Assembly (NCBI RefSeq): GCF_000017625.1
Contig: NC_009712.1
Span: forward strand, 868,001-932,000
Origin: Methanoregula boonei 6A8
GTDB lineage: Archaea; Halobacteriota; Methanomicrobia; Methanomicrobiales; Methanospirillaceae
Length of the DNA: 64,000 bases
Reading direction: 5' to 3'
Shown here: one piece after another, positions 1-64,000 of the stretch
Numbering within the stretch: position 1 is the stretch's first letter
How the letters are laid out: every line of letters begins with the position of its first letter
The notes under the pieces: generated by a model
What the model was told of the DNA's origin: nothing
The model's input: the letters and a program-made list of their open reading frames with translations, nothing else
The model's database searches: none
Made by a program: the position numbers and the translations under genes

Positions 1-2
1 TC

Positions 3-2435
3 AGGGAAGAGAACACCCGGTCCACACAGGAGCTTGAGGCGACTCGGGCCCGGCTTGCGGAATCAGAGGACACGGTCCGTACGCTTGGGACTGAGAAAAA
101 CGAACTTGAGCAGGCCCTCCGTGGCGATGCCGAATCGTTGAACCGTGACCTTGCCCAGACACGCAAAGAGCTTGAGGATGCCAGGAAAGATCTCACGGAT
201 ATTTCCGGGGAAAAGGATGCGCTTGCGACACAGGTTTCCGGCCTCTGTCATGGCCGGGACGAGGACAAGAAAGCCCTCGATGCATTTTCTGTCGAGATCG
301 GGCAGCTCAGAAGCTCCCTTGCCGGTGAGAAGAACCGGGCAGAATCGGCTGAGGTGGAAGTAAAATCCATCCTCCAGGAGAAGGCAAAATCCGAGCAGGA
401 ACTCCGCCAGATGATTGAGGATATTACGGGAAGGGCTGCGCAGCAGTCCCAGGAATGCATGCGCCTTTCCGATGTCCTTGCTGAGGAAAAAGAAGCGCGG
501 ACCGCTGCTGAAGAAAAGTGTGTAGCACTTGCCCAGGAAGCATCAAAGAAAGAAGCTGCATCTGCTGCAGAAAAGAACGCGCTTGCAGAGCACCTTGCAA
601 CATTCCAGCAGAAGTACGATACACTGACAGAATCGTTAGGGGCCGAACGCCAGAAAAGCCAGTCGCTGGAGGCAGAAATTGCCCGCGTTTCCGGGGAAAA
701 GGAGGAGGCCGGGCGCAGCCTTGTGGATCTGCAGGACAAGCTCCGCGAAGCGGTTGCCCTTGGGGAGGAGGAGCGGCGGCTCCGTGCAGAGGCACAGGCA
801 GATGCGGCTGAGGCTGCCGCAACAAAGGAAGCGGAGAACCAGGCGCTCAAAGCCGACAATGCCAAAGCCCAGAACGAACTGGAAAAAGCACAGGCCGATC
901 TGGCAGCTGCCCGGCAGGATCTGGACGCTGCGCTGGATACGCACAAGGCCATTAAGGAGGAACTGTCGGCCGCAGCCCTTGCCGGTGCACAGTCCGATAA
1001 GCTTGCCCGTTCGGCCGCATCCGAATCGGAGCAGATTAAGGCGGAACTTGCAACCGAGCGGCGGCTGCACCGTGCCACGGAAGAAAAATATGCTGACCTG
1101 GCCCGGTCAGCAGAGCAGATCGGACGTGAACGGGATGCTGCAAAGGAGCAGGCCGCGCTACTGGAACAGGAACTGCATGCACAGATCCAGGAGCTTACCG
1201 ACGCACTCGAATCCGAAAAAGGTGCACGCGCCCGGGCGGAAGAGGCACTCAGCCAGGTCACGCCTGTCCTGGAATCGGCCGATCGCAGGCTTAAGGAAGC
1301 AGAAGAGGAAAAGGCCGCGGCACGGGTTACCGGTGAACAGTTCACTGCACGCGAGAGCGAGTTGCGTGCACGGATCCAGGATCTCTCCGCAGCGCTTGAT
1401 GCAGAGAAAGAGGCCCATGATCAGGTAAAGGACGAACTTGCAGAGATCTCCCGGCAGCGTAATGTGGCTGACCAGCAGACAAAAACGGCAACAGACAAGT
1501 GGAATGCGGACGTTGCCCGCCTCACCGGCCAGATCGCAGAGCTTGAAACAGAACTCCGGACCGGCCTCGAGCGGCAGCGCTCGCTTGAGGAACAACTCCG
1601 TGCAGCAGAGAGGGAGCAGGCAGAAAAAGAGGCGGCCCTTCAGGCTCTCTCGCAGGAGATCGAGCGGGCCAGGTCAGCGCTCGATGCAGAAAAAGAGGAG
1701 CGCCATGCTGCCGAGGAAGCATATGCCGAGACCCGGGAAGCCCTTGCCGAGATCAGGAAAAAGCCTCATGTCCCCTCAACTGCAATCGAAGAAATCCCTG
1801 TGGGAGGTCATGCCCTTGTTGTCCAGTCCCCGGATCTCCCTGCTCCGATCCGGGAGGTTTCCCATGCCCTGGTACGAAAGGAGATAGACCGTATTGTTCC
1901 GGTTCAGCCGCAGGTGCCGAAGGATCCGGAAAACCCGGATGTGGAAATCCCGCATGTTCAGATCCGGACGGTAGAGGATCTCTTTGAAGAGCCCCGGGAG
2001 ATCGGAGCAGATGAGCTGCCGGATGCGGTTCCCGCTGGAGAATCCCCGGAGGAACCGGTGGATGATCCGGGTGAGGAAACCCTGCAGCCCGGGGATGACA
2101 CAGAGGCAGATTTGCCAGAAACTCCTGACAACGAAGATGAACCCGGCGATGAAGCGGGTGAAGAAGAGGCTGGTGAAGGGGAGACAGATGAGACGGACGA
2201 AACCCCGGGAACGGCGGTCCGTTATGCAGGGGTCCCGGTCTTTAGCCGGGGGCAATGGTTTGATCTGGTAAAATGGGCCCATAATGCCGATTCGCTCAGC
2301 CATGAAGAGCGTATCCGGATCGTAAAGTTTGGCCGGCTGATCCAGAAAGGCCGGGTACTGACCCGGCGGCAGGAATCACAGCTTGCGGAGCTCATGCTGC
2401 TTGCACACGCAAAAGGGTACCGTCCGCATGAATAA
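3..2435 (+). CDS. Large coiled-coil protein, 5' end outside the window
   Basis: The reading frame is open from the first bases of the window, so the true start lies upstream and only the C-terminal ~810 residues are seen. Most of it is a very long Glu/Ala/Lys/Gln-rich heptad-type coiled coil with loosely repeated segments of the type AEEKcAdLAr. This is followed by a Pro/Asp/Glu-rich acidic linker (roughly residues 615-690 counted from the TTG at 138) and a compact basic C-terminal domain of about 70 residues that begins VRYAGVPVF. No catalytic motif is visible. A structural, tethering or SMC-like scaffold role is possible but unproven. Large shadow ORFs on the other strand reflect the GC-rich repetitive composition. 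Confidence 0.85.
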   Translation, partial: REENTRSTQELEATRARLAESEDTVRTLGTEKNELEQALRGDAESLNRDLAQTRKELEDARKDLTDISGEKDALATQVSGLCHGRDEDKKALDAFSVEIGQLRSSLAGEKNRAESAEVEVKSILQEKAKSEQELRQMIEDITGRAAQQSQECMRLSDVLAEEKEARTAAEEKCVALAQEASKKEAASAAEKNALAEHLATFQQKYDTLTESLGAERQKSQSLEAEIARVSGEKEEAGRSLVDLQDKLREAVALGEEERRLRAEAQADAAEAAATKEAENQALKADNAKAQNELEKAQADLAAARQDLDAALDTHKAIKEELSAAALAGAQSDKLARSAASESEQIKAELATERRLHRATEEKYADLARSAEQIGRERDAAKEQAALLEQELHAQIQELTDALESEKGARARAEEALSQVTPVLESADRRLKEAEEEKAAARVTGEQFTARESELRARIQDLSAALDAEKEAHDQVKDELAEISRQRNVADQQTKTATDKWNADVARLTGQIAELETELRTGLERQRSLEEQLRAAEREQAEKEAALQALSQEIERARSALDAEKEERHAAEEAYAETREALAEIRKKPHVPSTAIEEIPVGGHALVVQSPDLPAPIREVSHALVRKEIDRIVPVQPQVPKDPENPDVEIPHVQIRTVEDLFEEPREIGADELPDAVPAGESPEEPVDDPGEETLQPGDDTEADLPETPDNEDEPGDEAGEEEAGEGETDETDETPGTAVRYAGVPVFSRGQWFDLVKWAHNADSLSHEERIRIVKFGRLIQKGRVLTRRQESQLAELMLLAHAKGYRPHE

Positions 2436-2453
2436 CGTTACGGATCATTGACC

Positions 2454-2460
2454 TTTTTTT
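2454..2460 (+). terminator. Poly-T tract after the coiled-coil gene
   Basis: A run of seven T residues lies about 20 bases after the stop codon. Archaeal transcription commonly ends at such U-tracts without a hairpin. The next gene is convergent. Confidence 0.45.
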
Positions 2461-2534
2461 GAATAATTGCGTATTTTCGGACAGCCCTCTTTACCCACCT
2501 GATCACGAAAGAGGATCGGGAAGCAATTCCCGGG

Positions 2535-3281
2535 TTACCGGCGGCCTGTTCCCTGGACTGCAGCCGGTTGTACCCGGGCTCCCGGTGAGGAAGCCTGCCG
2601 GACGGTAACATCTGACAAGTACACCATGATCCCAAGGCATATCGCAAGACCTGCAAGGCCGGCAGGGAATGCAAGTGCCGGTACAAGGATCCCCGTGCCA
2701 TCCAGGATGAGAAGGATAAGGAGCACTCCGCCATGCAGCACATGGAACCACCTGATACGGTGATCCTCATGGTCACAGGGGCGGATGGATCCGGCAATCT
2801 GCGTTTGGCTCAACGGGAAAAAAGGGAAGATCCCTTTCCGTGTGCATAGATCTTCGATGAGATGGAATATCATGCCAAGGAAAAGCCCGAAAAGGAAGAT
2901 TATACCATCGATTGTGTTGGCGGGTGAGATGATATATGCAGGAATGAGCAGAAGCAGGCCGGAACTGAGTGTTATAAAGAGTATTCCCGGGAGAGAATGA
3001 GTGAGGCGTTTATCAGTCGGATCGGTTACCGGCAGTTCGAGGGCAGCATAGATCCGGTACAGGATCCACGCACAGGCTTTCCGGGGAAGCTGGACAAGAG
3101 CCCATGCAAGCGTCCGCGGGCCTGTTTTTTTTGGCCGGGACATGTGGATGTCGGGCAGGAGTGACCCTATGCAGGTACCGGTGCACACGAGAAATGCTAT
3201 AATCGGTCGGGTAAAAAGGAAGGAACTGAAGAGGATAAGGGAGCAGATGAGAGCAAGTGCGAAATGATGCCGGGTGATCAT
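2535..3281 (-). CDS. DUF457/YdjM-like membrane-bound metal-dependent hydrolase
   Basis: A 248-residue integral membrane protein. The N-terminus has a His in the first segment (ITRHHFALAL), followed by GSLLPDIH after the second hydrophobic stretch, then RLTHSLPG and MIFHLIEDLCTRKGI. This is the H...LPDID...THS...H.x.D pattern of the DUF457 (YdjM/YbcI) family of predicted membrane metal-dependent hydrolases; here the usual LPDID reads LPDIH. About five or six membrane segments are visible, and the C-terminus is polar. The substrate is unknown. It stands alone, convergent with the coiled-coil gene. Confidence 0.75.
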   Translation of the reverse strand: MITRHHFALALICSLILFSSFLFTRPIIAFLVCTGTCIGSLLPDIHMSRPKKTGPRTLAWALVQLPRKACAWILYRIYAALELPVTDPTDKRLTHSLPGILFITLSSGLLLLIPAYIISPANTIDGIIFLFGLFLGMIFHLIEDLCTRKGIFPFFPLSQTQIAGSIRPCDHEDHRIRWFHVLHGGVLLILLILDGTGILVPALAFPAGLAGLAICLGIMVYLSDVTVRQASSPGARVQPAAVQGTGRR

Positions 3282-3929
3282 AGGTAGGGATCCTGAAACA
3301 TTCTCCTGTTCCGGCAGTTCGCTTGTGTCAAGCCGCGGTATCGCTCATTCCGACAAAAGCGAAAAAGGCCCTGATTATGCTGTAAGGAGAATATCGTAAC
3401 TGTTCCATATATGCATTAGGATTTTACTTATTTTGCCTGTTGATAAAAGGGAAATCATTAACGAACTCTCCAGACCGGTCCTTTTCCTCATCATTCCCTG
3501 TCACTGGCGGGTATGAACGGTTTCGCTCTTTTTAAAACGACCTGCAGAACAGGAAACTGCCCGGCATCTTTTTTACCCGGGGATTACCATGATAATCCAT
3601 ACGTACCGGGCACAAGCGGGCACTCCCTCCCACAAAAGGCCGGCCCGGCGATATCTGCCGTACGCCTGCGGGAGTGTGCCAGGTACCTTTGCGAGGTGAT
3701 AGCATCTAAGGGATACATGTTCCTGCCCCGTTTATCCGGCTGGGCCACCACCGGTTATCTTTGACCGGAGAACTCTCATCTCTTCCGGATAATTGATCAT
3801 GTATACACCATTTGGGTCGACAGATGTATACTGCCAATCGTTACTCTGTCGATAAAATAAAACAAAATTTTTAACTACTTTCCTGCAAAAGGTTACTTGA
3901 AAATATTAACTTTTGAGGTTTGTTGTTTT
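3282..3929. other. 650-base intergenic region upstream of modA
   Basis: No convincing gene is seen here. An 83-codon ORF at 3513-3764 on the plus strand has no family resemblance and odd composition. The last ~130 bases carry repeated and inverted motifs and AT-rich promoter-like DNA, described separately. Confidence 0.5.
3799..3852 (+). promoter_or_regulatory. Candidate operator region of the mod operon
   Basis: The octamer ATGTATAC occurs twice, at 3799-3806 and 3824-3831, exactly 25 bases apart. It is interleaved with an inverted repeat, TCGACAGA at 3817-3824 and TCTGTCGA at 3845-3852. An AT-rich stretch (about 3851-3875) that could hold the TATA element follows, then the modA start at 3930. 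The layout suits binding by a dimeric regulator such as a ModE-type protein, but the match to any known consensus was not checked. Confidence 0.4.
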
Positions 3930-4883
3930 ATGAACGGAAAACTGACACCATCCCGCCTTGCACTCATCAGCCTTGTCCTTGGACTCCTGATGGTCACGGC
4001 ATTCTTTGCCGGCTGCACGCAGAGCACGACTACCACCGCGACTCCTGCAGCAACCGCGGCTCCCACCGCAGCATCGACCCCGGCTGCCACACCGGTGGCC
4101 ACGGTTGCAACCGCAGCCCCGACAACGGTAGCTACGACAGCGACCCCGGCCCCGACCTTTACGCCATCGCGCACCAACATTGTTGCCTTTACAGCTGCAT
4201 CGCTCACCGGAGCCGCGCCGACTATCGCATCGTCCTTTAATGCAGCCTACCCCCCCGACACGGTATCGTTTGACCTTGACGGAACCCAGGCCCTCAAGAC
4301 CCAGATCGAGAACGGAGCATATGCAGATGTCTTCATCTCGGCAAGCAACTCGTATACCAATACCCTTACTAAAGAGGGATACCTTGTTCCAAGCACGGTA
4401 AAGACACTGACGACCAACTACGTGACCGTCATCCTCCCTGCCTCGAACCCGGCAAACATCCAGTCTCTCTCCGATCTTGCAAAGCCCGGAATAAAAATCG
4501 CTATGGCAGCAAACACCGTGCCGGTCGGCACTGCGACAACTGCGGTCTTAAACAACCTGGCAAACGACACGTACAGCCAGAGCTGGAAGAACCAGACCAT
4601 CAGTAACGTGGTCACCTACGAAACATCAGAACCTGCCGTTGCCACAAAAGTCTCCCTTGGCGAAGTAGATGCAGGATTCGTGTACCAGTCCACTGCGAAT
4701 GCAGCTCCAAGCGGAACCTACCAGTCCATTACCATCCCAAAGAAGGATAACTACCTGCAGACCTACACGATTGCCATCGTTAACCAGAGCCAGAACAAGG
4801 CCGTGGGTTCCTGGTTCGAGCAGTACATGCTCTCTGCCGCAGGACAGAACATCCTGGCCCAGTACGGGTTCACTGCACCGTAA
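3930..4883 (+). CDS. modA: Molybdate ABC transporter substrate-binding lipoprotein
   Basis: Extracytoplasmic binding protein for molybdate or tungstate, the first gene of modABC. I chose the ATG at 3930 rather than the TTG at 3897 because GAGGT lies about 10 bases upstream and a normal lipoprotein signal follows (hydrophobic segment ending FFAGC). After the lipid-anchor Cys comes a ~40-residue Thr/Ala/Pro tether, then the ModA fold beginning with AFTAASLTGAAPTIASSF, with DLDGTQALKTQIENGAYADV and a late VDAGFVYQST segment typical of the family. The order binding protein, permease, ATPase supports the call. Molybdate versus tungstate preference cannot be read from the sequence; methanogens need either metal for formylmethanofuran dehydrogenase and formate dehydrogenase. 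Confidence 0.9.
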   Translation: MNGKLTPSRLALISLVLGLLMVTAFFAGCTQSTTTTATPAATAAPTAASTPAATPVATVATAAPTTVATTATPAPTFTPSRTNIVAFTAASLTGAAPTIASSFNAAYPPDTVSFDLDGTQALKTQIENGAYADVFISASNSYTNTLTKEGYLVPSTVKTLTTNYVTVILPASNPANIQSLSDLAKPGIKIAMAANTVPVGTATTAVLNNLANDTYSQSWKNQTISNVVTYETSEPAVATKVSLGEVDAGFVYQSTANAAPSGTYQSITIPKKDNYLQTYTIAIVNQSQNKAVGSWFEQYMLSAAGQNILAQYGFTAP

Positions 4884-4957
4884 TTAAAAAAAAATATCCT
4901 TATTTTTCCCATCAGCCGTGCCGGTCGGCGTTTTCCTGCCGGTAGAAACTTGACCCC

Positions 4958-5779
4958 ATGATCCCCCACAGCCTCCGGCCAAAAAATTACCGGCAGAGCC
5001 TGACTTACCTTGCCGCAGGGATCCTGATCGTTTCTGTTACCCTCTATCTCGCCCTTCCGATCGTGGCATTATTTCTCCGGATCCCTCCGGATCAGTTCTT
5101 TTCCACGCTCCATAACCCTGATGTTATCAGCGCACTCTGGCTGAGCCTGTTTACCACTGTGGTCACTCTTGTCGTAGTCATCCTTGTCGGTACGCCATTT
5201 GCGTACTTCCATTCCCGGTACACGTACCCCGGGAAAGTGATTGTTGACACCCTCATCGATCTCCCACTTGTCCTCCCCCCTGCAGTGGCGGGTGTGGCCC
5301 TCCTTATGCTGTGGGGCAGGACCGGGCTCCTTGGAAGGTACTTCAACATGTTCGGGATTACGATTGCCTTTACCACGCTTGCCGTGATCATGGCGCAGAT
5401 CTTTGTGGCATCCCCGTTCTATCTCCGGCAGGCAAAATCCCTCTTCGAGCAGCTTGACCCGGCATACGAACAGACCGCACGGACACTGGGGTCTTCACCC
5501 CTTCGGACCCTTGTCCTTGTTACCCTTCCTATGACTGCAGGAGGTCTGATCTCGGGTGCGGTCATGACCTTTGGCCGGGCACTTGGGGAGTTTGGCGCTA
5601 CCATTATGTTTGCCGGGAATCTCCCCGGGGTAACCCAGACCATGCCGCTTGCCGTGTACGTGGGTATGGAAGGGGACCTTTATGTCGGGCTGACCATATC
5701 CATACTTCTTGTGATCATCTCATTTACCATCATGATCATCGTGCGTCTGGTCCAGAAACGGGAGGCGGGCCATGCTTGA
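4958..5779 (+). CDS. modB: Molybdate ABC transporter permease
   Basis: A 273-residue permease with about six membrane segments. It carries the BPD_transp_1 signature loop in the C-terminal half (FGRALGEFGATIMFAGNLPG), the cytoplasmic EAA motif that docks with the ATPase and is characteristic of ModB/CysU-type permeases. It starts 75 bases after modA and its 3' end overlaps modC by 8 bases, so ModB and ModC are probably translationally coupled. Signature and neighbours make the assignment firm; the oxyanion preference is inferred from ModA. Confidence 0.92.
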   Translation: MIPHSLRPKNYRQSLTYLAAGILIVSVTLYLALPIVALFLRIPPDQFFSTLHNPDVISALWLSLFTTVVTLVVVILVGTPFAYFHSRYTYPGKVIVDTLIDLPLVLPPAVAGVALLMLWGRTGLLGRYFNMFGITIAFTTLAVIMAQIFVASPFYLRQAKSLFEQLDPAYEQTARTLGSSPLRTLVLVTLPMTAGGLISGAVMTFGRALGEFGATIMFAGNLPGVTQTMPLAVYVGMEGDLYVGLTISILLVIISFTIMIIVRLVQKREAGHA

Positions 5780-6470
5780 GGCTTCGATGGTAAAGCGCCT
5801 GCGCGATTACACGCTTGATTTTACGCTTCGGGCAGAATCCGGGCAGATCACCGTCCTGATGGGTACAAACGGCTCGGGAAAATCGACCTCCCTCAATATC
5901 ATTGCCGGCCTCCTGCAACCGGATACTGCGAAGATCACCTTAAACGGGGAGTGCATCTGCGAAACCCGGGAAGGGATCAATATACCGGTTGAGGATCGCC
6001 GGATTGGTTATGTTCTCCAGAATCCTGCGGTCTTTCCCCATATGACCGTACATGACAATGTGGCATTTGGCCTTCGTGCCCGGCGCACCCCGAAAGCAGA
6101 AGTTACCGGATATGTGGCTGAATGGATGGATCGTATGCATATCACGGATCTTGCCGGAGTCAAAGCCGGGAACCTTTCAGGGGGGCAGAAGCAGCGGGTA
6201 GCCCTTGCCCGGGCACTGGCAACAGATCCCGTTCTTCTGATGCTGGACGAGCCTTTCACCGCTCTTGATGCAGAGAGTACACAGTCTGTAAAGGATCTTA
6301 CACGGCAGTATGTCCGCGACTTTAACATTCCCTGCATCCTTGTGACACACCGGGTTGCCGACAGCGAGGAGATCGGTGACCGGGCCTGTGTGCTCTGCCA
6401 GGGAAGGATGGAATGGGAGGGTATTCCAACCGAAATGCCGGAGCTCTGCACGGTCTGCCGGTGCCCATGA
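5772..6470 (+). CDS. modC: Molybdate ABC transporter ATPase, short form
   Basis: ABC ATPase energising ModAB. The Walker A motif is GTNGSGKST (about residues 31-39), the Q-loop lies in GYVLQNPAVFPHM, the ABC signature is LSGGQKQRVALARAL, the Walker B is LLMLDEPFTALD and the switch His is in LVTHR. At 232 residues it is much shorter than bacterial ModC (about 350) and has no C-terminal TOBE molybdate-sensing domain, so feedback inhibition by bound oxyanion through that domain is not expected. It ends with a Cys-rich tail (CTVCRCP). It overlaps modB and closes the operon. Confidence 0.9.
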   Translation: MLEASMVKRLRDYTLDFTLRAESGQITVLMGTNGSGKSTSLNIIAGLLQPDTAKITLNGECICETREGINIPVEDRRIGYVLQNPAVFPHMTVHDNVAFGLRARRTPKAEVTGYVAEWMDRMHITDLAGVKAGNLSGGQKQRVALARALATDPVLLMLDEPFTALDAESTQSVKDLTRQYVRDFNIPCILVTHRVADSEEIGDRACVLCQGRMEWEGIPTEMPELCTVCRCP

Positions 6471-6521
6471 AATGATGGCCGGCATGGCTGTTGGCTGATA
6501 GTATCAAGGGGACTATCCACC

Positions 6522-6536
6522 AGATTTTTATAATAG
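6522..6536 (+). promoter_or_regulatory. TATA-like element of the membrane PAS gene
   Basis: AT-rich TTTTTATAATAGG lies about 25-30 bases before the ATG at 6555. With archaeal TATA-to-start spacing this predicts a leaderless or almost leaderless transcript. Confidence 0.4.
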
Positions 6537-6554
6537 GATCCGACAGGATCATGT

Positions 6555-7259
6555 ATGGTGGACACAGAAAGGCTGACCTGGCCGGTCCGGCGAAGGGGAG
6601 ATTTTCTCCGCATTGTTTCCTATATCATCCTTGCAACCGCGCTCATCTTTATTGTCGACGCCATTACCCCTTTGGGCGTGGTGGTCTGGGTCTTGTATCT
6701 CATCCCCCTGTTCCTGACCGTATACCTCAGCTGGAAGTACGCCCCTGTCCTGATGACCGGTATATTCATCCTCCTGATGGCGGTAAGCCTTTTTCTTTCA
6801 CCCCGTGATATCCCGCTCGGGTACGCGATCATTGACCGGGTCTTTTTTGCCCTGATTCTTGTGATCGCATCGTTCTTTATCAAGGATTACGTGGCAAGCG
6901 TCGAGGAGATCGCAGCAAACGAAGAGCGGTACCGCTCCCTTATCGAATGGTTGCCGGAGGGGGTCGTAGTCTGCAAGGGAGACCGGATTGCGTACCTGAA
7001 TCCTGCAGGAAAAAGGCTGCTCGGGATAGAGAATGAAAAGGGGGAGACAGAGATCACCGGCATGATCGAACCGGATATGCGGGGACTCTTCCGGGAACGG
7101 CTCAGTCAGGCCGCATTGGGTGCACGATCGGATATGGGGGCCATCCGGCTGGTGCGGCATGACGGGGGCGAGGTTACCGTCATGATGAGTCTGGGCAGCA
7201 TTTTCTGGGAAAACAGGAATGCGGTCCAGATCGTGATGCGGGCTGCCTCAACCGGATAA
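6555..7259 (+). CDS. Membrane-anchored PAS-domain protein without a kinase
   Basis: A 234-residue protein with four closely spaced membrane segments (about residues 18-110) followed by one PAS domain (about 125-230; ANEERYRSLIEWLPEGVVV, then AYLNPAGKRLLGI). There is no histidine-kinase, GGDEF or helix-turn-helix part, so it ends as a sensor module. The membrane part resembles the MASE/4TM input regions of archaeal sensor kinases. It may act by partnering with a separate kinase or may be a truncated sensor; the sequence does not decide. It lies 84 bases after modC with its own promoter-like element. Confidence 0.75.
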   Translation: MVDTERLTWPVRRRGDFLRIVSYIILATALIFIVDAITPLGVVVWVLYLIPLFLTVYLSWKYAPVLMTGIFILLMAVSLFLSPRDIPLGYAIIDRVFFALILVIASFFIKDYVASVEEIAANEERYRSLIEWLPEGVVVCKGDRIAYLNPAGKRLLGIENEKGETEITGMIEPDMRGLFRERLSQAALGARSDMGAIRLVRHDGGEVTVMMSLGSIFWENRNAVQIVMRAASTG

Positions 7260-7456
7260 ACTCGCTTTTGGTGAAGCGGCAGGGTATTCGCCGACTGGAG
7301 TATTATGACCGGCAGAGAGTTCCCGGCAAGTCTCTCACGGGATGTTCTCTGGTTGATCCCAGAACTGACGCAATGTATCAAAGCGGCGGCAGAGAGCGAT
7401 TGTGATAGTTAATATACAAAAAGATCGTCTAAACTAACTAAATGGCAACGATAAGA

Positions 7457-7473
7457 CTATTTAAATTATATAG
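7457..7473 (+). promoter_or_regulatory. Probable TATA promoter of the kdp operon
   Basis: TTTAAATTATATAGG lies about 90 bases before the kdp start codon, predicting a transcript start near 7490-7500 and a leader of roughly 60 bases. The start codon at 7557 has GAGG at 7545-7548. The 7260-7556 interval otherwise shows nothing that I can name. Confidence 0.5.
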
Positions 7474-7556
7474 GATTACTTTGGAAGCATCGTACAACGT
7501 GTCTGCAGGGCCAAAGATGCCAAAAGAAGCCCGCGTACGCTGATGAGGCGGTCGTT

Positions 7557-9992
7557 ATGACTACCACCGGATCCATAGGATCCCTGATCAAAAAACAGGC
7601 AAAACCTGCGGTACTGATCTTTTTGCTGCTCACCCTTATCGTGGGCCTTCTTTACCCGCTTGTTGTCACAGGTATCGCCCAGCTGGCATTCCCGGTTCAG
7701 GCAAACGGTGATCTTCTCGTCCATAACGGACAGGTTGCCGGCTCATCCCAGATCGGCCAGCCGTTCTCGTCCCCCCAGTATTTCTGGGGACGTCTCTCGG
7801 CTACCTCTCCGGTGCCCTACAATGCCGGGTCATCGACGGGCTCCAACCTGGGGCCCAATAACCCGGCGCTTGTGCAGCAGGTCCAGGCCCGGATCGATGC
7901 GCTGCATGCCGTGGATCCAAGTAATACCCAGGAAATCCCGGTTGACCTTGTCACCGCTTCAGGAAGCGGCCTTGACCCGGACATCTCGGTTGCAGCTGCG
8001 TATTATCAGGTGCCCCGGGTGGCCCGCGAACGCAACCTCACACAGGCCGCGGTATCATCTCTTGTTGCTTCGCAGGTCGAACCCCGCCAGTTTGGGATCT
8101 TCGGGGAGCCCCGGGTAAATGTTCTCTCCCTTAACCTTGCGCTTGATGATCTTTCAGAGAATAAGATCTCCGTATCTGAAACAGGATCGTCCCTTCCTCT
8201 CCTGAATCATCCCCCCGATCTTGTCTTTGGCATGCTGATTGCAGACTGGATCCAGGTGCTCCTCTTTATTGTGATCGTTGCACTGATCTCCATCCCGCTG
8301 GGTGCGTGGATGGCAAAGATCTTTACCGGCAAACCAAACTTCCTCTCTCCCCTCATCTCGTGGGTTGAGACAAAAGTCCTTACCGCCTGCGGTATTGCAC
8401 CGGGCGAGGAAATGGACTGGAAGGAATTTGCCGTGGCAGTCATGGTCTTTACCGTTCCCTGCATTGCTGCGGTCTTTATCCTCCAGGAGATACAGCAGTT
8501 CCTGCCCCTCAACCCGTCAGGCCTCGGCGCAGTTCCCTGGGATCTCTCGCTCAACACCGCGGTAAGCTTTGCCACCAACACCAACTGGCAGGCGTATGTG
8601 CCGGAAGTAACACTGAGTTACTTCACCCAGATGGTGGGTCTTGTCGTCCAGAACTTTGTCTCGGCAGCAGTCGGGCTTGCGGTCCTTATTGCGCTCATCT
8701 ACGCGTTCTCGCGCAAATCTGCCACAACCCTCGGGAACTTCTGGGTGCTTCTCGTGCGCAGCGTGATGATCCTCCTCCCCATTGCGGTTATCATCGCGCT
8801 TGTTCTCGTCTCGCAGGGCACACCCCAGACCTTTGGCGGGCCGGTCACCGTTCCGCTTCTCGATAAGCTCAACGATACTACCGGAGCCCTGGTCGCCACC
8901 CAGACCATCCCGCTTGGGCCCGTTGCCTCGCAGGTGGCCATCAAGATGCTGGGGACAAACGGCGGCGGGTACTATAATGCAAACTCGGCCCATCCGCTGG
9001 AGAACCCAACGCCGTTCTCAAACTTTGTCGAGATGTTTGCCATGATTATCATCCCCGCCGCGCTCTGCATCACGTTTGGGACCATGATCGGCTCACGGAG
9101 GAAAGGGGTGGCCCTCATCCTTGCTATGACCCTCATATTCCTTCCGCTGTTAGGTCTTACCATCTGGTCCGAACAGGGAGGCAACCCGGTACTGACACCA
9201 CTCGGTGTTGACCAGGCACCATCAGCCTTCCAATCCGGCGGGAACATGGAAGGAAAAGAGGTGCGCTTTGGGGCGGTCACCTCAGCGCTCTTTGCCGTGA
9301 GCACAACGAGCACCTCCTGCGGGGCGGTTAATTCCATGCACGATTCGTTCATGCCGGTTGCAGGGGGTGTTCTCCTCTTTGACATGCACCTTGGGGAGGT
9401 GGTCTTTGGCGGCGTCGGGTCCGGTCTCTATGGCATGCTCATCTTTGTGATAATCGCGATGTTTATCGCCGGCCTGATGGTGGGGAGGACCCCCGAACTC
9501 TACGGTAAGAAGATCGAGCAGCACGAGATGAAGATCGCCACGATCGTCATCCTCATCCCGATCATCATGATTCTGGCGTTCACCTCCCTTGCCGTCCTGA
9601 CACCTGCCGGCCAGGCCGGTGTTGCAAATCCCGGCCCGCATGGTTTTTCCGAGATCCTGTATGCCTACACCTCGGCATCCCAGAATAATGGCAGCGCTTT
9701 TGCCGGGCTTAATGCCAACAGCCTCTTTTATAATCTCACCACTGCGATCGCGATGTTTATCGGGAGGTATGCGATCATTATCCTGACTCTCGCACTTGCC
9801 GGATCGCTTGTGACAAAAAAGATCGTTCCTCCCAGTGAGGGGACTCTCCGGGACCACCGCCCGCTCTTTATCCTGTGGCTGGTCTTTGTTATCCTGATTG
9901 TTGGTGCGCTCAGTTTCCTGCCGGCGCTCTCGCTTGGTCCTGTTGCAGAATATATGGGAATGGTTGCAGGAGGGCTTGTCCATGTCATCTGA
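7557..9992 (+). CDS. kdpCA: Fused KdpC-KdpA potassium-transport protein
   Basis: A single 811-codon frame with two Kdp subunits in unusual order. Residues 1 to ~195 are KdpC: one N-terminal membrane helix ([20 protein letters not shown]), then [22 protein letters not shown], LGPNNPAL and [18 protein letters not shown]. After a linker of ~35 residues, about 230 to 811 are the KdpA channel-like subunit, with the four pore loops recognisable as [45 protein letters not shown] and [13 protein letters not shown]. Normally KdpA (~560) and KdpC (~190) are separate, with KdpC encoded last. No internal stop is present and a clean ribosome site precedes the start. It overlaps kdpB by 11 bases. K+ selectivity and coupling to KdpB are inferred from the family. 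Confidence 0.93.
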
Positions 9993-12084
9993 TATCCGTA
10001 AGCCCAAAAGCCCGGCAGCAGTCCCGGGCCTGTACCAGCGTGCGGTCGTGGATGCCTTCCTCAAGCTGGATCCCCGCACACTCATCCATAATCCGGTGAT
10101 GTTTACCGTCGAGGTAGGCAGTGCAATTACCACCCTCCTGTACTTCCAGGCACTTGCCGGTGCCGGCGAGGCACCGGCCGGCTTTATCGGTGCCATCTCC
10201 GCGTGGCTCTGGTTTACTGTGCTCTTTGCAAACTTTGCCGAGGCGCTTGCCGAGGGGAGAGGAAAGGCACAGGCCGAGTCCCTGCGGAAGATGCGGCAGG
10301 ACACCTCGGCAAAACGCCTCAGGGAGAAATACCAGATCATAAAAGGCAGCGAGCCCTGCGAATCCGACTTTACTGAGGTTTCCTCTTCGGTGCTTAAGAA
10401 ATCCGAATTCTTCTTTGTAAAAGCCGGGGACACGATCCCGGTGGACGGCGAAATCCTTGAGGGGATCGCCTCGGTCAACGAGAGTGCGATCACGGGTGAG
10501 AGCGCACCGGTGATCCGCGAGGCCGGAGGCGACCGGAGCGCCGTTACCGGCGGTACCGTCCTCCTCTCCGACTGGCTGATCGTTAGGGTGAGCGCAAACC
10601 CCGGTGAGGGCTTCCTTGACCACATGATTGGTCTCATCGAGGGCGCAAAGCGCCAGAAGACCCCAAACGAGATCGCGCTCAACATCCTCCTTCTTGGCCT
10701 GACCACGGTCTTTATCGTTGTGGCTGCAACCCTGTATGCGTTCTCGGCCTACAGCGTCCAGTCTGCGGGAGCCGGAACCACGATCACGGTTACCGTGCTT
10801 GTGGCACTCTTTGTCTGCCTTGCCCCGACCACTATCGGGGGGCTCCTCTCAGCCATTGGTATCGCAGGCATGGACCGGCTCATCCAGAGAAACGTGATTA
10901 CCACATCGGGCCGGGCCATTGAGGCCGCCGGTGACGTTGATGTCCTGCTGCTCGACAAGACCGGGACAATCACGCTCGGGAACCGCCAGGCCGTGGAGTT
11001 TATCCCGGTGGATGGGACAACAATAGAGGATCTTGCCGGGGTTGCCCAGCTCGCCTCGCTCGCTGATGAAACTCCTGAGGGCCGCAGTATCGTTGTTCTT
11101 GCAAAGGAGAAGTACGGCCTGAGGGGAAGGACGGTCGGGGAATCGGCGTCCGGCGTGGCTATGGAGTTTGTCCCGTTCACCAGCCAGACCCGGATGAGCG
11201 GAGTAGATCAGGGAGACCTCCATATCCGCAAAGGCGCAGCCGATGCACTCTATAAGTATATCCAGGCGGGCGGGAACGAGGTTTCGGACCAGCTCAAGGC
11301 AACGGTCGAGACCATCTCGCGGGCCGGCGGAACCCCGCTTGTTGTGGCACAGAATTGCCGGGCACTTGGGGTCATCCACTTAAAAGACATTGTAAAGGGC
11401 GGGATCAAGGAGCGCTTTGTCCAGCTCCGGAAGATGGGCATAAAGACGGTCATGATCACCGGGGACAACCGGCTGACTGCCGCCACGATCGCTGCCGAGG
11501 CCGGGGTCGATGACTTTTTGGCCGAGGCAACTCCCGAGAGCAAGCTCAAACTGATCCGCGAGTACCAGCAGGGAGGTCGCATGGTGGCCATGACCGGCGA
11601 CGGGACAAACGATGCCCCGGCGCTTGCCCAGGCGGATGTAGCCGTGGCCATGAACACCGGCACCCAGCCGGCCCGCGAGGCAGCAAATATGATCGATCTC
11701 GATTCCAACCCGACAAAGCTTATCGAGATCGTGGAGATTGGAAAGCAGCTTCTCATGACCCGGGGGGCGCTTACTACGTTCTCCATTGCAAACGATATCG
11801 CCAAGTATTTTGCGATCATTCCCATCGCATTTGCTTCAACCTACCCGTCGCTTGCCGCACTCAACATTCTCGGCCTCCACGATGGCATCCTTTCTGCCGT
11901 AATCTTCAACGCCATTATTATCGTCATCCTCATCCCGCTTGCCCTGCGGGGAGTGAAATACCATGCGATGTCCGCAGAGGAAGCCCTGCGCAACAACATC
12001 CTGCTCTACGGTGTAGGCGGGATCATTGCCCCCTTTATCGGGATCAAGCTCATCGACATGCTGCTGGTCTTTTTGGGAGCGTGA
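9982..12084 (+). CDS. kdpB: Potassium-transporting P-type ATPase catalytic subunit
   Basis: A 700-residue P-type ATPase of the KdpB family. It has the actuator motif ITGES, the phosphorylation motif [21 protein letters not shown], and the hinge [20 protein letters not shown]. The start at 9982 is preferred over an upstream TTG at 9898 because CAGGAGGG is at 9967-9973 and the protein then begins [10 protein letters not shown]. The 11-base overlap with the KdpC-KdpA gene indicates tight coupling. ATP hydrolysis here would drive K+ uptake through the KdpA part. Length and motifs are normal for the family. Confidence 0.95.
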
Positions 12085-12093
12085 TCCAGACCC

Positions 12094-14070
12094 ATGCCAA
12101 ACCCCTCTGACTGCCGCCAGGACCAGCGTCCCGATCCCGATGCCCTGCTTGCCTGCGTCCAAAAGGAAGAGCTGCAGAAGGTGCGGGGAAAACTCAAGAT
12201 CTTTTTGGGGTATATTGCCGGCGTCGGCAAGACCTACGAGATGCTCAAGGCCGCTCACCTGAGAAAGGACGAAGGAGTTGATGTACGGATCGGGTACATC
12301 GAGCCCCATGGGAGAAAAGAGACCGAGGCCCTCATGGAGGGCATCCCGGTCATCCCCAACCGCACGATCGAATATCACGGTGTGAAACTCAATGAGATGG
12401 ACCTCGATGCCATCCTTGCCGCACACCCGCAGCTGGTGCTTGTGGACGAGCTGGCCCACACCAATGTGCCGGGATCACGGCATCTGAAGCGGTACCAGGA
12501 TGTCGAAGAGCTGCTTGCGGCGGGAATCGATGTGTACTCCACCCTCAATGTCCAGCACATTGAGAGCCTCAATGATGTCGTAGCCCGGATCACCGGCGTT
12601 ATTATCAAGGAGAAGATCCCGGACCGGGTAATTGACGAGGCTGCCGAGATTGAGGTTGTGGATCTCGCCCCCCCGGAGCTTCTCCAGCGCCTTCGTGAAG
12701 GAAAAGTGTATGTCCCCGAGATGGCTGCCCGGGCGATAGAGCAGTTCTTCAACGAAGGGAACCTCTATGCCCTGCGGGAACTGGCACTGCGGCGTGCCGC
12801 TGAGCGCGTTGATAACCAGATGCTTGCGTACATGCAGACCCGGTCTATCCCCGGCCCGTGGGCCGTGGGGGAATACCTGCTGGTCTGCATCGGGCCGGGT
12901 CCTCTTGCCGAACGGCTGATCCGGACTGCACGCAGGCAGGCCGATCGGATCAATGCCCGATGGTGTGCAATCTATGTCGAGACACCTACCCACCACCGCC
13001 TCTCCCTGGAAGCAAAAGAGCAGGTCGACCGTTCGCTCCAGCTTGCGGAGAAACTGGGGGCGACAACGGCAAGTGTATTCGGGCTCAATGTGGCAAACAC
13101 CGTCCTTGAGTACGCGCGGCAGCACAACGTCACCCGGATCATCATCGGAAAAACCCTGCGCCCGCGGTGGCAGGAATTTGTCTTTGGTTCGGTTGTGGAC
13201 CAGCTCATCCACAACAGCGGACCCATCGATGTGTACGTGATCAGCAGTGGGAAAGACCTGCCGGAAAAACCGGCGGAAGCAGAACCCCTGCTGCCGGCAT
13301 CGCCTCCCCGGGATTACGTGGACAGCCTTACGCTTGTGGTGGCCGTGACCATCCTCGGGTGGCTGTTCCACTCCCTTATCTCGCCGGTCAACCAGCTGAT
13401 GTTCTATCTTCTGGCCGTGGTGGTTATTGCGTTCAAGCGTGGCCTGAAACCTGCCATCTTTACCTCGGTTGTCGGTGTGCTCGCCTTTGACTTTTTCTTT
13501 GTCCCTCCCTACCTGACCTTCCGGGTCTCCGACACGCAGTACCTGGTCACGTTCCTTGGGATGATCATTGTGGGGTCGGTTATCAGCCTGCTTGTTGCCC
13601 GAGCCCGCCGGCATGCCGATGCAGCCCAGACCCGGGAGAGAGAAACCAGTACCCTTTACGCATTGTCCCAGGATCTTGCCGGTGCCCTGGATGCAGATGC
13701 GATCATGAACGCCGTGGGCCAGCACATAAAGGAGATCTTCCAGTGGGAGAGTGCCTTTTTCCTTCCCGAAAATGGCCACCTTGCCGCGCACGCAAAGAGC
13801 CCGGGCCTTGTCATGGACGGGGACGACCTCGCGGTTGCCACCTGGGCCTTCCAGCACGGTACCACTGCTGGCTACGATACCGATACGCTGCACGGCTCAA
13901 AACTCCGGTATATCCCGCTCAGGAGCACCCGGGGGGTGCTCGGGATCATGGCAGTCCAGCCTGCCGAGGCAAACGGAGTCATTACCTACGAACAATCCCG
14001 TATCCTCACCGCTTTTGCCAACCAGGCTGCCCTTGCGCTTGAACGGGTGAACCTGGCAAAACCGGCATAA
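12094..14070 (+). CDS. kdpD: KdpD-like sensor lacking the histidine-kinase core
   Basis: A 658-residue protein with the KdpD N-terminal domain (Walker-A-like YIAGVGKTYEM, then LVLVDELAHTNVPGS and TLNVQHIESLNDVV), a universal-stress-type domain (about 255-385), four membrane helices of the DUF4118 region (about 400-500) and a GAF domain that runs to the C-terminus (QAALALERVN). Bacterial KdpD is ~900 residues and continues into HisKA and HATPase domains; both are absent here and no KdpE follows. The gene starts 9 bases after kdpB. It resembles the stand-alone KdpD N-terminal proteins of some other microbes and may regulate the pump directly or signal through another kinase; that is inference. 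Confidence 0.88.
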   Translation: MPNPSDCRQDQRPDPDALLACVQKEELQKVRGKLKIFLGYIAGVGKTYEMLKAAHLRKDEGVDVRIGYIEPHGRKETEALMEGIPVIPNRTIEYHGVKLNEMDLDAILAAHPQLVLVDELAHTNVPGSRHLKRYQDVEELLAAGIDVYSTLNVQHIESLNDVVARITGVIIKEKIPDRVIDEAAEIEVVDLAPPELLQRLREGKVYVPEMAARAIEQFFNEGNLYALRELALRRAAERVDNQMLAYMQTRSIPGPWAVGEYLLVCIGPGPLAERLIRTARRQADRINARWCAIYVETPTHHRLSLEAKEQVDRSLQLAEKLGATTASVFGLNVANTVLEYARQHNVTRIIIGKTLRPRWQEFVFGSVVDQLIHNSGPIDVYVISSGKDLPEKPAEAEPLLPASPPRDYVDSLTLVVAVTILGWLFHSLISPVNQLMFYLLAVVVIAFKRGLKPAIFTSVVGVLAFDFFFVPPYLTFRVSDTQYLVTFLGMIIVGSVISLLVARARRHADAAQTRERETSTLYALSQDLAGALDADAIMNAVGQHIKEIFQWESAFFLPENGHLAAHAKSPGLVMDGDDLAVATWAFQHGTTAGYDTDTLHGSKLRYIPLRSTRGVLGIMAVQPAEANGVITYEQSRILTAFANQAALALERVNLAKPA

Positions 14071-14103
14071 TTTTTGGGCTCTGTTCCTTCCCGGCTTTTT
14101 CCC
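14071..14103 (+). terminator. T-rich tracts after kdpD
   Basis: Two short U-tracts (TTTTT) within 35 bases of the kdpD stop codon, before a convergent gene. Typical of archaeal termination regions, but only weakly supported. Confidence 0.3.
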
Positions 14104-14122
14104 CGGGACTGGGATAATGCCG

Positions 14123-14341
14123 TCAGATAACTTCGATCCGGCGCAGCCACAGACCGGCCAGGATATAAACAGCACCTGCACCTGCGATCGCGGCAAGGAT
14201 CCCAAAGGAAAGCAGGAAGTTGCCGGCAAGAAATGCCCCGGCAATCCCCAGGGCTAAGCGGAAGATCCCGTACGCCACAAGTACTATCCCTGCGTAAAAG
14301 ACTAGCAGCGCTATGGTTCCGGGCACGAGCAGTTCATCCAT
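14123..14341 (-). CDS. Small two-helix membrane protein
   Basis: A 72-residue hydrophobic protein with two clear membrane stretches (about 6-26 and 35-62), Gly/Ala-rich, ending in a basic LRRIEVI tail. It begins 9 bases after the upstream glycosyltransferase-like gene on the same strand and is probably co-transcribed with it. I do not recognise a family. A role in anchoring or lipid-linked sugar metabolism is possible from context only. Confidence 0.6.
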   Translation of the reverse strand: MDELLVPGTIALLVFYAGIVLVAYGIFRLALGIAGAFLAGNFLLSFGILAAIAGAGAVYILAGLWLRRIEVI

Positions 14342-14350
14342 AAGAGAACC

Positions 14351-15439
14351 TCATTCAAGATACCCTGCCAGAAGTTCGGCATAGAGCCGTTTTGTGTTCT
14401 CCCGGGTCTTTGGCAGTGCCGGAAACCCCGGGAATTTTTTTGCCACTGCAACATCTTCGGCAAGGTCCAGGTGTTCCTGATCTTCCGAATAGAACCAGCC
14501 TTTCTCGCGGTAGTACCAGGAGAGATACTCCTGCTCTGTCTGGCCGGGTGTCGGGATCAGGAGTGCCTGCGTCTTTCCCAGTTCGGCAAGTTCCATTAAT
14601 GTCGTATACCCTGAGCGGCAGATCACGCATTTTGCCCGGTTCATCAGTTCGGTCTTCACGCTGGTCGGGACATAGGAAATGCAGGTCCAGTTCCCGTGCC
14701 GGACCGGGACCGGTTTTCCTTGCGGGTTTCCGAGCAGTACGATACCGTGACCCTCAAGTTCGCCCATATGGGCAAGGATGATTCGCTCAAGGATGGTCCG
14801 CTGGGGCTCCGGCCCGGAGATGATAACTAGGTAGTCGAGATCCTGCGTACAGGCCATCTGCCGGGTGCCAGAGAGAATACCCGAGAAGAAGGCACGATCT
14901 CTTGCCACATCGGTCTGGGGCCGGGAGAGCTTGCCTGCCAGGGACAGAGGTCCGGGGGGGTTATCCGGTACAATGATACGGGCGTACTGTTCGTGGAGGA
15001 ACATGTTGGCCGGGATCGCAAGGAGTTCCGCCGGCCAGTACAGGAGCGGCAGGTGATAATGGAGCTGGTGGGTGACAAAGATCGAGGGAACTTTTGATGA
15101 AAATACGCCCAGCCGGTTGTCGCTGATGACCAGATCGTAATGCTCCTTAGTAAGAATCGACTCAAGGGTTGCGTGTTCGCGTGATACTGCTGCAAAAATG
15201 GAGGGAAGACCGGCACAGAACCGGGGGATAAACAGCCGGCCGGAGCTGAACGGTATCGGGTAATCCGGGTACTCGATAGAGGGCAATCCGGGAAATTCCT
15301 GCCGGAGCACGGCAAGGGCGTTGCCGCATGCGGCTATGGTGACCTCGTGGCCGTGATCAAGCAGGGTCCGGATCACGGGAATGTCGCGCGTGGCATGGCC
15401 AAGGCCCCAGTTCAGTGGTGATACCAGCACGTGCGCCAT
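14351..15439 (-). CDS. GT28/MGT-like glycosyltransferase
   Basis: A 362-residue protein of the GT-B glycosyltransferase type. The N-terminus (HVLVSPLNWGLGHATRDIPV) has the Gly-rich acceptor-side loop of MurG-like enzymes, and the C-terminal half has ICRSGYTTLMELAELGKTQ and LIPTPGQTEQEYLS, the nucleotide-sugar-binding pattern of the family-28 C-terminal domain. It would move a sugar from a UDP-sugar to a lipid or other acceptor, but the substrate cannot be assigned. Length fits the family. It forms a likely two-gene unit with the small membrane protein downstream. Confidence 0.8.
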   Translation of the reverse strand: MAHVLVSPLNWGLGHATRDIPVIRTLLDHGHEVTIAACGNALAVLRQEFPGLPSIEYPDYPIPFSSGRLFIPRFCAGLPSIFAAVSREHATLESILTKEHYDLVISDNRLGVFSSKVPSIFVTHQLHYHLPLLYWPAELLAIPANMFLHEQYARIIVPDNPPGPLSLAGKLSRPQTDVARDRAFFSGILSGTRQMACTQDLDYLVIISGPEPQRTILERIILAHMGELEGHGIVLLGNPQGKPVPVRHGNWTCISYVPTSVKTELMNRAKCVICRSGYTTLMELAELGKTQALLIPTPGQTEQEYLSWYYREKGWFYSEDQEHLDLAEDVAVAKKFPGFPALPKTRENTKRLYAELLAGYLE

Positions 15440-15519
15440 GGTGTCTTACATCCCTGAATTATCATTGTATCAATAAAGTATTTGAGGTGCGTGTAGCAGG
15501 AATCAAAAGAACCCGTGGG

Positions 15520-16191
15520 TCAGAGCGCAAGCATTCGCTCGTTTTCGCGCAACCAGCGCCGGTGCTCCGCGTACTCCGGCATGGCATCCTGGACTTTTTT
15601 CCAGAACCTTTCCGAATGATCCGGCTGGCGCAGGTGCACAAGCTCATGGACTACCACGTAATCGATAACCTCGGGGGGAGCAAGGACCAGGCGCCAGGAG
15701 AACGAGAGGGTCCCGGTGCTGCTGCACGAGGCCCAGCGCCGCCTTGCATCGGATATCCGGATCTTTTTTGGAACATAATCGAGGATTGCGGCGATGCCGG
15801 CAACCCGTGCAGGCAGGATCTCTTTTGCCTTTTCAACGTACCACGCAATGAGAAGATCGCGGCATTCCGGCAATCTCCGCTCGCCAATATACAGGTGGTC
15901 ACCCAGGGTAACTGCCGCATCGCTTTCGGCAAGCACCACAAGCGTGTACATCTTTCCGAGGAACAGGAATTCATCCCCAGTGGCAAAGTGCCTCTTTTTC
16001 GGTGACGGGCGGTTCTGCATATCAGCGATTTTTCTCTCAATCCAATCCCTTTTTTCCTCAATGAGAGCCAGGATCCAGGTTTCCGGTGCCCGGAGTGGGG
16101 CACGTACTACGAGCTCCCCTTCAGTTGTGATTTCCAGGGAAACGGTCCTGCGGCGGGAGCGGAGGATCCGGGCGGGAGAGATGCCGGGCAT
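15520..16191 (-). CDS. YgjP/DUF45-family zinc metallopeptidase
   Basis: The zinc-binding signature VVHELVHLRQPDHSERFW (HExxH plus a downstream His) and the preceding WASCSSTGTLSFSWRLVLAP are diagnostic of the DUF45/YgjP (WLM-like) family of predicted metallopeptidases. The frame is open further upstream to 16284, but I place the start at 16191 (MPGISPARILRSRRRTVSL) because family similarity begins there and the extra 31 residues look non-coding. Resulting length 223, normal for the family. The physiological substrate is unknown. It is divergent from the response regulator gene. Confidence 0.85.
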   Translation of the reverse strand: MPGISPARILRSRRRTVSLEITTEGELVVRAPLRAPETWILALIEEKRDWIERKIADMQNRPSPKKRHFATGDEFLFLGKMYTLVVLAESDAAVTLGDHLYIGERRLPECRDLLIAWYVEKAKEILPARVAGIAAILDYVPKKIRISDARRRWASCSSTGTLSFSWRLVLAPPEVIDYVVVHELVHLRQPDHSERFWKKVQDAMPEYAEHRRWLRENERMLAL

Positions 16192-16268
16192 GCTGTTCTC
16201 AGGATGGGTGTTCCTGCCAGATGAGACTTTAGGGGACCACGGCAGGAGTGATCCCGATTGCCCCGAAT

Positions 16269-16286
16269 CTATGGAAAACACCATAG
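16269..16286. promoter_or_regulatory. Inverted repeat between divergent genes
   Basis: CTATGG and CCATAG flank a 6-base AAAACA spacer; a second overlapping dyad is formed by GTGTTTCC and GGAAAACAC with one bulged base. It lies between the divergent DUF45 peptidase and response regulator genes, so it could be an operator or a hairpin in a leader. Confidence 0.35.
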
Positions 16287-16386
16287 TGTTTCCAGGGTTC
16301 CGAACGGTTTACCCTGAATTGCCGGAACAGATCCGTAGAAATATCTGTCTGAGGGCATATAGAATAAATAAAGAGGAACTGATCCC

Positions 16387-16767
16387 ATGTCAAAGGGAAC
16401 GATACTTCTGGTAGAGGACGATGATATTATCGCAAAGGTCGTTGGCTGGCGTCTGGAAAAACTAGGGTACAGCCTCTGCGGACGCGCCTCTTCCGGTACC
16501 GAAGCCCTGGACCTGCTTGAGCGGAACGTTCCTGACCTCATCCTCATGGATATCAACATCAAGGGAGAGATCAACGGGATCGAGACCACAAAGATGATCA
16601 AGAAAAGGATTCACATCCCCGTTATTTACCTCACATCCCATTCGGATGACGTTACCCTTGCCCGGGCCAAGGAGACCTACCCGGAAGGATTTATCTCAAA
16701 GCCCTTCAATGACAATGACCTGAAAGTGGCAATCGAACTGGCTCTCAACAGCAGCACGCTCAGATAA
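16387..16767 (+). CDS. Stand-alone response-regulator receiver protein
   Basis: 126 residues, only a receiver domain. The acidic pocket is in LLVEDDDIIA, the phospho-acceptor Asp in DLILMDINIKGEINGIE, the conserved Thr/Ser in VIYLTSHSD and the Lys in GFISKPFND. No output domain follows. Such CheY-like proteins in methanogens are usually partners of multi-PAS kinases; several sensor kinases lie elsewhere in this window (50282-55101), but pairing is inference. An AT-rich stretch with TATA-like bases precedes the gene, and AAGAGGA is its probable ribosome site. Confidence 0.9.
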   Translation: MSKGTILLVEDDDIIAKVVGWRLEKLGYSLCGRASSGTEALDLLERNVPDLILMDINIKGEINGIETTKMIKKRIHIPVIYLTSHSDDVTLARAKETYPEGFISKPFNDNDLKVAIELALNSSTLR

Positions 16768-16872
16768 GGGGATCCTGCAACATCTTCGGTTGTCCCGGGC
16801 AGATCCTGCCTCGTAACCCTCAAGAGTCGTGTATTAACGCCGGTATGATTTTCCGGCCGATTGCTGGCTTTT

Positions 16873-17121
16873 TCATCTAATCTGTTTAAACCCGGCAAGG
16901 AGATTCCGCGCTCCCTGTTTTTTCTTTACCTCTCTCCGTGTTTCATGCATTCTCAGCCAGGTTGCCAGGTATGCCCGGATACCCGAGCGAAAGAGAGAGG
17001 ATCTCTCCCACGCGCACCGGGCCTCGTTATACTCTTCCTGTGAGCAGTCAAGTTCTTTTTTGCTCCGTGCAAGCGCCCTTTGATAGGCCGCATCCGTCAT
17101 CCGGTCCGGTAATTTTGTCAT
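16873..17121 (-). CDS. Small basic hypothetical protein
   Basis: 82 residues from the start at 17121 (MTKLPDRMTD); the frame extends 7 codons further to 17142. It is rich in Lys, Arg and Glu and helical in appearance (KKELDCSQEEYNEARCAWERS), with no membrane segment or known motif. A weak purine-rich ribosome site precedes 17121. Both neighbours are on the plus strand, so it would need its own promoter. I do not recognise it and am only moderately sure it is a gene. Confidence 0.5.
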   Translation of the reverse strand: MTKLPDRMTDAAYQRALARSKKELDCSQEEYNEARCAWERSSLFRSGIRAYLATWLRMHETRREVKKKQGARNLLAGFKQIR

Positions 17122-17188
17122 ATGTGCTTTCCCCGCCTGCAACGCCTTTTTGAAAAGCTACAGGTACTGTATGCTTGGTACACAGTTA

Positions 17189-17219
17189 CTATATATTTTT
17201 TGAAACTATTCAATAGTTT
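17189..17219 (+). promoter_or_regulatory. TATA box with an adjoining 17-base perfect palindrome
   Basis: A TATA-like CTATATATTTT (17189-17199) is followed immediately by AAACTATTCAATAGTTT (17203-17219), an 8-1-8 perfect dyad. It lies where RNA polymerase would contact the start site, about 42 bases before the start of the 17261 gene, so it is a good candidate for a repressor operator controlling the hypothetical protein/flavodoxin pair. Confidence 0.55.
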
Positions 17220-17260
17220 AAGCGAAAATAATAAATTTCAATCCTTATTAATAGAGAACC

Positions 17261-17599
17261 ATGGAACAACTGCAGGATGCGGCTTTTCTTCCCTTCTCTT
17301 TTGAAGAGGCGTATGAAGTTCTGAAAAACCAGGGACCTGCTCAGGTCACCTCTGCACTTGGCACAGTTTACACCATCGATGCCTATTCCCGGCCGCAGGA
17401 CAAGGGAACAGAAGAGCAGATTATCCGCGTCCATCCCCGGAGTGGCTACACCTATATCCGTCATGTGTACATCCACCCGGATTGCTGGGGCAGTGATCTG
17501 ACCTGCCAGGGAGTCCGGGTTGAAGATATCTACAACGGGAAGCCCGGCATCTTTGCGTGGCTCAAAGATCATTGTAATAAAACGGCATCATTTTTATGA
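17261..17599 (+). CDS. Hypothetical protein co-transcribed with a flavodoxin
   Basis: 112 residues, soluble, with no motif I recognise. Notable segments are EEAYEVLKNQGPAQVTSALGTVYTID and a Tyr/His-rich region (SGYTYIRHVYIHPDCWG). The stop overlaps the start of the flavodoxin gene by 4 bases, which argues for a functional link, possibly in redox chemistry or stress response. It sits behind a TATA box and a perfect palindrome, so the pair may be under dedicated repression. Confidence 0.7.
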   Translation: MEQLQDAAFLPFSFEEAYEVLKNQGPAQVTSALGTVYTIDAYSRPQDKGTEEQIIRVHPRSGYTYIRHVYIHPDCWGSDLTCQGVRVEDIYNGKPGIFAWLKDHCNKTASFL

Positions 17600-18069
17600 C
17601 GGCACTTGTCGCGTATTATTCCCGGAAAGGCCGCACGGAAAAAGTGGCACATGCCATAGCCGAAAATCTTGGCGCCGAACTGGTCCGGATCACGCCTCCC
17701 GGACAGGTAAATCTCGCTATAGGGGTAATGGAGGCAATGATGGTGATGAAATCGGCGATCAAATCCTGCCGGACCGATCTCACCGGTATCGACACTCTTG
17801 TTATTGTAACACCGGTCTGGGCCGGGAAGATTCCACCGTTTGTCTCAATGTATTTGTATCAGGTGAGCCCTGGTGAGGGAAAGAAATTTGCGGTATTTAC
17901 TGAGCGTGGCAGACATGGATCGGATCACCCCATCAGGCTTGTCCGACACGTGCTGGAAGGAAAAGGGATGAACTTTGTTGCTTCGGGTGTGACCATTGAA
18001 TCCGATGTGGACAGCGGAGAGTACCTATCCCTCGTTCGAAAATTTACCCGGGAGGTTCTGGGGCAGTAA
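17596..18069 (+). CDS. Flavodoxin-family protein
   Basis: 157 residues. The N-terminus TALVAYYSRKGRTEKVAHAI is the FMN-phosphate-binding loop of flavodoxins, and the loop after the third strand (VIVTPVWAGKIPP) is of the kind that packs on the isoalloxazine ring. Probably a small FMN-dependent electron carrier or oxidoreductase rather than a classic long-chain flavodoxin. Translationally coupled (ATGA-type overlap) to the preceding hypothetical gene. The electron donor and acceptor are not evident. Confidence 0.85.
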   Translation: MTALVAYYSRKGRTEKVAHAIAENLGAELVRITPPGQVNLAIGVMEAMMVMKSAIKSCRTDLTGIDTLVIVTPVWAGKIPPFVSMYLYQVSPGEGKKFAVFTERGRHGSDHPIRLVRHVLEGKGMNFVASGVTIESDVDSGEYLSLVRKFTREVLGQ

Positions 18070-18244
18070 GCCGGTTTTCTCTCCTTTTTTGGAGATACCG
18101 GTGACCCCTCTTTGGTAACCCGTGAGTGTAATCATTTTTGGGAGTGCCATCCCTTTCGGACCCATGATCCCGTCATAAAAGCAGGCGCCGCGGCCTCTTG
18201 CCATTCCATACCTATATCGCCTGATCCCGCAAAGAATAGTGCAG

Positions 18245-18607
18245 ATGGCACCCGAGCCCGTGTTCAGGTACAAGCAGTGCCTGATTGTGCGAAACGATAT
18301 CAAGATGAGCTGCGGCAAGAAATGCGCACAGGCAGCGCATGCCTCCATCGGGGCGTTTGAGAGCGCGGACAAAACGCTCCGCAAGGCCTGGCAGGCAGAG
18401 GGGCAAAAAAAGGTAGTGCTCCGGGCTGATTCTGAGCGGGCGCTTTTTGAGATTAAGGTAGTTGCTGAGCGTTCGGGGATCTCCACATCGCTTATCCAGG
18501 ATGCCGGTATGACCGAGATCCCGCCCGGCACGATTACCGCCCTTGGCCTTGGGCCGGCAAGGACTGAAGATTTGGACAAGATCACCGGCTCGCTTTCGCT
18601 CCTATGA
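18245..18607 (+). CDS. pth2: Peptidyl-tRNA hydrolase, archaeal Pth2 type
   Basis: About 120 residues. Releases tRNA from stalled peptidyl-tRNA. The family pattern is clear: KQCLIVRNDIKMSCGKKCAQAAHAS (His of the CGKxAAQ-AH motif), then KVVLRADSE, GISTSLIQDAGMTEIPPGTITALGLGP. A TATA-like CTATAT at 18212-18217 predicts a start near 18240, so the transcript is nearly leaderless; a GTG at 18239 is an alternative start two codons earlier. It overlaps truD by 4 bases, so the two tRNA-related genes form an operon. Confidence 0.93.
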   Translation: MAPEPVFRYKQCLIVRNDIKMSCGKKCAQAAHASIGAFESADKTLRKAWQAEGQKKVVLRADSERALFEIKVVAERSGISTSLIQDAGMTEIPPGTITALGLGPARTEDLDKITGSLSLL

Positions 18608-19875
18608 GAGAAAGTCCGTATCCGCTCGAACGCGAGCTCGGGATGCAGTTTTATGCGACCGACACCCCCGGTACCGGCGGGACGCTGCGCACCGTGCCGG
18701 ACGATTTTATCGTAGATGAAATACCCCTTGAGAAAAAAGGCAGCCCCTCCGGCCCGTACCTGATCTGCCGGCTCACAAAGACCAGCTGGGAACTCCAGCA
18801 TGCGGTAAAGGAGATAGCAAAAAGGCTCAATATCAGCCACCGGCGGATAGGCTGGGCCGGGACCAAGGACAGAAACGCCCGGACCACGCAACTGATCTCG
18901 ATCTACAAAGTGACCCCGGAACAGGTTGCTGCATTGCACCTCAGGGATATCACCCTTGAAGTGCTCGGGCAGGCAAACGAGCAGCTCTCGCTGGGTGATC
19001 TCACCGGAAACCGGTTTGATATCTGGATCCGGGATGCAGACCCGGAAGATTTGGATAACCGGGTTGTATCTGTTACCGAAGCTGCGGCCATTGCCCTGCC
19101 CAACTACTTCGGGCTCCAGCGCTTTGGCGTGATCCGTCCCCTTACCCACCGGATCGGCGAATATATCCTCCGCGGCGAATACGAGCAGGCAGTGGCAACC
19201 TATGTGGGCCAGGCATTCCCTCTCGAAAACGAGGTGGCACGCAGGGCCCGGACCGTTTATTGGGACACAAGGGACCCGGCAGCTGCCCTCAGTGACCTTC
19301 CTGTTGCGATGTCCTTTGAGCGATCCATGCTATCGTATCTCCAGGCCCATCCCGGCGATTATCCCGGGGCACTCCGGCAGCTCCCCCCAAAGCTCCTCTC
19401 CATGTTTGTCTCCGCGTTCCAGTCGTACCTCTTTAACTATGCCCTCTCGCACCGCCTTGCTGCCGGCCATAGCCTTACCGGGGCCGTACCCGGCGACCGG
19501 CTCATCTTTGCCAACGGTCGGACCGATACCGCAACTGCCGCCAGCAGTGCAGCGATCTCCCTTCACCTTGCCCGGGGGCGCTGCTCGATTGCTCTCTTTA
19601 TGCCGGGCAGAGACGCGGCGGGAGCTCCTGCTGGTGACGAGGCTACGCAGGCAATGCTTGCCGACCTCGGGATAAATCAGGATCATTTCCGCCGGGCCTC
19701 GGAGTTCGTGCAGACCAAATTTGACGGGGCATGGCGCCCGATAGCGCTCCGTACTCCCGTCGAGACCGTCGTGAAGGACAGGGATCTCCGGCTCCGGTTT
19801 ACCCTACCCCCGGGCCATTACGCCACAACCGTCTGCCGGGAATACATGAAAGCAGACCCTGTCCGTATGATCTGA
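18604..19875 (+). CDS. truD: tRNA pseudouridine synthase TruD
   Basis: 423 residues. Converts a uridine (position 13 in the bacterial case) of tRNA to pseudouridine. The TruD motif I region is RRIGWAGTKDRNARTTQ, containing the catalytic Asp, followed by GDLTGNRFDIWIRD and NYFGLQRFG(V)IRPLTH, both characteristic. The archaeal TruD length (~420, longer than E. coli) fits. It overlaps pth2 at its start (ATGA) and ends before an A/T-tract that separates it from convergent sppA. Confidence 0.95.
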   Translation: MRESPYPLERELGMQFYATDTPGTGGTLRTVPDDFIVDEIPLEKKGSPSGPYLICRLTKTSWELQHAVKEIAKRLNISHRRIGWAGTKDRNARTTQLISIYKVTPEQVAALHLRDITLEVLGQANEQLSLGDLTGNRFDIWIRDADPEDLDNRVVSVTEAAAIALPNYFGLQRFGVIRPLTHRIGEYILRGEYEQAVATYVGQAFPLENEVARRARTVYWDTRDPAAALSDLPVAMSFERSMLSYLQAHPGDYPGALRQLPPKLLSMFVSAFQSYLFNYALSHRLAAGHSLTGAVPGDRLIFANGRTDTATAASSAAISLHLARGRCSIALFMPGRDAAGAPAGDEATQAMLADLGINQDHFRRASEFVQTKFDGAWRPIALRTPVETVVKDRDLRLRFTLPPGHYATTVCREYMKADPVRMI

Positions 19876-19876
19876 T

Positions 19877-19897
19877 TAAAAAAAAAGAATTTTTTTG
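19877..19897. terminator. Bidirectional A-run/T-run between convergent genes
   Basis: A run of nine A residues is followed by GAA and seven T residues just after the truD stop. Read on each strand it gives a U-tract, suiting termination of both truD and the convergent sppA. Confidence 0.5.
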
Positions 19898-19943
19898 TCC
19901 TGCCTATCTCGGCTGGGCCCGTGTTTTTATTATCCTTCGGGGA

Positions 19944-20792
19944 TCAGGAAGCGTTGGAGAACGGTAGCCTGAGGAGCTGATTTGCAGACTGCTGGCTGCG
20001 GGCATCGGCCAGATCCTGTGCACCCTCAATTGCATCGTTAAGATTGCCCAGTTTGTCCACCAGATTGATCTTTATCGCATCGGCACCCCGGATCACCCGA
20101 CCATCCTCAATGTCTGACTTTGCGATCATCCTCTGCGTGGTTACATCGTTAATGAACTCCTGGAAACTCTCATTTACGATCTGCTGTGCATATGCCTGTT
20201 CGGCAGGAGTGAGCGCATGGGAATCCGCCCCCATATCCTTGAAGTCCCCGGATTTGACCACCGTCACGTTGTATCCTTCCTGTTTCATCCAGTCGCTGAT
20301 ATCCGAGAACGTCCAGATAACGCCGACCGCACCGGTCAGGGTATCGGGGTCCGCATAGATCTCGTTAGCATGGGCGCTTACATAATAAGCCGCGGAAGTG
20401 GCCATGCTCCCCATGGAGACCACAACCGGTTTCTTTGTCTTTGCGTACTCGAGATCCCCGATAATCTCCTCGGCTGCTGCCGGGGAACCTCCCGGGCTGT
20501 CCACGCGCAGCACGATGGCGTCTACCATCGGATCATCTGCGGCATCCCGCAGCTGGTTGCCCACGTATTCGCTTCCCACGCTGTCGTCGGCAATAAAATC
20601 GCCGGTATCAAGCGTTCCCTCCATCCGGATGACCTTTACGCCGGCATGCTGGGTGTCGGAGAGGAGATACACGGCTCCGAAGATCACGATCACGAGAAAC
20701 AGACCGCCAATAATGATCAAAAGCCACTTCAGTCCGGGCCGCGGTGCGGGAGCCGGTGTAGTCATTGCAGGGTAAATTGCTGGGATTTCCAT
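19944..20792 (-). CDS. sppA: Signal peptide peptidase SppA, S49 family
   Basis: 282 residues with one N-terminal membrane helix (about 23-47), then a Ser-Lys protease domain. Visible motifs are IVLRVDSPGGSPAAAEEI, KKPVVVSMGSMATSAAYYVS (containing the nucleophile Ser) and DPDTLTGAVGVIW. It is the short archaeal/Gram-positive type with one protease domain, predicted to degrade cleaved signal peptides in the membrane. It lies 12 bases after the reductase gene upstream on the same strand. Assignment is firm; substrate range is family knowledge. Confidence 0.92.
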   Translation of the reverse strand: MEIPAIYPAMTTPAPAPRPGLKWLLIIIGGLFLVIVIFGAVYLLSDTQHAGVKVIRMEGTLDTGDFIADDSVGSEYVGNQLRDAADDPMVDAIVLRVDSPGGSPAAAEEIIGDLEYAKTKKPVVVSMGSMATSAAYYVSAHANEIYADPDTLTGAVGVIWTFSDISDWMKQEGYNVTVVKSGDFKDMGADSHALTPAEQAYAQQIVNESFQEFINDVTTQRMIAKSDIEDGRVIRGADAIKINLVDKLGNLNDAIEGAQDLADARSQQSANQLLRLPFSNAS

Positions 20793-20804
20793 ACAGGTAA
20801 GCTC

Positions 20805-21485
20805 TCAGGAGTACAGCACATCAAACTCGGAGACAAGGTTGCTGCCGCACATATAGTATTTCTTAAGATTCAGCCGGATCATCTCATCCTCTGTGTTGAT
20901 ATGCATTCCGCCAACCAGGGACGGTGTATCCGATCCGCCCACGATAAACGGGAGGTGGATGAGCCGGATCTCGTCAACCAGCTTGTCGTGGAGCATGTGC
21001 CAGTTGAGCGTGGGTCCGCCTTCGATCATGAGTTTCTTTACTCCATATTTGTCATGCAGGATCTGCATGAGGAGGGAGAGCTCGACATGATCTTTCCCGG
21101 CAACTGCCACGTTTACACCTTTTGCCCGGATCGCTTCGACCCGGTCTTTAGGGGCTTTTTCTGAAACGGCTATCAGTGTCGGCGCATCGGGGCCAAGCAC
21201 GTTTGCGTCAAGCGGGATATCGGCCATGCTGCACGGGATTACCCGGAGCGGGCTCTTGCCCGGGACAAGGCGGACGGTCAAAAAGGAATTATCGATCCGG
21301 ATCGTGTTTGCCCCGACCATGATCGCATCGTAGGCAGCCCGGGTCTCGTGGAGCAAAATTTCGGTCTCATGCGCCATGTACTTCATAAGGATCTTGCTTG
21401 AGGCGCCCTTTTTCAAGGTAAGTTTGCCGTCAGCGGTGATCTCAGACATCATCAACACGTGCGGGCGGACCGGTGCAGCTGCCAT
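20805..21485 (-). CDS. arfC: 2,5-diamino-6-ribosylamino-pyrimidinone 5'-phosphate reductase
   Basis: 226 residues, RibD C-terminal reductase fold. It reduces the ribose side chain of the GTP-derived pyrimidine using NADPH in archaeal riboflavin and F420 (deazaflavin) biosynthesis. Characteristic segments: RPHVLMMSEITADGKLT at the N-terminus, YDAIMVGANTIRIDNSFLTVR and KKLMIEGGPTLNWHML (the NADPH-binding region). About 225 residues is the usual length of the archaeal enzyme. A co-transcribed sppA follows but the two functions are not obviously connected. Confidence 0.9.
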   Translation of the reverse strand: MAAAPVRPHVLMMSEITADGKLTLKKGASSKILMKYMAHETEILLHETRAAYDAIMVGANTIRIDNSFLTVRLVPGKSPLRVIPCSMADIPLDANVLGPDAPTLIAVSEKAPKDRVEAIRAKGVNVAVAGKDHVELSLLMQILHDKYGVKKLMIEGGPTLNWHMLHDKLVDEIRLIHLPFIVGGSDTPSLVGGMHINTEDEMIRLNLKKYYMCGSNLVSEFDVLYS

Positions 21486-21631
21486 GATCTCTTCTCATTT
21501 TTTCATTTGGCGCGGTACGTAAATAATATGGTGATTGCGGTGGTTCAATATTCCGGCGTGCAGGGGGAATATACCGGATCCGGTGGAATCATGACGTAAC
21601 TTTTAATGGTTCGCGTTCCTATGATGTGGAT

Positions 21632-22264
21632 ATGAACATTACCGCCCTCCGGCCCAGGTTCAAGCGGTACCTGGAGCCGGTTGCCGGGGTATTTGTCCGG
21701 TGCGGGATCACCCCCAACCAGTGCTCGTTTCTTGCCCTTGTTGCCGGGATCGCAGCCGCAGTGCTCTTTATGGAGCGGTGGTTCCTGGTCGGGAGCCTGT
21801 TTCTGCTCCTGTCGGCGCTCTTCGATCTCATCGATGGCAGCATCGCACGACAGACCAATTCCCACACAAACTTCGGTGCTGTCTTTGACTGGATCGTGGA
21901 CAAGTACGTGGATGCGCTGGTGATCCTGGGAGTGGGTCTCTCGGGGATAGCCATTGTGAGCGGATTTTTGCCGGTCTCGCAGACTGCAGACTTTGCCATC
22001 GTCGGGCTTGCCATCACCGGTTCCCTGATGAACACATTTGTTAAACCGGTGGTGTACGCGGAGATCGGGTACCGCGAGAAGGTGGAAGGGAAGATCGATG
22101 ACCCGCTCGAAGGGGTCGGGTTCTTTGGCCGCCCTGAGACCTTCCTCGTGCTGATCTTAGGGGGAGTTACCGGATTTATCTGGATTTCCGTTATCCTGAT
22201 CGCGGTCTGCACCAACCTCTCGGCCATCCAGCGGATCCTGTACCTGTACAAAACCCTGTCCTGA
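21632..22264 (+). CDS. CDP-alcohol phosphatidyltransferase family membrane enzyme
   Basis: 210 residues with about five or six membrane helices. The CDP-alcohol signature is complete: DLIDGSIARQ, then G and two Asp in FGAVFDWIVDKYVDALV (D-x2-DG-x2-AR-x8-G-x3-D-x3-D). It transfers a phosphoalcohol from a CDP-activated lipid to an alcohol in archaeal polar-lipid synthesis; whether the acceptor is inositol phosphate, serine or glycerol phosphate cannot be told. A TATA-like CTTTTAATGG at 21599-21608 predicts a leaderless start at the ATG 21632; a GTG at 21626 is possible. Confidence 0.88.
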   Translation: MNITALRPRFKRYLEPVAGVFVRCGITPNQCSFLALVAGIAAAVLFMERWFLVGSLFLLLSALFDLIDGSIARQTNSHTNFGAVFDWIVDKYVDALVILGVGLSGIAIVSGFLPVSQTADFAIVGLAITGSLMNTFVKPVVYAEIGYREKVEGKIDDPLEGVGFFGRPETFLVLILGGVTGFIWISVILIAVCTNLSAIQRILYLYKTLS

Positions 22265-22472
22265 TCCGTTCAGGTGGGTATTTCCCCTTTTTTCTTGGCG
22301 GGTTTTCCAAACCCTGACAATTCTCCAAAAGTCTGTTGCACCGGCGGGGCCCCCTTGCGTGAAAATCCTTCTTATCCTCTCCCGGTTTCTGAAATATACA
22401 GGAATAATGTAGAATTGCATTCCCGTATTACGGTCTGCAGGTTGATCCCGTTTAAAAAAAGATTCCCGTCTG
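22265..22472. other. Convergent intergenic region
   Basis: Between the convergent CDP-alcohol transferase and archaeosortase genes. Only an A7 run at 22454-22460 (a U-tract on the minus strand, possibly terminating artA) is notable. Confidence 0.35.
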
Positions 22473-23384
22473 CTATTCCTGCGGGGGCCGGTTATCGTCA
22501 TCCTGCCCGGCAGGTTTCGATGCGGGCGCAGCTTCGGGAACCGGTGCGGGTACAGGATTCTGCGGCCCCTTCCCACGGATCCGGTCAAAGTCGTGTACAA
22601 TCTCGCCATAATAAAGTTGGTACAGATCGTCGGCAAAGTTCCCGAGCTGGGGGATGAGGACAAAAAGGCCGTACGCTATCAGGATCAAGGCGACAAGGGC
22701 AAGGAGCTCGGCGATCACGTTGTGCGCCCAGAAGAAACTCTCGTACCCGTATTCTCCATTGCTGGCAACATCAGACCAGTACGGGAACCACTGGCCGGTG
22801 TAGGCCATGATCACAAAAACATTCCGGAACAGGTTGAGGATGTAGATGGTTGGGGCAACGAGCAGGAATGCGAATACCTTCTGCCGGAGCGTTGTTGGGA
22901 CAGCGGCTGCGACACCGAGCATGATCGCAATGCTCTGGATGCCGGTGCAGGCAAGGATGATCTCGACCCGGAAGCCGTTCTGCGCGATGATGTTCCAGGC
23001 ATCGAGCGTGACCGGGTAGTTGAAGACATGTAGCAGCCAGACGACCTCGGTTACCACTCCTGTAATAAGCAGGTTTCCCACATCAGGAATGTATGTGAAC
23101 GGGGCATAGATCAAAAAAGCCACCGCTGCAGCCCGGGAGAGGTGGAAGACCTCGGTGTTACCGGCAAGCAGGTATTTTATCGTGATATAGAGGAACGGGA
23201 TCGAGAGTACCGCCATGATGGGGTAGAGAATATTGTTCTCGGAGAAGTATTCGGGCAGGTCGAAAAAAAGGTAAGCGACGATAAAGACCCAGCCGATGAT
23301 AGCGGCATATTTCCGGTGGGGACCGGGTATCAGGAAAGCCAGAAATCCAAGGCAGGAGATCAGGACGAGATACTCGATCATCAT
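22473..23384 (-). CDS. artA: Archaeosortase A
   Basis: 303 residues with about eight membrane helices. Catalytic triad region as in exosortase/archaeosortase enzymes: Cys in ILACTGIQSIAIMLG, Arg in ILNLFRNVFVIM and His in FWAHNVIAELLAL. Archaeosortase A cleaves C-terminal PGF-CTERM signals and links the surface protein to an archaeal lipid. A Pro/Ala-rich cytoplasmic tail (PAPVPEAAPASKPAG) follows the last helix. No PGF-CTERM substrate was noticed in the window. The gene appears monocistronic. Confidence 0.92.
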   Translation of the reverse strand: MMIEYLVLISCLGFLAFLIPGPHRKYAAIIGWVFIVAYLFFDLPEYFSENNILYPIMAVLSIPFLYITIKYLLAGNTEVFHLSRAAAVAFLIYAPFTYIPDVGNLLITGVVTEVVWLLHVFNYPVTLDAWNIIAQNGFRVEIILACTGIQSIAIMLGVAAAVPTTLRQKVFAFLLVAPTIYILNLFRNVFVIMAYTGQWFPYWSDVASNGEYGYESFFWAHNVIAELLALVALILIAYGLFVLIPQLGNFADDLYQLYYGEIVHDFDRIRGKGPQNPVPAPVPEAAPASKPAGQDDDNRPPQE

Positions 23385-23553
23385 ACTTGTTTTGGCCTTA
23401 TAAGCAAAAAAAGGATTCTGCCTTTACAGTGCATACTCCGGGCAGGGAGGGCCGGCGTTTAACCGCGGCTTTGCGGTTTTTCAGCGAGTCCCGTGAGAAC
23501 CGGCGCCCGGCATACTCACCTTAATCTTGTAGCATGCCCTATACTGGTATCCG

Positions 23554-23868
23554 ATGTTTTGTCCGGAATGTAAAAGTCTGCTGATGTCCTCGGGTGGCCA
23601 GCTCAAGTGCCGCAAGTGCGGGTATATCAGGAAGATCGAGTCCAATGACAAGATGACCATGGAGCGCAAGCGCACGGAGAACGAAATCACCATCGTGGAC
23701 GATGAGGACGAAAAAGTAAACACCATGCCCACGATCCAGATCAAGTGCCCCAAGTGTGAGAACAACCTTGCCTTCTGGTGGCTCCGCCAGCTCCGGGCCG
23801 CTGATGAAAGCGAGGTGCGGTTCTTCCGGTGCACCGAGTGCGGCCACACCTGGCGCCAGTATGATTAA
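23554..23868 (+). CDS. tfs: Transcription factor S (TFIIS/RPB9-like)
   Basis: 104 residues with two zinc ribbons: CPEC...CRKCGY at the N-terminus and CPKC...CTECGHTWRQYD at the C-terminus. The C-terminal ribbon has the tip acidic pair (RAADESEVRFFRC; normally DE) that stimulates RNA cleavage by backtracked archaeal RNA polymerase. Length matches archaeal TFS. A TATA-like stretch about 27 bases upstream predicts a leaderless transcript. Confidence 0.95.
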   Translation: MFCPECKSLLMSSGGQLKCRKCGYIRKIESNDKMTMERKRTENEITIVDDEDEKVNTMPTIQIKCPKCENNLAFWWLRQLRAADESEVRFFRCTECGHTWRQYD

Positions 23869-23958
23869 TATATAGTAATACTTATAAAATATTAATGGGC
23901 TTATTTTTCAAAATTAGGCTTGTGTAAGGTCCGTGCCAACTGTAATAATTTGTGAGAC

Positions 23959-23975
23959 TCAAGACAAAGTCTTGA
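23959..23975 (-). terminator. Small perfect hairpin downstream of the AT-rich gene
   Basis: TCAAGAC-AAA-GTCTTGA, a 7-base-pair stem with a 3-base loop, 16 bases past the stop of the minus-strand gene, in AT-rich flanks. Could be a terminator or the edge of the inserted segment. Confidence 0.35.
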
Positions 23976-23990
23976 CCTGAGTACAATAAA

Positions 23991-24971
23991 TCACATCTTC
24001 GTAATTGCGTTGCTTAAAAAATTGATACCAGAGGGTGTTAATTTGGCATATTCATCAACAAAATTATTAATTTTCATATCTCTTACAAAATCTGGATCAA
24101 AATGAAGAAGTTTTTCTTCAAATCTATATCTTAATTCTTCCAAGGGCATATCTTTTATTTTTTCTCGTGAAAGATGCAGGGTATGATCCAAATTGTGTAC
24201 TAAATATAATGACATGCGACCTAGGGAACTACCTCTTCGGTTTCTCGTTGAATTGTTCTGTTCCATATCTAGTCGTCGTTGCAAATGACTAATTTGCTTT
24301 TTCATCTCGTCAATTGCTTTCTCTCTTTCTTGTAATTGACGAATAGCTTCAAGTTTTTCGTGCTCTTGAAGCGTTGTTTTTTCCACAAGTTTATGGATCA
24401 TTGTATTTCTTGCATCGAGTTCTTTTTGTAAATTTTTTGATTCTTCAGAAATTTCTTTTTTTGTTGATTCGGGATTACCTTTCATATAACTTGGTAATTT
24501 CTCGACGCTTTCTTTTAGATCAGATTGTCCTTCATCAATATGTCGCAATTTTTCTTCAAATCCTGCTTCAATTCTACCCAATAATTCCGATACATGCGTT
24601 GTAAATCGATACGTATTATTATAGAAAATATTGCTCGTTTCTGAAGCTTTGAAATAAAAAGCGATGGAAAGAAAAATCGCAAAAATAGCCATAGATAACG
24701 ATAATAAGTCTGAAAATCTTAAATCTGTAAAATCAAATTTAAAATTTCCAATTACAATGTTGTATACAAAAAGCAGCAATGATATAACTAAAAATAAACT
24801 AATAATCCCCCATAAAAAAAGTTTAAACCAACTTTCTCTATTTCGAATTTTATCATCTAATACTGTATTCCGATTATGCATATCATTTTCATACAAAATA
24901 AATTTATTATTAAAGGGAATGTGCCATTTAAAATCCTCAAAATCTTCTTTATTTTTATCGGATTTATCCAT
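23991..24971 (-). CDS. AT-rich membrane-anchored coiled-coil protein, likely acquired
   Basis: 326 residues, unknown family. Two membrane helices (about residues 48-72 and 92-110) follow a charged N-terminal tail (MDKSDKNKEDFEDFKWHIPF). A long coiled coil comes next (about 130-240, with EHEKLEAIRQLQEREKAIDEMKK) and then a polar C-terminal domain of ~80 residues. Base composition is strikingly AT-rich with Ile/Lys/Asn codons ending in A or T, unlike every neighbour, which indicates recent horizontal transfer. It borders a decayed gene and a dispersed repeat. An accessory defence or membrane-sensing role is conceivable but there is no direct evidence. Confidence 0.75.
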   Translation of the reverse strand: MDKSDKNKEDFEDFKWHIPFNNKFILYENDMHNRNTVLDDKIRNRESWFKLFLWGIISLFLVISLLLFVYNIVIGNFKFDFTDLRFSDLLSLSMAIFAIFLSIAFYFKASETSNIFYNNTYRFTTHVSELLGRIEAGFEEKLRHIDEGQSDLKESVEKLPSYMKGNPESTKKEISEESKNLQKELDARNTMIHKLVEKTTLQEHEKLEAIRQLQEREKAIDEMKKQISHLQRRLDMEQNNSTRNRRGSSLGRMSLYLVHNLDHTLHLSREKIKDMPLEELRYRFEEKLLHFDPDFVRDMKINNFVDEYAKLTPSGINFLSNAITKM

Positions 24972-25008
24972 ATTCTTTTATTGTTGTGTCAAAGTAGTTA
25001 TTTTTTAC

Positions 25009-25224
25009 TTATTCTTTAATGAGGTTTAATTGTTTTAACGTTAGATTTTCCCGGATGATTCTGTCTCCTTCGGGGCCATGGTCTGGGTTGTGAAGGGTGG
25101 TGCTGCGCCAGATGAAGTTTGGGTGTTCCTCCACGGTCCCTTTCATCGCTCGTGAAAGATTATGGGAGCAGCCGAAGAACCGGTAACCCTTTTTCCATGC
25201 AATCGCATTAAAAACCAGTTTTCT
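25009..25224 (-). pseudogene. Decayed coding fragment
   Basis: Read on the minus strand, one frame encodes about 70 coding-like residues (FNAIAWKKGYRFFGCSHNL, then TVEEHPNFIWRSTTLHNPD) ending at a stop at 25009. The same frame is cut by a TGA at 25225-25227, upstream of which protein-like sequence continues with further breaks and an apparent frame change. There is no good start codon. It looks like the 3' end of a broken gene, perhaps a mobile-element gene; I do not recognise the family. Confidence 0.45.
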
Positions 25225-25423
25225 TCAGGGGACCCGTCCGGGATAGTGCCACGAAAGGTCTTCGTCAGATATGTCATGAGGTAAATTCCTGTGCGGAGAT
25301 TTCGCGCTCCTTTTGAAGTTGTTTGTTTCTCCGGCCTGGTGTAGTGGATATTTATGAGACTACTGATGGAGCACCCACTGAAAGGGCAGGGGACACTCCC
25401 GGCTAACCGATCTGAGATACACT

Positions 25424-25740
25424 CATCCGGGCCCGGATTAAGCCCGGATGACCCTTTTTTTGGCCCCCATCGGAGCCCATTTCGGGCTCCGTTTAAATTC
25501 AAGCCCAAATAGGCCGTATTTTGGCAAACGGACGATTTTAATGAATCTCATAAAGGCCATTTCCTGCCCTGATCTCACTTCAAACTGGTGTTCGGTCGAT
25601 CCCGGAAAAAGTGGCTCAAAAAAAGGCCACTGTGGCCCGCTAATGGGCATTATATGAGGCTTAATTTGGGCGTATTTTCGCAAATAAATCGATTTAATGG
25701 CTTTGTTTCCACGCGAACCGAATCGGACGGTTTTACGGGC
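25424..25740. repeat. Dispersed structured repeat, copy 1
   Basis: About 317 bases that align along their whole length with 62834-63157, roughly 37 kb away, at perhaps 70 percent identity by eye. It begins with a perfect hairpin (TCATCCGGGC, 9-base loop, GCCCGGATGA). A second hairpin follows (CGGAGCCC, ATTTC, GGGCTCCG), then a 28-base unit that recurs inside the element 156 bases later (CGTATTTT-GCAAA...CGATTT at 25515 and 25671). No long ORF is conserved. It could be a non-autonomous mobile element or a structured RNA; strand of function unknown. Confidence 0.7.
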
Positions 25741-25905
25741 GTATTTTGGGGGGGTAATTTCATGGTGATTGAGCGATCCTTCCCCATTTCACCATCTCGC
25801 AAAAATCCACCGGGTCTTCCAGACCTGTCACGCAGGGAAACTCTTTCTCATGCACAATGATAGCAGTACACTCCGGTCTCATGATATCCCGTGGTCAAAA
25901 AAAAA

Positions 25906-26280
25906 TCAGTCCTTTCTCATGGCCATCTCAACTGCGACCCGGAGCTGCCGTTCGTCAAACGGCTTGAGGAGGAACCCGTCAGGGACGGTCCGTCGAGCCT
26001 GTTCAAGGATCTCAGATTCGTCATGGCCGGTCATGTACACAAACGGGATATCGGTGTTGTTGAGGAGGTAATCGCCCACCGCAATTCCCTCGTTTCTCCC
26101 CTGGAGCTCGATATCGAGCAGGGCGATGTCGGGTTCACTTGTCCGGATCCCGTCCACCGCTGCCCCGGCATTATCCGCATGCCCGCAGACATCGTATCCG
26201 AGTTTCTTTAACCGGCAGTCCAGGAGATCTGCCAGCTGACTGTCATCTTCCATATAGAAGATCTTAAGCGGAGGTCTCAT
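25906..26280 (-). CDS. Stand-alone response-regulator receiver protein
   Basis: 124 residues, a receiver domain only: acidic pocket in IFYMEDDSQLAD, phospho-acceptor Asp in DIALLDIELQGRNEG, Thr in FVYMTGHDESE, Lys in GFLLKPFDER. It resembles the receiver protein at 16387-16767 in length and in the GYdvCGhA segment, so the two are probably paralogues. A minus-strand TATA-like TTTTATATACA lies about 25-35 bases upstream of the start. Its cognate kinase is not adjacent. Confidence 0.9.
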   Translation of the reverse strand: MRPPLKIFYMEDDSQLADLLDCRLKKLGYDVCGHADNAGAAVDGIRTSEPDIALLDIELQGRNEGIAVGDYLLNNTDIPFVYMTGHDESEILEQARRTVPDGFLLKPFDERQLRVAVEMAMRKD

Positions 26281-26412
26281 ATCTTAATTTAAAAATAATA
26301 ACTTTATGTATATAAAACCTCTTTATAGACCTGTCCCAGAGTTGTTGAAGAACAACACAAGCATGGCCGCCAACCGGTCGTTCCCGGGTGACACAAAGAG
26401 GAGATTCACTTC

Positions 26413-26437
26413 TTAAAAAAAGGGAAAACAAAAAAAA
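26413..26437 (-). terminator. U-tracts downstream of the ADP-forming ligase gene
   Basis: Runs of A7 and A8 on the plus strand directly after the stop of the minus-strand gene give two U-tracts in its transcript, a typical archaeal terminator. Confidence 0.5.
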
Positions 26438-28510
26438 TCAGAGCAGCCCCGGTGCCTTGACCCTGAACTTCTGCCAGAGCACACGGCCCATGACACGGTA
26501 GGTGAAGTCCAGCTCTTCGAAACTGGGGATATCGTGCTCTTTTAACATCTCCCGGCCCACGTTGAGCGAATCGCCGCCAAGCATGGTTACAATCACCCGG
26601 TTCTCGGTTTTTTCGGAGAACTTGAGGATCTGCCGGGCCAGCTGCTCTGAGGTCAGCACAAGGTTTGGGAAGTCCACGATAAAGGCCATGTCCCAGAGAT
26701 CCCCGTGCCTGGTGAGCACCTCGAAGGTTTTCTCGAAACGCTTCTCGGTCGCATCGCCCAGAAGATCGATGGGGTTGCCCTTGTTCCAGAACTCGGGCAA
26801 AAACTCGTTAAGTTCGTCGATAACTTCCCTTGGGAGATCGATGAGCTCGATCCCGTACCGCTCCGCATAGTCTGAGGAGAGCACGGCAAAGCCGCCAGCG
26901 TTAGTGACAACGACCGCACGCTTGCCCTTGGGGTAGCGTTTGGGATGGGCGAGCATCCGTGCCGCAAGGAATGCACCAGTGAGCGTGTGGACCGCGATAA
27001 CTCCTGACTTGCGGAACGCTTCCATGTACACTTCGTACGAACCGGAGAGTGAGCCGGTGTGCGAAGAGGCTGCGGCTGAGCCGCGGCGGGACGACCCGGA
27101 CTTGATGGCAATCACGGGCTTGGACTGCGCAACCTCGGATACGACTTCCATAAATGTCTTGCCGTCGTTGATCTGCTCAATGTACATGATGATGGCTTTC
27201 GTTTTCGGATCTTTCTCTACATACCGGAGGTAATCGATGAAGTCGAGGTCGCACTGGTTGCCCACTGAGATGACGTTTGAGAACCCGATGTTCTGGGCGA
27301 GGCTCCAGTCAACGACCGTGTTGATGATGGCACCGCTCTGGGAGAGGAATGCGATATTGCCCGGCTTTGGCGACTGGTGGACGTAGGTGGTATCAATACC
27401 TCTGGGCGGGACGATCAGGCCAAGGCAGTTGGGGCCGATGATCCGGATCCCGTGGCCTTTTGCGATCTGCACGACACGGTCCTCGAGCGCTTTACCCTCT
27501 GGGCCCATCTCCTTAAAGCCGGCTGTGATAATAACGACCATGGAGACTCCCTTTGCCCCGCACTCTTCAACTACGGCAGGCACATTGACGGCAGGTACCG
27601 TGATGACGGCCATGTCAACCGGCGCCGGGATCGCCGAGATCGTGGGATATGCCTTGAGCCCCTGGATCTCCGGGCGCTTGTTATTGACCGGGTAAAGCTG
27701 CCCCGGGAAGTGCAGGAGGTTATGCATGACCGCGTACCCCATCTTGGAGGAGTCCTGGGATGCACCGATCACGGCAATAGAACGGGGGGTAAAATATTCT
27801 AAAGGCACCGGAGGATGTTCCTTTTTTACTGCCTGGTGAACGGTGTCGGTTACGATCACGCGGGCATCCACCGCACAGGCGCCGGATTCGTACAGCCGAA
27901 GCGGGTTGATATCGAACTCAACGATGTGTTCGTTCTCAAGGAAGAACCGGCTGACATCTCCGATAATCTTTACCAGGGTCTCCTCATCGCGGGGCTTGGA
28001 TCCGCGGTACCCGGCAATGAGCGGGTAGGCATTGATCTCTTTTACCATCTGCCTGATCTCATCCTCGGTTACCGGCAGGATCCGGAGCGTCACATCCTTC
28101 ATGAGCTCGACCATCGTGCCGCCCATGCCAAAGGTGATCACCTTGCCAAAGGCCGGGTCCGTCCGCCCGCCAATGATCAGTTCGAGACCGGGCTCTGCCT
28201 GCTGCTCGACCATAACGCCGTCGATTTCTGCATCGGCATTGTATGCCTTGGCGTTATCGATGATTCTGGTGAATGCGCCAAGCGCTGCTTTCCTGCTCCC
28301 GATACCGACCATCACACCGCCGGCATCGCTCTTGTGGACGATCTGCGGGGAGATGATCTTCATCACCACCGGGCATCCCATCTTCTCGGCCGCGATCGCA
28401 GCATCCTCGCCATTCTTGACGATCTGGTACGCCGGGACCGGAATGTCGTATTTCCGCAAAATGTCGTATCCTTCTGCTTCAGAGAGCATCTTCTGGGTCA
28501 AACGTTTCAC
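26438..28510 (-). CDS. acd: ADP-forming acyl-CoA (acetyl-CoA) synthetase, beta-alpha fusion
   Basis: 690 residues. Interconverts acyl-CoA + ADP + Pi and acid + ATP + CoA. The N-terminal ~225 residues are the ATP-grasp beta part (MSEAEGYDILRKYDIPVP, KMISPQIVHKSDAGGV). From ~240 the alpha part follows, with a CoA-binding Rossmann domain (SIAVIGASQDSSKMGYAVMH) and a succinyl-CoA-ligase-like domain containing the SQSGAI loop and ASSHTGSLSGS. Many family members have the alpha part first; here the ATP-grasp part leads. It is head to head with the AMP-forming acetyl-CoA synthetase. Acetate is the likely substrate but other short acids are possible. Confidence 0.9.
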   Translation of the reverse strand: MKRLTQKMLSEAEGYDILRKYDIPVPAYQIVKNGEDAAIAAEKMGCPVVMKIISPQIVHKSDAGGVMVGIGSRKAALGAFTRIIDNAKAYNADAEIDGVMVEQQAEPGLELIIGGRTDPAFGKVITFGMGGTMVELMKDVTLRILPVTEDEIRQMVKEINAYPLIAGYRGSKPRDEETLVKIIGDVSRFFLENEHIVEFDINPLRLYESGACAVDARVIVTDTVHQAVKKEHPPVPLEYFTPRSIAVIGASQDSSKMGYAVMHNLLHFPGQLYPVNNKRPEIQGLKAYPTISAIPAPVDMAVITVPAVNVPAVVEECGAKGVSMVVIITAGFKEMGPEGKALEDRVVQIAKGHGIRIIGPNCLGLIVPPRGIDTTYVHQSPKPGNIAFLSQSGAIINTVVDWSLAQNIGFSNVISVGNQCDLDFIDYLRYVEKDPKTKAIIMYIEQINDGKTFMEVVSEVAQSKPVIAIKSGSSRRGSAAASSHTGSLSGSYEVYMEAFRKSGVIAVHTLTGAFLAARMLAHPKRYPKGKRAVVVTNAGGFAVLSSDYAERYGIELIDLPREVIDELNEFLPEFWNKGNPIDLLGDATEKRFEKTFEVLTRHGDLWDMAFIVDFPNLVLTSEQLARQILKFSEKTENRVIVTMLGGDSLNVGREMLKEHDIPSFEELDFTYRVMGRVLWQKFRVKAPGLL

Positions 28511-28751
28511 CTCGAATAACGGTCTGGGGAAATTTTTTTAGATCTCCCCGGTTCTTTTCCGGTATGCAGGCAGAGGGCCCGGTCACGTGGACGTGCTTAA
28601 GAGAGCGCACCCGGAGTCTGTGATATGATTAGAAATTTGGTGATTCCTCATTTAAATGTGCTGAATTGTAAGCAATGCGCGATACAGGTCAAACGGACGG
28701 AGAATTGAGCGACTTTTGATATTCTGACCGCAAAGATTAACTTTAATTCAT

Positions 28752-28765
28752 CATTATTGATAATG
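28752..28765 (+). promoter_or_regulatory. Palindrome just upstream of acs
   Basis: CATTAT-TG-ATAATG, a perfect 6-base dyad, lies 17 bases before the acs ATG and partly overlaps AT-rich promoter-like DNA. The ribosome site AGGAG is at 28772-28776. A TTTAAAT box at about 28651 is an alternative promoter further upstream. Confidence 0.35.
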
Positions 28766-28782
28766 TAGATTAGGAGTACGTT

Positions 28783-30678
28783 ATGGATATGAGCGCAGAT
28801 TCCGGGCAACAGCCGAAGTATTATACGCCGGACCCCTCCTACCGCGTGCACAGCTGGATGGGAGATTATTCCTGGACATACAACGAGTTTGTCAAGGATC
28901 CGGACAAGTTCTGGGACCACATCGCCCAGAAACTCCACTGGTTCTCCCCCTACGATAAGGTAAGCGAGTGGAACTACCCGTACGCGAAGTGGTTTGTCAA
29001 CGGCAAGACAAACATCACGTACAACTGTCTGGACCGGCACGTGCTCGGGGACCGGCGCAACAAGGTGGCGCTGATCTGGAAAGGCGAGTACCCCGAGGAA
29101 GAGCGTGTCTTTACCTACCGGCAGCTGTACCGTGAGGTACAGCGGTTTGCAAACGGTCTTAAAAAGCTGGGCGTGGTAAAGGGAGACCGGGTCTGCATTT
29201 ACATGCCGGTCATCCCCGAGCAGGTGATCGCCATGCTTGCCTGCACACGGATTGGTGCCATTCACTCCGTGGTCTTTGGCGGGTACGGGGCCGCAGCGCT
29301 CAACCAGCGGATCGTGGGAGCAGGGGCCAAGATCGTGATCACTGCCGATATGGCGATCCGTAGAGGCAAGGCGATTCCGCTCAAGCACATTATCGAAGAG
29401 GCCGTTATCAATGCCCCGACTGTTGAGAAGATCATTATCCTGCGCCGGGAGCAGCGCACGCCGGTCGAGCTCCACAGCGAGATGGAGATTGATTTCTACG
29501 AGGCAATGGCCGATGTCAGCTCCGATTGCCCGGCCGAGGTCATGGATGCGGAAGACCCGCTCTTTATCCTGTACACGAGCGGCACCACCGGCGCACCCAA
29601 GGGAATTGTCCATACCTGCGGGGGCTACATGGTGGGAGTGTATTATACTACTAAGTACATCTTCGACATCAAGGAGCACGATGTGTACTGGTGCACCGCC
29701 GACCCCGGCTGGATCACCGGCCACTCCTATGTTGTGTACGGCCCGCTTTCGGTGGGCGCAACCGTGCTCATTGCCGAGAACACCCCGGATTACCCGGACC
29801 CGGGTACATGGTGGAAGATCGTGGAGGAGTACGGTGTCAACATTCTTTACACTGCGCCGACCGCGATACGGATGTTTATGAAACTCGGGGAGGAATGGCC
29901 CAACAAATATAATCTCAGTTCGCTGCGGGTGCTCGGATCGGTCGGCGAACCGCTCAACCCCGAGGCATTCGAGTGGTTCTACCATGTGATCGGGAAAGAC
30001 AAGTGCCCGATTGTTGATACCTGGTGGCAGACCGAGACCGGCATGCACATGGTGACCACGGTGTTGGGTGAGCCTATGCGGCCAGGCTTCGTGGGCAAGT
30101 CTGTGCCCGGTATCGTGGCCGACGTTGTGGACAAGGATGGCAACAGCGTGGAGCCGGGTAAGAGTGGTTTTCTCGTGATCAAAAAGCCCTGGCCCTCCAT
30201 GATGCGGACCATCTGGAACAACGACGAGCGCTACCGCAAGTACTGGGAGACAATCCCCGGCTGCTACCAGGTAGGAGACCTGGCCATCAGAGGCGAGGAT
30301 GGTTATATCATGGTGATCGGTCGGTCCGATGATCTTATCATTGTCTCGGGCCACAATATCGGTACTGCCGAGGTGGAGAGTGCACTTGTCTCCCATAAGG
30401 CAGTGGCAGAAGCAGCAGTGATCGGCAAACCCGACCCCCTTAAGGGAAACACGATCAAGGCGTTTGTTACGCTCCGCGTCGGTCATACTCCAAGCGAGAA
30501 GCTCAAAAACGAGCTTATCTACCATGTGCGGATCACTCTTGGGCCCATTGCCATGCCCTCGGAGATCGAGTTTGTTGACTCGCTGCCCAAGACCCGGAGC
30601 GGGAAGATCGTCCGCCGCGTTCTCAAGGCAAAAGAGATGGGGATGGACCCGGGCGATATATCTACGCTTGATGAATAA
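28783..30678 (+). CDS. acs: Acetyl-CoA synthetase, AMP-forming
   Basis: 631 residues. Acetate + ATP + CoA to acetyl-CoA + AMP + PPi, the entry of acetate into biosynthesis in a CO2-reducing methanogen. Motifs: phosphate loop [29 protein letters not shown] with the acetate-pocket Trp, [21 protein letters not shown] and the C-terminal [14 protein letters not shown] with the Lys that can be acetylated. Length is typical. The gene is divergent from the ADP-forming ligase, sharing a ~270-base control region. A 625-codon ORF on the opposite strand is a shadow. Confidence 0.95.
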
Positions 30679-30787
30679 TAGAGGGCAAATTCTCCATAGC
30701 CCTCATTTTCCTGCAGGTATTCCCGGCGGTCATACTTGCCCCTCCGGCACTCCGGATACCCGATGCATTTTTATATCGTGCTCCCCT

Positions 30788-30808
30788 TTCTTTATATGCT
30801 TTATATAC
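30788..30808 (+). promoter_or_regulatory. TATA boxes of the tbp gene
   Basis: Two overlapping TTTATAT elements in tandem about 80-95 bases upstream of the tbp start codon, suggesting a leader of ~55 bases. Confidence 0.45.
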
Positions 30809-30884
30809 ACGGGGATGACGGGCACGCGATCTCCCCGGTTCAAATGGATCTAAAGGCTCACAAAAGACAACAGGTGATGATACC

Positions 30885-31445
30885 ATGAAGGCAAACCCAG
30901 AGGACTCCCTTAAAATAGAAAATATCGTTGCATCAGCAAAGGTGACCGATTACCTCGACCTGCCGGCGCTCGCCTCCAAGATCAAGGACGCCGAGTACAA
31001 CAAGAAACGCTTCCCTGGTGTTGTCCTGCGGATGCAGGACCCCAAGATCGCAGCGCTTGTCTTTGGCTCAGGCAAGGTTGTACTGACGGGGGCAAAGAGC
31101 GTGGACAGCCTGTCAAAAGGACTGACCATCCTTGGTAATCAGCTCCGCAGCCTGGATATCGACATCCCCAAAAAGCTTACCTACAAGATCCAGAATATCG
31201 TGACCTCGGCCGATCTCGCAACCGCGATCAACCTCAACAAGATCGCAGTCGGCTTTAACCTTGACCGGATCGAGTACGAACCCGAACAGTTCCCGGGCCT
31301 CGTTTACAGGCTTGAGAATCCCAAGGTCGTGGTTCTCCTTTTTGGCTCGGGAAAACTGATCATTACCGGTGGCAAGGAACCCGAGGATGCAAAGAAAGCC
31401 GTAGTCAAGATCTTATCGGATCTGCGCAGCCTGGGACTGATGTGA
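30885..31445 (+). CDS. tbp: TATA-binding protein
   Basis: 186 residues, two direct repeats of the TBP fold: IENIVASAKVTDYLDLPALA...FPGVVLRMQDPKIAALVFGSGKVVLTGAKS and IQNIVTSADLATAINLNKIA...FPGLVYRLENPKVVVLLFGSGKLIITGGKE. The intercalating Phe residues of each half are present. It recruits TFB and RNA polymerase to archaeal promoters. A doubled TATA-like stretch at about 30788-30808 (TTTATATGCTTTATATAC) precedes it. Single-gene unit. Confidence 0.97.
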   Translation: MKANPEDSLKIENIVASAKVTDYLDLPALASKIKDAEYNKKRFPGVVLRMQDPKIAALVFGSGKVVLTGAKSVDSLSKGLTILGNQLRSLDIDIPKKLTYKIQNIVTSADLATAINLNKIAVGFNLDRIEYEPEQFPGLVYRLENPKVVVLLFGSGKLIITGGKEPEDAKKAVVKILSDLRSLGLM

Positions 31446-31681
31446 ATCCCAGGTCCCGTTGTGCGCAGCATTACAGCAAATGGGCAGCATATCGTAACCC
31501 TTTTTAAATATTGCAGCCTTATTGCGTAGGAATATTTATAGCGTTACAATAGAGAATCAGAGAATAAAAATAACACGGATATATAAATACTGTGTTTATT
31601 GTTCATCGATAACATATGATATATATCTTGTGAAAGATAAATGGAAGTGGAAGACCGAGGGAAAAACCCGGAGGAATGTGC

Positions 31682-32056
31682 ATGAGAACAGAAAACGTGA
31701 TGTATTTCACCGAAAAAGAGGAGGAGTTTGCAAACCTCCTCATCGAGATAGGGACAAAGAAGAATGTGGCAAAGGTGCTGGTCTTTTTAGCCAATATCCC
31801 CGAAGCCACTTCACGTGCTATCGAGCGCGGGACGGATCTCCGCCAGCCCGAAGTGAGCATTGCCATGCGGTATCTTATGGACCAGGGCTGGATCACCAGC
31901 CGCGAGAGCAAGGCCGAGAGCAAGGGACGCCCGGTCAAGATTTACGAACTGGCCAAGCCCATTGTCGATATTATGGACAGCATTGAGAAAGAAAAGAAGA
32001 AAGAAGCTACAAACCAGCTTGCAATGATCCAGAAGTTACGGGACTACATCCGGTGA
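31682..32056 (+). CDS. Winged-helix transcriptional regulator
   Basis: 124 residues. A winged-helix domain fills most of it (NVAKVLVFLANIPEATSRAIERGTDLRQPEVSIAMRYLMDQGWI, then the wing SKGRPVKIYEL), followed by a helical tail likely to dimerise. I start it at 31682 because GGAGG at 31670-31674 is correctly spaced for it but too close to the in-frame ATG at 31676. The ~230 bases upstream are AT-rich with several TATA-like elements. The 3' end overlaps convergent rpiA by 21 bases. The target genes are unknown. Confidence 0.85.
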   Translation: MRTENVMYFTEKEEEFANLLIEIGTKKNVAKVLVFLANIPEATSRAIERGTDLRQPEVSIAMRYLMDQGWITSRESKAESKGRPVKIYELAKPIVDIMDSIEKEKKKEATNQLAMIQKLRDYIR

Positions 32057-32749
32057 TGTAAGGACCGAGCACTTTTTTTCATTCCCCACAATTATTGTTG
32101 TATTTCCTGTAAGCCGGGTAAAAAGGCCGCTCTCGATCACGCCGGGAATGGCAGCGATTCCCGCTTCGAGCAGAGCCGGGTCAGGGATCTCCTCGAACTG
32201 GCAGTCCACAATAAAGTTCCCGTTGTCCGTGATAACCGGGCCGTCCTTTTTGACCGCTTCGCGGATAAACGGCCGGCACCCAAGGCCCCGCAGCTGGGCC
32301 AACGCGGTCTTGGTGGCAAACGGGAGAGTTTCGACCGGGACAACACCGGCAAGTTTTTTTACCATTTTTGCCTCATCAACAACTACGATAAACCGGAAAG
32401 CTGCCGACGCCACGCACTTCTCCCGGGTAATTGCTGCCCCCCTGCCCTTGATCAGCCGGAACTGCGGGTCTGCCTGATCTGCACCGTCAATGGCAAGATC
32501 AAGTACCGGGTTATCGTCAAGTGTTGTTAACGGGATCCCGTACTCCCGTGCCTTCATCGCGGTCTGGTACGAGGTCGGGACGCCCACCACCGAGAGCCCG
32601 TCGCGGATCCGGCCCGAGAGACATTCTATTGCATAAAAAACCGTGGAACCGGTCCCAAGACCTATCACCATGCCGTCTTCTACCATCTCTGCTGCCTGGT
32701 ATCCTGCTGCCCGTTTTGCCGCGGCAACTGCATCTGCTGTGCCTGCCAT
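32036..32749 (-). CDS. rpiA: Ribose-5-phosphate isomerase A
   Basis: 237 residues. Interconverts ribose 5-phosphate and ribulose 5-phosphate. Family motifs: GLGTGSTVFYAIE phosphate loop, LDLAIDGADQADPQFRLIKGRGAAITREK containing the catalytic Asp and Glu/Lys region, and DGPVITDNGNFIVDCQF. Length is normal. It lies about 320 bases downstream of surE on the same strand, separated by a structured GC-rich spacer, and its 3' end overlaps the winged-helix gene on the other strand. Confidence 0.95.
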   Translation of the reverse strand: MAGTADAVAAAKRAAGYQAAEMVEDGMVIGLGTGSTVFYAIECLSGRIRDGLSVVGVPTSYQTAMKAREYGIPLTTLDDNPVLDLAIDGADQADPQFRLIKGRGAAITREKCVASAAFRFIVVVDEAKMVKKLAGVVPVETLPFATKTALAQLRGLGCRPFIREAVKKDGPVITDNGNFIVDCQFEEIPDPALLEAGIAAIPGVIESGLFTRLTGNTTIIVGNEKKCSVLTSPDVVP

Positions 32750-33071
32750 AGTGATGATAGGATGGGGTGTGGTGATAATTAAAACTGGTGAAGGGGAGGG
32801 AATGTTGAGGGAAACTCTTGTCCTGCAAAATGCGGAAAAGCCGGATTCTTCGATCGACCTTTTTATTCTTCAGGTATAATTACGATGGCCCCCTCCGCCC
32901 CCGAAGGGGCGCCCCCGCGGTGGGCAAATGACTAAAAATCTCCGAACCGGAACAATTTCCATTAAACTAAAAACAATGAATCCCGTAAGGAAAAATCTCC
33001 CCTCCCTGAGTGGGAGAGATTGGGGCGCGGAGCCCTCGTTTCGTACCAGGGATCCAAAAACAACGATAATG
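32750..33071 (-). other. Structured non-coding spacer between surE and rpiA
   Basis: No credible ORF is seen. It holds a hairpin at 32896-32911 (CGCCCC, tetraloop, GGGGCG) which on the minus strand has a UUCG tetraloop closed by C-G, an exceptionally stable RNA motif, and a second small dyad at 33002-33016 (CTCCC/GGGAG). These could terminate surE transcription, protect a processed end or belong to a small RNA. Confidence 0.4.
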
Positions 33072-33854
33072 TTATTTTAAGAAAATCTTCTTTGTGTCCT
33101 CGTCCGCCGTACGCGCCGTGCAGTCAAGCGTTATCGGCGTGATTGAGACATTGCCTTTTCTTACCGCATGCACGTCGGTTCCTTCCTCGGCGTCTTCAAG
33201 AAGCGGGCCGTTGATCCAGAAGTAGGGCCGGCCCCGGGGGTCGAGCCGTTTTTCCACGCCGGTGTGGAAGAGCTTGCGGGCAAGATGCGTGACCTCGTAC
33301 CCGCCTTTGATTGTCGAGGGAATATTCACGTTGATCACATCGGCAGCCGGGGGAAATCCCGACGCAAGCACCCGTTCTACCACGTCCCGCACTACCTTCT
33401 TTGCCGCATCAAAACTCTGCGCTGACTGGCCGGGGTCATCGAACTTGTCCCCCTGGTCTTCCACCTGGAGCGAGAATGCGATCCCTTTTGTGCCCTGGTT
33501 TGCGGCCTCGAGCGCCGCACCCACCGTGCCTGAAGTCATGATCGATTCATAAGAGAGGTTCTCGCCGATATTGATCCCGCTTACCACAAGCGCCGGGGCG
33601 AGTTTCAATGCGTACAGCCCGATGATCGCCGCGTCGGTGGGCTTGCCTCCCACTGCCCAAGCAGGGTTCCCGTTGATCTTTATCCGGTTTGCCCGGATAG
33701 GCTCAAAGATCGAGATCGAGCGGCCCACAGCGCTCTGCTGGGTTGCCGGCGCTACGACCGTCACGTCCGCAATGGGGGAAAGTGCCTCGTATGCCGCCCA
33801 GATCCCAAGGGAGTTCACACCGTCATCGTTAGTGAGCAGGATCGCGGGTCTCAT
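33072..33854 (-). CDS. surE: 5'-nucleotidase SurE
   Basis: 260 residues from the ATG at 33854 (MRPAILLTNDDGVNSLG); the frame runs 11 codons further upstream but the family start is here. Metal-dependent phosphatase acting on nucleoside monophosphates. Motifs: ILLTNDDGVNS (metal Asp pair), VVAPATQQSAVGRSIS, VVSGINIGENLSYESIMTSGTVGAALE and VNINIP-type VINVNIPS. Normal length. Divergent from the methanofuran genes by about 100 bases. Confidence 0.94.
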   Translation of the reverse strand: MRPAILLTNDDGVNSLGIWAAYEALSPIADVTVVAPATQQSAVGRSISIFEPIRANRIKINGNPAWAVGGKPTDAAIIGLYALKLAPALVVSGINIGENLSYESIMTSGTVGAALEAANQGTKGIAFSLQVEDQGDKFDDPGQSAQSFDAAKKVVRDVVERVLASGFPPAADVINVNIPSTIKGGYEVTHLARKLFHTGVEKRLDPRGRPYFWINGPLLEDAEEGTDVHAVRKGNVSITPITLDCTARTADEDTKKIFLK

Positions 33855-33959
33855 AAACAACGGGTACTTCTTGCACTGCCCTCTCAATTAACTTCACCGA
33901 TCCGCATCAGACAGGCCCGCAGCACAATAGTAATTGCCCGCAGATGCAATAGTACCGTG

Positions 33960-34847
33960 ATGAAGGTCCTGCTTGCCGAGTATACCACCGCCCGCGATCC
34001 TGCACTTGCTCCCGAAGGGGCGGCGATGCTCGATGTCCTTGTACAGAGTTTTACCCGGTGCGGGTACGAGGTTGTGCTTCCCGGTCCCGGCGATTTTTAC
34101 GAAGAGATCGTGCGCCTCGCCCCTCTCTGCGATATGGGTCTTGTAATTGCACCTGATCATCTGCTTGCAAAGTTCACCCTCCCGATCGAACAGTATTCGC
34201 ATAACCTTGGCTGCGGGAGCATGAATGCCGCGGTGGCTGCAAACAAGGTGACCACCGGCCGGGTCCTGCGGGGTCACGGGGTTGCGGTGCCGGCCGATGC
34301 ACCCTCCGGCCGGCACGTGGTAAAGCCGGTGTCCGGTTGCGATTCACAGGGTGTCCGGCTTACCGCCGAACTTCCCGGAAAAGGAGAATTTGCGGAGGAA
34401 TACCTCGAAGGCGAACAGTACTCGGTAAGCCTTGTGCTGAGCCGGGTGGTAGGCGAGGCATGCCTGTACTTCTCCGGCAATCCCCCGCTTGTCCTTTCCG
34501 TGAACCGGCAGGATGTGACGCTCAACCCGGATGGCGAGTTTGCCTATGCCGGCGGTGAGACCCCGGTTCATCCCCCGCGTGAAGCAGAGATCCTTGATGC
34601 TGCCGTAAAGGCTGCAACGGTGCTTGGGTGCCAGGGGTACTGCGGCGTCGATGTTATCGTGGGCGACAAGGTGTACGTGGTCGACGTAAACCCGAGAATC
34701 ACCACAAGCCTTGTCGGGATTGCTGCCTGTATGAAAGAGGAGATTGCCGAACTGCTGGTTGCCGCCTCACAGGGAAATGCACCCCGCGAAGTGCACCTGT
34801 CCGGCCGCGTGCGGTTCGACCGGTCGGGAAAGGTCACCCGGTTATGA
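33960..34847 (+). CDS. mfnD: Tyramine--L-glutamate ligase, methanofuran biosynthesis
   Basis: 295 residues, ATP-grasp enzyme that joins glutamate to tyramine in making the methanofuran side chain. Visible pieces are the N-terminal KVLLAEYTTARD, the ATP-grasp core (GRHVVKPVSGCDSQGVRL, AEEYLEGEQYSVSLVL) and the metal-binding end GVDVIVGDKVYVVDVNPRITTS. The start is the ATG at 33960, with a GTG immediately before as an alternative; no ribosome site is seen, so the mRNA may be leaderless. The stop overlaps the mfnF start by 4 bases, and the neighbour confirms the pathway. Confidence 0.9.
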   Translation: MKVLLAEYTTARDPALAPEGAAMLDVLVQSFTRCGYEVVLPGPGDFYEEIVRLAPLCDMGLVIAPDHLLAKFTLPIEQYSHNLGCGSMNAAVAANKVTTGRVLRGHGVAVPADAPSGRHVVKPVSGCDSQGVRLTAELPGKGEFAEEYLEGEQYSVSLVLSRVVGEACLYFSGNPPLVLSVNRQDVTLNPDGEFAYAGGETPVHPPREAEILDAAVKAATVLGCQGYCGVDVIVGDKVYVVDVNPRITTSLVGIAACMKEEIAELLVAASQGNAPREVHLSGRVRFDRSGKVTRL

Positions 34848-35785
34848 TTGGTATCGATGTGGGCGGCGCAAACCTCAAGGTTGCCGATGGGCAGGGAGTA
34901 CATATCCACTACTGCCCGCTCTGGACCGGCGCCCCAATTTCTGATCTCCTCCGGCAGTACGCAGCAGCGGCCGACCATAACGAACCTGCCGCAGTCGTGA
35001 TGAGCGGCGAGCTTGCGGACTGTTTTGAGAACAAACTGCAGGGGATTGGGTTTATTGCCGATGCGGTGCGGAAAGTCTTCCCAAAAGCCCGATTCTACGG
35101 CACCGATGCCACCTTCCACGATGGCGCAGTTCCGGTGCTTGCTGCGGCAAACTGGCTCGTCTCTGCCGATTTCCTGCGGGAAAAGTACCCGGATGCGGTG
35201 CTGCTCGACATCGGGAGTACGACCGCAGACATTATTCCCCTTTCGCGTTTTTCCGATCTGCTCGGCCTGACAGATCTTGCGCGGCTCCAGAAGGGGTACC
35301 TCGTGTACACCGGTATGCTCCGGACCCCGGTGGCAACGCTTCTTTCCTCTGTGAATCTTGGCAGGATCACAACCCCGGTCAGCACGGAATATTTTGCCGC
35401 AAGCGCCGATGCACACCTGGTGCTCGGCCATATTGCCCCGGTGGAATATACCTGCGATACTCCGGACCACAAAGAGAAGACTCCTGAAGCATCTTTACGC
35501 CGTCTTGCCCGGGTAGTCTGCGCCGATCTCGAAGAGATCGGGGAGGAGGGCGCCCGGGAGATCGCGGGTGCGTTCTGGGAGCGGCAGAAGGAGATCGTCT
35601 GCGGCGCAGTACGCCGGGTACAGGAAGAGAACGGGGTATCATCCGTGATTGTGGCGGGCCTCGGGGCCTCCCTTTTCGCCCGGGAACTATGCGGCACCGA
35701 TCTCAACCGGGCGCTCGGGCCGGTGGCGGATGCGCTGCCGGCGTACGCGGTCCGCGAGGTGGCGTTACGAAAGCATGGAAAATGA
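34844..35785 (+). CDS. mfnF: MfnF, methanofuran side-chain coupling enzyme
   Basis: 313 residues of the ASKHA (acetate/sugar kinase, Hsp70, actin) superfamily. It has the nucleotide-binding loops IGIDVGGANLKVADG and VLLDIGSTTADIIPL and the late VIVAGLGASLFAREL. This is the enzyme (earlier called an H4MPT-linked C1-transfer pathway protein) that couples the furan moiety to gamma-glutamyltyramine. Start 34844 (MIGIDVGG) is inside the mfnD stop overlap; an upstream open stretch to 34628 is not used. The stop overlaps the next small gene (ATGA). Confidence 0.9.
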   Translation: MIGIDVGGANLKVADGQGVHIHYCPLWTGAPISDLLRQYAAAADHNEPAAVVMSGELADCFENKLQGIGFIADAVRKVFPKARFYGTDATFHDGAVPVLAAANWLVSADFLREKYPDAVLLDIGSTTADIIPLSRFSDLLGLTDLARLQKGYLVYTGMLRTPVATLLSSVNLGRITTPVSTEYFAASADAHLVLGHIAPVEYTCDTPDHKEKTPEASLRRLARVVCADLEEIGEEGAREIAGAFWERQKEIVCGAVRRVQEENGVSSVIVAGLGASLFARELCGTDLNRALGPVADALPAYAVREVALRKHGK

Positions 35786-36018
35786 GTGTGCTCCTGCTCG
35801 CGTGCTCGCTCGGTCTGACCGCACTCTTATGGAGCCTGCACCTGCCGGTCTTCTTTTTCTTCCTCTGGATCCCGATCCTCCCCTTCTTTTCGCAGCGGCC
35901 GGTGAAGCGCTGCCCGGTATGCGGATGGAAAACCGCAGGCAGTGAGAACTTCTGCCCCGCTGACGGCACCCAGCTCACTCCCTGCCCCTGTGGCAAGGGC
36001 GGAGAGGGTGGTCACTGA
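35782..36018 (+). CDS. Small membrane protein with C-terminal zinc ribbon
   Basis: 78 residues. The start ATG overlaps the mfnF stop (ATGA), so it is translationally coupled to the methanofuran genes. Two hydrophobic stretches fill the first ~37 residues (LLLACSLGLTALLWSLHLPV, FFFLWIPILPFFS), followed by Cys pairs CPVCGW and CPADGTQLTPCPC that look like a zinc ribbon. The function is unknown. Its 3' 192 bases overlap a convergent gene on the opposite strand. Confidence 0.65.
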   Translation: MSVLLLACSLGLTALLWSLHLPVFFFFLWIPILPFFSQRPVKRCPVCGWKTAGSENFCPADGTQLTPCPCGKGGEGGH

Positions 36019-36462
36019 CAAGGGGAGATTTACCCCGAAGAGCGCTGTTGCGGGGACCGGGCCGGCAAACCTCTTTACGTACTTCCGGCAGCTGGTCCGG
36101 TCCACGATCACGTCCATCGCGTCCAGCCATGCGGCAGCCCTGTTGGCCGGCATCATGGTAGCAAGGGTTACGCAAAGATCCACGACCGGCGAACCGATCC
36201 GGGTGCCCGGGTAGAACGGCTCATCCGCATTTACGATGGCACCACAGCGTGTGCAGATAAACCGTTTCACCGTCACGTGCAGCGTGCGCTCCCGGTCATT
36301 CTCCCGGATAACTGCAAAGATCTTTTTTTTTGTATCATAGCCTGAGACCGGCCCCCCGCAGGAGGGACAGGAAGCCCGGTCCGTAAAGATCGCCCCGTCA
36401 ACCACAATGAGAGAGGCCTGGACAATGGTGGAGAGCATAGGCGGGATACGGGGTGCCTTCAT
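35827..36462 (-). CDS. Zinc-ribbon protein resembling transposase-type DNA-binding regions
   Basis: 211 residues, unknown family. An N-terminal zinc ribbon (CPSCGGPVSGYD ... CTRCGAIV) is followed by a helical section (SPVVDLCVTLATMMPANRAAAWLDAMDVIVDRTSCRKYVKRF) of the helix-turn-helix kind. This layout is reminiscent of transposase N-termini or of regulators derived from them. The last ~64 codons, ending EEEKEDRQVQAP, lie antisense to the small membrane protein and look like a read-through into the opposite gene, so the original 3' end may have been lost. Divergent from fdhA. Confidence 0.6.
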   Translation of the reverse strand: MKAPRIPPMLSTIVQASLIVVDGAIFTDRASCPSCGGPVSGYDTKKKIFAVIRENDRERTLHVTVKRFICTRCGAIVNADEPFYPGTRIGSPVVDLCVTLATMMPANRAAAWLDAMDVIVDRTSCRKYVKRFAGPVPATALFGVNLPLSVTTLSALATGAGSELGAVSGAEVLTACGFPSAYRAALHRPLRKEGEDRDPEEEKEDRQVQAP

Positions 36463-36555
36463 GGGACTGCTCCACGATGAGCATAATGGTTCTGGCCCGG
36501 ATCTTCTGCCGTTAACCCACTAATAATCATCATTTTTTCATCAGATTTGATCACG

Positions 36556-36584
36556 CTTAAATATATTGGACACAGACCCTGTGT
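36556..36584 (+). promoter_or_regulatory. fdhAB promoter with adjoining palindrome
   Basis: CTTAAATATATTGG (36556-36569) is a strong archaeal TATA element. Immediately after it ACACAG-ACC-CTGTGT (36570-36584) forms a perfect 6-base dyad between the TATA box and the expected start near 36590. The ribosome site GAGGT precedes the ATG at 36600. The dyad is well placed for a repressor. Confidence 0.6.
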
Positions 36585-36599
36585 GTTCGAGGTTAGAAC

Positions 36600-38465
36600 A
36601 TGGATTTCAAGTACGTACCAAGCACCTGCCCCTACTGTGGCAACGGGTGCGGTGTCAACCTTGTCGTTGCTGACGGCAGGTTCGTGGGGATCTCCCCGTG
36701 GCACCGGAACCCGGTCAACGAGGGAAAGGTCTGTATCCGCGGGAACAAGTCCTACGAGTTCGTCAACAGCCCCGCCCGGCTCACCACGCCCCTCATCAAG
36801 AAGGGCGACAAGCTTGAGGAAGCAAGCTGGGAAGACGCGTACAAGGAGATCGCAAACGCGTTCAAATCCGTCAAGGGCGACGCAATCGGTGTAGTCGCAT
36901 CTGCACGGAACAGCAACGAGGACTCCTTTGTCTTAAAGAACTTCGCAGCAAACGTGCTCAAGACTGCAAACATCGATTACTGCGGCCGCCGCTGCAATGC
37001 CGATGCGGTCAAGGGCCTTGCCGATGCCTTTGGTAACGGTGCAACCACAAACTCTCTTGCTGACCTTTCCCAGGCAAAGGCAATCCTTGTTGTGGGAAGC
37101 AACCCTCTCGAGGAGAACCCGCTTGCCGGCCGCCAGATCATCCTTGCCAAGCAGAACGGTGCCAAGATCATTGTTGCCGATGCACGCAAAACGGCAACTG
37201 CACGGCTTGCCGACCTCCACATTGCCTGCAACCCGGGCACCGGTGTAGCAATCGTCAACGGTATCATCACCGAGATTGTGAAGGCAGGAAAGGAGAACAA
37301 GGACTACATCGCAAAGCACACAAAAGACTTTGAAAAGGCAAAGGCGGCAGCAGCATCCTGCACCCCCGACGCGGTCGCAAAAGCTGCCGGCATCAGTGCT
37401 GCGGATGTCACGAAAGCTGCCGAGATCTTTGCTGCAGCACAGCCCGCAGCGGTCGTTACCTCTGCAGGTGCAGGCTCAGGCGATCTGATCCGGGCGGTTG
37501 CAAACCTCCAGCTCGTAACCGGAAACGTGGGCAAAGCCGGCGCAGGTGTCAACCTCCTCCGCGGCAAGTCCAATGCCCAGGGTGCAGCCGATGTTGGTGC
37601 AGTCCCCGGTGAGGGTGGCCTTACCGTCCCCGCCATGATCGAGGCGGCAGCAGCCGGCAAGATCAAGGCACTCTACGTTGTAGGCGAGAACATCGCCATC
37701 GCTTCCGCAGGCGCGAATGTTGCCGAGGCCCTCGGCAAGCTTGATATCCTCGTTGTCCAGGACATGTTCCTGACCGAAACCGCCGCCAGGGCAAACGTAG
37801 TTCTTCCCTCTGCCTCCTTTGCAGAGCGCGACGGAACCGTCACCAACGCCGAGCGCCGCGTCCAGCGGGTCCGCAAGGCAATCGAACCGGTTGGCAGCGC
37901 AAAGGCAGACTGGGAGATCACCAGTGGGATCGCAAAGGCCATGGGCCATGAGAAGGACTTCGCGTTCAAGGATGCCGAGGCAGTCTTTAACGAGATCGCA
38001 AAGGCTGTTCCCTCTTACGCAGGTATCACCTATGCGGCACTCGAGAAGCCCGAGGCAATCCAGTGGCCGGCAGCCGGCGGCAAGTTCGGAACCGCAGTTC
38101 TCTATGCCGACAAGTTTGCCACCAAGGATGGCAAGGCTGCATTTGCCGCAGTCGAGTACAAGGCCCCCGAAGCAGCCGGCGCCGAGTACCCGCTTGCTGT
38201 AGCAACGGTCTGGCCCATGGGCACACTCTCTCTCAACTCCGCGTCCATCACCCGCGAGTGGCCTGAACCGACGGTGCAGATCAATCATGATGATGCAAAG
38301 GCTCTTGGTGTCCTTGACGGTTCCCGCGTGAAGGTCACCTGCAAGGCAGGTGTCGTCGAGATTACCGCAGCCGTCACCAAGAATATCAAGAAGGGTGTTG
38401 TTGCGATGACCGTCCCCGCGGGCATCATGACTGTAAAGATCGAGAAAACCGCAGGAGGGAACTAA
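36600..38465 (+). CDS. fdhA: F420-linked formate dehydrogenase alpha subunit (molybdopterin enzyme), divergent
   Basis: 621 residues. Oxidises formate at a Mo/W-bis(pyranopterin) site. The N-terminal 4Fe-4S motif uses Cys10, Cys13, Cys17 and Cys45. The cofactor-binding pattern continues with GSNPLEENP, VTGNVGKAGAGVNLLRGKSNAQGAADVG and a C-terminal LSLNSASITREW region. The metal-ligand position is Cys132 in DYCGRRCNAD. In typical formate dehydrogenases this residue (Cys or Sec) is followed by a catalytic His; here it is Asn133. The protein is also ~60 residues shorter than most methanogen FdhA. It may be a diverged paralogue with altered activity. fdhB follows after 2 bases. Confidence 0.85.
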   Translation: MDFKYVPSTCPYCGNGCGVNLVVADGRFVGISPWHRNPVNEGKVCIRGNKSYEFVNSPARLTTPLIKKGDKLEEASWEDAYKEIANAFKSVKGDAIGVVASARNSNEDSFVLKNFAANVLKTANIDYCGRRCNADAVKGLADAFGNGATTNSLADLSQAKAILVVGSNPLEENPLAGRQIILAKQNGAKIIVADARKTATARLADLHIACNPGTGVAIVNGIITEIVKAGKENKDYIAKHTKDFEKAKAAAASCTPDAVAKAAGISAADVTKAAEIFAAAQPAAVVTSAGAGSGDLIRAVANLQLVTGNVGKAGAGVNLLRGKSNAQGAADVGAVPGEGGLTVPAMIEAAAAGKIKALYVVGENIAIASAGANVAEALGKLDILVVQDMFLTETAARANVVLPSASFAERDGTVTNAERRVQRVRKAIEPVGSAKADWEITSGIAKAMGHEKDFAFKDAEAVFNEIAKAVPSYAGITYAALEKPEAIQWPAAGGKFGTAVLYADKFATKDGKAAFAAVEYKAPEAAGAEYPLAVATVWPMGTLSLNSASITREWPEPTVQINHDDAKALGVLDGSRVKVTCKAGVVEITAAVTKNIKKGVVAMTVPAGIMTVKIEKTAGGN

Positions 38466-38467
38466 CC

Positions 38468-39721
38468 ATGACAAAGAAAGGCGATATGCTCTACGCGTGG
38501 ACCAACGACGCAGAGATCCAGAAGAAAGCCGAACTGGGTGGCGCAGTCACCTCGCTGTGGAAGCACGCGCTTGAGTCCAAGACCGTTGATGCGGTGCTGG
38601 TCATCTCCAAGGGTAAGGACCTGTACGATGCAAAGCCGACCCTTGTTACCGATCCGGCGCAGCTGGCAAACACAGCAGGTTCACTCCACTGCGGTACGCT
38701 CCTCCTGCCAAAACTCATCAAGAAGTACTTCGGCGGTGCAGAGACCATGAAGATCGGGGTCACCGTCAAGGGTTGCGATGCGATGGCATTCTACGAACTG
38801 GCCAAGCGCAAGCAGATCAACCTGGACAATATCTTTATGATCGGCGTCAACTGTGGTGGGTCGGTAAGCCCGGTCCTTGCACGGAAGATGATTGCCGACA
38901 AGTACGAAGTGGACCCGGACACCGTCCACAAGGAAGAGATCGACAAGGGCCAGTTCATCATCGAGTACGAGGGTGGACACAAGGGTATCACGGTCGACGA
39001 GCTCGAAGAGCACGGCTACGGCCGCCGGTCCAACTGCCGCCGCTGCAAGATGAAGGTCCCCCGCCAGGCAGACCTTGCCTGCGGTAACTGGGGTGTTATC
39101 GGCCCCCGTGCCGGAAAGGCAACCTTTGTCGAGGTCTGCTCCGAGAAAGGCGCAAACCTCGTGGACAGCGCAGTGAAAAAGGGCATCCTTGCTACCGAGG
39201 CACCCAACCCCAAGGGGCTTGAGATCCGCGGTAAAGTCGAGGGTGCCATGATCAAGCTCGGCGAGAAGTGGCGAGGCAAGGACTTTACCGGTCTTGGCGA
39301 AGGCAAGGACCGGTTAAAGAAGATCATGACCGAGACCTCGCGCTGCATCAAGTGCTACTCGTGCATCTCTGCCTGCCCGATCTGCTACTGCGTTGACTGC
39401 ACGACAAAGAACCCGGTCTATGTCAAGTCGGGCACAGTCCCGCCGGACTTCATGTTCCACCTCATCCGCTTTGCCCACATTGCAGACTCCTGCGTGAACT
39501 GCGGCCAGTGCCAGGAACTCTGTCCGTCAGAGATCCCCAACGCGCTCTTCATGCACGCCCAGCAGGTCGAGCTTGAGAAGATGTTCGGTCATGTGCCCGG
39601 GGTTTCCATGGAACTGCCGCTCCACGCGTTTGTCGAGGAGAGGTCAGAGCGTGCCCGTCTTTCAAACACCGGCAGCGACATGATCTACGAGAACGTGTTC
39701 AACCCGGTCCCGAAGAAATAA
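38468..39721 (+). CDS. fdhB: F420-reducing formate dehydrogenase beta subunit
   Basis: 417 residues of the FdhB/FrhB family that binds FAD and passes electrons between F420 and iron-sulfur clusters. The N-terminal domain has KAELGGAVTSLWKHAL and NCGGSVSPVLARKM; the C-terminal part has two cluster motifs, CIKCYSCISACPICYC and CVNCGQCQELCPSEIP. An extra Cys group (NCRRCKMKVPRQADLACGNWG) is also typical. It starts 2 bases after fdhA, so the two are an operon. A complex with FdhA, and possibly with heterodisulfide reductase as in other methanogens, is inferred. Confidence 0.92.
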   Translation: MTKKGDMLYAWTNDAEIQKKAELGGAVTSLWKHALESKTVDAVLVISKGKDLYDAKPTLVTDPAQLANTAGSLHCGTLLLPKLIKKYFGGAETMKIGVTVKGCDAMAFYELAKRKQINLDNIFMIGVNCGGSVSPVLARKMIADKYEVDPDTVHKEEIDKGQFIIEYEGGHKGITVDELEEHGYGRRSNCRRCKMKVPRQADLACGNWGVIGPRAGKATFVEVCSEKGANLVDSAVKKGILATEAPNPKGLEIRGKVEGAMIKLGEKWRGKDFTGLGEGKDRLKKIMTETSRCIKCYSCISACPICYCVDCTTKNPVYVKSGTVPPDFMFHLIRFAHIADSCVNCGQCQELCPSEIPNALFMHAQQVELEKMFGHVPGVSMELPLHAFVEERSERARLSNTGSDMIYENVFNPVPKK

Positions 39722-39723
39722 TC

Positions 39724-39762
39724 TTTTCCTTTTTTAGCATACCTGTCTGAATTTTTTTTTAA
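39724..39762 (+). terminator. Poly-T tracts after fdhB
   Basis: T6 and T10-type runs within 40 bases of the fdhB stop, a strong archaeal U-tract terminator. Confidence 0.55.
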
Positions 39763-39938
39763 ATCAGGGTGGCACCCGACAAAAAACGCCACTCCTGCAA
39801 AAAACATATTCCCTGATATGCTGCCCGGTTTCTGCAAAAGAAAAGATAATCCTTGCGTTTCCTTCCTGTGAGAAAAATCCCTGAAAATTTAATACCCGGT
39901 TACCCCCACAGTAATTCATGCTTTCCGGAGCCGGTTCC

Positions 39939-40304
39939 ATGGCACGGATCGGGATTGCCCTTTTCCTTGCAGCCCTGCTTATTTTTGTTGCGGGCTGCAC
40001 CGGGTCATCCCCGCCACCGGCCCCCCAGATACGGGCATACACCCCACAGACAACGATCCTTATAGGGAGTACCAGCGTTAATCCGCAGGTCCTTACTGTG
40101 GAAAAGGGCGTAACCGTTACATGGCTCAATATCGATATGGGGTTGCACACGGTTGCTTCCGATGAGGGGGATCCCGACTCTTTTGTGTCCTATCCGCTGT
40201 CAACGAACGATGAGTTCCAGTGGACATTTACCCTGCCGGGAACGTACGGCTACCACTGCACGGATAATCCCAACATAAAAGGGACGATCATCGTAAGTTC
40301 CTGA
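39939..40304 (+). CDS. Cupredoxin-like lipoprotein with incomplete copper site
   Basis: 121 residues from the ATG at 39939 (an in-frame ATG at 39918 gives 7 more). Lipoprotein signal with lipobox VAGC, then a plastocyanin-like beta sandwich (VLTVEKGVTVTWLNIDMGLHTV, TFTLPGTYGYHCTDNPNIKGTIIV). The first copper ligand His (GLHTV) and the Cys (YHC) are present. The C-terminal ligand loop that usually reads CxxHPxM is CTDNPNI, so the second His and the Met are Asn and Ile. It may bind copper differently or have lost electron-transfer function. Monocistronic. Confidence 0.8.
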   Translation: MARIGIALFLAALLIFVAGCTGSSPPPAPQIRAYTPQTTILIGSTSVNPQVLTVEKGVTVTWLNIDMGLHTVASDEGDPDSFVSYPLSTNDEFQWTFTLPGTYGYHCTDNPNIKGTIIVSS

Positions 40305-40372
40305 TCCGGAATCCCTTCTGGAGCGGGCAGTTCCCTTGGGCAAAAGATGCAATAAGCCCGGGACCGGATACG

Positions 40373-40560
40373 TTCTGAAATTTACCTTCCTCTCCTTTTT
40401 TACACCAACAAAACGGATCGTGGTCATCGCCAAAGTGGCGGGTCCCTGCTCTTTTACTCAGAAGATAACGCGCCTGACCCGCGATTTTTATGGGATATGT
40501 TCTTCAGTACGCCTGCCCGCAGGAAGGGCACAGCAACCGGCCGGCAAAGTCGCAGATGAT
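40373..40560 (+). pseudogene. Decayed duplicate of the 5' end of the ClC transporter gene
   Basis: Two blocks match the start of the intact ClC gene at 43622. Around 40376-40445 the encoded TPTKRIVVIAKVAG matches TPTKRTIIIAIVVG, and around 40487-40530 MGYVLQYACPQEGHS matches MGYILQYVYPQEGQS. The two blocks are now in different frames and the segment between them is scrambled. The remainder of the gene is absent. It is a duplication remnant about 3.2 kb upstream of its source. Confidence 0.7.
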
Positions 40561-40661
40561 ATGTTTCCAGGATTTATATGCCGTAAATCCCGGGGTGATT
40601 CAGATTTTGAAACACCGGGTGGGATTTATCTGTTCAGCGGCTTTAGACTGTGTGATCGATT

Positions 40662-40964
40662 ATGCCAGAGAATGCAAATACCGGTACTCCCGGGAATGTA
40701 TCCCGGGATTCAAGGGCCTACCCGATGGAGCGGGATGGCGAGGTTACTTCTTCGCTCTACCTTGTGCAGCTTACCTGTCCCCAGTGCGGAAAATCAACAC
40801 TTCATGCAGAATTCCCGGATCACTATGAAGCCTGGATCAAATGTTCGTCATGCGGTTTTTTTATGGGGATGAGTCACGACGAATGGCACAGTATGGAAAA
40901 CAGTCCCAATCTTAATGAAAAAATAAAAAAGATGGCAAGAAAAAAGAAAATTCTGGAATTGTAA
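40662..40964 (+). CDS. Small zinc-ribbon protein
   Basis: 100 residues. A CPQCGK...IKCSSCGFFMGM zinc ribbon occupies the middle (about residues 39-69), preceded by a disordered Ser/Asn/Thr-rich tail and followed by a basic helix ending KKMARKKKILEL. Short two-CxxC proteins of this kind in archaea often bind nucleic acid or partner proteins, but I cannot assign a function. It lies between the ClC remnant and the P-type ATPase. An internal ATG at 40725 is an alternative start. Confidence 0.65.
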   Translation: MPENANTGTPGNVSRDSRAYPMERDGEVTSSLYLVQLTCPQCGKSTLHAEFPDHYEAWIKCSSCGFFMGMSHDEWHSMENSPNLNEKIKKMARKKKILEL

Positions 40965-41035
40965 CGAAATTTGCCATCGAACTGCATATTGACCCGGGAG
41001 ATTTCTATTGCAGGGTAAACGGAGGATAGGAGTCT

Positions 41036-43465
41036 GTGACAGGTAGTCCGATATCTCCGGGTACGGCAGCGGATTTGTCCGGACCTGGTCAGGCCCCCAT
41101 GACAGGATTGACCGGTGCAGAGGTAACTGACCTTCGGGGCCGGTACGGCTTCAATGATCTTCCTGAAGAAAAGAAACACCCGCTGCTCAAATTCCTGTCC
41201 TATTTCTGGGGCCCGATCCCGTGGATGATCGAGGCAGCCGCCATCCTGTCGGCAGCAATTGCGAACTGGGAAGATTTTGCGGTCATTCTGCTCCTCCTGA
41301 TGACCAATGCGGTTGTGGGATTTCTCCAGGAGAGAAAAGCAGAGAACGCAATCGAACTCTTAAAAAAGCAGCTTGCACCCAATGCCCGCGTGATCCGGGA
41401 TGGGACCTGGCAGGAGATCCCGGCCCGCGAACTCGTGCCCGGAGATAGTGTCCATATCCGGCTCGGGGACATTGTACCGGCAGATGCCCTGCTGGGAAAC
41501 GGGAAATACCTCCTGCTTGATGAATCGGCACTGACAGGTGAATCCCTTCCGGTAGAAAAGAAACCGGGGGACACGGTTTATTCCGGGTCCATCGTCCGCC
41601 AGGGCGAGATGGATGCAACGGTCACCACCATAGGAGGAAACACCTTTTTTGGCAAGACCGCCCGGCTTGTCCAGGTAAAATCCCCACGAAGCCATTTCAA
41701 GGCCGCCATAGAACGGATCGGGAACTACCTCATTATCCTTGCAGTCGTGCTGGTCAGCATCATTTTTATCATCGCGCTTTTACGGTCTGAATCATTAGTA
41801 GACACACTCCAGTTCGCCCTCATCCTTGTCGTAGCAGCAATTCCTGCAGCACTACCTGCTGTAATGACGGTCACCCTTGCCGTCGGGGCAGTGGCGCTGG
41901 CAAAAAAAGAGGCGATTGTCAGCAGGCTTTCTGCCATAGAAGAGATGGCTGGAATGGATATCCTCTGCTCGGATAAGACCGGGACAATCACGCAGAATTC
42001 CATCAGTATCGGAGAGATCAGGACGTTTCCCGGGGTTTCGGAACAGGATGTCATTATCGCTGCGGCACTGGCCTCAAAAAAAGAGAGCAATGATCCTATC
42101 GATAGGGCGATCATCGAAAAAGCCGGATCTGCCACCACTTCCGGAGAGCCTGGTACCCAGGGGTACGAGGTTATCGATTTTGTGCCGTTCGACCCGGACT
42201 CAAAGTATGCAAAGGCGAAGATCAGGAACGCCGGTGGAACCGTAATGGAAGTGGCAAAGGGCGCTCCCCAGGCAATTGCCTCTCTTGCCGGGACAGAAGC
42301 GGTACTTGCTCAAACGCTGGACGGCTGGATTACGGCGTTTGCCGAAAAAGGGTACCGGGCGCTTGGTGTTGGACGGACAACACCTGACGGTACATGGCAG
42401 TATCTTGGCCTGATCGGGCTGTTCGATCCGCCCCGCGAGGATGCGGCGGCCACGATCGCCGAGGCACAAAAACATGGCGTGAACGTGAAAATGGTGACCG
42501 GGGATCATGTCGCCATTGCAAAGGAGATCGCCGGGAAGGTGGGCCTTGGCCGGAACATCCTTCCCCGGACTGCGCTAACTGCAGGTGACGGGGACGAGTC
42601 CCGGAAACAGATGGAGGCTGCCGACGGGTTTGCCCAGGTCCTCCCTGAAGATAAGTTCCGGATTGTGAAAATCCTCCAGGCAGGCGATCATATTGTCGGG
42701 ATGACCGGGGACGGCGTGAATGACGCGCCGGCACTCCGGGAGGCTGATGCCGGTATTGCGGTCGCCGGTGCAACGGATGCTGCAAAATCTGCTGCTGATA
42801 TCGTACTTACCAAACCCGGGCTCTCGGTCATCATCGATGCGATTGAGCGGAGCCGTGAGATATTCCGGCGGATGGAAAATTATGCAGTCTACCGTATCGC
42901 AGAGACCGTCAGGGTCCTGATATTCCTGACTCTTTGTATTGTGCTCCTTAATTTTTACCCGGTTACCGCACTCATGCTGGTCGTGCTTGCAATCCTCAAT
43001 GACCTCCCCATTATGATGATAGCCTTTGATAATGCGCCGGTCGCAGCGAAGCCCGTGCGATGGCAGATGAACCGCATCCTGACCCTCGCATCAATCCTTG
43101 GGATCCTCGGTGTTGTCTCAAGTTTTATCCTTCTCTGGGTAGCACGGGAATATTTCCATCTTGATGCCGGTGTCATCCAGACGCTCATTTTCCTCAAGCT
43201 GGCAGTCGCGGGCCATATGACGATTTACCTTGCCCGTACCGGCCAGCAGCATTTCTGGGAACGGCCGTTGCCGGCGTTCGCTCTTTTTAGTACTGCAGAA
43301 CTTACGCAGGTGGGTGCAACACTTATTGCGATCTATGGTGTTTTCGTCATGACGCCCATCGGGTGGTCGCTAGCCCTCATCGTCTGGGGCTACGCACTGG
43401 TATGGTTTGTGATCAACGACCAGGTTAAGGTACTGTTGTTCAGGAAAATCCATCCCTATTCATAA
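41036..43465 (+). CDS. Plasma-membrane proton-efflux type P-ATPase (P3A)
   Basis: 809 residues. P-type ATPase with ALTGESLPV (actuator), CSDKTGTITQNSIS (phosphorylated Asp), KMVTGDHVAIAKEI and MTGDGVNDAPALREADAGIAVAG (hinge). The overall order, the short C-terminus and DPPREDAAATI match the PMA1-like proton ATPases found in several methanogens. About ten membrane helices. It starts with GTG at 41036 preceded by AGGAG; an ATG at 41099 is possible. It would export H+ and energise the membrane or regulate pH. The neighbouring ClC transporter may provide a balancing anion flux. Confidence 0.9.
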   Translation: MTGSPISPGTAADLSGPGQAPMTGLTGAEVTDLRGRYGFNDLPEEKKHPLLKFLSYFWGPIPWMIEAAAILSAAIANWEDFAVILLLLMTNAVVGFLQERKAENAIELLKKQLAPNARVIRDGTWQEIPARELVPGDSVHIRLGDIVPADALLGNGKYLLLDESALTGESLPVEKKPGDTVYSGSIVRQGEMDATVTTIGGNTFFGKTARLVQVKSPRSHFKAAIERIGNYLIILAVVLVSIIFIIALLRSESLVDTLQFALILVVAAIPAALPAVMTVTLAVGAVALAKKEAIVSRLSAIEEMAGMDILCSDKTGTITQNSISIGEIRTFPGVSEQDVIIAAALASKKESNDPIDRAIIEKAGSATTSGEPGTQGYEVIDFVPFDPDSKYAKAKIRNAGGTVMEVAKGAPQAIASLAGTEAVLAQTLDGWITAFAEKGYRALGVGRTTPDGTWQYLGLIGLFDPPREDAAATIAEAQKHGVNVKMVTGDHVAIAKEIAGKVGLGRNILPRTALTAGDGDESRKQMEAADGFAQVLPEDKFRIVKILQAGDHIVGMTGDGVNDAPALREADAGIAVAGATDAAKSAADIVLTKPGLSVIIDAIERSREIFRRMENYAVYRIAETVRVLIFLTLCIVLLNFYPVTALMLVVLAILNDLPIMMIAFDNAPVAAKPVRWQMNRILTLASILGILGVVSSFILLWVAREYFHLDAGVIQTLIFLKLAVAGHMTIYLARTGQQHFWERPLPAFALFSTAELTQVGATLIAIYGVFVMTPIGWSLALIVWGYALVWFVINDQVKVLLFRKIHPYS

Positions 43466-43621
43466 TCCGGTTTTAATGGCCGGTTTACCCGGGTCCCGGT
43501 GTGCCGCAAATACGCCGGTCTCGAAAAATGCCGGGCAAAGAATCATCCGGGAAAATTCCCCGGCCCTTAATAAGAATCCTGAAATAGAATCGGGAGAAAA
43601 AGTAAAAAAACCGCAGAATCC

Positions 43622-45460
43622 ATGAAATATTCTCTCCCCTCCGGCCTCACACCGACAAAACGGACTATCATCATCGCCATAGTGGTCGGTGTTATTGCCG
43701 GTTTTGGCTCCCTTATCTTTTATGAGGGGCTCAAATGGGGAATCGCATTCTTCATGGGGTATATCCTGCAGTATGTTTACCCGCAGGAAGGCCAGAGCGC
43801 TGCTGTGATCAGCCAGTGGTCCGATCCGCATTCGCTCTTCCTCCTGATTCCCATCCTCCTGTTCGGGAGTCTCCTGACCGGCATCCTCATCACCCGGTTT
43901 GCTCCCGAGACTGAAGGACATGGCACCGATGCAGCGATCAAGGCATTCCATGGAACCGGCAGGATACGTAAAAGGGTCCCGATCCTCAAAGCTGTCACGG
44001 CAATTCTCACCATCTCAACCGGAGGAAGTGCAGGAAGGGAAGGGCCGTCAGCCCAGATTTCGGCAGGTTTTGGATCCGTTGTTGCAGATATGCTGGGACT
44101 CTCCCCAAAAGAGAGAAGAATTGCGCTTACGACCGGCATAGGAGCCGGGATCGGGACTATATTCAAGGCACCGCTTGGCGGTGCAGTGCTTGCAGCAGAA
44201 GTCCTCTACACCCGGGACTTCGAATCCGACGCGATTATTCCGGCATTTCTTGCATCGGTGATCGGTTATGCGATCTTCGGGTTCTTCGAAGGATACGCGC
44301 CCATCTTTTCGCTCGGTCCGATCTCGTGGACGGTCGTACAGATTCCCTTCTTCCTCCTGCTCGGGATTCTGTGTGCGGCTTTTGGACTCCTTTACATTTT
44401 TGTTTTTTACTCGAGCCGCGATTGGTTTGCCGCCCAGTTCAAACGATATAATCTTCCCCCGTACTTAAAGCCGGTTTCGGGAGCGCTTATCCTTGGCATT
44501 CTGGTCACGGCACTTGCGCTCATCTCCCCCGAGGCAGAAACGCTTGGTCTTTCCGCTCTTGGTTCCGGTTATGGTTTTGACCAGCTCATGTTGTATTCCC
44601 TGCTCCCGCTTGCCGTCCTCCTGCTGATGCCGTTTGTCAAGATCCTCGCGACGTCCCTTACCCTTGGCTCAGGAGGAAGCGGGGGGGTTTTTGGCCCGGG
44701 GCTGACTATCGGTGCGTCAGTCGGGGCAGCGCTTGGTATTATCCTGCACCTGTTTTTCCCGGTGTATGTACCTCTGGAAACGATCCCCGTGTTTATTGTT
44801 GTCGGCATGATCTCCCTCTTTGGGGCGGTGGCAAATGCGCCCATTGCGGTGCTGATCATGGTTGTCGAGATGGTCGGGAGTATCACGATCCTGATACCGG
44901 CCATGGCCGCAGTTGCAGTTTCGCACCTGCTGACCGGAGAGAAGACCATCTTCCACGACCAGGTGCCAACGAAAGCACAGTCCGGCGCCCACCGGGGGGA
45001 ATATGACCGGGAAACCCTTGAAGGGATCTTTGTCCGGGACGCGATGACCCCGCGTGAAGCGGTTATCACGCTCTCCCCCTCAGATGAGCCGGAAAAGGTT
45101 ATCGATCTCATGGCAAAGACCGGTCATACCGGTTTTCCCATTGTCGAAGACGGCCACCTTGTCGGGATCATCACCAACCGGGATGTGAGCGCCATCCGTG
45201 CTGCAGAAAAAACGTGCCCGACCATACGCGAGATCATGACATTCAAGCCATTTGTCATCCATCCGGACGATACCCTTGAAGATGCCCTTGCGATCATTGT
45301 CGGCCATGACTTTGATCACCTTCCGGTTGTCCGAAAGGAAACCCCGGATATGCTTGTGGGCTTTCTTACCCGGTCCGATGTCCTGAGAACCTACGTTCAG
45401 GCAGACTATCTGGCAGAATGCAAAAAGGAGGAATGTGTGTTGCCCGCCAAAACTCCCTGA
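43622..45460 (+). CDS. ClC-family chloride channel/antiporter with two CBS domains
   Basis: 612 residues. About ten to twelve membrane helices up to ~440, then two CBS domains (FVRDAMTPREAVITLSPSD and TIREIMTFKPFVIHPDD) that may sense nucleotides. Selectivity motifs: GGSAGREGPSAQ with the gating Glu, and GSGGSGGVFGPGLTIG. The first motif (usually GSGIP) is GHGTDAAIK. The gating Glu suggests an ordinary H+/Cl- type rather than the fluoride-specific CLC-F type. A broken copy of its 5' end lies at 40373. Convergent with the fluoride-export operon. Confidence 0.9.
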   Translation: MKYSLPSGLTPTKRTIIIAIVVGVIAGFGSLIFYEGLKWGIAFFMGYILQYVYPQEGQSAAVISQWSDPHSLFLLIPILLFGSLLTGILITRFAPETEGHGTDAAIKAFHGTGRIRKRVPILKAVTAILTISTGGSAGREGPSAQISAGFGSVVADMLGLSPKERRIALTTGIGAGIGTIFKAPLGGAVLAAEVLYTRDFESDAIIPAFLASVIGYAIFGFFEGYAPIFSLGPISWTVVQIPFFLLLGILCAAFGLLYIFVFYSSRDWFAAQFKRYNLPPYLKPVSGALILGILVTALALISPEAETLGLSALGSGYGFDQLMLYSLLPLAVLLLMPFVKILATSLTLGSGGSGGVFGPGLTIGASVGAALGIILHLFFPVYVPLETIPVFIVVGMISLFGAVANAPIAVLIMVVEMVGSITILIPAMAAVAVSHLLTGEKTIFHDQVPTKAQSGAHRGEYDRETLEGIFVRDAMTPREAVITLSPSDEPEKVIDLMAKTGHTGFPIVEDGHLVGIITNRDVSAIRAAEKTCPTIREIMTFKPFVIHPDDTLEDALAIIVGHDFDHLPVVRKETPDMLVGFLTRSDVLRTYVQADYLAECKKEECVLPAKTP

Positions 45461-45527
45461 GCCGTGCCGGTTTTCCGCCCGGCCACGCAAGGGAGAGACC
45501 GGTATTTTTCTTTTCGGGAATTAGAGC

Positions 45528-45541
45528 AAAATAAAAAAAAT
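45528..45541. terminator. A/T-rich separator between convergent operons
   Basis: AAAATAAAAAAAATTTATT lies between the ClC gene and the convergent DUF190 gene; it gives U-rich ends on the minus strand and a shorter one on the plus strand. Confidence 0.35.
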
Positions 45542-45862
45542 TTATTCCGGAGTCTTTCTAATCATCCGGACATTCTGGAGCGTGACCTGCCCGTGCTCCA
45601 CAAATCTTTCGATATCCGGGAGAATGGCCATGATCTTCTCCTGGGTGTCCACAACCTCAAGGGTTACGGGAAGGTCAAGCGAGAGCCTGAGCACGTCTAC
45701 CGTGTGGATAACGTTCTCGTGGCCGAAACCCGCCATGCCCCGCAGGACCGTGCAGCCGTGAAATCCTTTCGCCTTGAAATAATCCACCAGGTACTTGTAC
45801 GCCGGCCGTCCTTCGATTGTTGTTGATTCTGCGATGTAGATCTTGAGTAAAATTCCATCCAT
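45542..45862 (-). CDS. DUF190 protein of the fluoride-export operon
   Basis: 106 residues. I start it at the ATG 45862 (MDGILLKIYIAES) because GGAG is spaced 7 bases before it; the open frame extends to 45901 but would overlap crcB. The DUF190 family is a small ferredoxin-like fold with a conserved YxxLVDYFKAKGFHGCTVLRGMAGFG region, all visible here. Such proteins are regularly encoded beside crcB and are thought to be accessory or regulatory, possibly PII-like. Third gene of the operon behind a fluoride riboswitch. Confidence 0.88.
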   Translation of the reverse strand: MDGILLKIYIAESTTIEGRPAYKYLVDYFKAKGFHGCTVLRGMAGFGHENVIHTVDVLRLSLDLPVTLEVVDTQEKIMAILPDIERFVEHGQVTLQNVRMIRKTPE

Positions 45863-45885
45863 AAGCATACTCCGTTCCACCCCCG

Positions 45886-46245
45886 TCACAGGGCTGCCCA
45901 CCCGCCGCAGGCCAGGTATCCTGCGGTCACAGCGAGGAGGCCCCCCCCGATACTTACCGCAGTATATGTGAGAAGGGTGCGATAATCATGATCCTCCATC
46001 ATCCTGAAGGTCTCGTACGAAAAGGTCGAAAATGTGGTAAACCCGCCAAGGCCACCGGTGCAGATGAGATAGTACAGGTCCCCGCTCACCTGCGAAAAGG
46101 TGAGGAGCGAGAGCGCAAAACTCCCGGTAATATTCACAAGCAGCGTTCCCGCAGGGATGCCCCGTAAAGGCTGGATCCGGGAGAGAACAAACCGGAGCAC
46201 CGACCCGGTGGCGCCACCGATCCCGACAAGGATGATCGGCTCCAT
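45886..46245 (-). CDS. crcB: Fluoride channel subunit CrcB/Fluc (second copy)
   Basis: 119 residues with four membrane helices. Start 46245 (MEPIILVGIGG) has GGGAGGT about 10 bases upstream; a TTG at 46254 is an alternative. Fluc signatures: GGATGSVLRFVLSR near the N-terminus, GTLLVNITGSFALSLL, and GGLGGFTTFSTFSYETFRM with the Phe/Ser/Thr pore residues. The gene overlaps or abuts its paralogue upstream. Tandem paired CrcB copies often form heterodimers. Exports fluoride from the cytoplasm. Confidence 0.93.
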   Translation of the reverse strand: MEPIILVGIGGATGSVLRFVLSRIQPLRGIPAGTLLVNITGSFALSLLTFSQVSGDLYYLICTGGLGGFTTFSTFSYETFRMMEDHDYRTLLTYTAVSIGGGLLAVTAGYLACGGWAAL

Positions 46246-46246
46246 A

Positions 46247-46621
46247 TCAGCCAAACCTCCCGTGCAGGATCACAAGACGCCCGCACCAGACCGCAGCAAA
46301 ACCAAGGATAAGGGTTGCCGCAAGGTTTGCCACGCCCATGACCGGCCCGGCAGAAAAAGACTGGACCGTAAGGGCCGAGAACGTAGTAAACGACCCGATG
46401 ATTCCGACCGCACAGAACTGTCGCGTTGTCCGTGAGAACCGTCCCAGGTACATGGACTCGTACATGAAGATGCCCAAAAAGAAGCAGCCGATTGTGTTCA
46501 CCGCAAGCGTGCCGGCAAGCGGGAAGACGAGCACGGTATCGGTCAGGTACCGGAGCACGGCGCCGATAAACCCGCCAATAGCCACTGCGGCAAATGGCAT
46601 CCATTCCGCGGTGTCTACCAT
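46247..46621 (-). CDS. crcB: Fluoride channel subunit CrcB/Fluc (first copy)
   Basis: 124 residues, four membrane helices. Signatures: VAIGGFIGAVLRYLTD, GTLAVNTIGCFFLGIF and GIIGSFTTFSALTVQSF. First gene of the crcB-crcB-DUF190 operon; its stop lies inside the ribosome-site region of the second copy. The ribosome site GGGAGG is 7 bases before the ATG and sits in a potential hairpin (46623-46636). A fluoride riboswitch is 150 bases upstream in the leader. Confidence 0.94.
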   Translation of the reverse strand: MVDTAEWMPFAAVAIGGFIGAVLRYLTDTVLVFPLAGTLAVNTIGCFFLGIFMYESMYLGRFSRTTRQFCAVGIIGSFTTFSALTVQSFSAGPVMGVANLAATLILGFAAVWCGRLVILHGRFG

Positions 46622-46622
46622 G

Positions 46623-46636
46623 CCGGGCCCTCCCGG
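46623..46636 (-). promoter_or_regulatory. Hairpin enclosing the crcB ribosome site
   Basis: On the minus strand CCGGG-AGGG-CCCGG forms a 5-base-pair stem whose stem and loop contain the GGGAGG ribosome-binding sequence, ending just before the crcB start codon. It could act as the expression platform of the upstream riboswitch at the level of translation, but the link to the aptamer is untested. Confidence 0.4.
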
Positions 46637-46770
46637 ATCAGCGCTGGGAGGTATTTACCGGTCCGGCCGCCAGAACGGTACGTACCGGTGCCGGCAACGG
46701 TGCAGGATAAGAGCGCCTTCTTCAGGCTGTACAGCGACAACGGCCACTTCCCCCAAACATTGATCCCCGG

Positions 46771-46820
46771 TAGAAGTCATCAGTCACGATACGTGGCGGT
46801 TGGAGGCGGACTTCATCGCC
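46771..46820 (-). promoter_or_regulatory. Fluoride riboswitch (crcB motif) of the crcB operon
   Basis: On the minus strand the sequence begins GGCGATGAAGTCCGCC, continues with AACCGCC and ends CTGATGACTTCTAC. These are the conserved blocks of the fluoride aptamer: a GAAGTC/GACTTC helix, a CACG/CGTG hairpin with TAT loop, and the CUGAUG core. It lies in the leader of crcB-crcB-DUF190 in the same orientation, exactly where the motif is expected to switch on fluoride export. Confidence 0.9.
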
Positions 46821-46910
46821 GTTAAAAAAAGTGTGTGCTCATGGTAGTTGAAGGTAACGCCAGGTAAGGAGAAGGGACCACGTGCTCACGGGCAGGGCAC
46901 GTGTCAGAAA

Positions 46911-46920
46911 GAAAACTATT
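46911..46920 (+). promoter_or_regulatory. TATA-like element upstream of the plus-strand riboswitch
   Basis: AACTATTTGT lies about 30-40 bases before the plus-strand fluoride riboswitch and would place the transcript start around 46943, just ahead of the aptamer. Weak consensus. A second TATA-like TTAAATAG at 47084-47091 lies after the aptamer and could bypass it. Confidence 0.3.
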
Positions 46921-46951
46921 TGTGACACCAACCGTCATCTCTGATCTGTCA

Positions 46952-47003
46952 GGGGCGATGAAGTCCGCCGTAACCGCCTTACCCTAAAGGCTGATGACTT
47001 CTG
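46952..47003 (+). promoter_or_regulatory. Fluoride riboswitch (crcB motif) ahead of a dynamin-like GTPase operon
   Basis: GGGGCGATGAAGTCCGCC, TAACCGCC, a GCCTT/AAGGC hairpin, then CTGATGACTTCTG. All conserved blocks of the fluoride aptamer are present, with the same GAAGTC/GACTTC helix as the minus-strand copy 130 bases away. A short U-run (TTTT) follows directly. It is oriented toward the 55-residue ORF (47126) and the dynamin-like GTPase (47290), not toward crcB. Confidence 0.88.
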
Positions 47004-47125
47004 TTTTATGCGGGGATTCACGTCTGATCCCACAAACCCGGGCCCGGCTTGTGGTTTTCTTTCGTGATGTGACCGACAGGCCGTTAAATAGTGCATCTGG
47101 AAAAAAAACACCGGAGGAAAACAGG

Positions 47126-47293
47126 ATGGACTCATCGCTACAATCGATCCCTGCCCGGGAGTTTCCCGACTCCCGAAGCAACCCTGCCATTGAAGGAGAA
47201 ATTATGATCCGTGATACTGTGCGGGCAGTGGATCCGTCCGGGGCATCGACCGGGAAAAACCAGGCAGTCGGGTTCCGGGACCGCTTATCATGA
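47126..47293 (+). CDS. Small ORF between the fluoride riboswitch and the GTPase gene
   Basis: 55 residues, beginning MDSSLQSIPAREF. GGAGG at 47112-47116 is correctly spaced, and the stop overlaps the GTPase start codon (ATGA), so translation is probably coupled. The frame is open upstream to an ATG inside the riboswitch, which I do not use. The protein is polar, with no membrane helix and no known motif. It could be a small partner of the GTPase or a leader peptide. A second internal start at 47203 (MIRDTVRAVD) is also preceded by GGAG. Confidence 0.55.
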   Translation: MDSSLQSIPAREFPDSRSNPAIEGEIMIRDTVRAVDPSGASTGKNQAVGFRDRLS

Positions 47294-49329
47294 CGCCCGG
47301 TGCCGCCCCGTCAAACGACTATCTCGCAAAGCACCTCCGGGTCACCTGCCAGTACATTGACCGGCTTCTTGGCGAGATCGAAGGTGTCCTCTACGAATCC
47401 TCATCACGAACCGCATTTCCGGAGTACGTCATGGACATTACCCCGGTGCAGCAGAAGATGATCGAGGATTATATCGCACGCATCCGTACCCGTCTTGTCC
47501 AGGTCATGGAAGGGCAGGGTATGATCAGCAACCCGCCGGGCATCCCGGTCTCGCGGGCTGTCCACAGCAGGCTGTTTACCATCGATGTTGCTGCCGAAGA
47601 ACTCAAACCGCAATACATGATGGGGTTTGGCGATATCCCCGACACTACTGCAACAGAACTCAATGGCATTGCAGGCGAGTTGCAGGCGCTTGTCTCGCGT
47701 CTCGGCCAGTACCTTGAGAGAGGATCCGGGCAGGATTTCCAGGATCGGTTGCAGCGGCTGGAAGCGGCCGGTAATGATCTTGCCCTTCTCTCACGGATCG
47801 AAATGGTAGTCGCAAAAAGGGGACTGGTGGAATTTCGGGGAACGATCGATTCGATCCTCGACCGGGCCGAGGACCGGAGTTTTGAGATCGCGGTCTTCGG
47901 GCGTGTCAGCTCCGGCAAGTCGTCGCTCCTTAACGCCATCATCGGAACTGACGTGCTCCCCGTGGGCGTGACCCCGGTTACCGCCGTCCCCACCCGCATT
48001 ATCCACGGGAAAGATCCATCCCTCACGGTATCGTTTGCCGATGCACCGGCAAGAACGTTTGAAACCCGGCAGCTTGCAGAGTTTGCTACCGAACAGCACA
48101 ACCCCAATAACATAAAGCATGTGACACGTGTCACGGTAACCATCCCGGTATCGCGCCTTTTTGAAGGGGTTTCGTTTGTGGATACGCCGGGTCTTGGTTC
48201 CCTTGCAACAGGAGGTGCTGCCGAGACCCGGGCCTACCTGCCCCGGTGCGATCTCGGGGTGGTCCTGATCGATGCAGGGTCCACGCTGACCGAAGAAGAC
48301 GTGCGGACCATCCGGACATTGCAGGAAGCTGCCATTCCCGCACATATCCTGCTCAGTAAAGCAGATCTCCTCGACCGGCCGGATTGCGAAAAGACCCTCG
48401 GGTACATCAGGCAGCACATAGCCTCAGAGACCGGCCTTGACCTGCCGGTTTACCCGGTCAGTGTCTATCCCTCGCACCAAAAGCTGCTCGACCGGTGGTT
48501 TGAAAAGGAGATCGTCCCGGTTATGAACCATGCGCAGGATCTCCGTGCTGCATCGTTACAGAGGAAGATTGGTGCGCTGCGGGAATCGCTTGCGTATTCC
48601 CTGAAAAACCAGATCCGGAGGAGCCGGCACGCACCTGCGGGAAATGCAGAATCTACCCGGGATGTCGAGATCCGGTTGCGAAGGGCAACCGGTCTTATTG
48701 TCGAGACCGGTAAAGCCTGCCGGGAAAAGGCGGAAGCGATGAACGGGAAGGTTTTTGGAACCTGGATCGCAGGTGCTGCAGTCGCCACCAGCGAAGGGCA
48801 TGAGGGCGCTGACGGAAAAATTTCCGACAAAGATGCGGTCCGCACCGCTGTTCTCCAGACCGTGCAGGCAGGGGTAAATGATATCCAGAGCCGGATCGAA
48901 ACCCTTGCCACAAGCCTGCAGGACGAACTGGTAAAAAGCGCCTTGGACCTCTCCATTGCCGATGTGCCCGGCGATAAGGAATTCCTCTCGCTTATCCGGG
49001 ATATGCCGTCTTTTGATCCGGAAACAATCAAGGTCACGGTGCCCCCCTACGCACTCACCGCAATGCTCGGGACGCACCTGGGAGAAAAACTGGTATCCGG
49101 GAAGCTCCACCGGCTGTTCGACGAATCGTTCGGACTGGTCATTGCCGGTTATTTCAGGCTCCTCAAGGAATGGTCAAGCCAGGTGACGTACCAGATGGGC
49201 CGGAAATTCGAGACCTATGCCGAACGATACCGGGCACAGGCAGTACAATCTCCCGGGGGCCGGGAGCTGACGGCGGATGAGGTGAACGCTATTGAGAAGG
49301 ATCTCAGGGATCTTGGGGAAAATGCGTAA
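47290..49329 (+). CDS. Dynamin-like GTPase
   Basis: 679 residues. A helical N-terminal region (1-190) precedes the G domain: G1 GRVSSGKSSLLNAIIG (204-219), G2 region VTPVTAVPTR with the switch Thr, G3 VDTPGLGS (297-304) and G4 LSKADLLD (355-362). A helical stalk-like part follows to the C-terminus, without a clear membrane helix. The GxxSSGKSSLLNA form of G1 and the large helical flanks mark the bacterial/archaeal dynamin-like family, which remodels or protects membranes. It is preceded by a fluoride riboswitch and a small coupled ORF, an unusual setting for this family. Confidence 0.85.
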   Translation: MTPGAAPSNDYLAKHLRVTCQYIDRLLGEIEGVLYESSSRTAFPEYVMDITPVQQKMIEDYIARIRTRLVQVMEGQGMISNPPGIPVSRAVHSRLFTIDVAAEELKPQYMMGFGDIPDTTATELNGIAGELQALVSRLGQYLERGSGQDFQDRLQRLEAAGNDLALLSRIEMVVAKRGLVEFRGTIDSILDRAEDRSFEIAVFGRVSSGKSSLLNAIIGTDVLPVGVTPVTAVPTRIIHGKDPSLTVSFADAPARTFETRQLAEFATEQHNPNNIKHVTRVTVTIPVSRLFEGVSFVDTPGLGSLATGGAAETRAYLPRCDLGVVLIDAGSTLTEEDVRTIRTLQEAAIPAHILLSKADLLDRPDCEKTLGYIRQHIASETGLDLPVYPVSVYPSHQKLLDRWFEKEIVPVMNHAQDLRAASLQRKIGALRESLAYSLKNQIRRSRHAPAGNAESTRDVEIRLRRATGLIVETGKACREKAEAMNGKVFGTWIAGAAVATSEGHEGADGKISDKDAVRTAVLQTVQAGVNDIQSRIETLATSLQDELVKSALDLSIADVPGDKEFLSLIRDMPSFDPETIKVTVPPYALTAMLGTHLGEKLVSGKLHRLFDESFGLVIAGYFRLLKEWSSQVTYQMGRKFETYAERYRAQAVQSPGGRELTADEVNAIEKDLRDLGENA

Positions 49330-49741
49330 AGAACGCAAGCAGCGCAGGGTTTCGGAAGGCTCCTGTTTTGTCTTTGCAGGCCTCATCCGAAGGATCATAT
49401 CCGGCGCCAGGTATGTGTTTTTAAAGTGTTGCCGCACTCCTGAAGATCGAACGCACATACCCGCTGTTCCCGGATATCTGATAGTCTGCCGATCCACTTC
49501 CCTCCTCGCCCTTTGCCCCAGGCGAGAAGTCACAAAGCCGGGGCAAGGACAGTTCATAGCGGACTTCATCGTAGTACAGGGGATTTTTGCGTGATTTTAG
49601 GAGAGTTGGAGAGAGCGGTGCATGCCGGTACTTCCGGCACACCATCTCTGCTGTGCGTTCCGAAACGATTTTATTTATAATTCACGCGATTATGTTGAAC
49701 GGACAAAAGGAATTTTAAGTAATGCCCATACTGGTGGTACG
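49330..49741. other. Intergenic region after the GTPase gene
   Basis: Besides the degenerate riboswitch-like sequence, it holds a TATA-like stretch at about 49669-49680 (TTTATTTATAA) that probably promotes the V4R gene. No ORF here is convincing. Confidence 0.45.
49522..49575 (-). promoter_or_regulatory. Degenerate fluoride-riboswitch-like sequence
   Basis: On the minus strand GATGAAGTCCGC, GAACTGTCC and GTGACTTCTCG align with the two intact riboswitches, and the GAAGTC/GACTTC helix is kept, but the CUGAUG core reads CUUUGUG and the inner hairpin is lost. TTGCCCC (49540-49546) and GGGGCAA (49513-49519) can pair instead. It points toward the 3' end of the GTPase gene and no credible gene follows it. 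Probably a decaying or rearranged copy. Confidence 0.5.
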
Positions 49742-50272
49742 GTGACGGAACCCGACAGGAAATACCGGTTTTCATGGAAACTTCTTGGAGATATGAATGC
49801 CGGGAGGCCTAATCTTGGGCCCACAACACGCCTTGAAGCGTACCGCCTGATGCAGTTTACCTTCCGCGATGTGCTGGAGCAGGAGCTCGGGACAGAGAAG
49901 GCGGATGCGATCTTTTACCGGGCAGGTTTCCTGTCAGGGACCGAATTTTACAAAAATGCCCTGGGATCCCCCTCAGATCTTGCCAGCTTCATAAAAAAAC
50001 TCCAGGACCAGCTTGCAGAGATGAAGATCGGCGTGCTCCGGATCGAGCGGGCGGACATCAAACAAGGTTCCTTTGTGATGACGGTATCCGAAGACCTTGA
50101 CTGCTCGGGCCTGCCCGAGACCGGCTTTGGCGTCTGTGTCTATGACGAGGGTTTCATCGCCGGCCTCATGGAGGCCTTCACCGGTGTCCCGCATACGGTA
50201 AAAGAGATCGACTGCTGGTGCACCGGGGACCGGACCTGCCGGTTCTCCATAACACGGGTGGCAGCCCCGTAA
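49742..50272 (+). CDS. V4R-domain (4-vinyl reductase type) sensory protein
   Basis: 176 residues from the GTG at 49742; the frame is open to 49622 but the first 40 residues look non-coding and overlap the promoter. The C-terminal half is a V4R domain, ending in the typical Cys cluster CWCTGDRTCRFSI, preceded by GFGVCVYDEGFIAGLMEAFTG. V4R domains bind small hydrophobic molecules or tetrapyrrole-like ligands and are found in methanogen regulators. Only 9 bases separate it from the following kinase, so it probably supplies the signal input to that kinase. Confidence 0.8.
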   Translation: MTEPDRKYRFSWKLLGDMNAGRPNLGPTTRLEAYRLMQFTFRDVLEQELGTEKADAIFYRAGFLSGTEFYKNALGSPSDLASFIKKLQDQLAEMKIGVLRIERADIKQGSFVMTVSEDLDCSGLPETGFGVCVYDEGFIAGLMEAFTGVPHTVKEIDCWCTGDRTCRFSITRVAAP

Positions 50273-50281
50273 CAGAAGGGT

Positions 50282-51433
50282 GTGGGCACGTTTATGGGAC
50301 CAAACAAGGCCAGGATGCCGGAAAAAGGATCTGCGGCCGACCCGGGAGCCGCAGTGCTTGCGGCAATCGAGCAGGCCCTCCACGAGGGAACCGCGCCCGA
50401 AGACTACACCGGTATCGCAGACGCAGCGACCCGGCAGCGGCTGGAGACGGTCGTTTCCGGGATTCTCTCTTCCGAGCAGTTTGCCCTTTCTATGGCAGAG
50501 GGAAATCTCTCGCCGGATCTTGCCGCAACAGGATACCTTGCCGGCAGCCTCAAGGCGCTCCAGTCCAGCCTCCGGCACCTGACCTGGCAGGCCGGGCAGA
50601 TCGCGGGCGGCGATTACTCCCAGCGTGTCCGGTTCATGGGCGAGTTCTCGGCCTCGTTTAACTCCATGACCGCACAGCTTGCCCGCGAGGCAGCGGAAAG
50701 GAGCCGTCGCGAACAGGAGCTCCGGGATACAAACGAGGCTTTGTCCCGGGAGATTGCCGAGTACCAGCAGCTGCAACGGATGCTTGCGCTCACCAACCGG
50801 AAACTGGGCCTGCTTTCGAGCGTGACCCGGCACGATATCTCCAACAAGCTCCTGGCCCTGGGGGCCTATATCGACCTGATGCACGAGAATGTCCACCAGC
50901 CGGAAGTGCTCGAAGGCTACCTTAATTCCGAGGCAGAGATCTTAAAAATAATTAACGGCCAGATCCAGTTTGCCCGGGATTACGAGGATATCGGGATAAA
51001 AGAGCCGGTGTGGAACGATCTTGCCGCAATTCTTGCAGAGGCATATACGGGCCTTGCATTCGGGAATGTCAGGTTTGATGCCGCACCGGGTGGTGCGGAG
51101 ATCTTTGCCGATCTCCTCATTGCAAAGGTCTTTTACAACCTGCTGGACAATGCCCTGCGGTACGGCGGGCCGGCCATGACAGAGATCCGGATCACGGCAG
51201 AAGAAGGCCCGGATGGTCTTTGTGTCATTGTGCAGGACAATGGTGCCGGCGTTGCAGAAGAAGACAAAGAGCAACTCTTTACCCGGGGATTTGGGAAGAA
51301 CACGGGTTTTGGCCTCTTTCTCTCCCGGGAGGTCCTCTCTCTTACCGGGATCACGATCGCTGAAGAGGGCAGCCCGGGATCCGGGGCCCGGTTCCGGGTT
51401 ACGGTCCCAAAAGGGCAGTACCGCTTCCGGTAA
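50282..51433 (+). CDS. Cytoplasmic sensor histidine kinase with HAMP-like region
   Basis: 383 residues, no membrane helix. A helical N-terminal part, a HAMP-like segment (about 95-135; LTWQAGQIAGGDYSQRV), a coiled linker, the phospho-acceptor His184 in VTRHDISNKLLAL, and an HATPase domain (NLLDNALRYGG, VQDNGAGV, GFGKNTGFGLFLS). Start codon is GTG 50282 with AGAAGG close by; ATG 50294 is an alternative. It follows the V4R gene immediately, suggesting a two-protein sensor. Possible partners are the stand-alone receivers at 16387 or 25906. Confidence 0.88.
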   Translation: MGTFMGPNKARMPEKGSAADPGAAVLAAIEQALHEGTAPEDYTGIADAATRQRLETVVSGILSSEQFALSMAEGNLSPDLAATGYLAGSLKALQSSLRHLTWQAGQIAGGDYSQRVRFMGEFSASFNSMTAQLAREAAERSRREQELRDTNEALSREIAEYQQLQRMLALTNRKLGLLSSVTRHDISNKLLALGAYIDLMHENVHQPEVLEGYLNSEAEILKIINGQIQFARDYEDIGIKEPVWNDLAAILAEAYTGLAFGNVRFDAAPGGAEIFADLLIAKVFYNLLDNALRYGGPAMTEIRITAEEGPDGLCVIVQDNGAGVAEEDKEQLFTRGFGKNTGFGLFLSREVLSLTGITIAEEGSPGSGARFRVTVPKGQYRFR

Positions 51434-51567
51434 AATCCGGGAGGAAAAGATCTTTTTTTATACAGACTAAATGTATTTAACCCGGCTTGGGATAATCATG
51501 GATAGGATATTGTGTTCCGTGGAGCGGGCTTGCCGGATCCCGGCAGTGCCGGAACTTTCTCTGTATC

Positions 51568-54500
51568 ATGAACGATGAAAATAGCCGTACGGGGTCGCAG
51601 GGAAAGCCCGGGGAAGGCCCGGTGCGGGATGCCGGCGATTATTCATTAAGGCTTTTTGATGATTTTCCAAATCCCATCTGGCGTTCGGGGCAGGATGCGA
51701 AGTGCAATTATTTTAACCGGGAATGGCTCGCATTTACCGGCCGGACCCTGGAGCAGGAACTGGGCTTCGGGTGGACAGAGGGGGTGCACCCTGAGGATCG
51801 TGACCGGTGCCTGAAAACCCTGCGTGATGCCTTTGACCGCCGTGCGCCTTTCGAGACAGAGTACCGGCTCCGGTACCATGACGGCACCTACCGCTGGCTC
51901 CTTGACTGCGGGAAACCGTACCACAATCCCGATGGCACATTTGCCGGGTACCTTGGCTCCTGTTACGACATCCATGCCCGCAGGGAAGCGGAGATCGCCC
52001 TTCTGGAAAGCGAGAAGCGGTACCGCGACATGTTCGAGATCAACAATGCAGTAATGTTCATTGTGGATCCGGAGAGCAGGCAGATTGTGGATGCAAACGC
52101 CGCTGCCTGCCGGTTTTACGGCTACTCACGGGACGAGATGCAGCATCTCCTTATCACGCAGATCAATATCCAGGACCCGCAAAAAACCACAAAGGACATG
52201 GGTGTTGCGGCCGCAAGCCCCGGGTCCGTGTTCCAGTTCCGGCACAAAAAAAAGAACGGCGAGATCCGGGATGTCGAAGTCTTCAGCGGCACGGTGTACT
52301 TTGGGGGCCGTAAGCTCCTGCATTCCATTATCCAGGATGTGACAGACCGCACACGGGGAGAGGAAGCACTCAAAGAGAGCGAAACGCAGTACCGCGACCT
52401 GGTCGAGAACGTAAGCGAGGTTATTGTCTCTCTGGACCATGAGGGGAAATTTACCTATGTCAGCCCTGTTGCACAACGGCTGTATGGCTATGCTCCCCAG
52501 GAGCTGATCGGGAAGAATTTCCTGCAGTTTGTCCACCCGGATGACCGCGACCGCGTCACGGATGTGTTCAGGAAAGAACTGTCCGGGATATACCTGGCTG
52601 ATGAGTTCAGGGTCCTTGCACAGGACCACTCGATCCACTGGATCAGCGTTGCGCCACGCCCGATCGAACGGGACGGGAATGTTGTCGGTTTCAATTACGT
52701 GATGACCGATTTCACCGGCAGGAAAATAGCCGAAGAGGCGTTGCGCGAGAGCGAGCAGAAATTCCGCGAGATTTTCAGCAATATTAACGACGGGGTTGAA
52801 ATCCACGAGCTGCAATCCGATGGTCTTCCCGGGAAGTATGTGGAGGCAAACGAGGTCTCCTGCCGGATGCTTGGGTATACGCGGGAGGAACTGCTGAAGA
52901 TGGGCCCGTTTGATGTTGCCATTGATTACCAAAACCCCCCCATCACCGAGATCGCCCGGCAGTTCCTTACGCAGGGGCGGTCCCGGTTCGAGACCGGCCA
53001 CCGCAACCGCCAGGGGACAGTTATCCCGGTGGAGATCAATGCCCATGTCATTTCCCTTGGCGGGAGGAAGCTGGTGCTCTCTGTTGTCCGGGACATAACT
53101 GCCAGGAAGAAAGCCGAGAAGGAAGAACAGCTCACCCGCGAACGGTTCGAGACGCTGGTAAAGATCGCCCGGATAGAGGATGCGGACGAACAGGAGATAT
53201 CCGAATATATCCTGCAGGCCGCACGCCACATGACCGGAAGCACGCTTGCGTTTATCGGGAGAATGACACCGGATGAATCCGTGATGGAGATTGAGTTCTG
53301 GTCGTCATCGGTCATGAAAGAATGCAGTGTCCCTTCATCGTTCTTTCATCTCCCTGTACAAAAAGCCGGCCTCTGGGCGGATGCGGTACGGACCCGCCAA
53401 CCAAAGATCGTCAACGATTATGCCCCCTCCCCCGGCGGGAAAGGGTTGCCATCAGGGCATGTGAACATCACCCGGTTCCTTTCGCTGCCCATCCTTGACA
53501 ACGGGAAAGTTGTGATGGTCGCAGCGGTGGCAAACAAGCCCGAGCCTTATGATGACGCCGATGCGACCCGTTTAGCCCTCCTGATGCAGGGCGTATGGGG
53601 GCATCTCCAGCAGCGGAGAGCGGACGAAGCGCTGCGCGAGAGTGAAGAGAAATTCCGGCTCTTCTTTAACAACGTCAACGATGCAGTCTATGTCCATCAG
53701 ATTGATCCCGACGGGAAGCCCGGCAGGCTGGTAGAAGTCAACGATATCCTGTGCCATAATCTCGGGTACACGCGGGAGGAACTCCTTTCGCTGTCGATAC
53801 CGGATATCCTCAGTGAGGCAGGTCTGCGGCGGATTCAGGAGACTTCAGGAGTGATTGATCATGCCGGCCAGGCCATCTTTGAAACCGAACATCGCCGCAA
53901 GGATGGCAGCATTGTTCCGGTCGAAGTGAGTACCCACCGTTTCACCCAGGGAAAGATTCTGCTTGCGCTGGCAAACGCCCGGGATATTACCGAGCGCAAA
54001 AAGGCGGAAGAGGCACTCCTTGCAAGTGAACAGAAGTTCCACGATATCTTCAACAATTCGACAGATGCGATCCACATCAACGAGATCGGCGAGGACGGCT
54101 TGCCGGGGCGGTTCTCTGATGTCAACGAGGTCACCTGCCGTATGCTCGGGTACACCCGGGAGGAGATTCTGGCACTGGGCCCACAGGATATTGCAACATC
54201 CTACCACGATCCCCCGGTGGAGAAGATCCTTGAAGACCAGCGGACAAAAGGTGCGGCGCGGTTCGAGACAGAGTACCGTACCAGGAACGGGGGGATCATC
54301 CCGGTCGAGATCATCACCCACCGCATGATTCTCCAGGGCCGGCCGGTAATGCTTGAGGTTGTCCGGGACATCACGGATCGTAAAAAGGCTGAGGCCCTCC
54401 TTCGCGATTTCAACTGTGAACTCGAAGAGCAGGTAAAAGCCCAGACCGAAAAGATCAATGCCTCGTTAAATGAGAAGGTTCTTCTCCTTCGCGAGATCCA

Positions 54501-55101
54501 CCACCGGGTGAAAAATAACCTCCAGCTGATAATCAGCCTGACCAATCTCCAGATGCGGGAGAGCAGTAACCCGCAACTGATCCAGATGATGAAAGAGACG
54601 CAGAACCGTGTCCGGGCAATGTCGCTTGTGCACGAGCGGCTGTACCAGTCAGATGACATTGCCCGGATCAACCTCGCCGATTATACCCGGTTCCTGGCTA
54701 CCCAGATCTTTGGATTCTACGGGACCAGTGCCCGGCAGGTAAAACTCACCCTTGATGTGGACCGGATCATGCTGGATATCAACACCGCGATCCCGACAGG
54801 GCTTATCCTCAACGAGCTGGTCAGCAATGCGCTTAAGCACGCATTCCCGGACAACCTGGTCGGGGAAGTCTCGATTACTGCACGCGAGGAAGGAAACGCC
54901 TTTGTCCTCCAGGTCAGGGACACCGGGATAGGGATGCCTGCGGGGTTTGACTGGAAAGAGAGCCAGACGCTCGGCCTGCGCCTGGTATGGATCCTTACCG
55001 AGCAGCTCAACGGGACGGCCGAACTGCTGCCGGCAGAAAAGGGTACGGCATTTTCTCTCCGGCTCACCAAGGCAAAGGGAACGGACAGCACCGGGATGTG
55101 A
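51568..55101 (+). CDS. Large multi-PAS/GAF sensor histidine kinase (HisKA_2 type)
   Basis: 1177 residues, cytoplasmic. Domain order by eye: four PAS domains (about 25-530), a GAF domain (about 535-690), two more PAS domains (about 695-940), a coiled linker, then the HisKA_2 dimerisation domain with LLREIHHRVKNNLQLIISL and an HATPase domain (NELVSNALKHAF, VRDTGIGMPAG). The PAS modules share wording such as MLGYTREELL and VVRDITxRKKAE, indicating internal duplication. The ligands are unknown. Signals would pass to a stand-alone receiver protein. Confidence 0.93.
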   Translation: MNDENSRTGSQGKPGEGPVRDAGDYSLRLFDDFPNPIWRSGQDAKCNYFNREWLAFTGRTLEQELGFGWTEGVHPEDRDRCLKTLRDAFDRRAPFETEYRLRYHDGTYRWLLDCGKPYHNPDGTFAGYLGSCYDIHARREAEIALLESEKRYRDMFEINNAVMFIVDPESRQIVDANAAACRFYGYSRDEMQHLLITQINIQDPQKTTKDMGVAAASPGSVFQFRHKKKNGEIRDVEVFSGTVYFGGRKLLHSIIQDVTDRTRGEEALKESETQYRDLVENVSEVIVSLDHEGKFTYVSPVAQRLYGYAPQELIGKNFLQFVHPDDRDRVTDVFRKELSGIYLADEFRVLAQDHSIHWISVAPRPIERDGNVVGFNYVMTDFTGRKIAEEALRESEQKFREIFSNINDGVEIHELQSDGLPGKYVEANEVSCRMLGYTREELLKMGPFDVAIDYQNPPITEIARQFLTQGRSRFETGHRNRQGTVIPVEINAHVISLGGRKLVLSVVRDITARKKAEKEEQLTRERFETLVKIARIEDADEQEISEYILQAARHMTGSTLAFIGRMTPDESVMEIEFWSSSVMKECSVPSSFFHLPVQKAGLWADAVRTRQPKIVNDYAPSPGGKGLPSGHVNITRFLSLPILDNGKVVMVAAVANKPEPYDDADATRLALLMQGVWGHLQQRRADEALRESEEKFRLFFNNVNDAVYVHQIDPDGKPGRLVEVNDILCHNLGYTREELLSLSIPDILSEAGLRRIQETSGVIDHAGQAIFETEHRRKDGSIVPVEVSTHRFTQGKILLALANARDITERKKAEEALLASEQKFHDIFNNSTDAIHINEIGEDGLPGRFSDVNEVTCRMLGYTREEILALGPQDIATSYHDPPVEKILEDQRTKGAARFETEYRTRNGGIIPVEIITHRMILQGRPVMLEVVRDITDRKKAEALLRDFNCELEEQVKAQTEKINASLNEKVLLLREIHHRVKNNLQLIISLTNLQMRESSNPQLIQMMKETQNRVRAMSLVHERLYQSDDIARINLADYTRFLATQIFGFYGTSARQVKLTLDVDRIMLDINTAIPTGLILNELVSNALKHAFPDNLVGEVSITAREEGNAFVLQVRDTGIGMPAGFDWKESQTLGLRLVWILTEQLNGTAELLPAEKGTAFSLRLTKAKGTDSTGM

Positions 55102-55169
55102 GAGTGGGAAAAACGGGCAGTAAAGCCGGGTTACCGTACCAGAAGGGAGTACCGTTCCCGGTATAATAA

Positions 55170-56792
55170 TCAGGAGAACCCGGTCGAGAGCCCTTCCCGG
55201 ATATCTTTTTTCTTTTCCCTGTTGAGTTCCGTGATATACGCCTCGTACTCGTGGATCCTCATGCTGACCGGGAACGGGATGCCGATGGTGGAGAGGATCG
55301 CCTCGCCCTGGTCAAGGGTCTGGATCTCGATCTCCATTTTGGAAAGATCCTGCTTGGCACTGCCCATGATGATCTCGCGGTCGCCCCGGTCGCCAAGGCC
55401 CATGACGACAAATGTGTTGATCTGGGCAAGCACCTTGGGGTCCACGTTCTTTGGCTGCTGGGTGATCACGCAGAGGCCCACGCCGAACTTGCGGCCTTCC
55501 ATGGCACATTCCCGGAAGATCTGGGTGGACGAGCCGCCGGCACCGAGTACCCTCTGCGCCTCTTCGATGGTGATGAGCACTTTTTTCTGTTCGGCAGGCT
55601 CGCTCTCAACGCCGAACTCCTCGGAGGACTTGCGATGGGCCTGCATGAGCCGGCGGGTTATCATGGAAAGGACAAAGAGCTCGCTCCTCTCGCCCATCCG
55701 GGGGATGTCGATCAAGACGACCTTGTTGTTATGGAGGTGTTTGAGGATCTCCGGTATGGCTGAGCCGGATTCGCGGAAGAATTTGCGGTTGCCCTGGACA
55801 ATGGCACGGAGCCGGCGCTGGATGACCCCGAGTGTTCCCGGGTGGAATGAGCCCAGTTTCTCTGCAATCTCCGGGTGCGGCCCGGTGTACCGGTTTTCCT
55901 TTACCTCATCCGGCAGGGTGTCCACGTTTGCGGTAAGGAAGAAGGGGACAAGTTCGCTTCCCGAAATCTCGTCAAGGGTCTCGATCACGTCGCGCTGGGC
56001 CTGCGAGGAATCGTACAGCAGGTTTAAGTCCGAGAGCCGGAAATCGTCGTAGTCCAGCCAGAGGCTGGAGAGCGAGTATTTTTTCCGGTCGCCCTCGCTG
56101 ATAGTAAAGACCACCAGGCCGTCCCTGCCATTGGTGTAATGGAGGAGGCCGAGCGTTTTTTTCCCGGTGCTCGAAAGGCCGCCCCGCACGTATTCGCCAT
56201 GGGGATCGACCACGAGGAGACCGAACTGCTGCATTTTCATGCACGAGGCGCAGAAGGTTTTCATGAAATTGGACTTGCCCATGCCGGTGGTGGCAAAGAC
56301 GCCCATGTGCTGGGGAAGAACTTTGCTATGGATCTTGACCGGGACTTCCTTTAACACGCCCTGGCCGGTCCGCATGACCCCGACCTCGATATCGCCCATT
56401 ACTTTTGAAAGGAAGGCAAAATCGCCGGCCTCGGGCAGAGTGACGTCGGAAAATTTCACCGGGATGGTCCGGGGTTTCCGGAACGTGCCGGTCCTGTCGG
56501 TAAACCCGAGCGGGACTGCTTCCACCCCGATGAACACATCCTCCCCCAGGCCGTAGAACAGTTCGGAGAACGGGCGGGTATCCCAGTTTTTATCGGCAAA
56601 ATTGCTCTCATGGAAGAGATCGATGACCTTTGCAAAGAAAGTGTATTCCTTTTTCTCATCGGAAATTTTTACGATATCCCCAACGAAGAGCTCTGCATCG
56701 TGGGGCACAATAAAGCGGTACGACAGGACGCTCTTTCCTATCAGCCGGAATTTTGTCTTATCGGTATTCTCAATATCGTTCAAAGTCATCAT
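55170..56792 (-). CDS. herA: HerA DNA translocase/helicase
   Basis: 540 residues. I use the ATG at 56792 (MMTLNDIENTDK) with GGTGAT upstream; the frame runs further into nurA but similarity starts here. HerA is a hexameric FtsK/VirB4-like ATPase: beta-barrel N-terminus, Walker A VFATTGMGKSNFMKTF, Walker B region KVLITIEEAQRVLG, and CVITQQPKNVDPKVL with the sensor Gln. It works with NurA to resect DNA ends for homologous recombination. Last gene of the mre11-rad50-nurA-herA operon; its start overlaps the nurA stop by 23 bases. Confidence 0.95.
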   Translation of the reverse strand: MMTLNDIENTDKTKFRLIGKSVLSYRFIVPHDAELFVGDIVKISDEKKEYTFFAKVIDLFHESNFADKNWDTRPFSELFYGLGEDVFIGVEAVPLGFTDRTGTFRKPRTIPVKFSDVTLPEAGDFAFLSKVMGDIEVGVMRTGQGVLKEVPVKIHSKVLPQHMGVFATTGMGKSNFMKTFCASCMKMQQFGLLVVDPHGEYVRGGLSSTGKKTLGLLHYTNGRDGLVVFTISEGDRKKYSLSSLWLDYDDFRLSDLNLLYDSSQAQRDVIETLDEISGSELVPFFLTANVDTLPDEVKENRYTGPHPEIAEKLGSFHPGTLGVIQRRLRAIVQGNRKFFRESGSAIPEILKHLHNNKVVLIDIPRMGERSELFVLSMITRRLMQAHRKSSEEFGVESEPAEQKKVLITIEEAQRVLGAGGSSTQIFRECAMEGRKFGVGLCVITQQPKNVDPKVLAQINTFVVMGLGDRGDREIIMGSAKQDLSKMEIEIQTLDQGEAILSTIGIPFPVSMRIHEYEAYITELNREKKKDIREGLSTGFS

Positions 56793-57798
56793 GGATATCA
56801 CCAAACAGCAGATCGAATATCTCCCGGTCCATTCCTTTTGCTGCAAAGCCCTTTTTGAGGTCCTGCCTGACCAGCTCTGCACAATTCCCGTCGATTACCA
56901 CGGTCCGGTGGGCATCGAGCAGCGGGTACGGGTACCCGGGAATCCTCCCGTCATCTGAGCAGGCAGCTGTTGCACTCATGATCCTTTCAACCATGCGATC
57001 TTCTGTTCCTTTGGGCAGCTCCATTTTGAGGGGGAAATGCGTTTTTTTGTGGAGCGATACAACATAGAGATCGCCTTTCCTTCCCCGTTTGTACACCTCG
57101 CTGTCCAGGTATTTTTCATCGATTCGTACCCACCAGGGCGAAGGTACGCCGGTGTTCCGGGCAAATCCGGTTACTGCCGGGAGAAGGGGGTGGCCCCCGC
57201 CCCAGGTTGCCCGGGTCCGCTTGGAAACTGCTGCAAGGAGCACGCCCCGTTTCTGTGCAATCCGGACAATGTCGTCAAGGATGGGATCATGGTTCGGATC
57301 GGTAATCCGCAGTGCCCCGTCAAGGAGGAGGAGCGATCCTTCCGGGAGCTCCTGTGCCTGTTTGAGCGCAATCCCGTACTCCAGCGTGTCGCGGAGGATC
57401 GCCGCGACCCGGTCCGCATCATTGTTCTTTAAGCCGGTGCCGGGAAAGATCCCAAAGCAGTTGTCCATGAGAAGCGCAAAATCTTCGTTCTCCTCTTCGG
57501 GGCCGACCGAGACCACGGTAAGCGGGGTGATGGCCCGGGCCAGTCGTTCCCCCCGGGAGAATGTTGTCTGGGCCGCACGGATGGCCGCAAGGGCAAAACT
57601 GCCCGACTCGGCGATGATGGCATTGCTCCCGTCAACTGCGCAGACAATGCCCGGAGTTTTTTTGCGGATGGGATGGAAGTCAGCACGGGTGAGCCGGGTA
57701 TGGGTGGCAAACTGCTCTGCCAGATCATAGGGCATCTGGTGGCTGATGCGTTCGAGGATGAGCGTGAGCGATTCCTCGTAGGACTGATTTGGTGCCAT
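56770..57798 (-). CDS. nurA: NurA 5'-3' nuclease
   Basis: 342 residues. NurA nuclease fold: IVCAVDGSNAIIAESGSF with the metal-binding Asp near the N-terminus, LLLDGALRITDPN with the second acidic site, and a C-terminal HRTVVIDGNCAELVRQDL motif. It forms a dimeric ring with HerA. The start uses ATG 57798 in a TGATG overlap with the rad50 stop; a GTG one codon earlier is possible. Assignment is secured by its neighbours. Confidence 0.93.
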   Translation of the reverse strand: MAPNQSYEESLTLILERISHQMPYDLAEQFATHTRLTRADFHPIRKKTPGIVCAVDGSNAIIAESGSFALAAIRAAQTTFSRGERLARAITPLTVVSVGPEEENEDFALLMDNCFGIFPGTGLKNNDADRVAAILRDTLEYGIALKQAQELPEGSLLLLDGALRITDPNHDPILDDIVRIAQKRGVLLAAVSKRTRATWGGGHPLLPAVTGFARNTGVPSPWWVRIDEKYLDSEVYKRGRKGDLYVVSLHKKTHFPLKMELPKGTEDRMVERIMSATAACSDDGRIPGYPYPLLDAHRTVVIDGNCAELVRQDLKKGFAAKGMDREIFDLLFGDIHDDFERY

Positions 57799-60236
57799 CA
57801 CTCAACCTCCCGGATCCGGCTTGCATTGTCCGGGCCCATCTCCACGACCAGCGTGTTTGCGAACTCTCCCTGGATCTCCGGGATGTGGGAGATGAGGAGG
57901 ATCTGCGGGAAGCGCGATTCCTGCGTCCGCAGCGCCGTGAGCAGGTTGTTTCTCCTTTCCTCGTCCTGGCTCCCGAATATTTCATCGAAGATGAGGAAGG
58001 TGGATTCATGCACCTGGTGGAGCTCCGCTAAGTACCGCGAGAGGGCGATCCGCAATGCGACTGCAATATCGTCCTGCTCGCCACCCGAGAAGCGGTCAAT
58101 CGGGTAATCGTTGTCCACGTCACGCACGAGGAGGTTGAAGTCCTCGTCAAGCAGCACCTGCTCGTACCTGCCGCCCGTAATCTCCGCGATGATCCGGCTT
58201 ACCTCTCCTTCGAGCCGGCTCCGCACGACCTGCATGAGGTACACCACGTATTCGGCAATGAGGGCACGGGTCAGCTTTAACAGTTCGATCTCGTCTTTGA
58301 GCTCCGTGACCTGCTTCTGCAGGAGGACGATCTGCTCTGCCGTGCGCTGGTAGTCGGCGATCTTCTCTTCGGCAAATTTCCGGTCTCTTTTTGCATTTGC
58401 AATGGCGACATCGTTGTCCCGGAGAGCGGTGTCGGCTGCATTCTTCCGGTCCTCGGCCGCAGCGGTCTCTTGTGGGTTATACGGTGCCCCTGTGATTGCC
58501 TGCTCCAGCGTTTTTACCTCGGCATTGCGCTGTGCAATCCGCTCGGTGAGCCCGGCAAGCTGCTGCTTTAGGGAGACGGCCTGCCCGATCTTCTTCCCGA
58601 GCTCGGTAAACCGGGCCTGCGCCTTTCGTGCCGCTGCCTCTGCCTGCTCTGCTGCGCTGTATGCCGGTGCATCGAACGCAAGTGTTGCAAGAGCATCCGC
58701 ATGGGCCTGCTCCTCCCGCTGCTTTGCACTGAGCCGGGCGGCAAGGTCGGCAATCGTGCTCTCGGACTCGGCCCGGCGCTTCAGGTTTGCCGCAAGGGTC
58801 CGGAGCTTTTCAAGGACCGGCCGCAGCGCTTCGATTGCGGCCTTCTCTTTTTCAAGGGTCTCCTGCTTTGCGAGGTCAGCAACGGCCCGGTCCTCCAGTT
58901 CGCGGAGTCGTGCGGTAAACTCCTTTTCGAGATCGCCATAGTGCTCCCCGAGTTTCTGCCGGCAGAGCGGGCAGGTGCCGTCCGGCCCGGCCCCGGCGAT
59001 TGTTGCCCGGTCGGCTGCAATCTTCTCCCTTTCTTCTTTGTACTGTTGCTGCCGTGCCGCAAGGGTGCCGGTCCGCTTCATGAGTTCTGCGAGCCGGAAG
59101 TTCACCGCGGTTTCGAGCCGGTCGTCGGTTAGCTCCGGGCCGGCGCCAAGGTCTTTCCTGACCGTGGCGGCAAGCCGGGCGTACTCATCAGCGTCCTTTG
59201 CAAGTGCGGCAAGCCGGGCTTTTTCCGTTTCGATCCGGGCGGAAATTTCTGCGGCCTGCTTTTTTGCAAAACCAGCTTCGCCGGTGAGCCGCTGGTGTTC
59301 GGCTTTTTTTTGCGCGAGCATATCGAGCCGGGCCCGGACCTCCGCGTACGACCCGGCTGCCTTTTCGAGGCCGTGGTACTCCGCCTCGTCGTTTTTGAGC
59401 AGGGCAAGCGCCGATTCAACGGACTTCTGCTGGGCGGTCTCCCGGGCAAGTTCTCCTGTTACTGTCAGCTGCTGCTGCACGAGCCGGTCGTGTGCGGCCT
59501 TCTTCTCGGCAAGGATTTTGAGCCCGGCCTCGATCTCATCCCGCTGTTTGGTGAGAATGGCTTTCTGTTTTTCGTGCCCTGCAATTGCGGCAGTGAATGT
59601 GAGAAGGGAGGCCTTAAGGCGTGCAAGTTCCTCTTCGCTCTGCCGGCCGGCAAGAGCCGCAAGCTCGCCCTCCTTATGCTGGAGTCCGGCAGCCTTTTCA
59701 TCGGCCTGTTTTTTTAAGACCGCGTCGCTCTCGGTTTTGAGATAATCGATCCCGAGCGCTTTCTGGAACCACTCTTTCCTCTTTGTCGGCGTGTTGTCGA
59801 GCAGGGTGAGGAGGTCTTTCTGGGCTGCGTAGATCGTATTTTTGAAATCTACCGGGCCCATCCCGAGCGTCCGTTTCACTTCGGCCTCGACCGGGCTCAC
59901 TTCTTTTGCAACCAGCTGCCGGTTCCGGTAGAACTCTGCCTCATGGGTGACGGTCTTTCCCTTCTTAAAAGTCCGGATGATCTTGCAGGTGTCGCCCCCG
60001 ATCCGGAATTCGAGGATAACCTCGCACTTCTCTTTTGGGGATGCAAAACCTGAAACAATGTAATCTGCGGAGATCCCGGTCGCTTTTACGCCATAGAGCG
60101 CAAAGAAGATCGCGGTGACAAGGCTTGACTTTCCCGTGCCGTTATTCCCGAGAATGCCGGTAATGCCGTCCTGGAACTTGATCTCCACGTGCCGGAACCT
60201 TTTGAAATTGGTGAGTTCGAGCCGGTCAAGGATCAT
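57798..60236 (-). CDS. rad50: Rad50 DNA double-strand break repair ATPase
   Basis: 812 residues. SMC-like ATPase: Walker A GILGNNGTGKSSLVTA at the N-terminus, a long coiled coil whose apex carries the zinc hook GTCPLCRQKLG, then the returning coiled coil, the signature DRFSGGEQDDIAVALRIALS and the Walker B FLIFDEIFGSQDEERRN. It partners with Mre11 in tethering and processing DNA ends. Starts in an ATGA overlap with mre11. Length is near the archaeal norm of 850-900, slightly short in the coiled coil. Confidence 0.96.
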   Translation of the reverse strand: MILDRLELTNFKRFRHVEIKFQDGITGILGNNGTGKSSLVTAIFFALYGVKATGISADYIVSGFASPKEKCEVILEFRIGGDTCKIIRTFKKGKTVTHEAEFYRNRQLVAKEVSPVEAEVKRTLGMGPVDFKNTIYAAQKDLLTLLDNTPTKRKEWFQKALGIDYLKTESDAVLKKQADEKAAGLQHKEGELAALAGRQSEEELARLKASLLTFTAAIAGHEKQKAILTKQRDEIEAGLKILAEKKAAHDRLVQQQLTVTGELARETAQQKSVESALALLKNDEAEYHGLEKAAGSYAEVRARLDMLAQKKAEHQRLTGEAGFAKKQAAEISARIETEKARLAALAKDADEYARLAATVRKDLGAGPELTDDRLETAVNFRLAELMKRTGTLAARQQQYKEEREKIAADRATIAGAGPDGTCPLCRQKLGEHYGDLEKEFTARLRELEDRAVADLAKQETLEKEKAAIEALRPVLEKLRTLAANLKRRAESESTIADLAARLSAKQREEQAHADALATLAFDAPAYSAAEQAEAAARKAQARFTELGKKIGQAVSLKQQLAGLTERIAQRNAEVKTLEQAITGAPYNPQETAAAEDRKNAADTALRDNDVAIANAKRDRKFAEEKIADYQRTAEQIVLLQKQVTELKDEIELLKLTRALIAEYVVYLMQVVRSRLEGEVSRIIAEITGGRYEQVLLDEDFNLLVRDVDNDYPIDRFSGGEQDDIAVALRIALSRYLAELHQVHESTFLIFDEIFGSQDEERRNNLLTALRTQESRFPQILLISHIPEIQGEFANTLVVEMGPDNASRIREVE

Positions 60237-61375
60237 TCCGCAGTCCCCCGGTGCTCATCCATCACGGATGCGAGGACTTCTTTTCCCCGGGAAAGGGCGT
60301 ACTCCTTCTGTCTGGCGGAGAGCTGCTGTTTTGTTACAAAGCCCTCGAACTCCTGCAGGTAATCGATCATCCGGATATCCTGCTGGAGCGGGACCGGCGT
60401 GTCCTCCGCTTCGGACTTTACCCGGATCTTAAGGTCAAGGAGGTTTTCGCGGATTCCGGCAAGGTCTTTTGTGTCGATCCCTTTACCGTGCTCCCGCGAC
60501 ATGCCGTCAAGCGTTACCTGCGCCATGGCAAACTGCGGGAGGTTTTTCTTTGTGACTCGGGCTATGATCTCTTCGGTGATATCCCCGGGGTGCACACCAT
60601 GGCATGCGATCGTGCCGCAGTCGGCCATCGGGGTTTTGGGGAGCTGGAGCGGCACAACCTCGTGCCGGCCCGGGTCCACGAGAAGGCCGCCCTTTTTGTC
60701 CCGGATCTCACCGTAGGTCAGGTACTCGGTGGATCCCGAATACCAGGCATTGTCCGTGATCTGCGCCTGGTTGTGGTAATGACCAAGCGCAATGTAATCG
60801 AAATCCGCGGAGAGGATCGTGCTGTCCAGCTCGTGCTCGGCAACGGTTGCGAGGCGCTTGTCTTTTATTGCGGTTGCAAGCCCGTGGGTCACGAGCACGT
60901 TAGTGTGGTCCCGGGAGAGGACAACCTGCTCAAAGGCCGTGCGGTAATCTTCGGGCCGGAGCATGTTTGGGATCAGGTGAAAGACCGTGTCGCCGAGCTC
61001 CACCTTCTCGTACCGGAACTTGTAGGCCGCGGTGATCTGCGAGGGGTGGTAGGAGATTACTTCAAAGGGCGAGGTGGTGTACCGGGTCTTGGTCATGCTG
61101 TGGTTCCCGGCAATTATCACGAGCGGGATACCGGCCGCATGGAGCCGTTCAAGTGCTTCGAGCACGGTCGTGTAGGCCCGGGTCTTGGGTTTTACCGTAT
61201 CAAAAAGGTCGCCCGCGTGGACGAGCACGTCGGGCTTTTGGCAGATGATCTCATCAATCGCAGCAAGGAAATTATCGTAGATCTGCTTCTCGCGCAGGTT
61301 CATGCCTGAGTCGGGGTCGAGCCGGGAAAATGCGGCGAGGCCGAGGTGTGTATCTGCGATATGGACGAGCTTCAT
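60233..61375 (-). CDS. mre11: Mre11 double-strand break repair nuclease
   Basis: 380 residues. Calcineurin-like metallophosphoesterase with all five nuclease motifs: HIADTHLGL, VLVHAGDLFD, VIIAGNHSM, LVTHGL and FDYIALGHYHN. The C-terminal part is the capping domain and a charged tail. First gene of the operon. On the minus strand CTTATAT at about 61405-61411 predicts a start ~10 bases before the ATG, so the transcript is nearly leaderless. Confidence 0.96.
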   Translation of the reverse strand: MKLVHIADTHLGLAAFSRLDPDSGMNLREKQIYDNFLAAIDEIICQKPDVLVHAGDLFDTVKPKTRAYTTVLEALERLHAAGIPLVIIAGNHSMTKTRYTTSPFEVISYHPSQITAAYKFRYEKVELGDTVFHLIPNMLRPEDYRTAFEQVVLSRDHTNVLVTHGLATAIKDKRLATVAEHELDSTILSADFDYIALGHYHNQAQITDNAWYSGSTEYLTYGEIRDKKGGLLVDPGRHEVVPLQLPKTPMADCGTIACHGVHPGDITEEIIARVTKKNLPQFAMAQVTLDGMSREHGKGIDTKDLAGIRENLLDLKIRVKSEAEDTPVPLQQDIRMIDYLQEFEGFVTKQQLSARQKEYALSRGKEVLASVMDEHRGTAE

Positions 61376-61402
61376 TGTGTCTGATTTTTATGTGGGCGGT
61401 GG

Positions 61403-61414
61403 TGGGATATAAGG
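61403..61414 (-). promoter_or_regulatory. TATA box of the mre11-rad50-nurA-herA operon
   Basis: Minus-strand TCCTTATATCCC, centred about 33 bases upstream of the mre11 ATG; typical archaeal TATA position. Confidence 0.5.
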
Positions 61415-61543
61415 AGGAGGGAGCGGGCGGTGAAACTAAAAATGGTTTATCAGTCCGTATCTTTTTCCCGGCGATCAGCCGCACTGGTGCATCCCGGGGA
61501 GGAAGGATAACAGGTGGAGGGCAATCCCCATCAGATCTGCGTA

Positions 61544-61744
61544 TTAGTCTTTGCGTTTTTTCTGCCGTTCAATCAGACTATCTTTCACGTCATTGAGATT
61601 GTCTGGCAGCCACTCATGTCGCTCTTTGGTATAATCTCCGGTGCCGGTTTCATAGCTCTGGATAAACCGGGCCATGTCAACTGGTCCGAGTGTCTTTGTC
61701 AGTGCGTGAATCCCTTCTTTTCGTATTTCACTGATTGTTTTCAT
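61544..61744 (-). CDS. Small protein paired with a PIN-domain nuclease, possible antitoxin
   Basis: 66 residues (MKTISEIRKEGIHALTKTLG start), soluble and helical, with a basic C-terminus (IERQKKRKD). Its start overlaps the PIN gene by 17 bases, and the segment GTGDYTKERHEWL resembles short partner proteins encoded next to PIN toxins in other prokaryotes (from memory). In most VapBC modules the antitoxin comes first; here the order is reversed. Binding to the toxin is inferred. Confidence 0.65.
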   Translation of the reverse strand: MKTISEIRKEGIHALTKTLGPVDMARFIQSYETGTGDYTKERHEWLPDNLNDVKDSLIERQKKRKD

Positions 61745-62177
61745 CAGTTGACACCTCCATGAGCCAGTGCACCGGGTTCTCCACCCGGATAGTTATTGCA
61801 GGGATTTTCCTTGCCAGCGTGATAATCTTATTGTCTGTTGTGAGGAAAATAACTTTTCCGCTCTGTGCACATGCGAGATGGAGTGCGTCGAACAGTTTAA
61901 GGCCTGCTTTCTGATACCCGGGCACCCGGCCAAAGACCGAGTCATCCAGTTCTATATACTCACTGATGATCGCAAGTTTCTGTTCTACCTTCAACCGTTT
62001 TTCAACGTCTGCCATACGTGATATTTCATCATCTATGACAACGCTGCCGACAAGCTCCCAGTCATGGCTGCACCGGTCAAGAATTGCGAGAATGGCCTCG
62101 CCCTCCAGTTGTATTTTCCGGTTCTGGAAATCATCAAACGGCCTGCACAAACAACAGACATCCATGTAGATTTTCAT
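61728..62177 (-). CDS. PIN-domain ribonuclease (VapC-like toxin)
   Basis: 149 residues. PIN domain with the first catalytic Asp in KIYMDVCCLCRPFDD, a middle acidic pair in DDEISRMADVEKRL, the conserved KLFDALHLACAQ Asp and the last one in VIFLTTDNKIITLA. These would chelate Mg2+ for RNA cleavage. It starts in an ATGA overlap with the truncated HepT gene and overlaps the small downstream gene, so all are co-translated. Likely a toxin of a type II toxin-antitoxin module; the RNA target is unknown. Confidence 0.85.
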   Translation of the reverse strand: MKIYMDVCCLCRPFDDFQNRKIQLEGEAILAILDRCSHDWELVGSVVIDDEISRMADVEKRLKVEQKLAIISEYIELDDSVFGRVPGYQKAGLKLFDALHLACAQSGKVIFLTTDNKIITLARKIPAITIRVENPVHWLMEVSTDENNQ

Positions 62178-62332
62178 TTTCCTACCTCACCGATGATGAT
62201 CATTTTGTCCCGTACGGCGCTGATGGTTTTTTCATCGGAAGAGAATTGTTCATAGGACATATCCTGTAAAAAGAGGCCGATCTTTTCCATCGCATCGAGA
62301 ATATCTGTGAGATAAATGCCGGAATCCCTCAT
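62174..62332 (-). pseudogene. Truncated HepT/DUF86 HEPN toxin
   Basis: 52 codons: starts MRDSGIYLTDILDAMEKI and ends at a stop after IIIGEVGK. It matches the first half of HepT proteins (normally ~110 residues), which continue past the IIGEA-K region into the half containing the R-x4-6-H ribonuclease site. That catalytic half is absent. The start overlaps the MntA stop (ATGA) and the stop overlaps the PIN start (ATGA), so the fragment is still seamlessly embedded in the cassette and may be translated. Confidence 0.7.
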
Positions 62333-62622
62333 GCGTATTTCACATCAGCAAGAACGGATTTTTTGAGTTCGTTCCGGAGTGCACGCTCAGGCACAATATC
62401 GACCCAGTGGCCAAGGCGCTCTTCAAGAAAATATTTGAGCCGGGCAAGATCGAAGAGGTCTGCCCCATCAGCAAATGCCACGAGAAGATCGATATCGCTC
62501 CCTGGCCGCTGCTCGGACCGTGCATAGGATCCAAAGAGCCCGATTCGCTGCACCTTGTAATCCTTCACACGTTCGCGGTCCAGGAGTGACAGTGTCTCCA
62601 GGATCTCCTTCTGGGTGGTCAT
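62329..62622 (-). CDS. MntA-type nucleotidyltransferase antitoxin
   Basis: 97 residues from the ATG at 62622 (MTTQKEILETL); the open frame to 62793 is not used because the extra residues look non-coding. The minimal nucleotidyltransferase motif is IGLFGSYARSEQRPGSDIDLLVAF (GSY..R plus DxD) and the third Asp is in HWVDIVPE. MntA antitoxins add AMP groups to the HepT toxin to silence it. Here the adjacent HepT is cut to half, which leaves the role of this enzyme uncertain. Confidence 0.85.
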   Translation of the reverse strand: MTTQKEILETLSLLDRERVKDYKVQRIGLFGSYARSEQRPGSDIDLLVAFADGADLFDLARLKYFLEERLGHWVDIVPERALRNELKKSVLADVKYA

Positions 62623-62833
62623 TATCTGCATCCGGTGTTTTTTTCCTACGCTGTTTTTCGTCCGGGATCTCATAAGGGTATGCACGGACGGGCAATTATG
62701 CCCGGGTTCTTCCTCCGAAAAATCCCGGCCATTTCGTTGTAACCTCACCTCTTCTCCAGCGCTTGCCTCTGCTTTGGGCATCTCCGGATCCATCCGTTTT
62801 CCCCCATTTGGGTCTCACTTACAGACCTTATCC

Positions 62834-63157
62834 CATCCGGGCCCAAATTGAGCCCGGATGACCTTTTTAGGATCCCATCGGAGCCCGTATCGGGCTCCGT
62901 TTCCCCACTTTCCAAAATAAGCCCAAATAAGCCGTATTTTTGCAATCGGACGATTTTAAAGGATCGCATAAAGGCCCTTTCCTGCCCTGATCTCTCTTCA
63001 ATCGGGCATTTGTTCATTCCTGGAAAAAGGTGCCAAAAAAAGGCCTCTATGGGCCGTTAATGGGCATTATATGGGGCTCAATTTAGGCGTATTTCTGCAA
63101 ACAGGGCTCAAATTGAGAGTATTTTCCACGCGAACCCAATCGGAGCGTTTTACGGGC
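62834..63157. repeat. Dispersed structured repeat, copy 2
   Basis: About 324 bases aligning with 25424-25740. It keeps the first hairpin (CATCCGGGC, 9-base loop, GCCCGGATG) and the second one (CGGAGCCCG, TAT, CGGGCTCCG), which is one pair longer than in copy 1. The blocks CGTATTTTTGCAA, TTCCTGCCCTGATCTC and TAATGGGCATTATATG are shared. A related GGGCTTAATTTGGGCGTG segment continues to about 63215. It lies between the toxin cassette and a small membrane protein gene. Confidence 0.7.
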
Positions 63158-63423
63158 TTTCCCTGGAGGGGCCCGGATCGGGAAAAGGGAATCCGGGCTT
63201 AATTTGGGCGTGTTTTTCCCGTGCAGGATGTGTCTTTTTCCCACTCCTCCGTCGGTAATGTATCCTTTACAGAATGGAAAACCAAGAGATCAAACCCCGT
63301 ATCTTCCTGGAAAAAGGGTGGGTGGGAGGGGGGAAATGCCTGCCGCCCCTCACCTCCAATACCCGTTTTTCACAACCGCACACATACCATTTATGAGCGA
63401 ATAATTGTGTAATTAAAAACAGC
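63158..63423. other. Intergenic region
   Basis: Continues with repeat-like fragments to about 63215, then unremarkable sequence. No ORF is supported. AT-rich promoter-like bases (TGTGTAATTAAAA) occur at about 63406-63418 before the small membrane protein gene. Confidence 0.4.
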
Positions 63424-63621
63424 ATGACGCAAAAGAAGCGTAACTTACCTCTGATGGTAGTCCTCCTTGCCCTTATAGAGGGACTGGCGATCTACCTCAA
63501 TATGGTGGCACATCCTGACAGCCAGCCCACCCTCACCATCGTTATCGTTATTCTTTTTGCCGCGGTAAGCGGACTCGGGGTATGGTATGCCACACGAGTC
63601 CGTGGCATGGAATGGTCCTGA
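63424..63621 (+). CDS. Small two-helix membrane protein
   Basis: 65 residues, two hydrophobic helices (about 9-28 and 37-56) with a positively charged N-terminus (MTQKKRN) and a short polar end. No family is recognised. It has an AT-rich upstream region and little leader. Small membrane proteins beside toxin-antitoxin modules are sometimes toxins, but there is no evidence for that here. Confidence 0.55.
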   Translation: MTQKKRNLPLMVVLLALIEGLAIYLNMVAHPDSQPTLTIVIVILFAAVSGLGVWYATRVRGMEWS

Positions 63622-63640
63622 CTGCCGATCCCTAACCCGT

Positions 63641-63971
63641 TCAGATCGTAAAGATCCGGCTCAGCACGGCATTGCATTCGCGGGCAAGCTCTTCATTGAT
63701 CTCCCCAATCCCGCCTTCGATAAGATCCCGCGAAACGGTTGCCACCTTATCGAATTTTATCACCGATGCTCTCTTGAGCCCGGTGCCGGCAAAGGAAGGA
63801 TTATCGGCGGGAATGAGAAGATCTAAAGTCTGCCGGGTGTTTTGGGATCCTTAATGAAATAAACGCCACGACAACATCCTGGTCGCTTTCATGGATGATA
63901 AGAGCAGGCCGCAGTTTTAACGCGCTCATGTCCGTGAAAGGAAAATGGATCAGGACTATTGCGCCTTTCAT
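63641..63971 (-). pseudogene. Frameshifted PemK/MazF-like toxin
   Basis: Reads MKGAIVLIHFPFTDMSALKL in one frame (a PemK/MazF start), up to PKHPADF, where a single extra base at about 63822-63827 shifts the frame. The remainder, LLIPADNPSFAGTGLKRASV and on to FDKVATVSRDLIEGGIGEIN, is in the next frame to the stop at 63641. The total length, 331 bases, is one more than a multiple of three. Restoring the frame gives a normal ~110-residue mRNA interferase. Either a real inactivating mutation or a sequence error. Confidence 0.75.
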
Positions 63972-63976
63972 TGGTA

Positions 63977-64000
63977 TCACACTTTGACGTCGGCAACCGT
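63977..64000 (-). CDS. 3' end of a gene upstream of the PemK-like toxin, probably its antitoxin
   Basis: The last 24 bases, read on the minus strand, end in ADVKV and a TGA five bases before the toxin start codon. The spacing is that of an antitoxin-toxin pair, but only seven residues are visible, so the identity is inferred from position alone. Confidence 0.3.
   Translation of the reverse strand, partial: TVADVKV

Follow-up and report, generated by a model that had tools for sequence, protein, structure and literature searches.

We observed that the 64,000-nucleotide stretch of Methanoregula boonei 6A8 under study (the window) carries two divergent fluoride riboswitch aptamers in one intergenic region, with crcB genes on the minus side and a dynamin-like GTPase on the plus side. 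With a probability of roughly 0.8, we consider the locus to be a shortened fluoride-response island, in which two independently inherited divergent riboswitches are kept, the plus-side enolase has been deleted and the GTPase now stands under the riboswitch. The features are listed in Table 1.

Table 1. Features of the fluoride locus in the window (positions counted from the first letter of the window)
Feature	Position	Strand	Basis or remark
Fluoride riboswitch aptamer, enolase class	46945..47010	+	RF01734, 52.3 bits, E 1.3e-11; nearest relatives are enolase riboswitches
Fluoride riboswitch aptamer, PTrep/crcB class	46764..46829	-	RF01734, 50.9 bits, E 3.5e-11; nearest relatives include PTrep-operon riboswitches
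Promoter-like AGAAAACTATTTG (BRE/TATA type), plus unit	46910..46922	+	Conserved ahead of enolase riboswitches of G188, G207, G090 and G012
Promoter-like ACCTTCAACTACCAT, minus unit	46841..46855	-	Similar to ACCTTCAATTATCAT ahead of PTrep-class riboswitches
Predicted hairpin hiding the crcB Shine-Dalgarno (CCTCCC...GGGAGG)	46629..46651	-	Sequence and folding
crcB (Fluc) 1	46247..46621	-	Pfam CRCB, 68.2 bits
crcB (Fluc) 2	45886..46254	-	Pfam CRCB, 90 bits
DUF190 (PII-like)	45542..45901	-	Pfam DUF190, 114 bits
GC-rich hairpin then TTTTCTTT, plus unit (possible terminator-like platform)	47030..47054	+	Weak
Putative enolase N-terminal relic, 55 codons	47126..47293	+	Enolase_N; collinear with the G188 enolase to codon ~53
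Dynamin-like GTPase, type B (~150-aa helical N-terminal domain and Dynamin_N)	47290..49329	+	Dynamin_N; orthologues in G188 and G207

Both aptamers were found with cmscan above the RF01734 (Fluoride) gathering cut-off of 34 bits, and the whole genome (2,542,943 bases in a single contig) held these two matches and no others. A chance match as their source was rejected, as was the presence of one aptamer only. The first-pass annotation had placed the divergent pair correctly, and the two blocks that it described as shared were found as claimed, GGCGATGAAGTCCGCC at 46954-46969 (+) and 46820-46805 (-), and TGATGACTTCT at 46992-47002 (+) and 46782-46772 (-). In both aptamers the P1 loop and the 3' strand can form the pseudoknot GAAGU/ACUUC. 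Each of its five pairs was kept in 102 to 104 of 104 related aptamers, with exchanges between A-U, G-C, C-G and U-A at pairs 2, 3 and 4, and pair 3 of P1 exchanges C-G and U-A in the same set. The plus aptamer, which scored higher, retained all pairs, and the minus aptamer showed one C x A mismatch at the base of its inner hairpin, P2 (a variant seen in 5 of the 104, the window aptamer counted). The aptamer fold, the pseudoknot and the linked fluoride channel genes are common to the known fluoride riboswitch (the crcB motif, RF01734) and its crcB/Fluc operons. The window differs from these in being archaeal, in having two divergent copies in about 250 bases, and in that a dynamin-like GTPase now lies behind its plus copy. 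The pair is thus real and well preserved, ordinary in kind and unusual in arrangement.

Fluoride aptamers were present in 59 of the 199 genomes of the order, many of which have several within 10-20 kb, and the islands of relatives contained up to eight fluoride riboswitches. We fetched 54 stretches from relatives and mapped the genes in the first 40 and in the window. Directly behind the aptamers were a dynamin-like GTPase (28 cases), a prenyltransferase-repeat protein (16), enolase (6, with enolase second in the operon in others), glutamine synthetase (5, named from sequence by eye), a Na+/H+ antiporter (4), and F420 ligase, an MFS transporter, thermosome and crcB (3 each). Glutamine synthetase and F420-0:L-glutamate ligase (CofE) stood directly behind fluoride aptamers in L094, L095, L096 and L121, and thermosome did so elsewhere; these genes suggest fluoride-induced spare enzymes beyond enolase. 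Aptamers were also seen in tandem on the same strand (L145:2149-2280; L105:9825-10014; L096:8960-9223; L127:6668-6917), ahead of genes for enolase, CrcB or a Na+/H+ antiporter. In G209 the second copy is degenerate, as are the traces in G188 and G207. In G188 and G207, which are congeneric with the window genome, an aptamer is followed by a whole enolase and a type-B GTPase, and the other side carries a divergent aptamer with a type-A GTPase.

When 45 upstream bases were included, the top scores of the plus aptamer were with the enolase riboswitches of G207, G188, G090 and G012, and the best-scoring set for the minus aptamer included PTrep-operon riboswitches of G188, G196 and G140. Because each aptamer, promoter included, matches a different riboswitch class in relatives, the two are, as judged from their sequences, different riboswitch lineages and not recent copies of each other. 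A local inverted duplication, yielding two aptamers that act as one paired device, would agree with the identical outer helix and pseudoknot blocks, and divergent pairs ~75-95 bases apart do occur in eight other genomes. However, those pairs mostly join a type-A GTPase and enolase, not crcB, so that the window pair is a different combination, and the plus copy is much closer to enolase riboswitches and the minus copy to PTrep-operon riboswitches. We regard such a duplication as very improbable, and a recent one was rejected, each copy being closer to a different class. The first-pass annotation had taken the differing inner hairpins as covariation that preserves the fold. The hairpins do differ, but since the two aptamers belong to different riboswitch lineages, the difference would go back to an old divergence and not to compensatory changes between duplicated copies.

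The minus aptamer leads into crcB-crcB-DUF190, and these gene identities, proposed earlier, were confirmed by Pfam, with full-length CRCB matches for both CrcB/Fluc proteins (cut-off 32.9 bits). The last genes of the PTrep operon in G012 and G090 are crcB-crcB-DUF190, and the window genome has only a weak PTrep match, 24% identical, elsewhere in the genome. From these two observations we infer that PTrep and its neighbours were probably lost in the window species, leaving the aptamer abutting crcB. A different arrangement was seen in G154 and G177 (L099:11444-11506; L101:2447-2509), where an aptamer lies between the 3' ends of enolase and a convergent crcB-DUF190 block and points antisense into that block; inversion of the block would give aptamer-crcB-crcB-DUF190. 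Near the crcB operon, the window also encodes a plasma-membrane-type proton P-type ATPase (TIGR01647; 41036-43465), relatives of which occur in the fluoride islands of G140, G012 and G018, and a CLC channel with CBS domains (43622-45460), convergent with the DUF190-crcB operon, which we take from its motif to be an ordinary CLC rather than a CLC-F.

On the plus side, the first-pass annotation had assigned the aptamer to the GTPase side. The GTPase was confirmed by Pfam, but an intervening 55-aa enolase ORF, the first after the aptamer, had been missed. This ORF matched Pfam Enolase_N at 36.8 bits (cut-off 35) and fell below the cut-off of the NCBIfam eno model; it spans model positions 2-51 only, short of a full-length enolase (~430 residues with the catalytic barrel). 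Aligned to G188, the window DNA is collinear over the aptamer, a portion of the stub and the GTPase, and lacks the enolase body. The junction comes after the codons matching the relatives' ELRDR, and ~1.1 kb is deleted relative to G188 and G207, as seen in one assembly, that of the window genome. Among 48 full-length enolases 24 columns are invariant, and the stub departs from them at 8; in a leave-one-out comparison none of those enolases broke more than 2. On this ground we read the stub as the likely relic of a deleted enolase under relaxed constraint.

It could instead be a retained microprotein or leader peptide, for example one coupling GTPase translation to the riboswitch or acting on enolase. 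The ORF is open, has a strong Shine-Dalgarno, ends with a stop that overlaps the GTPase ATG by four bases, and retains the SGAST active-site loop motif. Against this are the eight changed invariant positions and a two-residue deletion, and the short form is conserved in no other genome; in G012, where the gene is also split, the cause is an IS605/TnpB-type insertion. We therefore hold a microprotein to be unlikely. That insertion (L097:6300-7450), which carries IS605 OrfB and Cas12f1-like TNB domains, splits the fluoride-riboswitch enolase shortly after the SGAST loop. Together with the window deletion, it makes at least two disruptions of the fluoride enolase.

Enolase is a fluoride-inhibited enzyme. 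The window genome also encodes, at another place, a complete housekeeping enolase, which shares only 39% identity with a relative's fluoride-island enolase. Spare enolases under a fluoride riboswitch are already known (PMC5533749, PMC11139923), for example in Enterobacter cloacae FRM, whose fluoride-riboswitch operon contains eno, ppaC and crcB (PMC5533749). The present system shares with that operon the spare enolase and fluoride efflux. In contrast to it, the enolase of the window appears to be a relic, and the window's relatives add the GTPase, the prenyltransferase-repeat protein, CofE, GlnA and a chaperonin, which are absent from the FRM operon.

The GTPase gave a Pfam Dynamin_N match of 89.4 bits (cut-off 27), and its closest solved structures among PDB chains were bacterial dynamin-like proteins and IniA (E down to 5e-16). 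Its GTPase domain is similar in sequence to those of a GTP-binding protein (5owv), IniA (6j72) and BDLP (2j68); it differs from these in its link to fluoride riboswitches and in an additional N-terminal domain, helical, that matches no Pfam family. A single-sequence AlphaFold model predicted this domain to be all-helical at low confidence (pLDDT 64). Several genomes encode this domain (47290-47740 in the window) as a small protein of its own behind enolase, for example at L097:8591-9085. GTPase relatives were found in 36 of the 199 genomes of the order, and all 36 were among the 59 with a fluoride riboswitch (hypergeometric p 2.7e-24, a statistic that ignores shared ancestry). Outside the order, three genomes, of other families, had such relatives, all with an upstream aptamer on the same strand: in G226 and G244 the aptamer directly precedes a GTPase ~30% identical, and in G431 the order is aptamer-crcB-DUF190-GTPase. 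A related-loci search for the GTPase in genome contigs gave no confirmed match. In the literature searched, no paper tied dynamin-like proteins to crcB, and the novelty of this link is provisional. The fluoride-linked GTPase is under-studied and is the main lead from this locus; its role may be membrane maintenance under HF/fluoride stress.

An archaeal-type promoter sequence lies ~30 bases upstream of each aptamer and is conserved within each riboswitch class. This feature and the covariation of the pseudoknot across the 104 related aptamers give good support to two divergent fluoride aptamers that would each open a transcription unit of their own, and it is plausible, as had been proposed, that one fluoride signal drives two operons. 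A sigma-70 and terminator scan, ill-suited to archaea, gave chance-level matches only. In folding of the crcB leader, the unpaired probability of the Shine-Dalgarno rose from 0.02 in the free fold to 0.51 when the pseudoknot strands were held unpaired. None of 100 shuffled leaders reached as large a release, and other held windows gave an accessibility of at most 0.17. Since holding the pseudoknot strands frees the Shine-Dalgarno, the folding supports a translational ON switch, released by fluoride, on the crcB side. A similar case in archaea is the fluoride riboswitch of Thermococcus kodakarensis (Speed et al. 2018), described in PMC8241225 and PMC11077080 as a probable regulator of translation; the window differs in having two divergent switches.

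The same folding test on the plus leader gave no Shine-Dalgarno release (0.34 to 0.35, with 64 of 100 shuffles as large), and the plus-unit hairpin and T-run were no better than chance (1 site against 0.8 expected from shuffles). A set of 104 leaders was searched near the Shine-Dalgarno for a complement of the pseudoknot strand. Those with the strand ACUCC (GTPase-type leaders with a mapped gene) had the exact complement GGAGU 3-7 bases before an ATG in 12 of 37. Both window aptamers are of the ACUUC class, which lacked this signal in the 104 leaders, except near some MFS genes, and we set the signal aside as evidence for the window. It might be argued that the crcB-side switch alone is functional and that the plus aptamer is a fossil from the enolase loss, given that its main target gene is deleted and that its leader shows no predicted Shine-Dalgarno switch. 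However, it is the plus aptamer that has the higher score and every pair kept, its promoter is conserved, and the GTPase has an intact frame of 679 codons, with 62-63% identity to the orthologues behind the whole enolase in G188 and G207. We thus give the fossil reading little weight.

We propose that the shortened island would work as follows. Each of the two independently inherited riboswitches would begin a separate transcript. Fluoride binding on the minus side would let the pseudoknot form and free the Shine-Dalgarno of the first crcB, and the fluoride channels and DUF190 would then be made. The plus riboswitch would originally have induced the spare enolase and, behind it, the two-domain dynamin-like GTPase. 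The deletion would have taken most of the enolase, leaving the relic whose stop overlaps the GTPase start, so that fluoride may now induce the GTPase alone.

Known fluoride riboswitches serve exporters and a small number of fluoride-sensitive enzymes. That the GTPase is so tightly and repeatedly linked to the riboswitch in methanogens hints at a layer of fluoride defence that is as yet unstudied and might consist in membrane repair. As a tentative wider view, to which we give slightly less than even odds, methanogens may use a dedicated dynamin-like membrane GTPase as a central element of fluoride defence, in multi-riboswitch islands with fluoride-inducible spare metal- and phosphoryl-handling enzymes (enolase, F420 ligase and glutamine synthetase), of which the window would be a stripped-down example. 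The comparison of species shows that the part of the island that can be lost is the enolase, while the exporters and the GTPase are retained.
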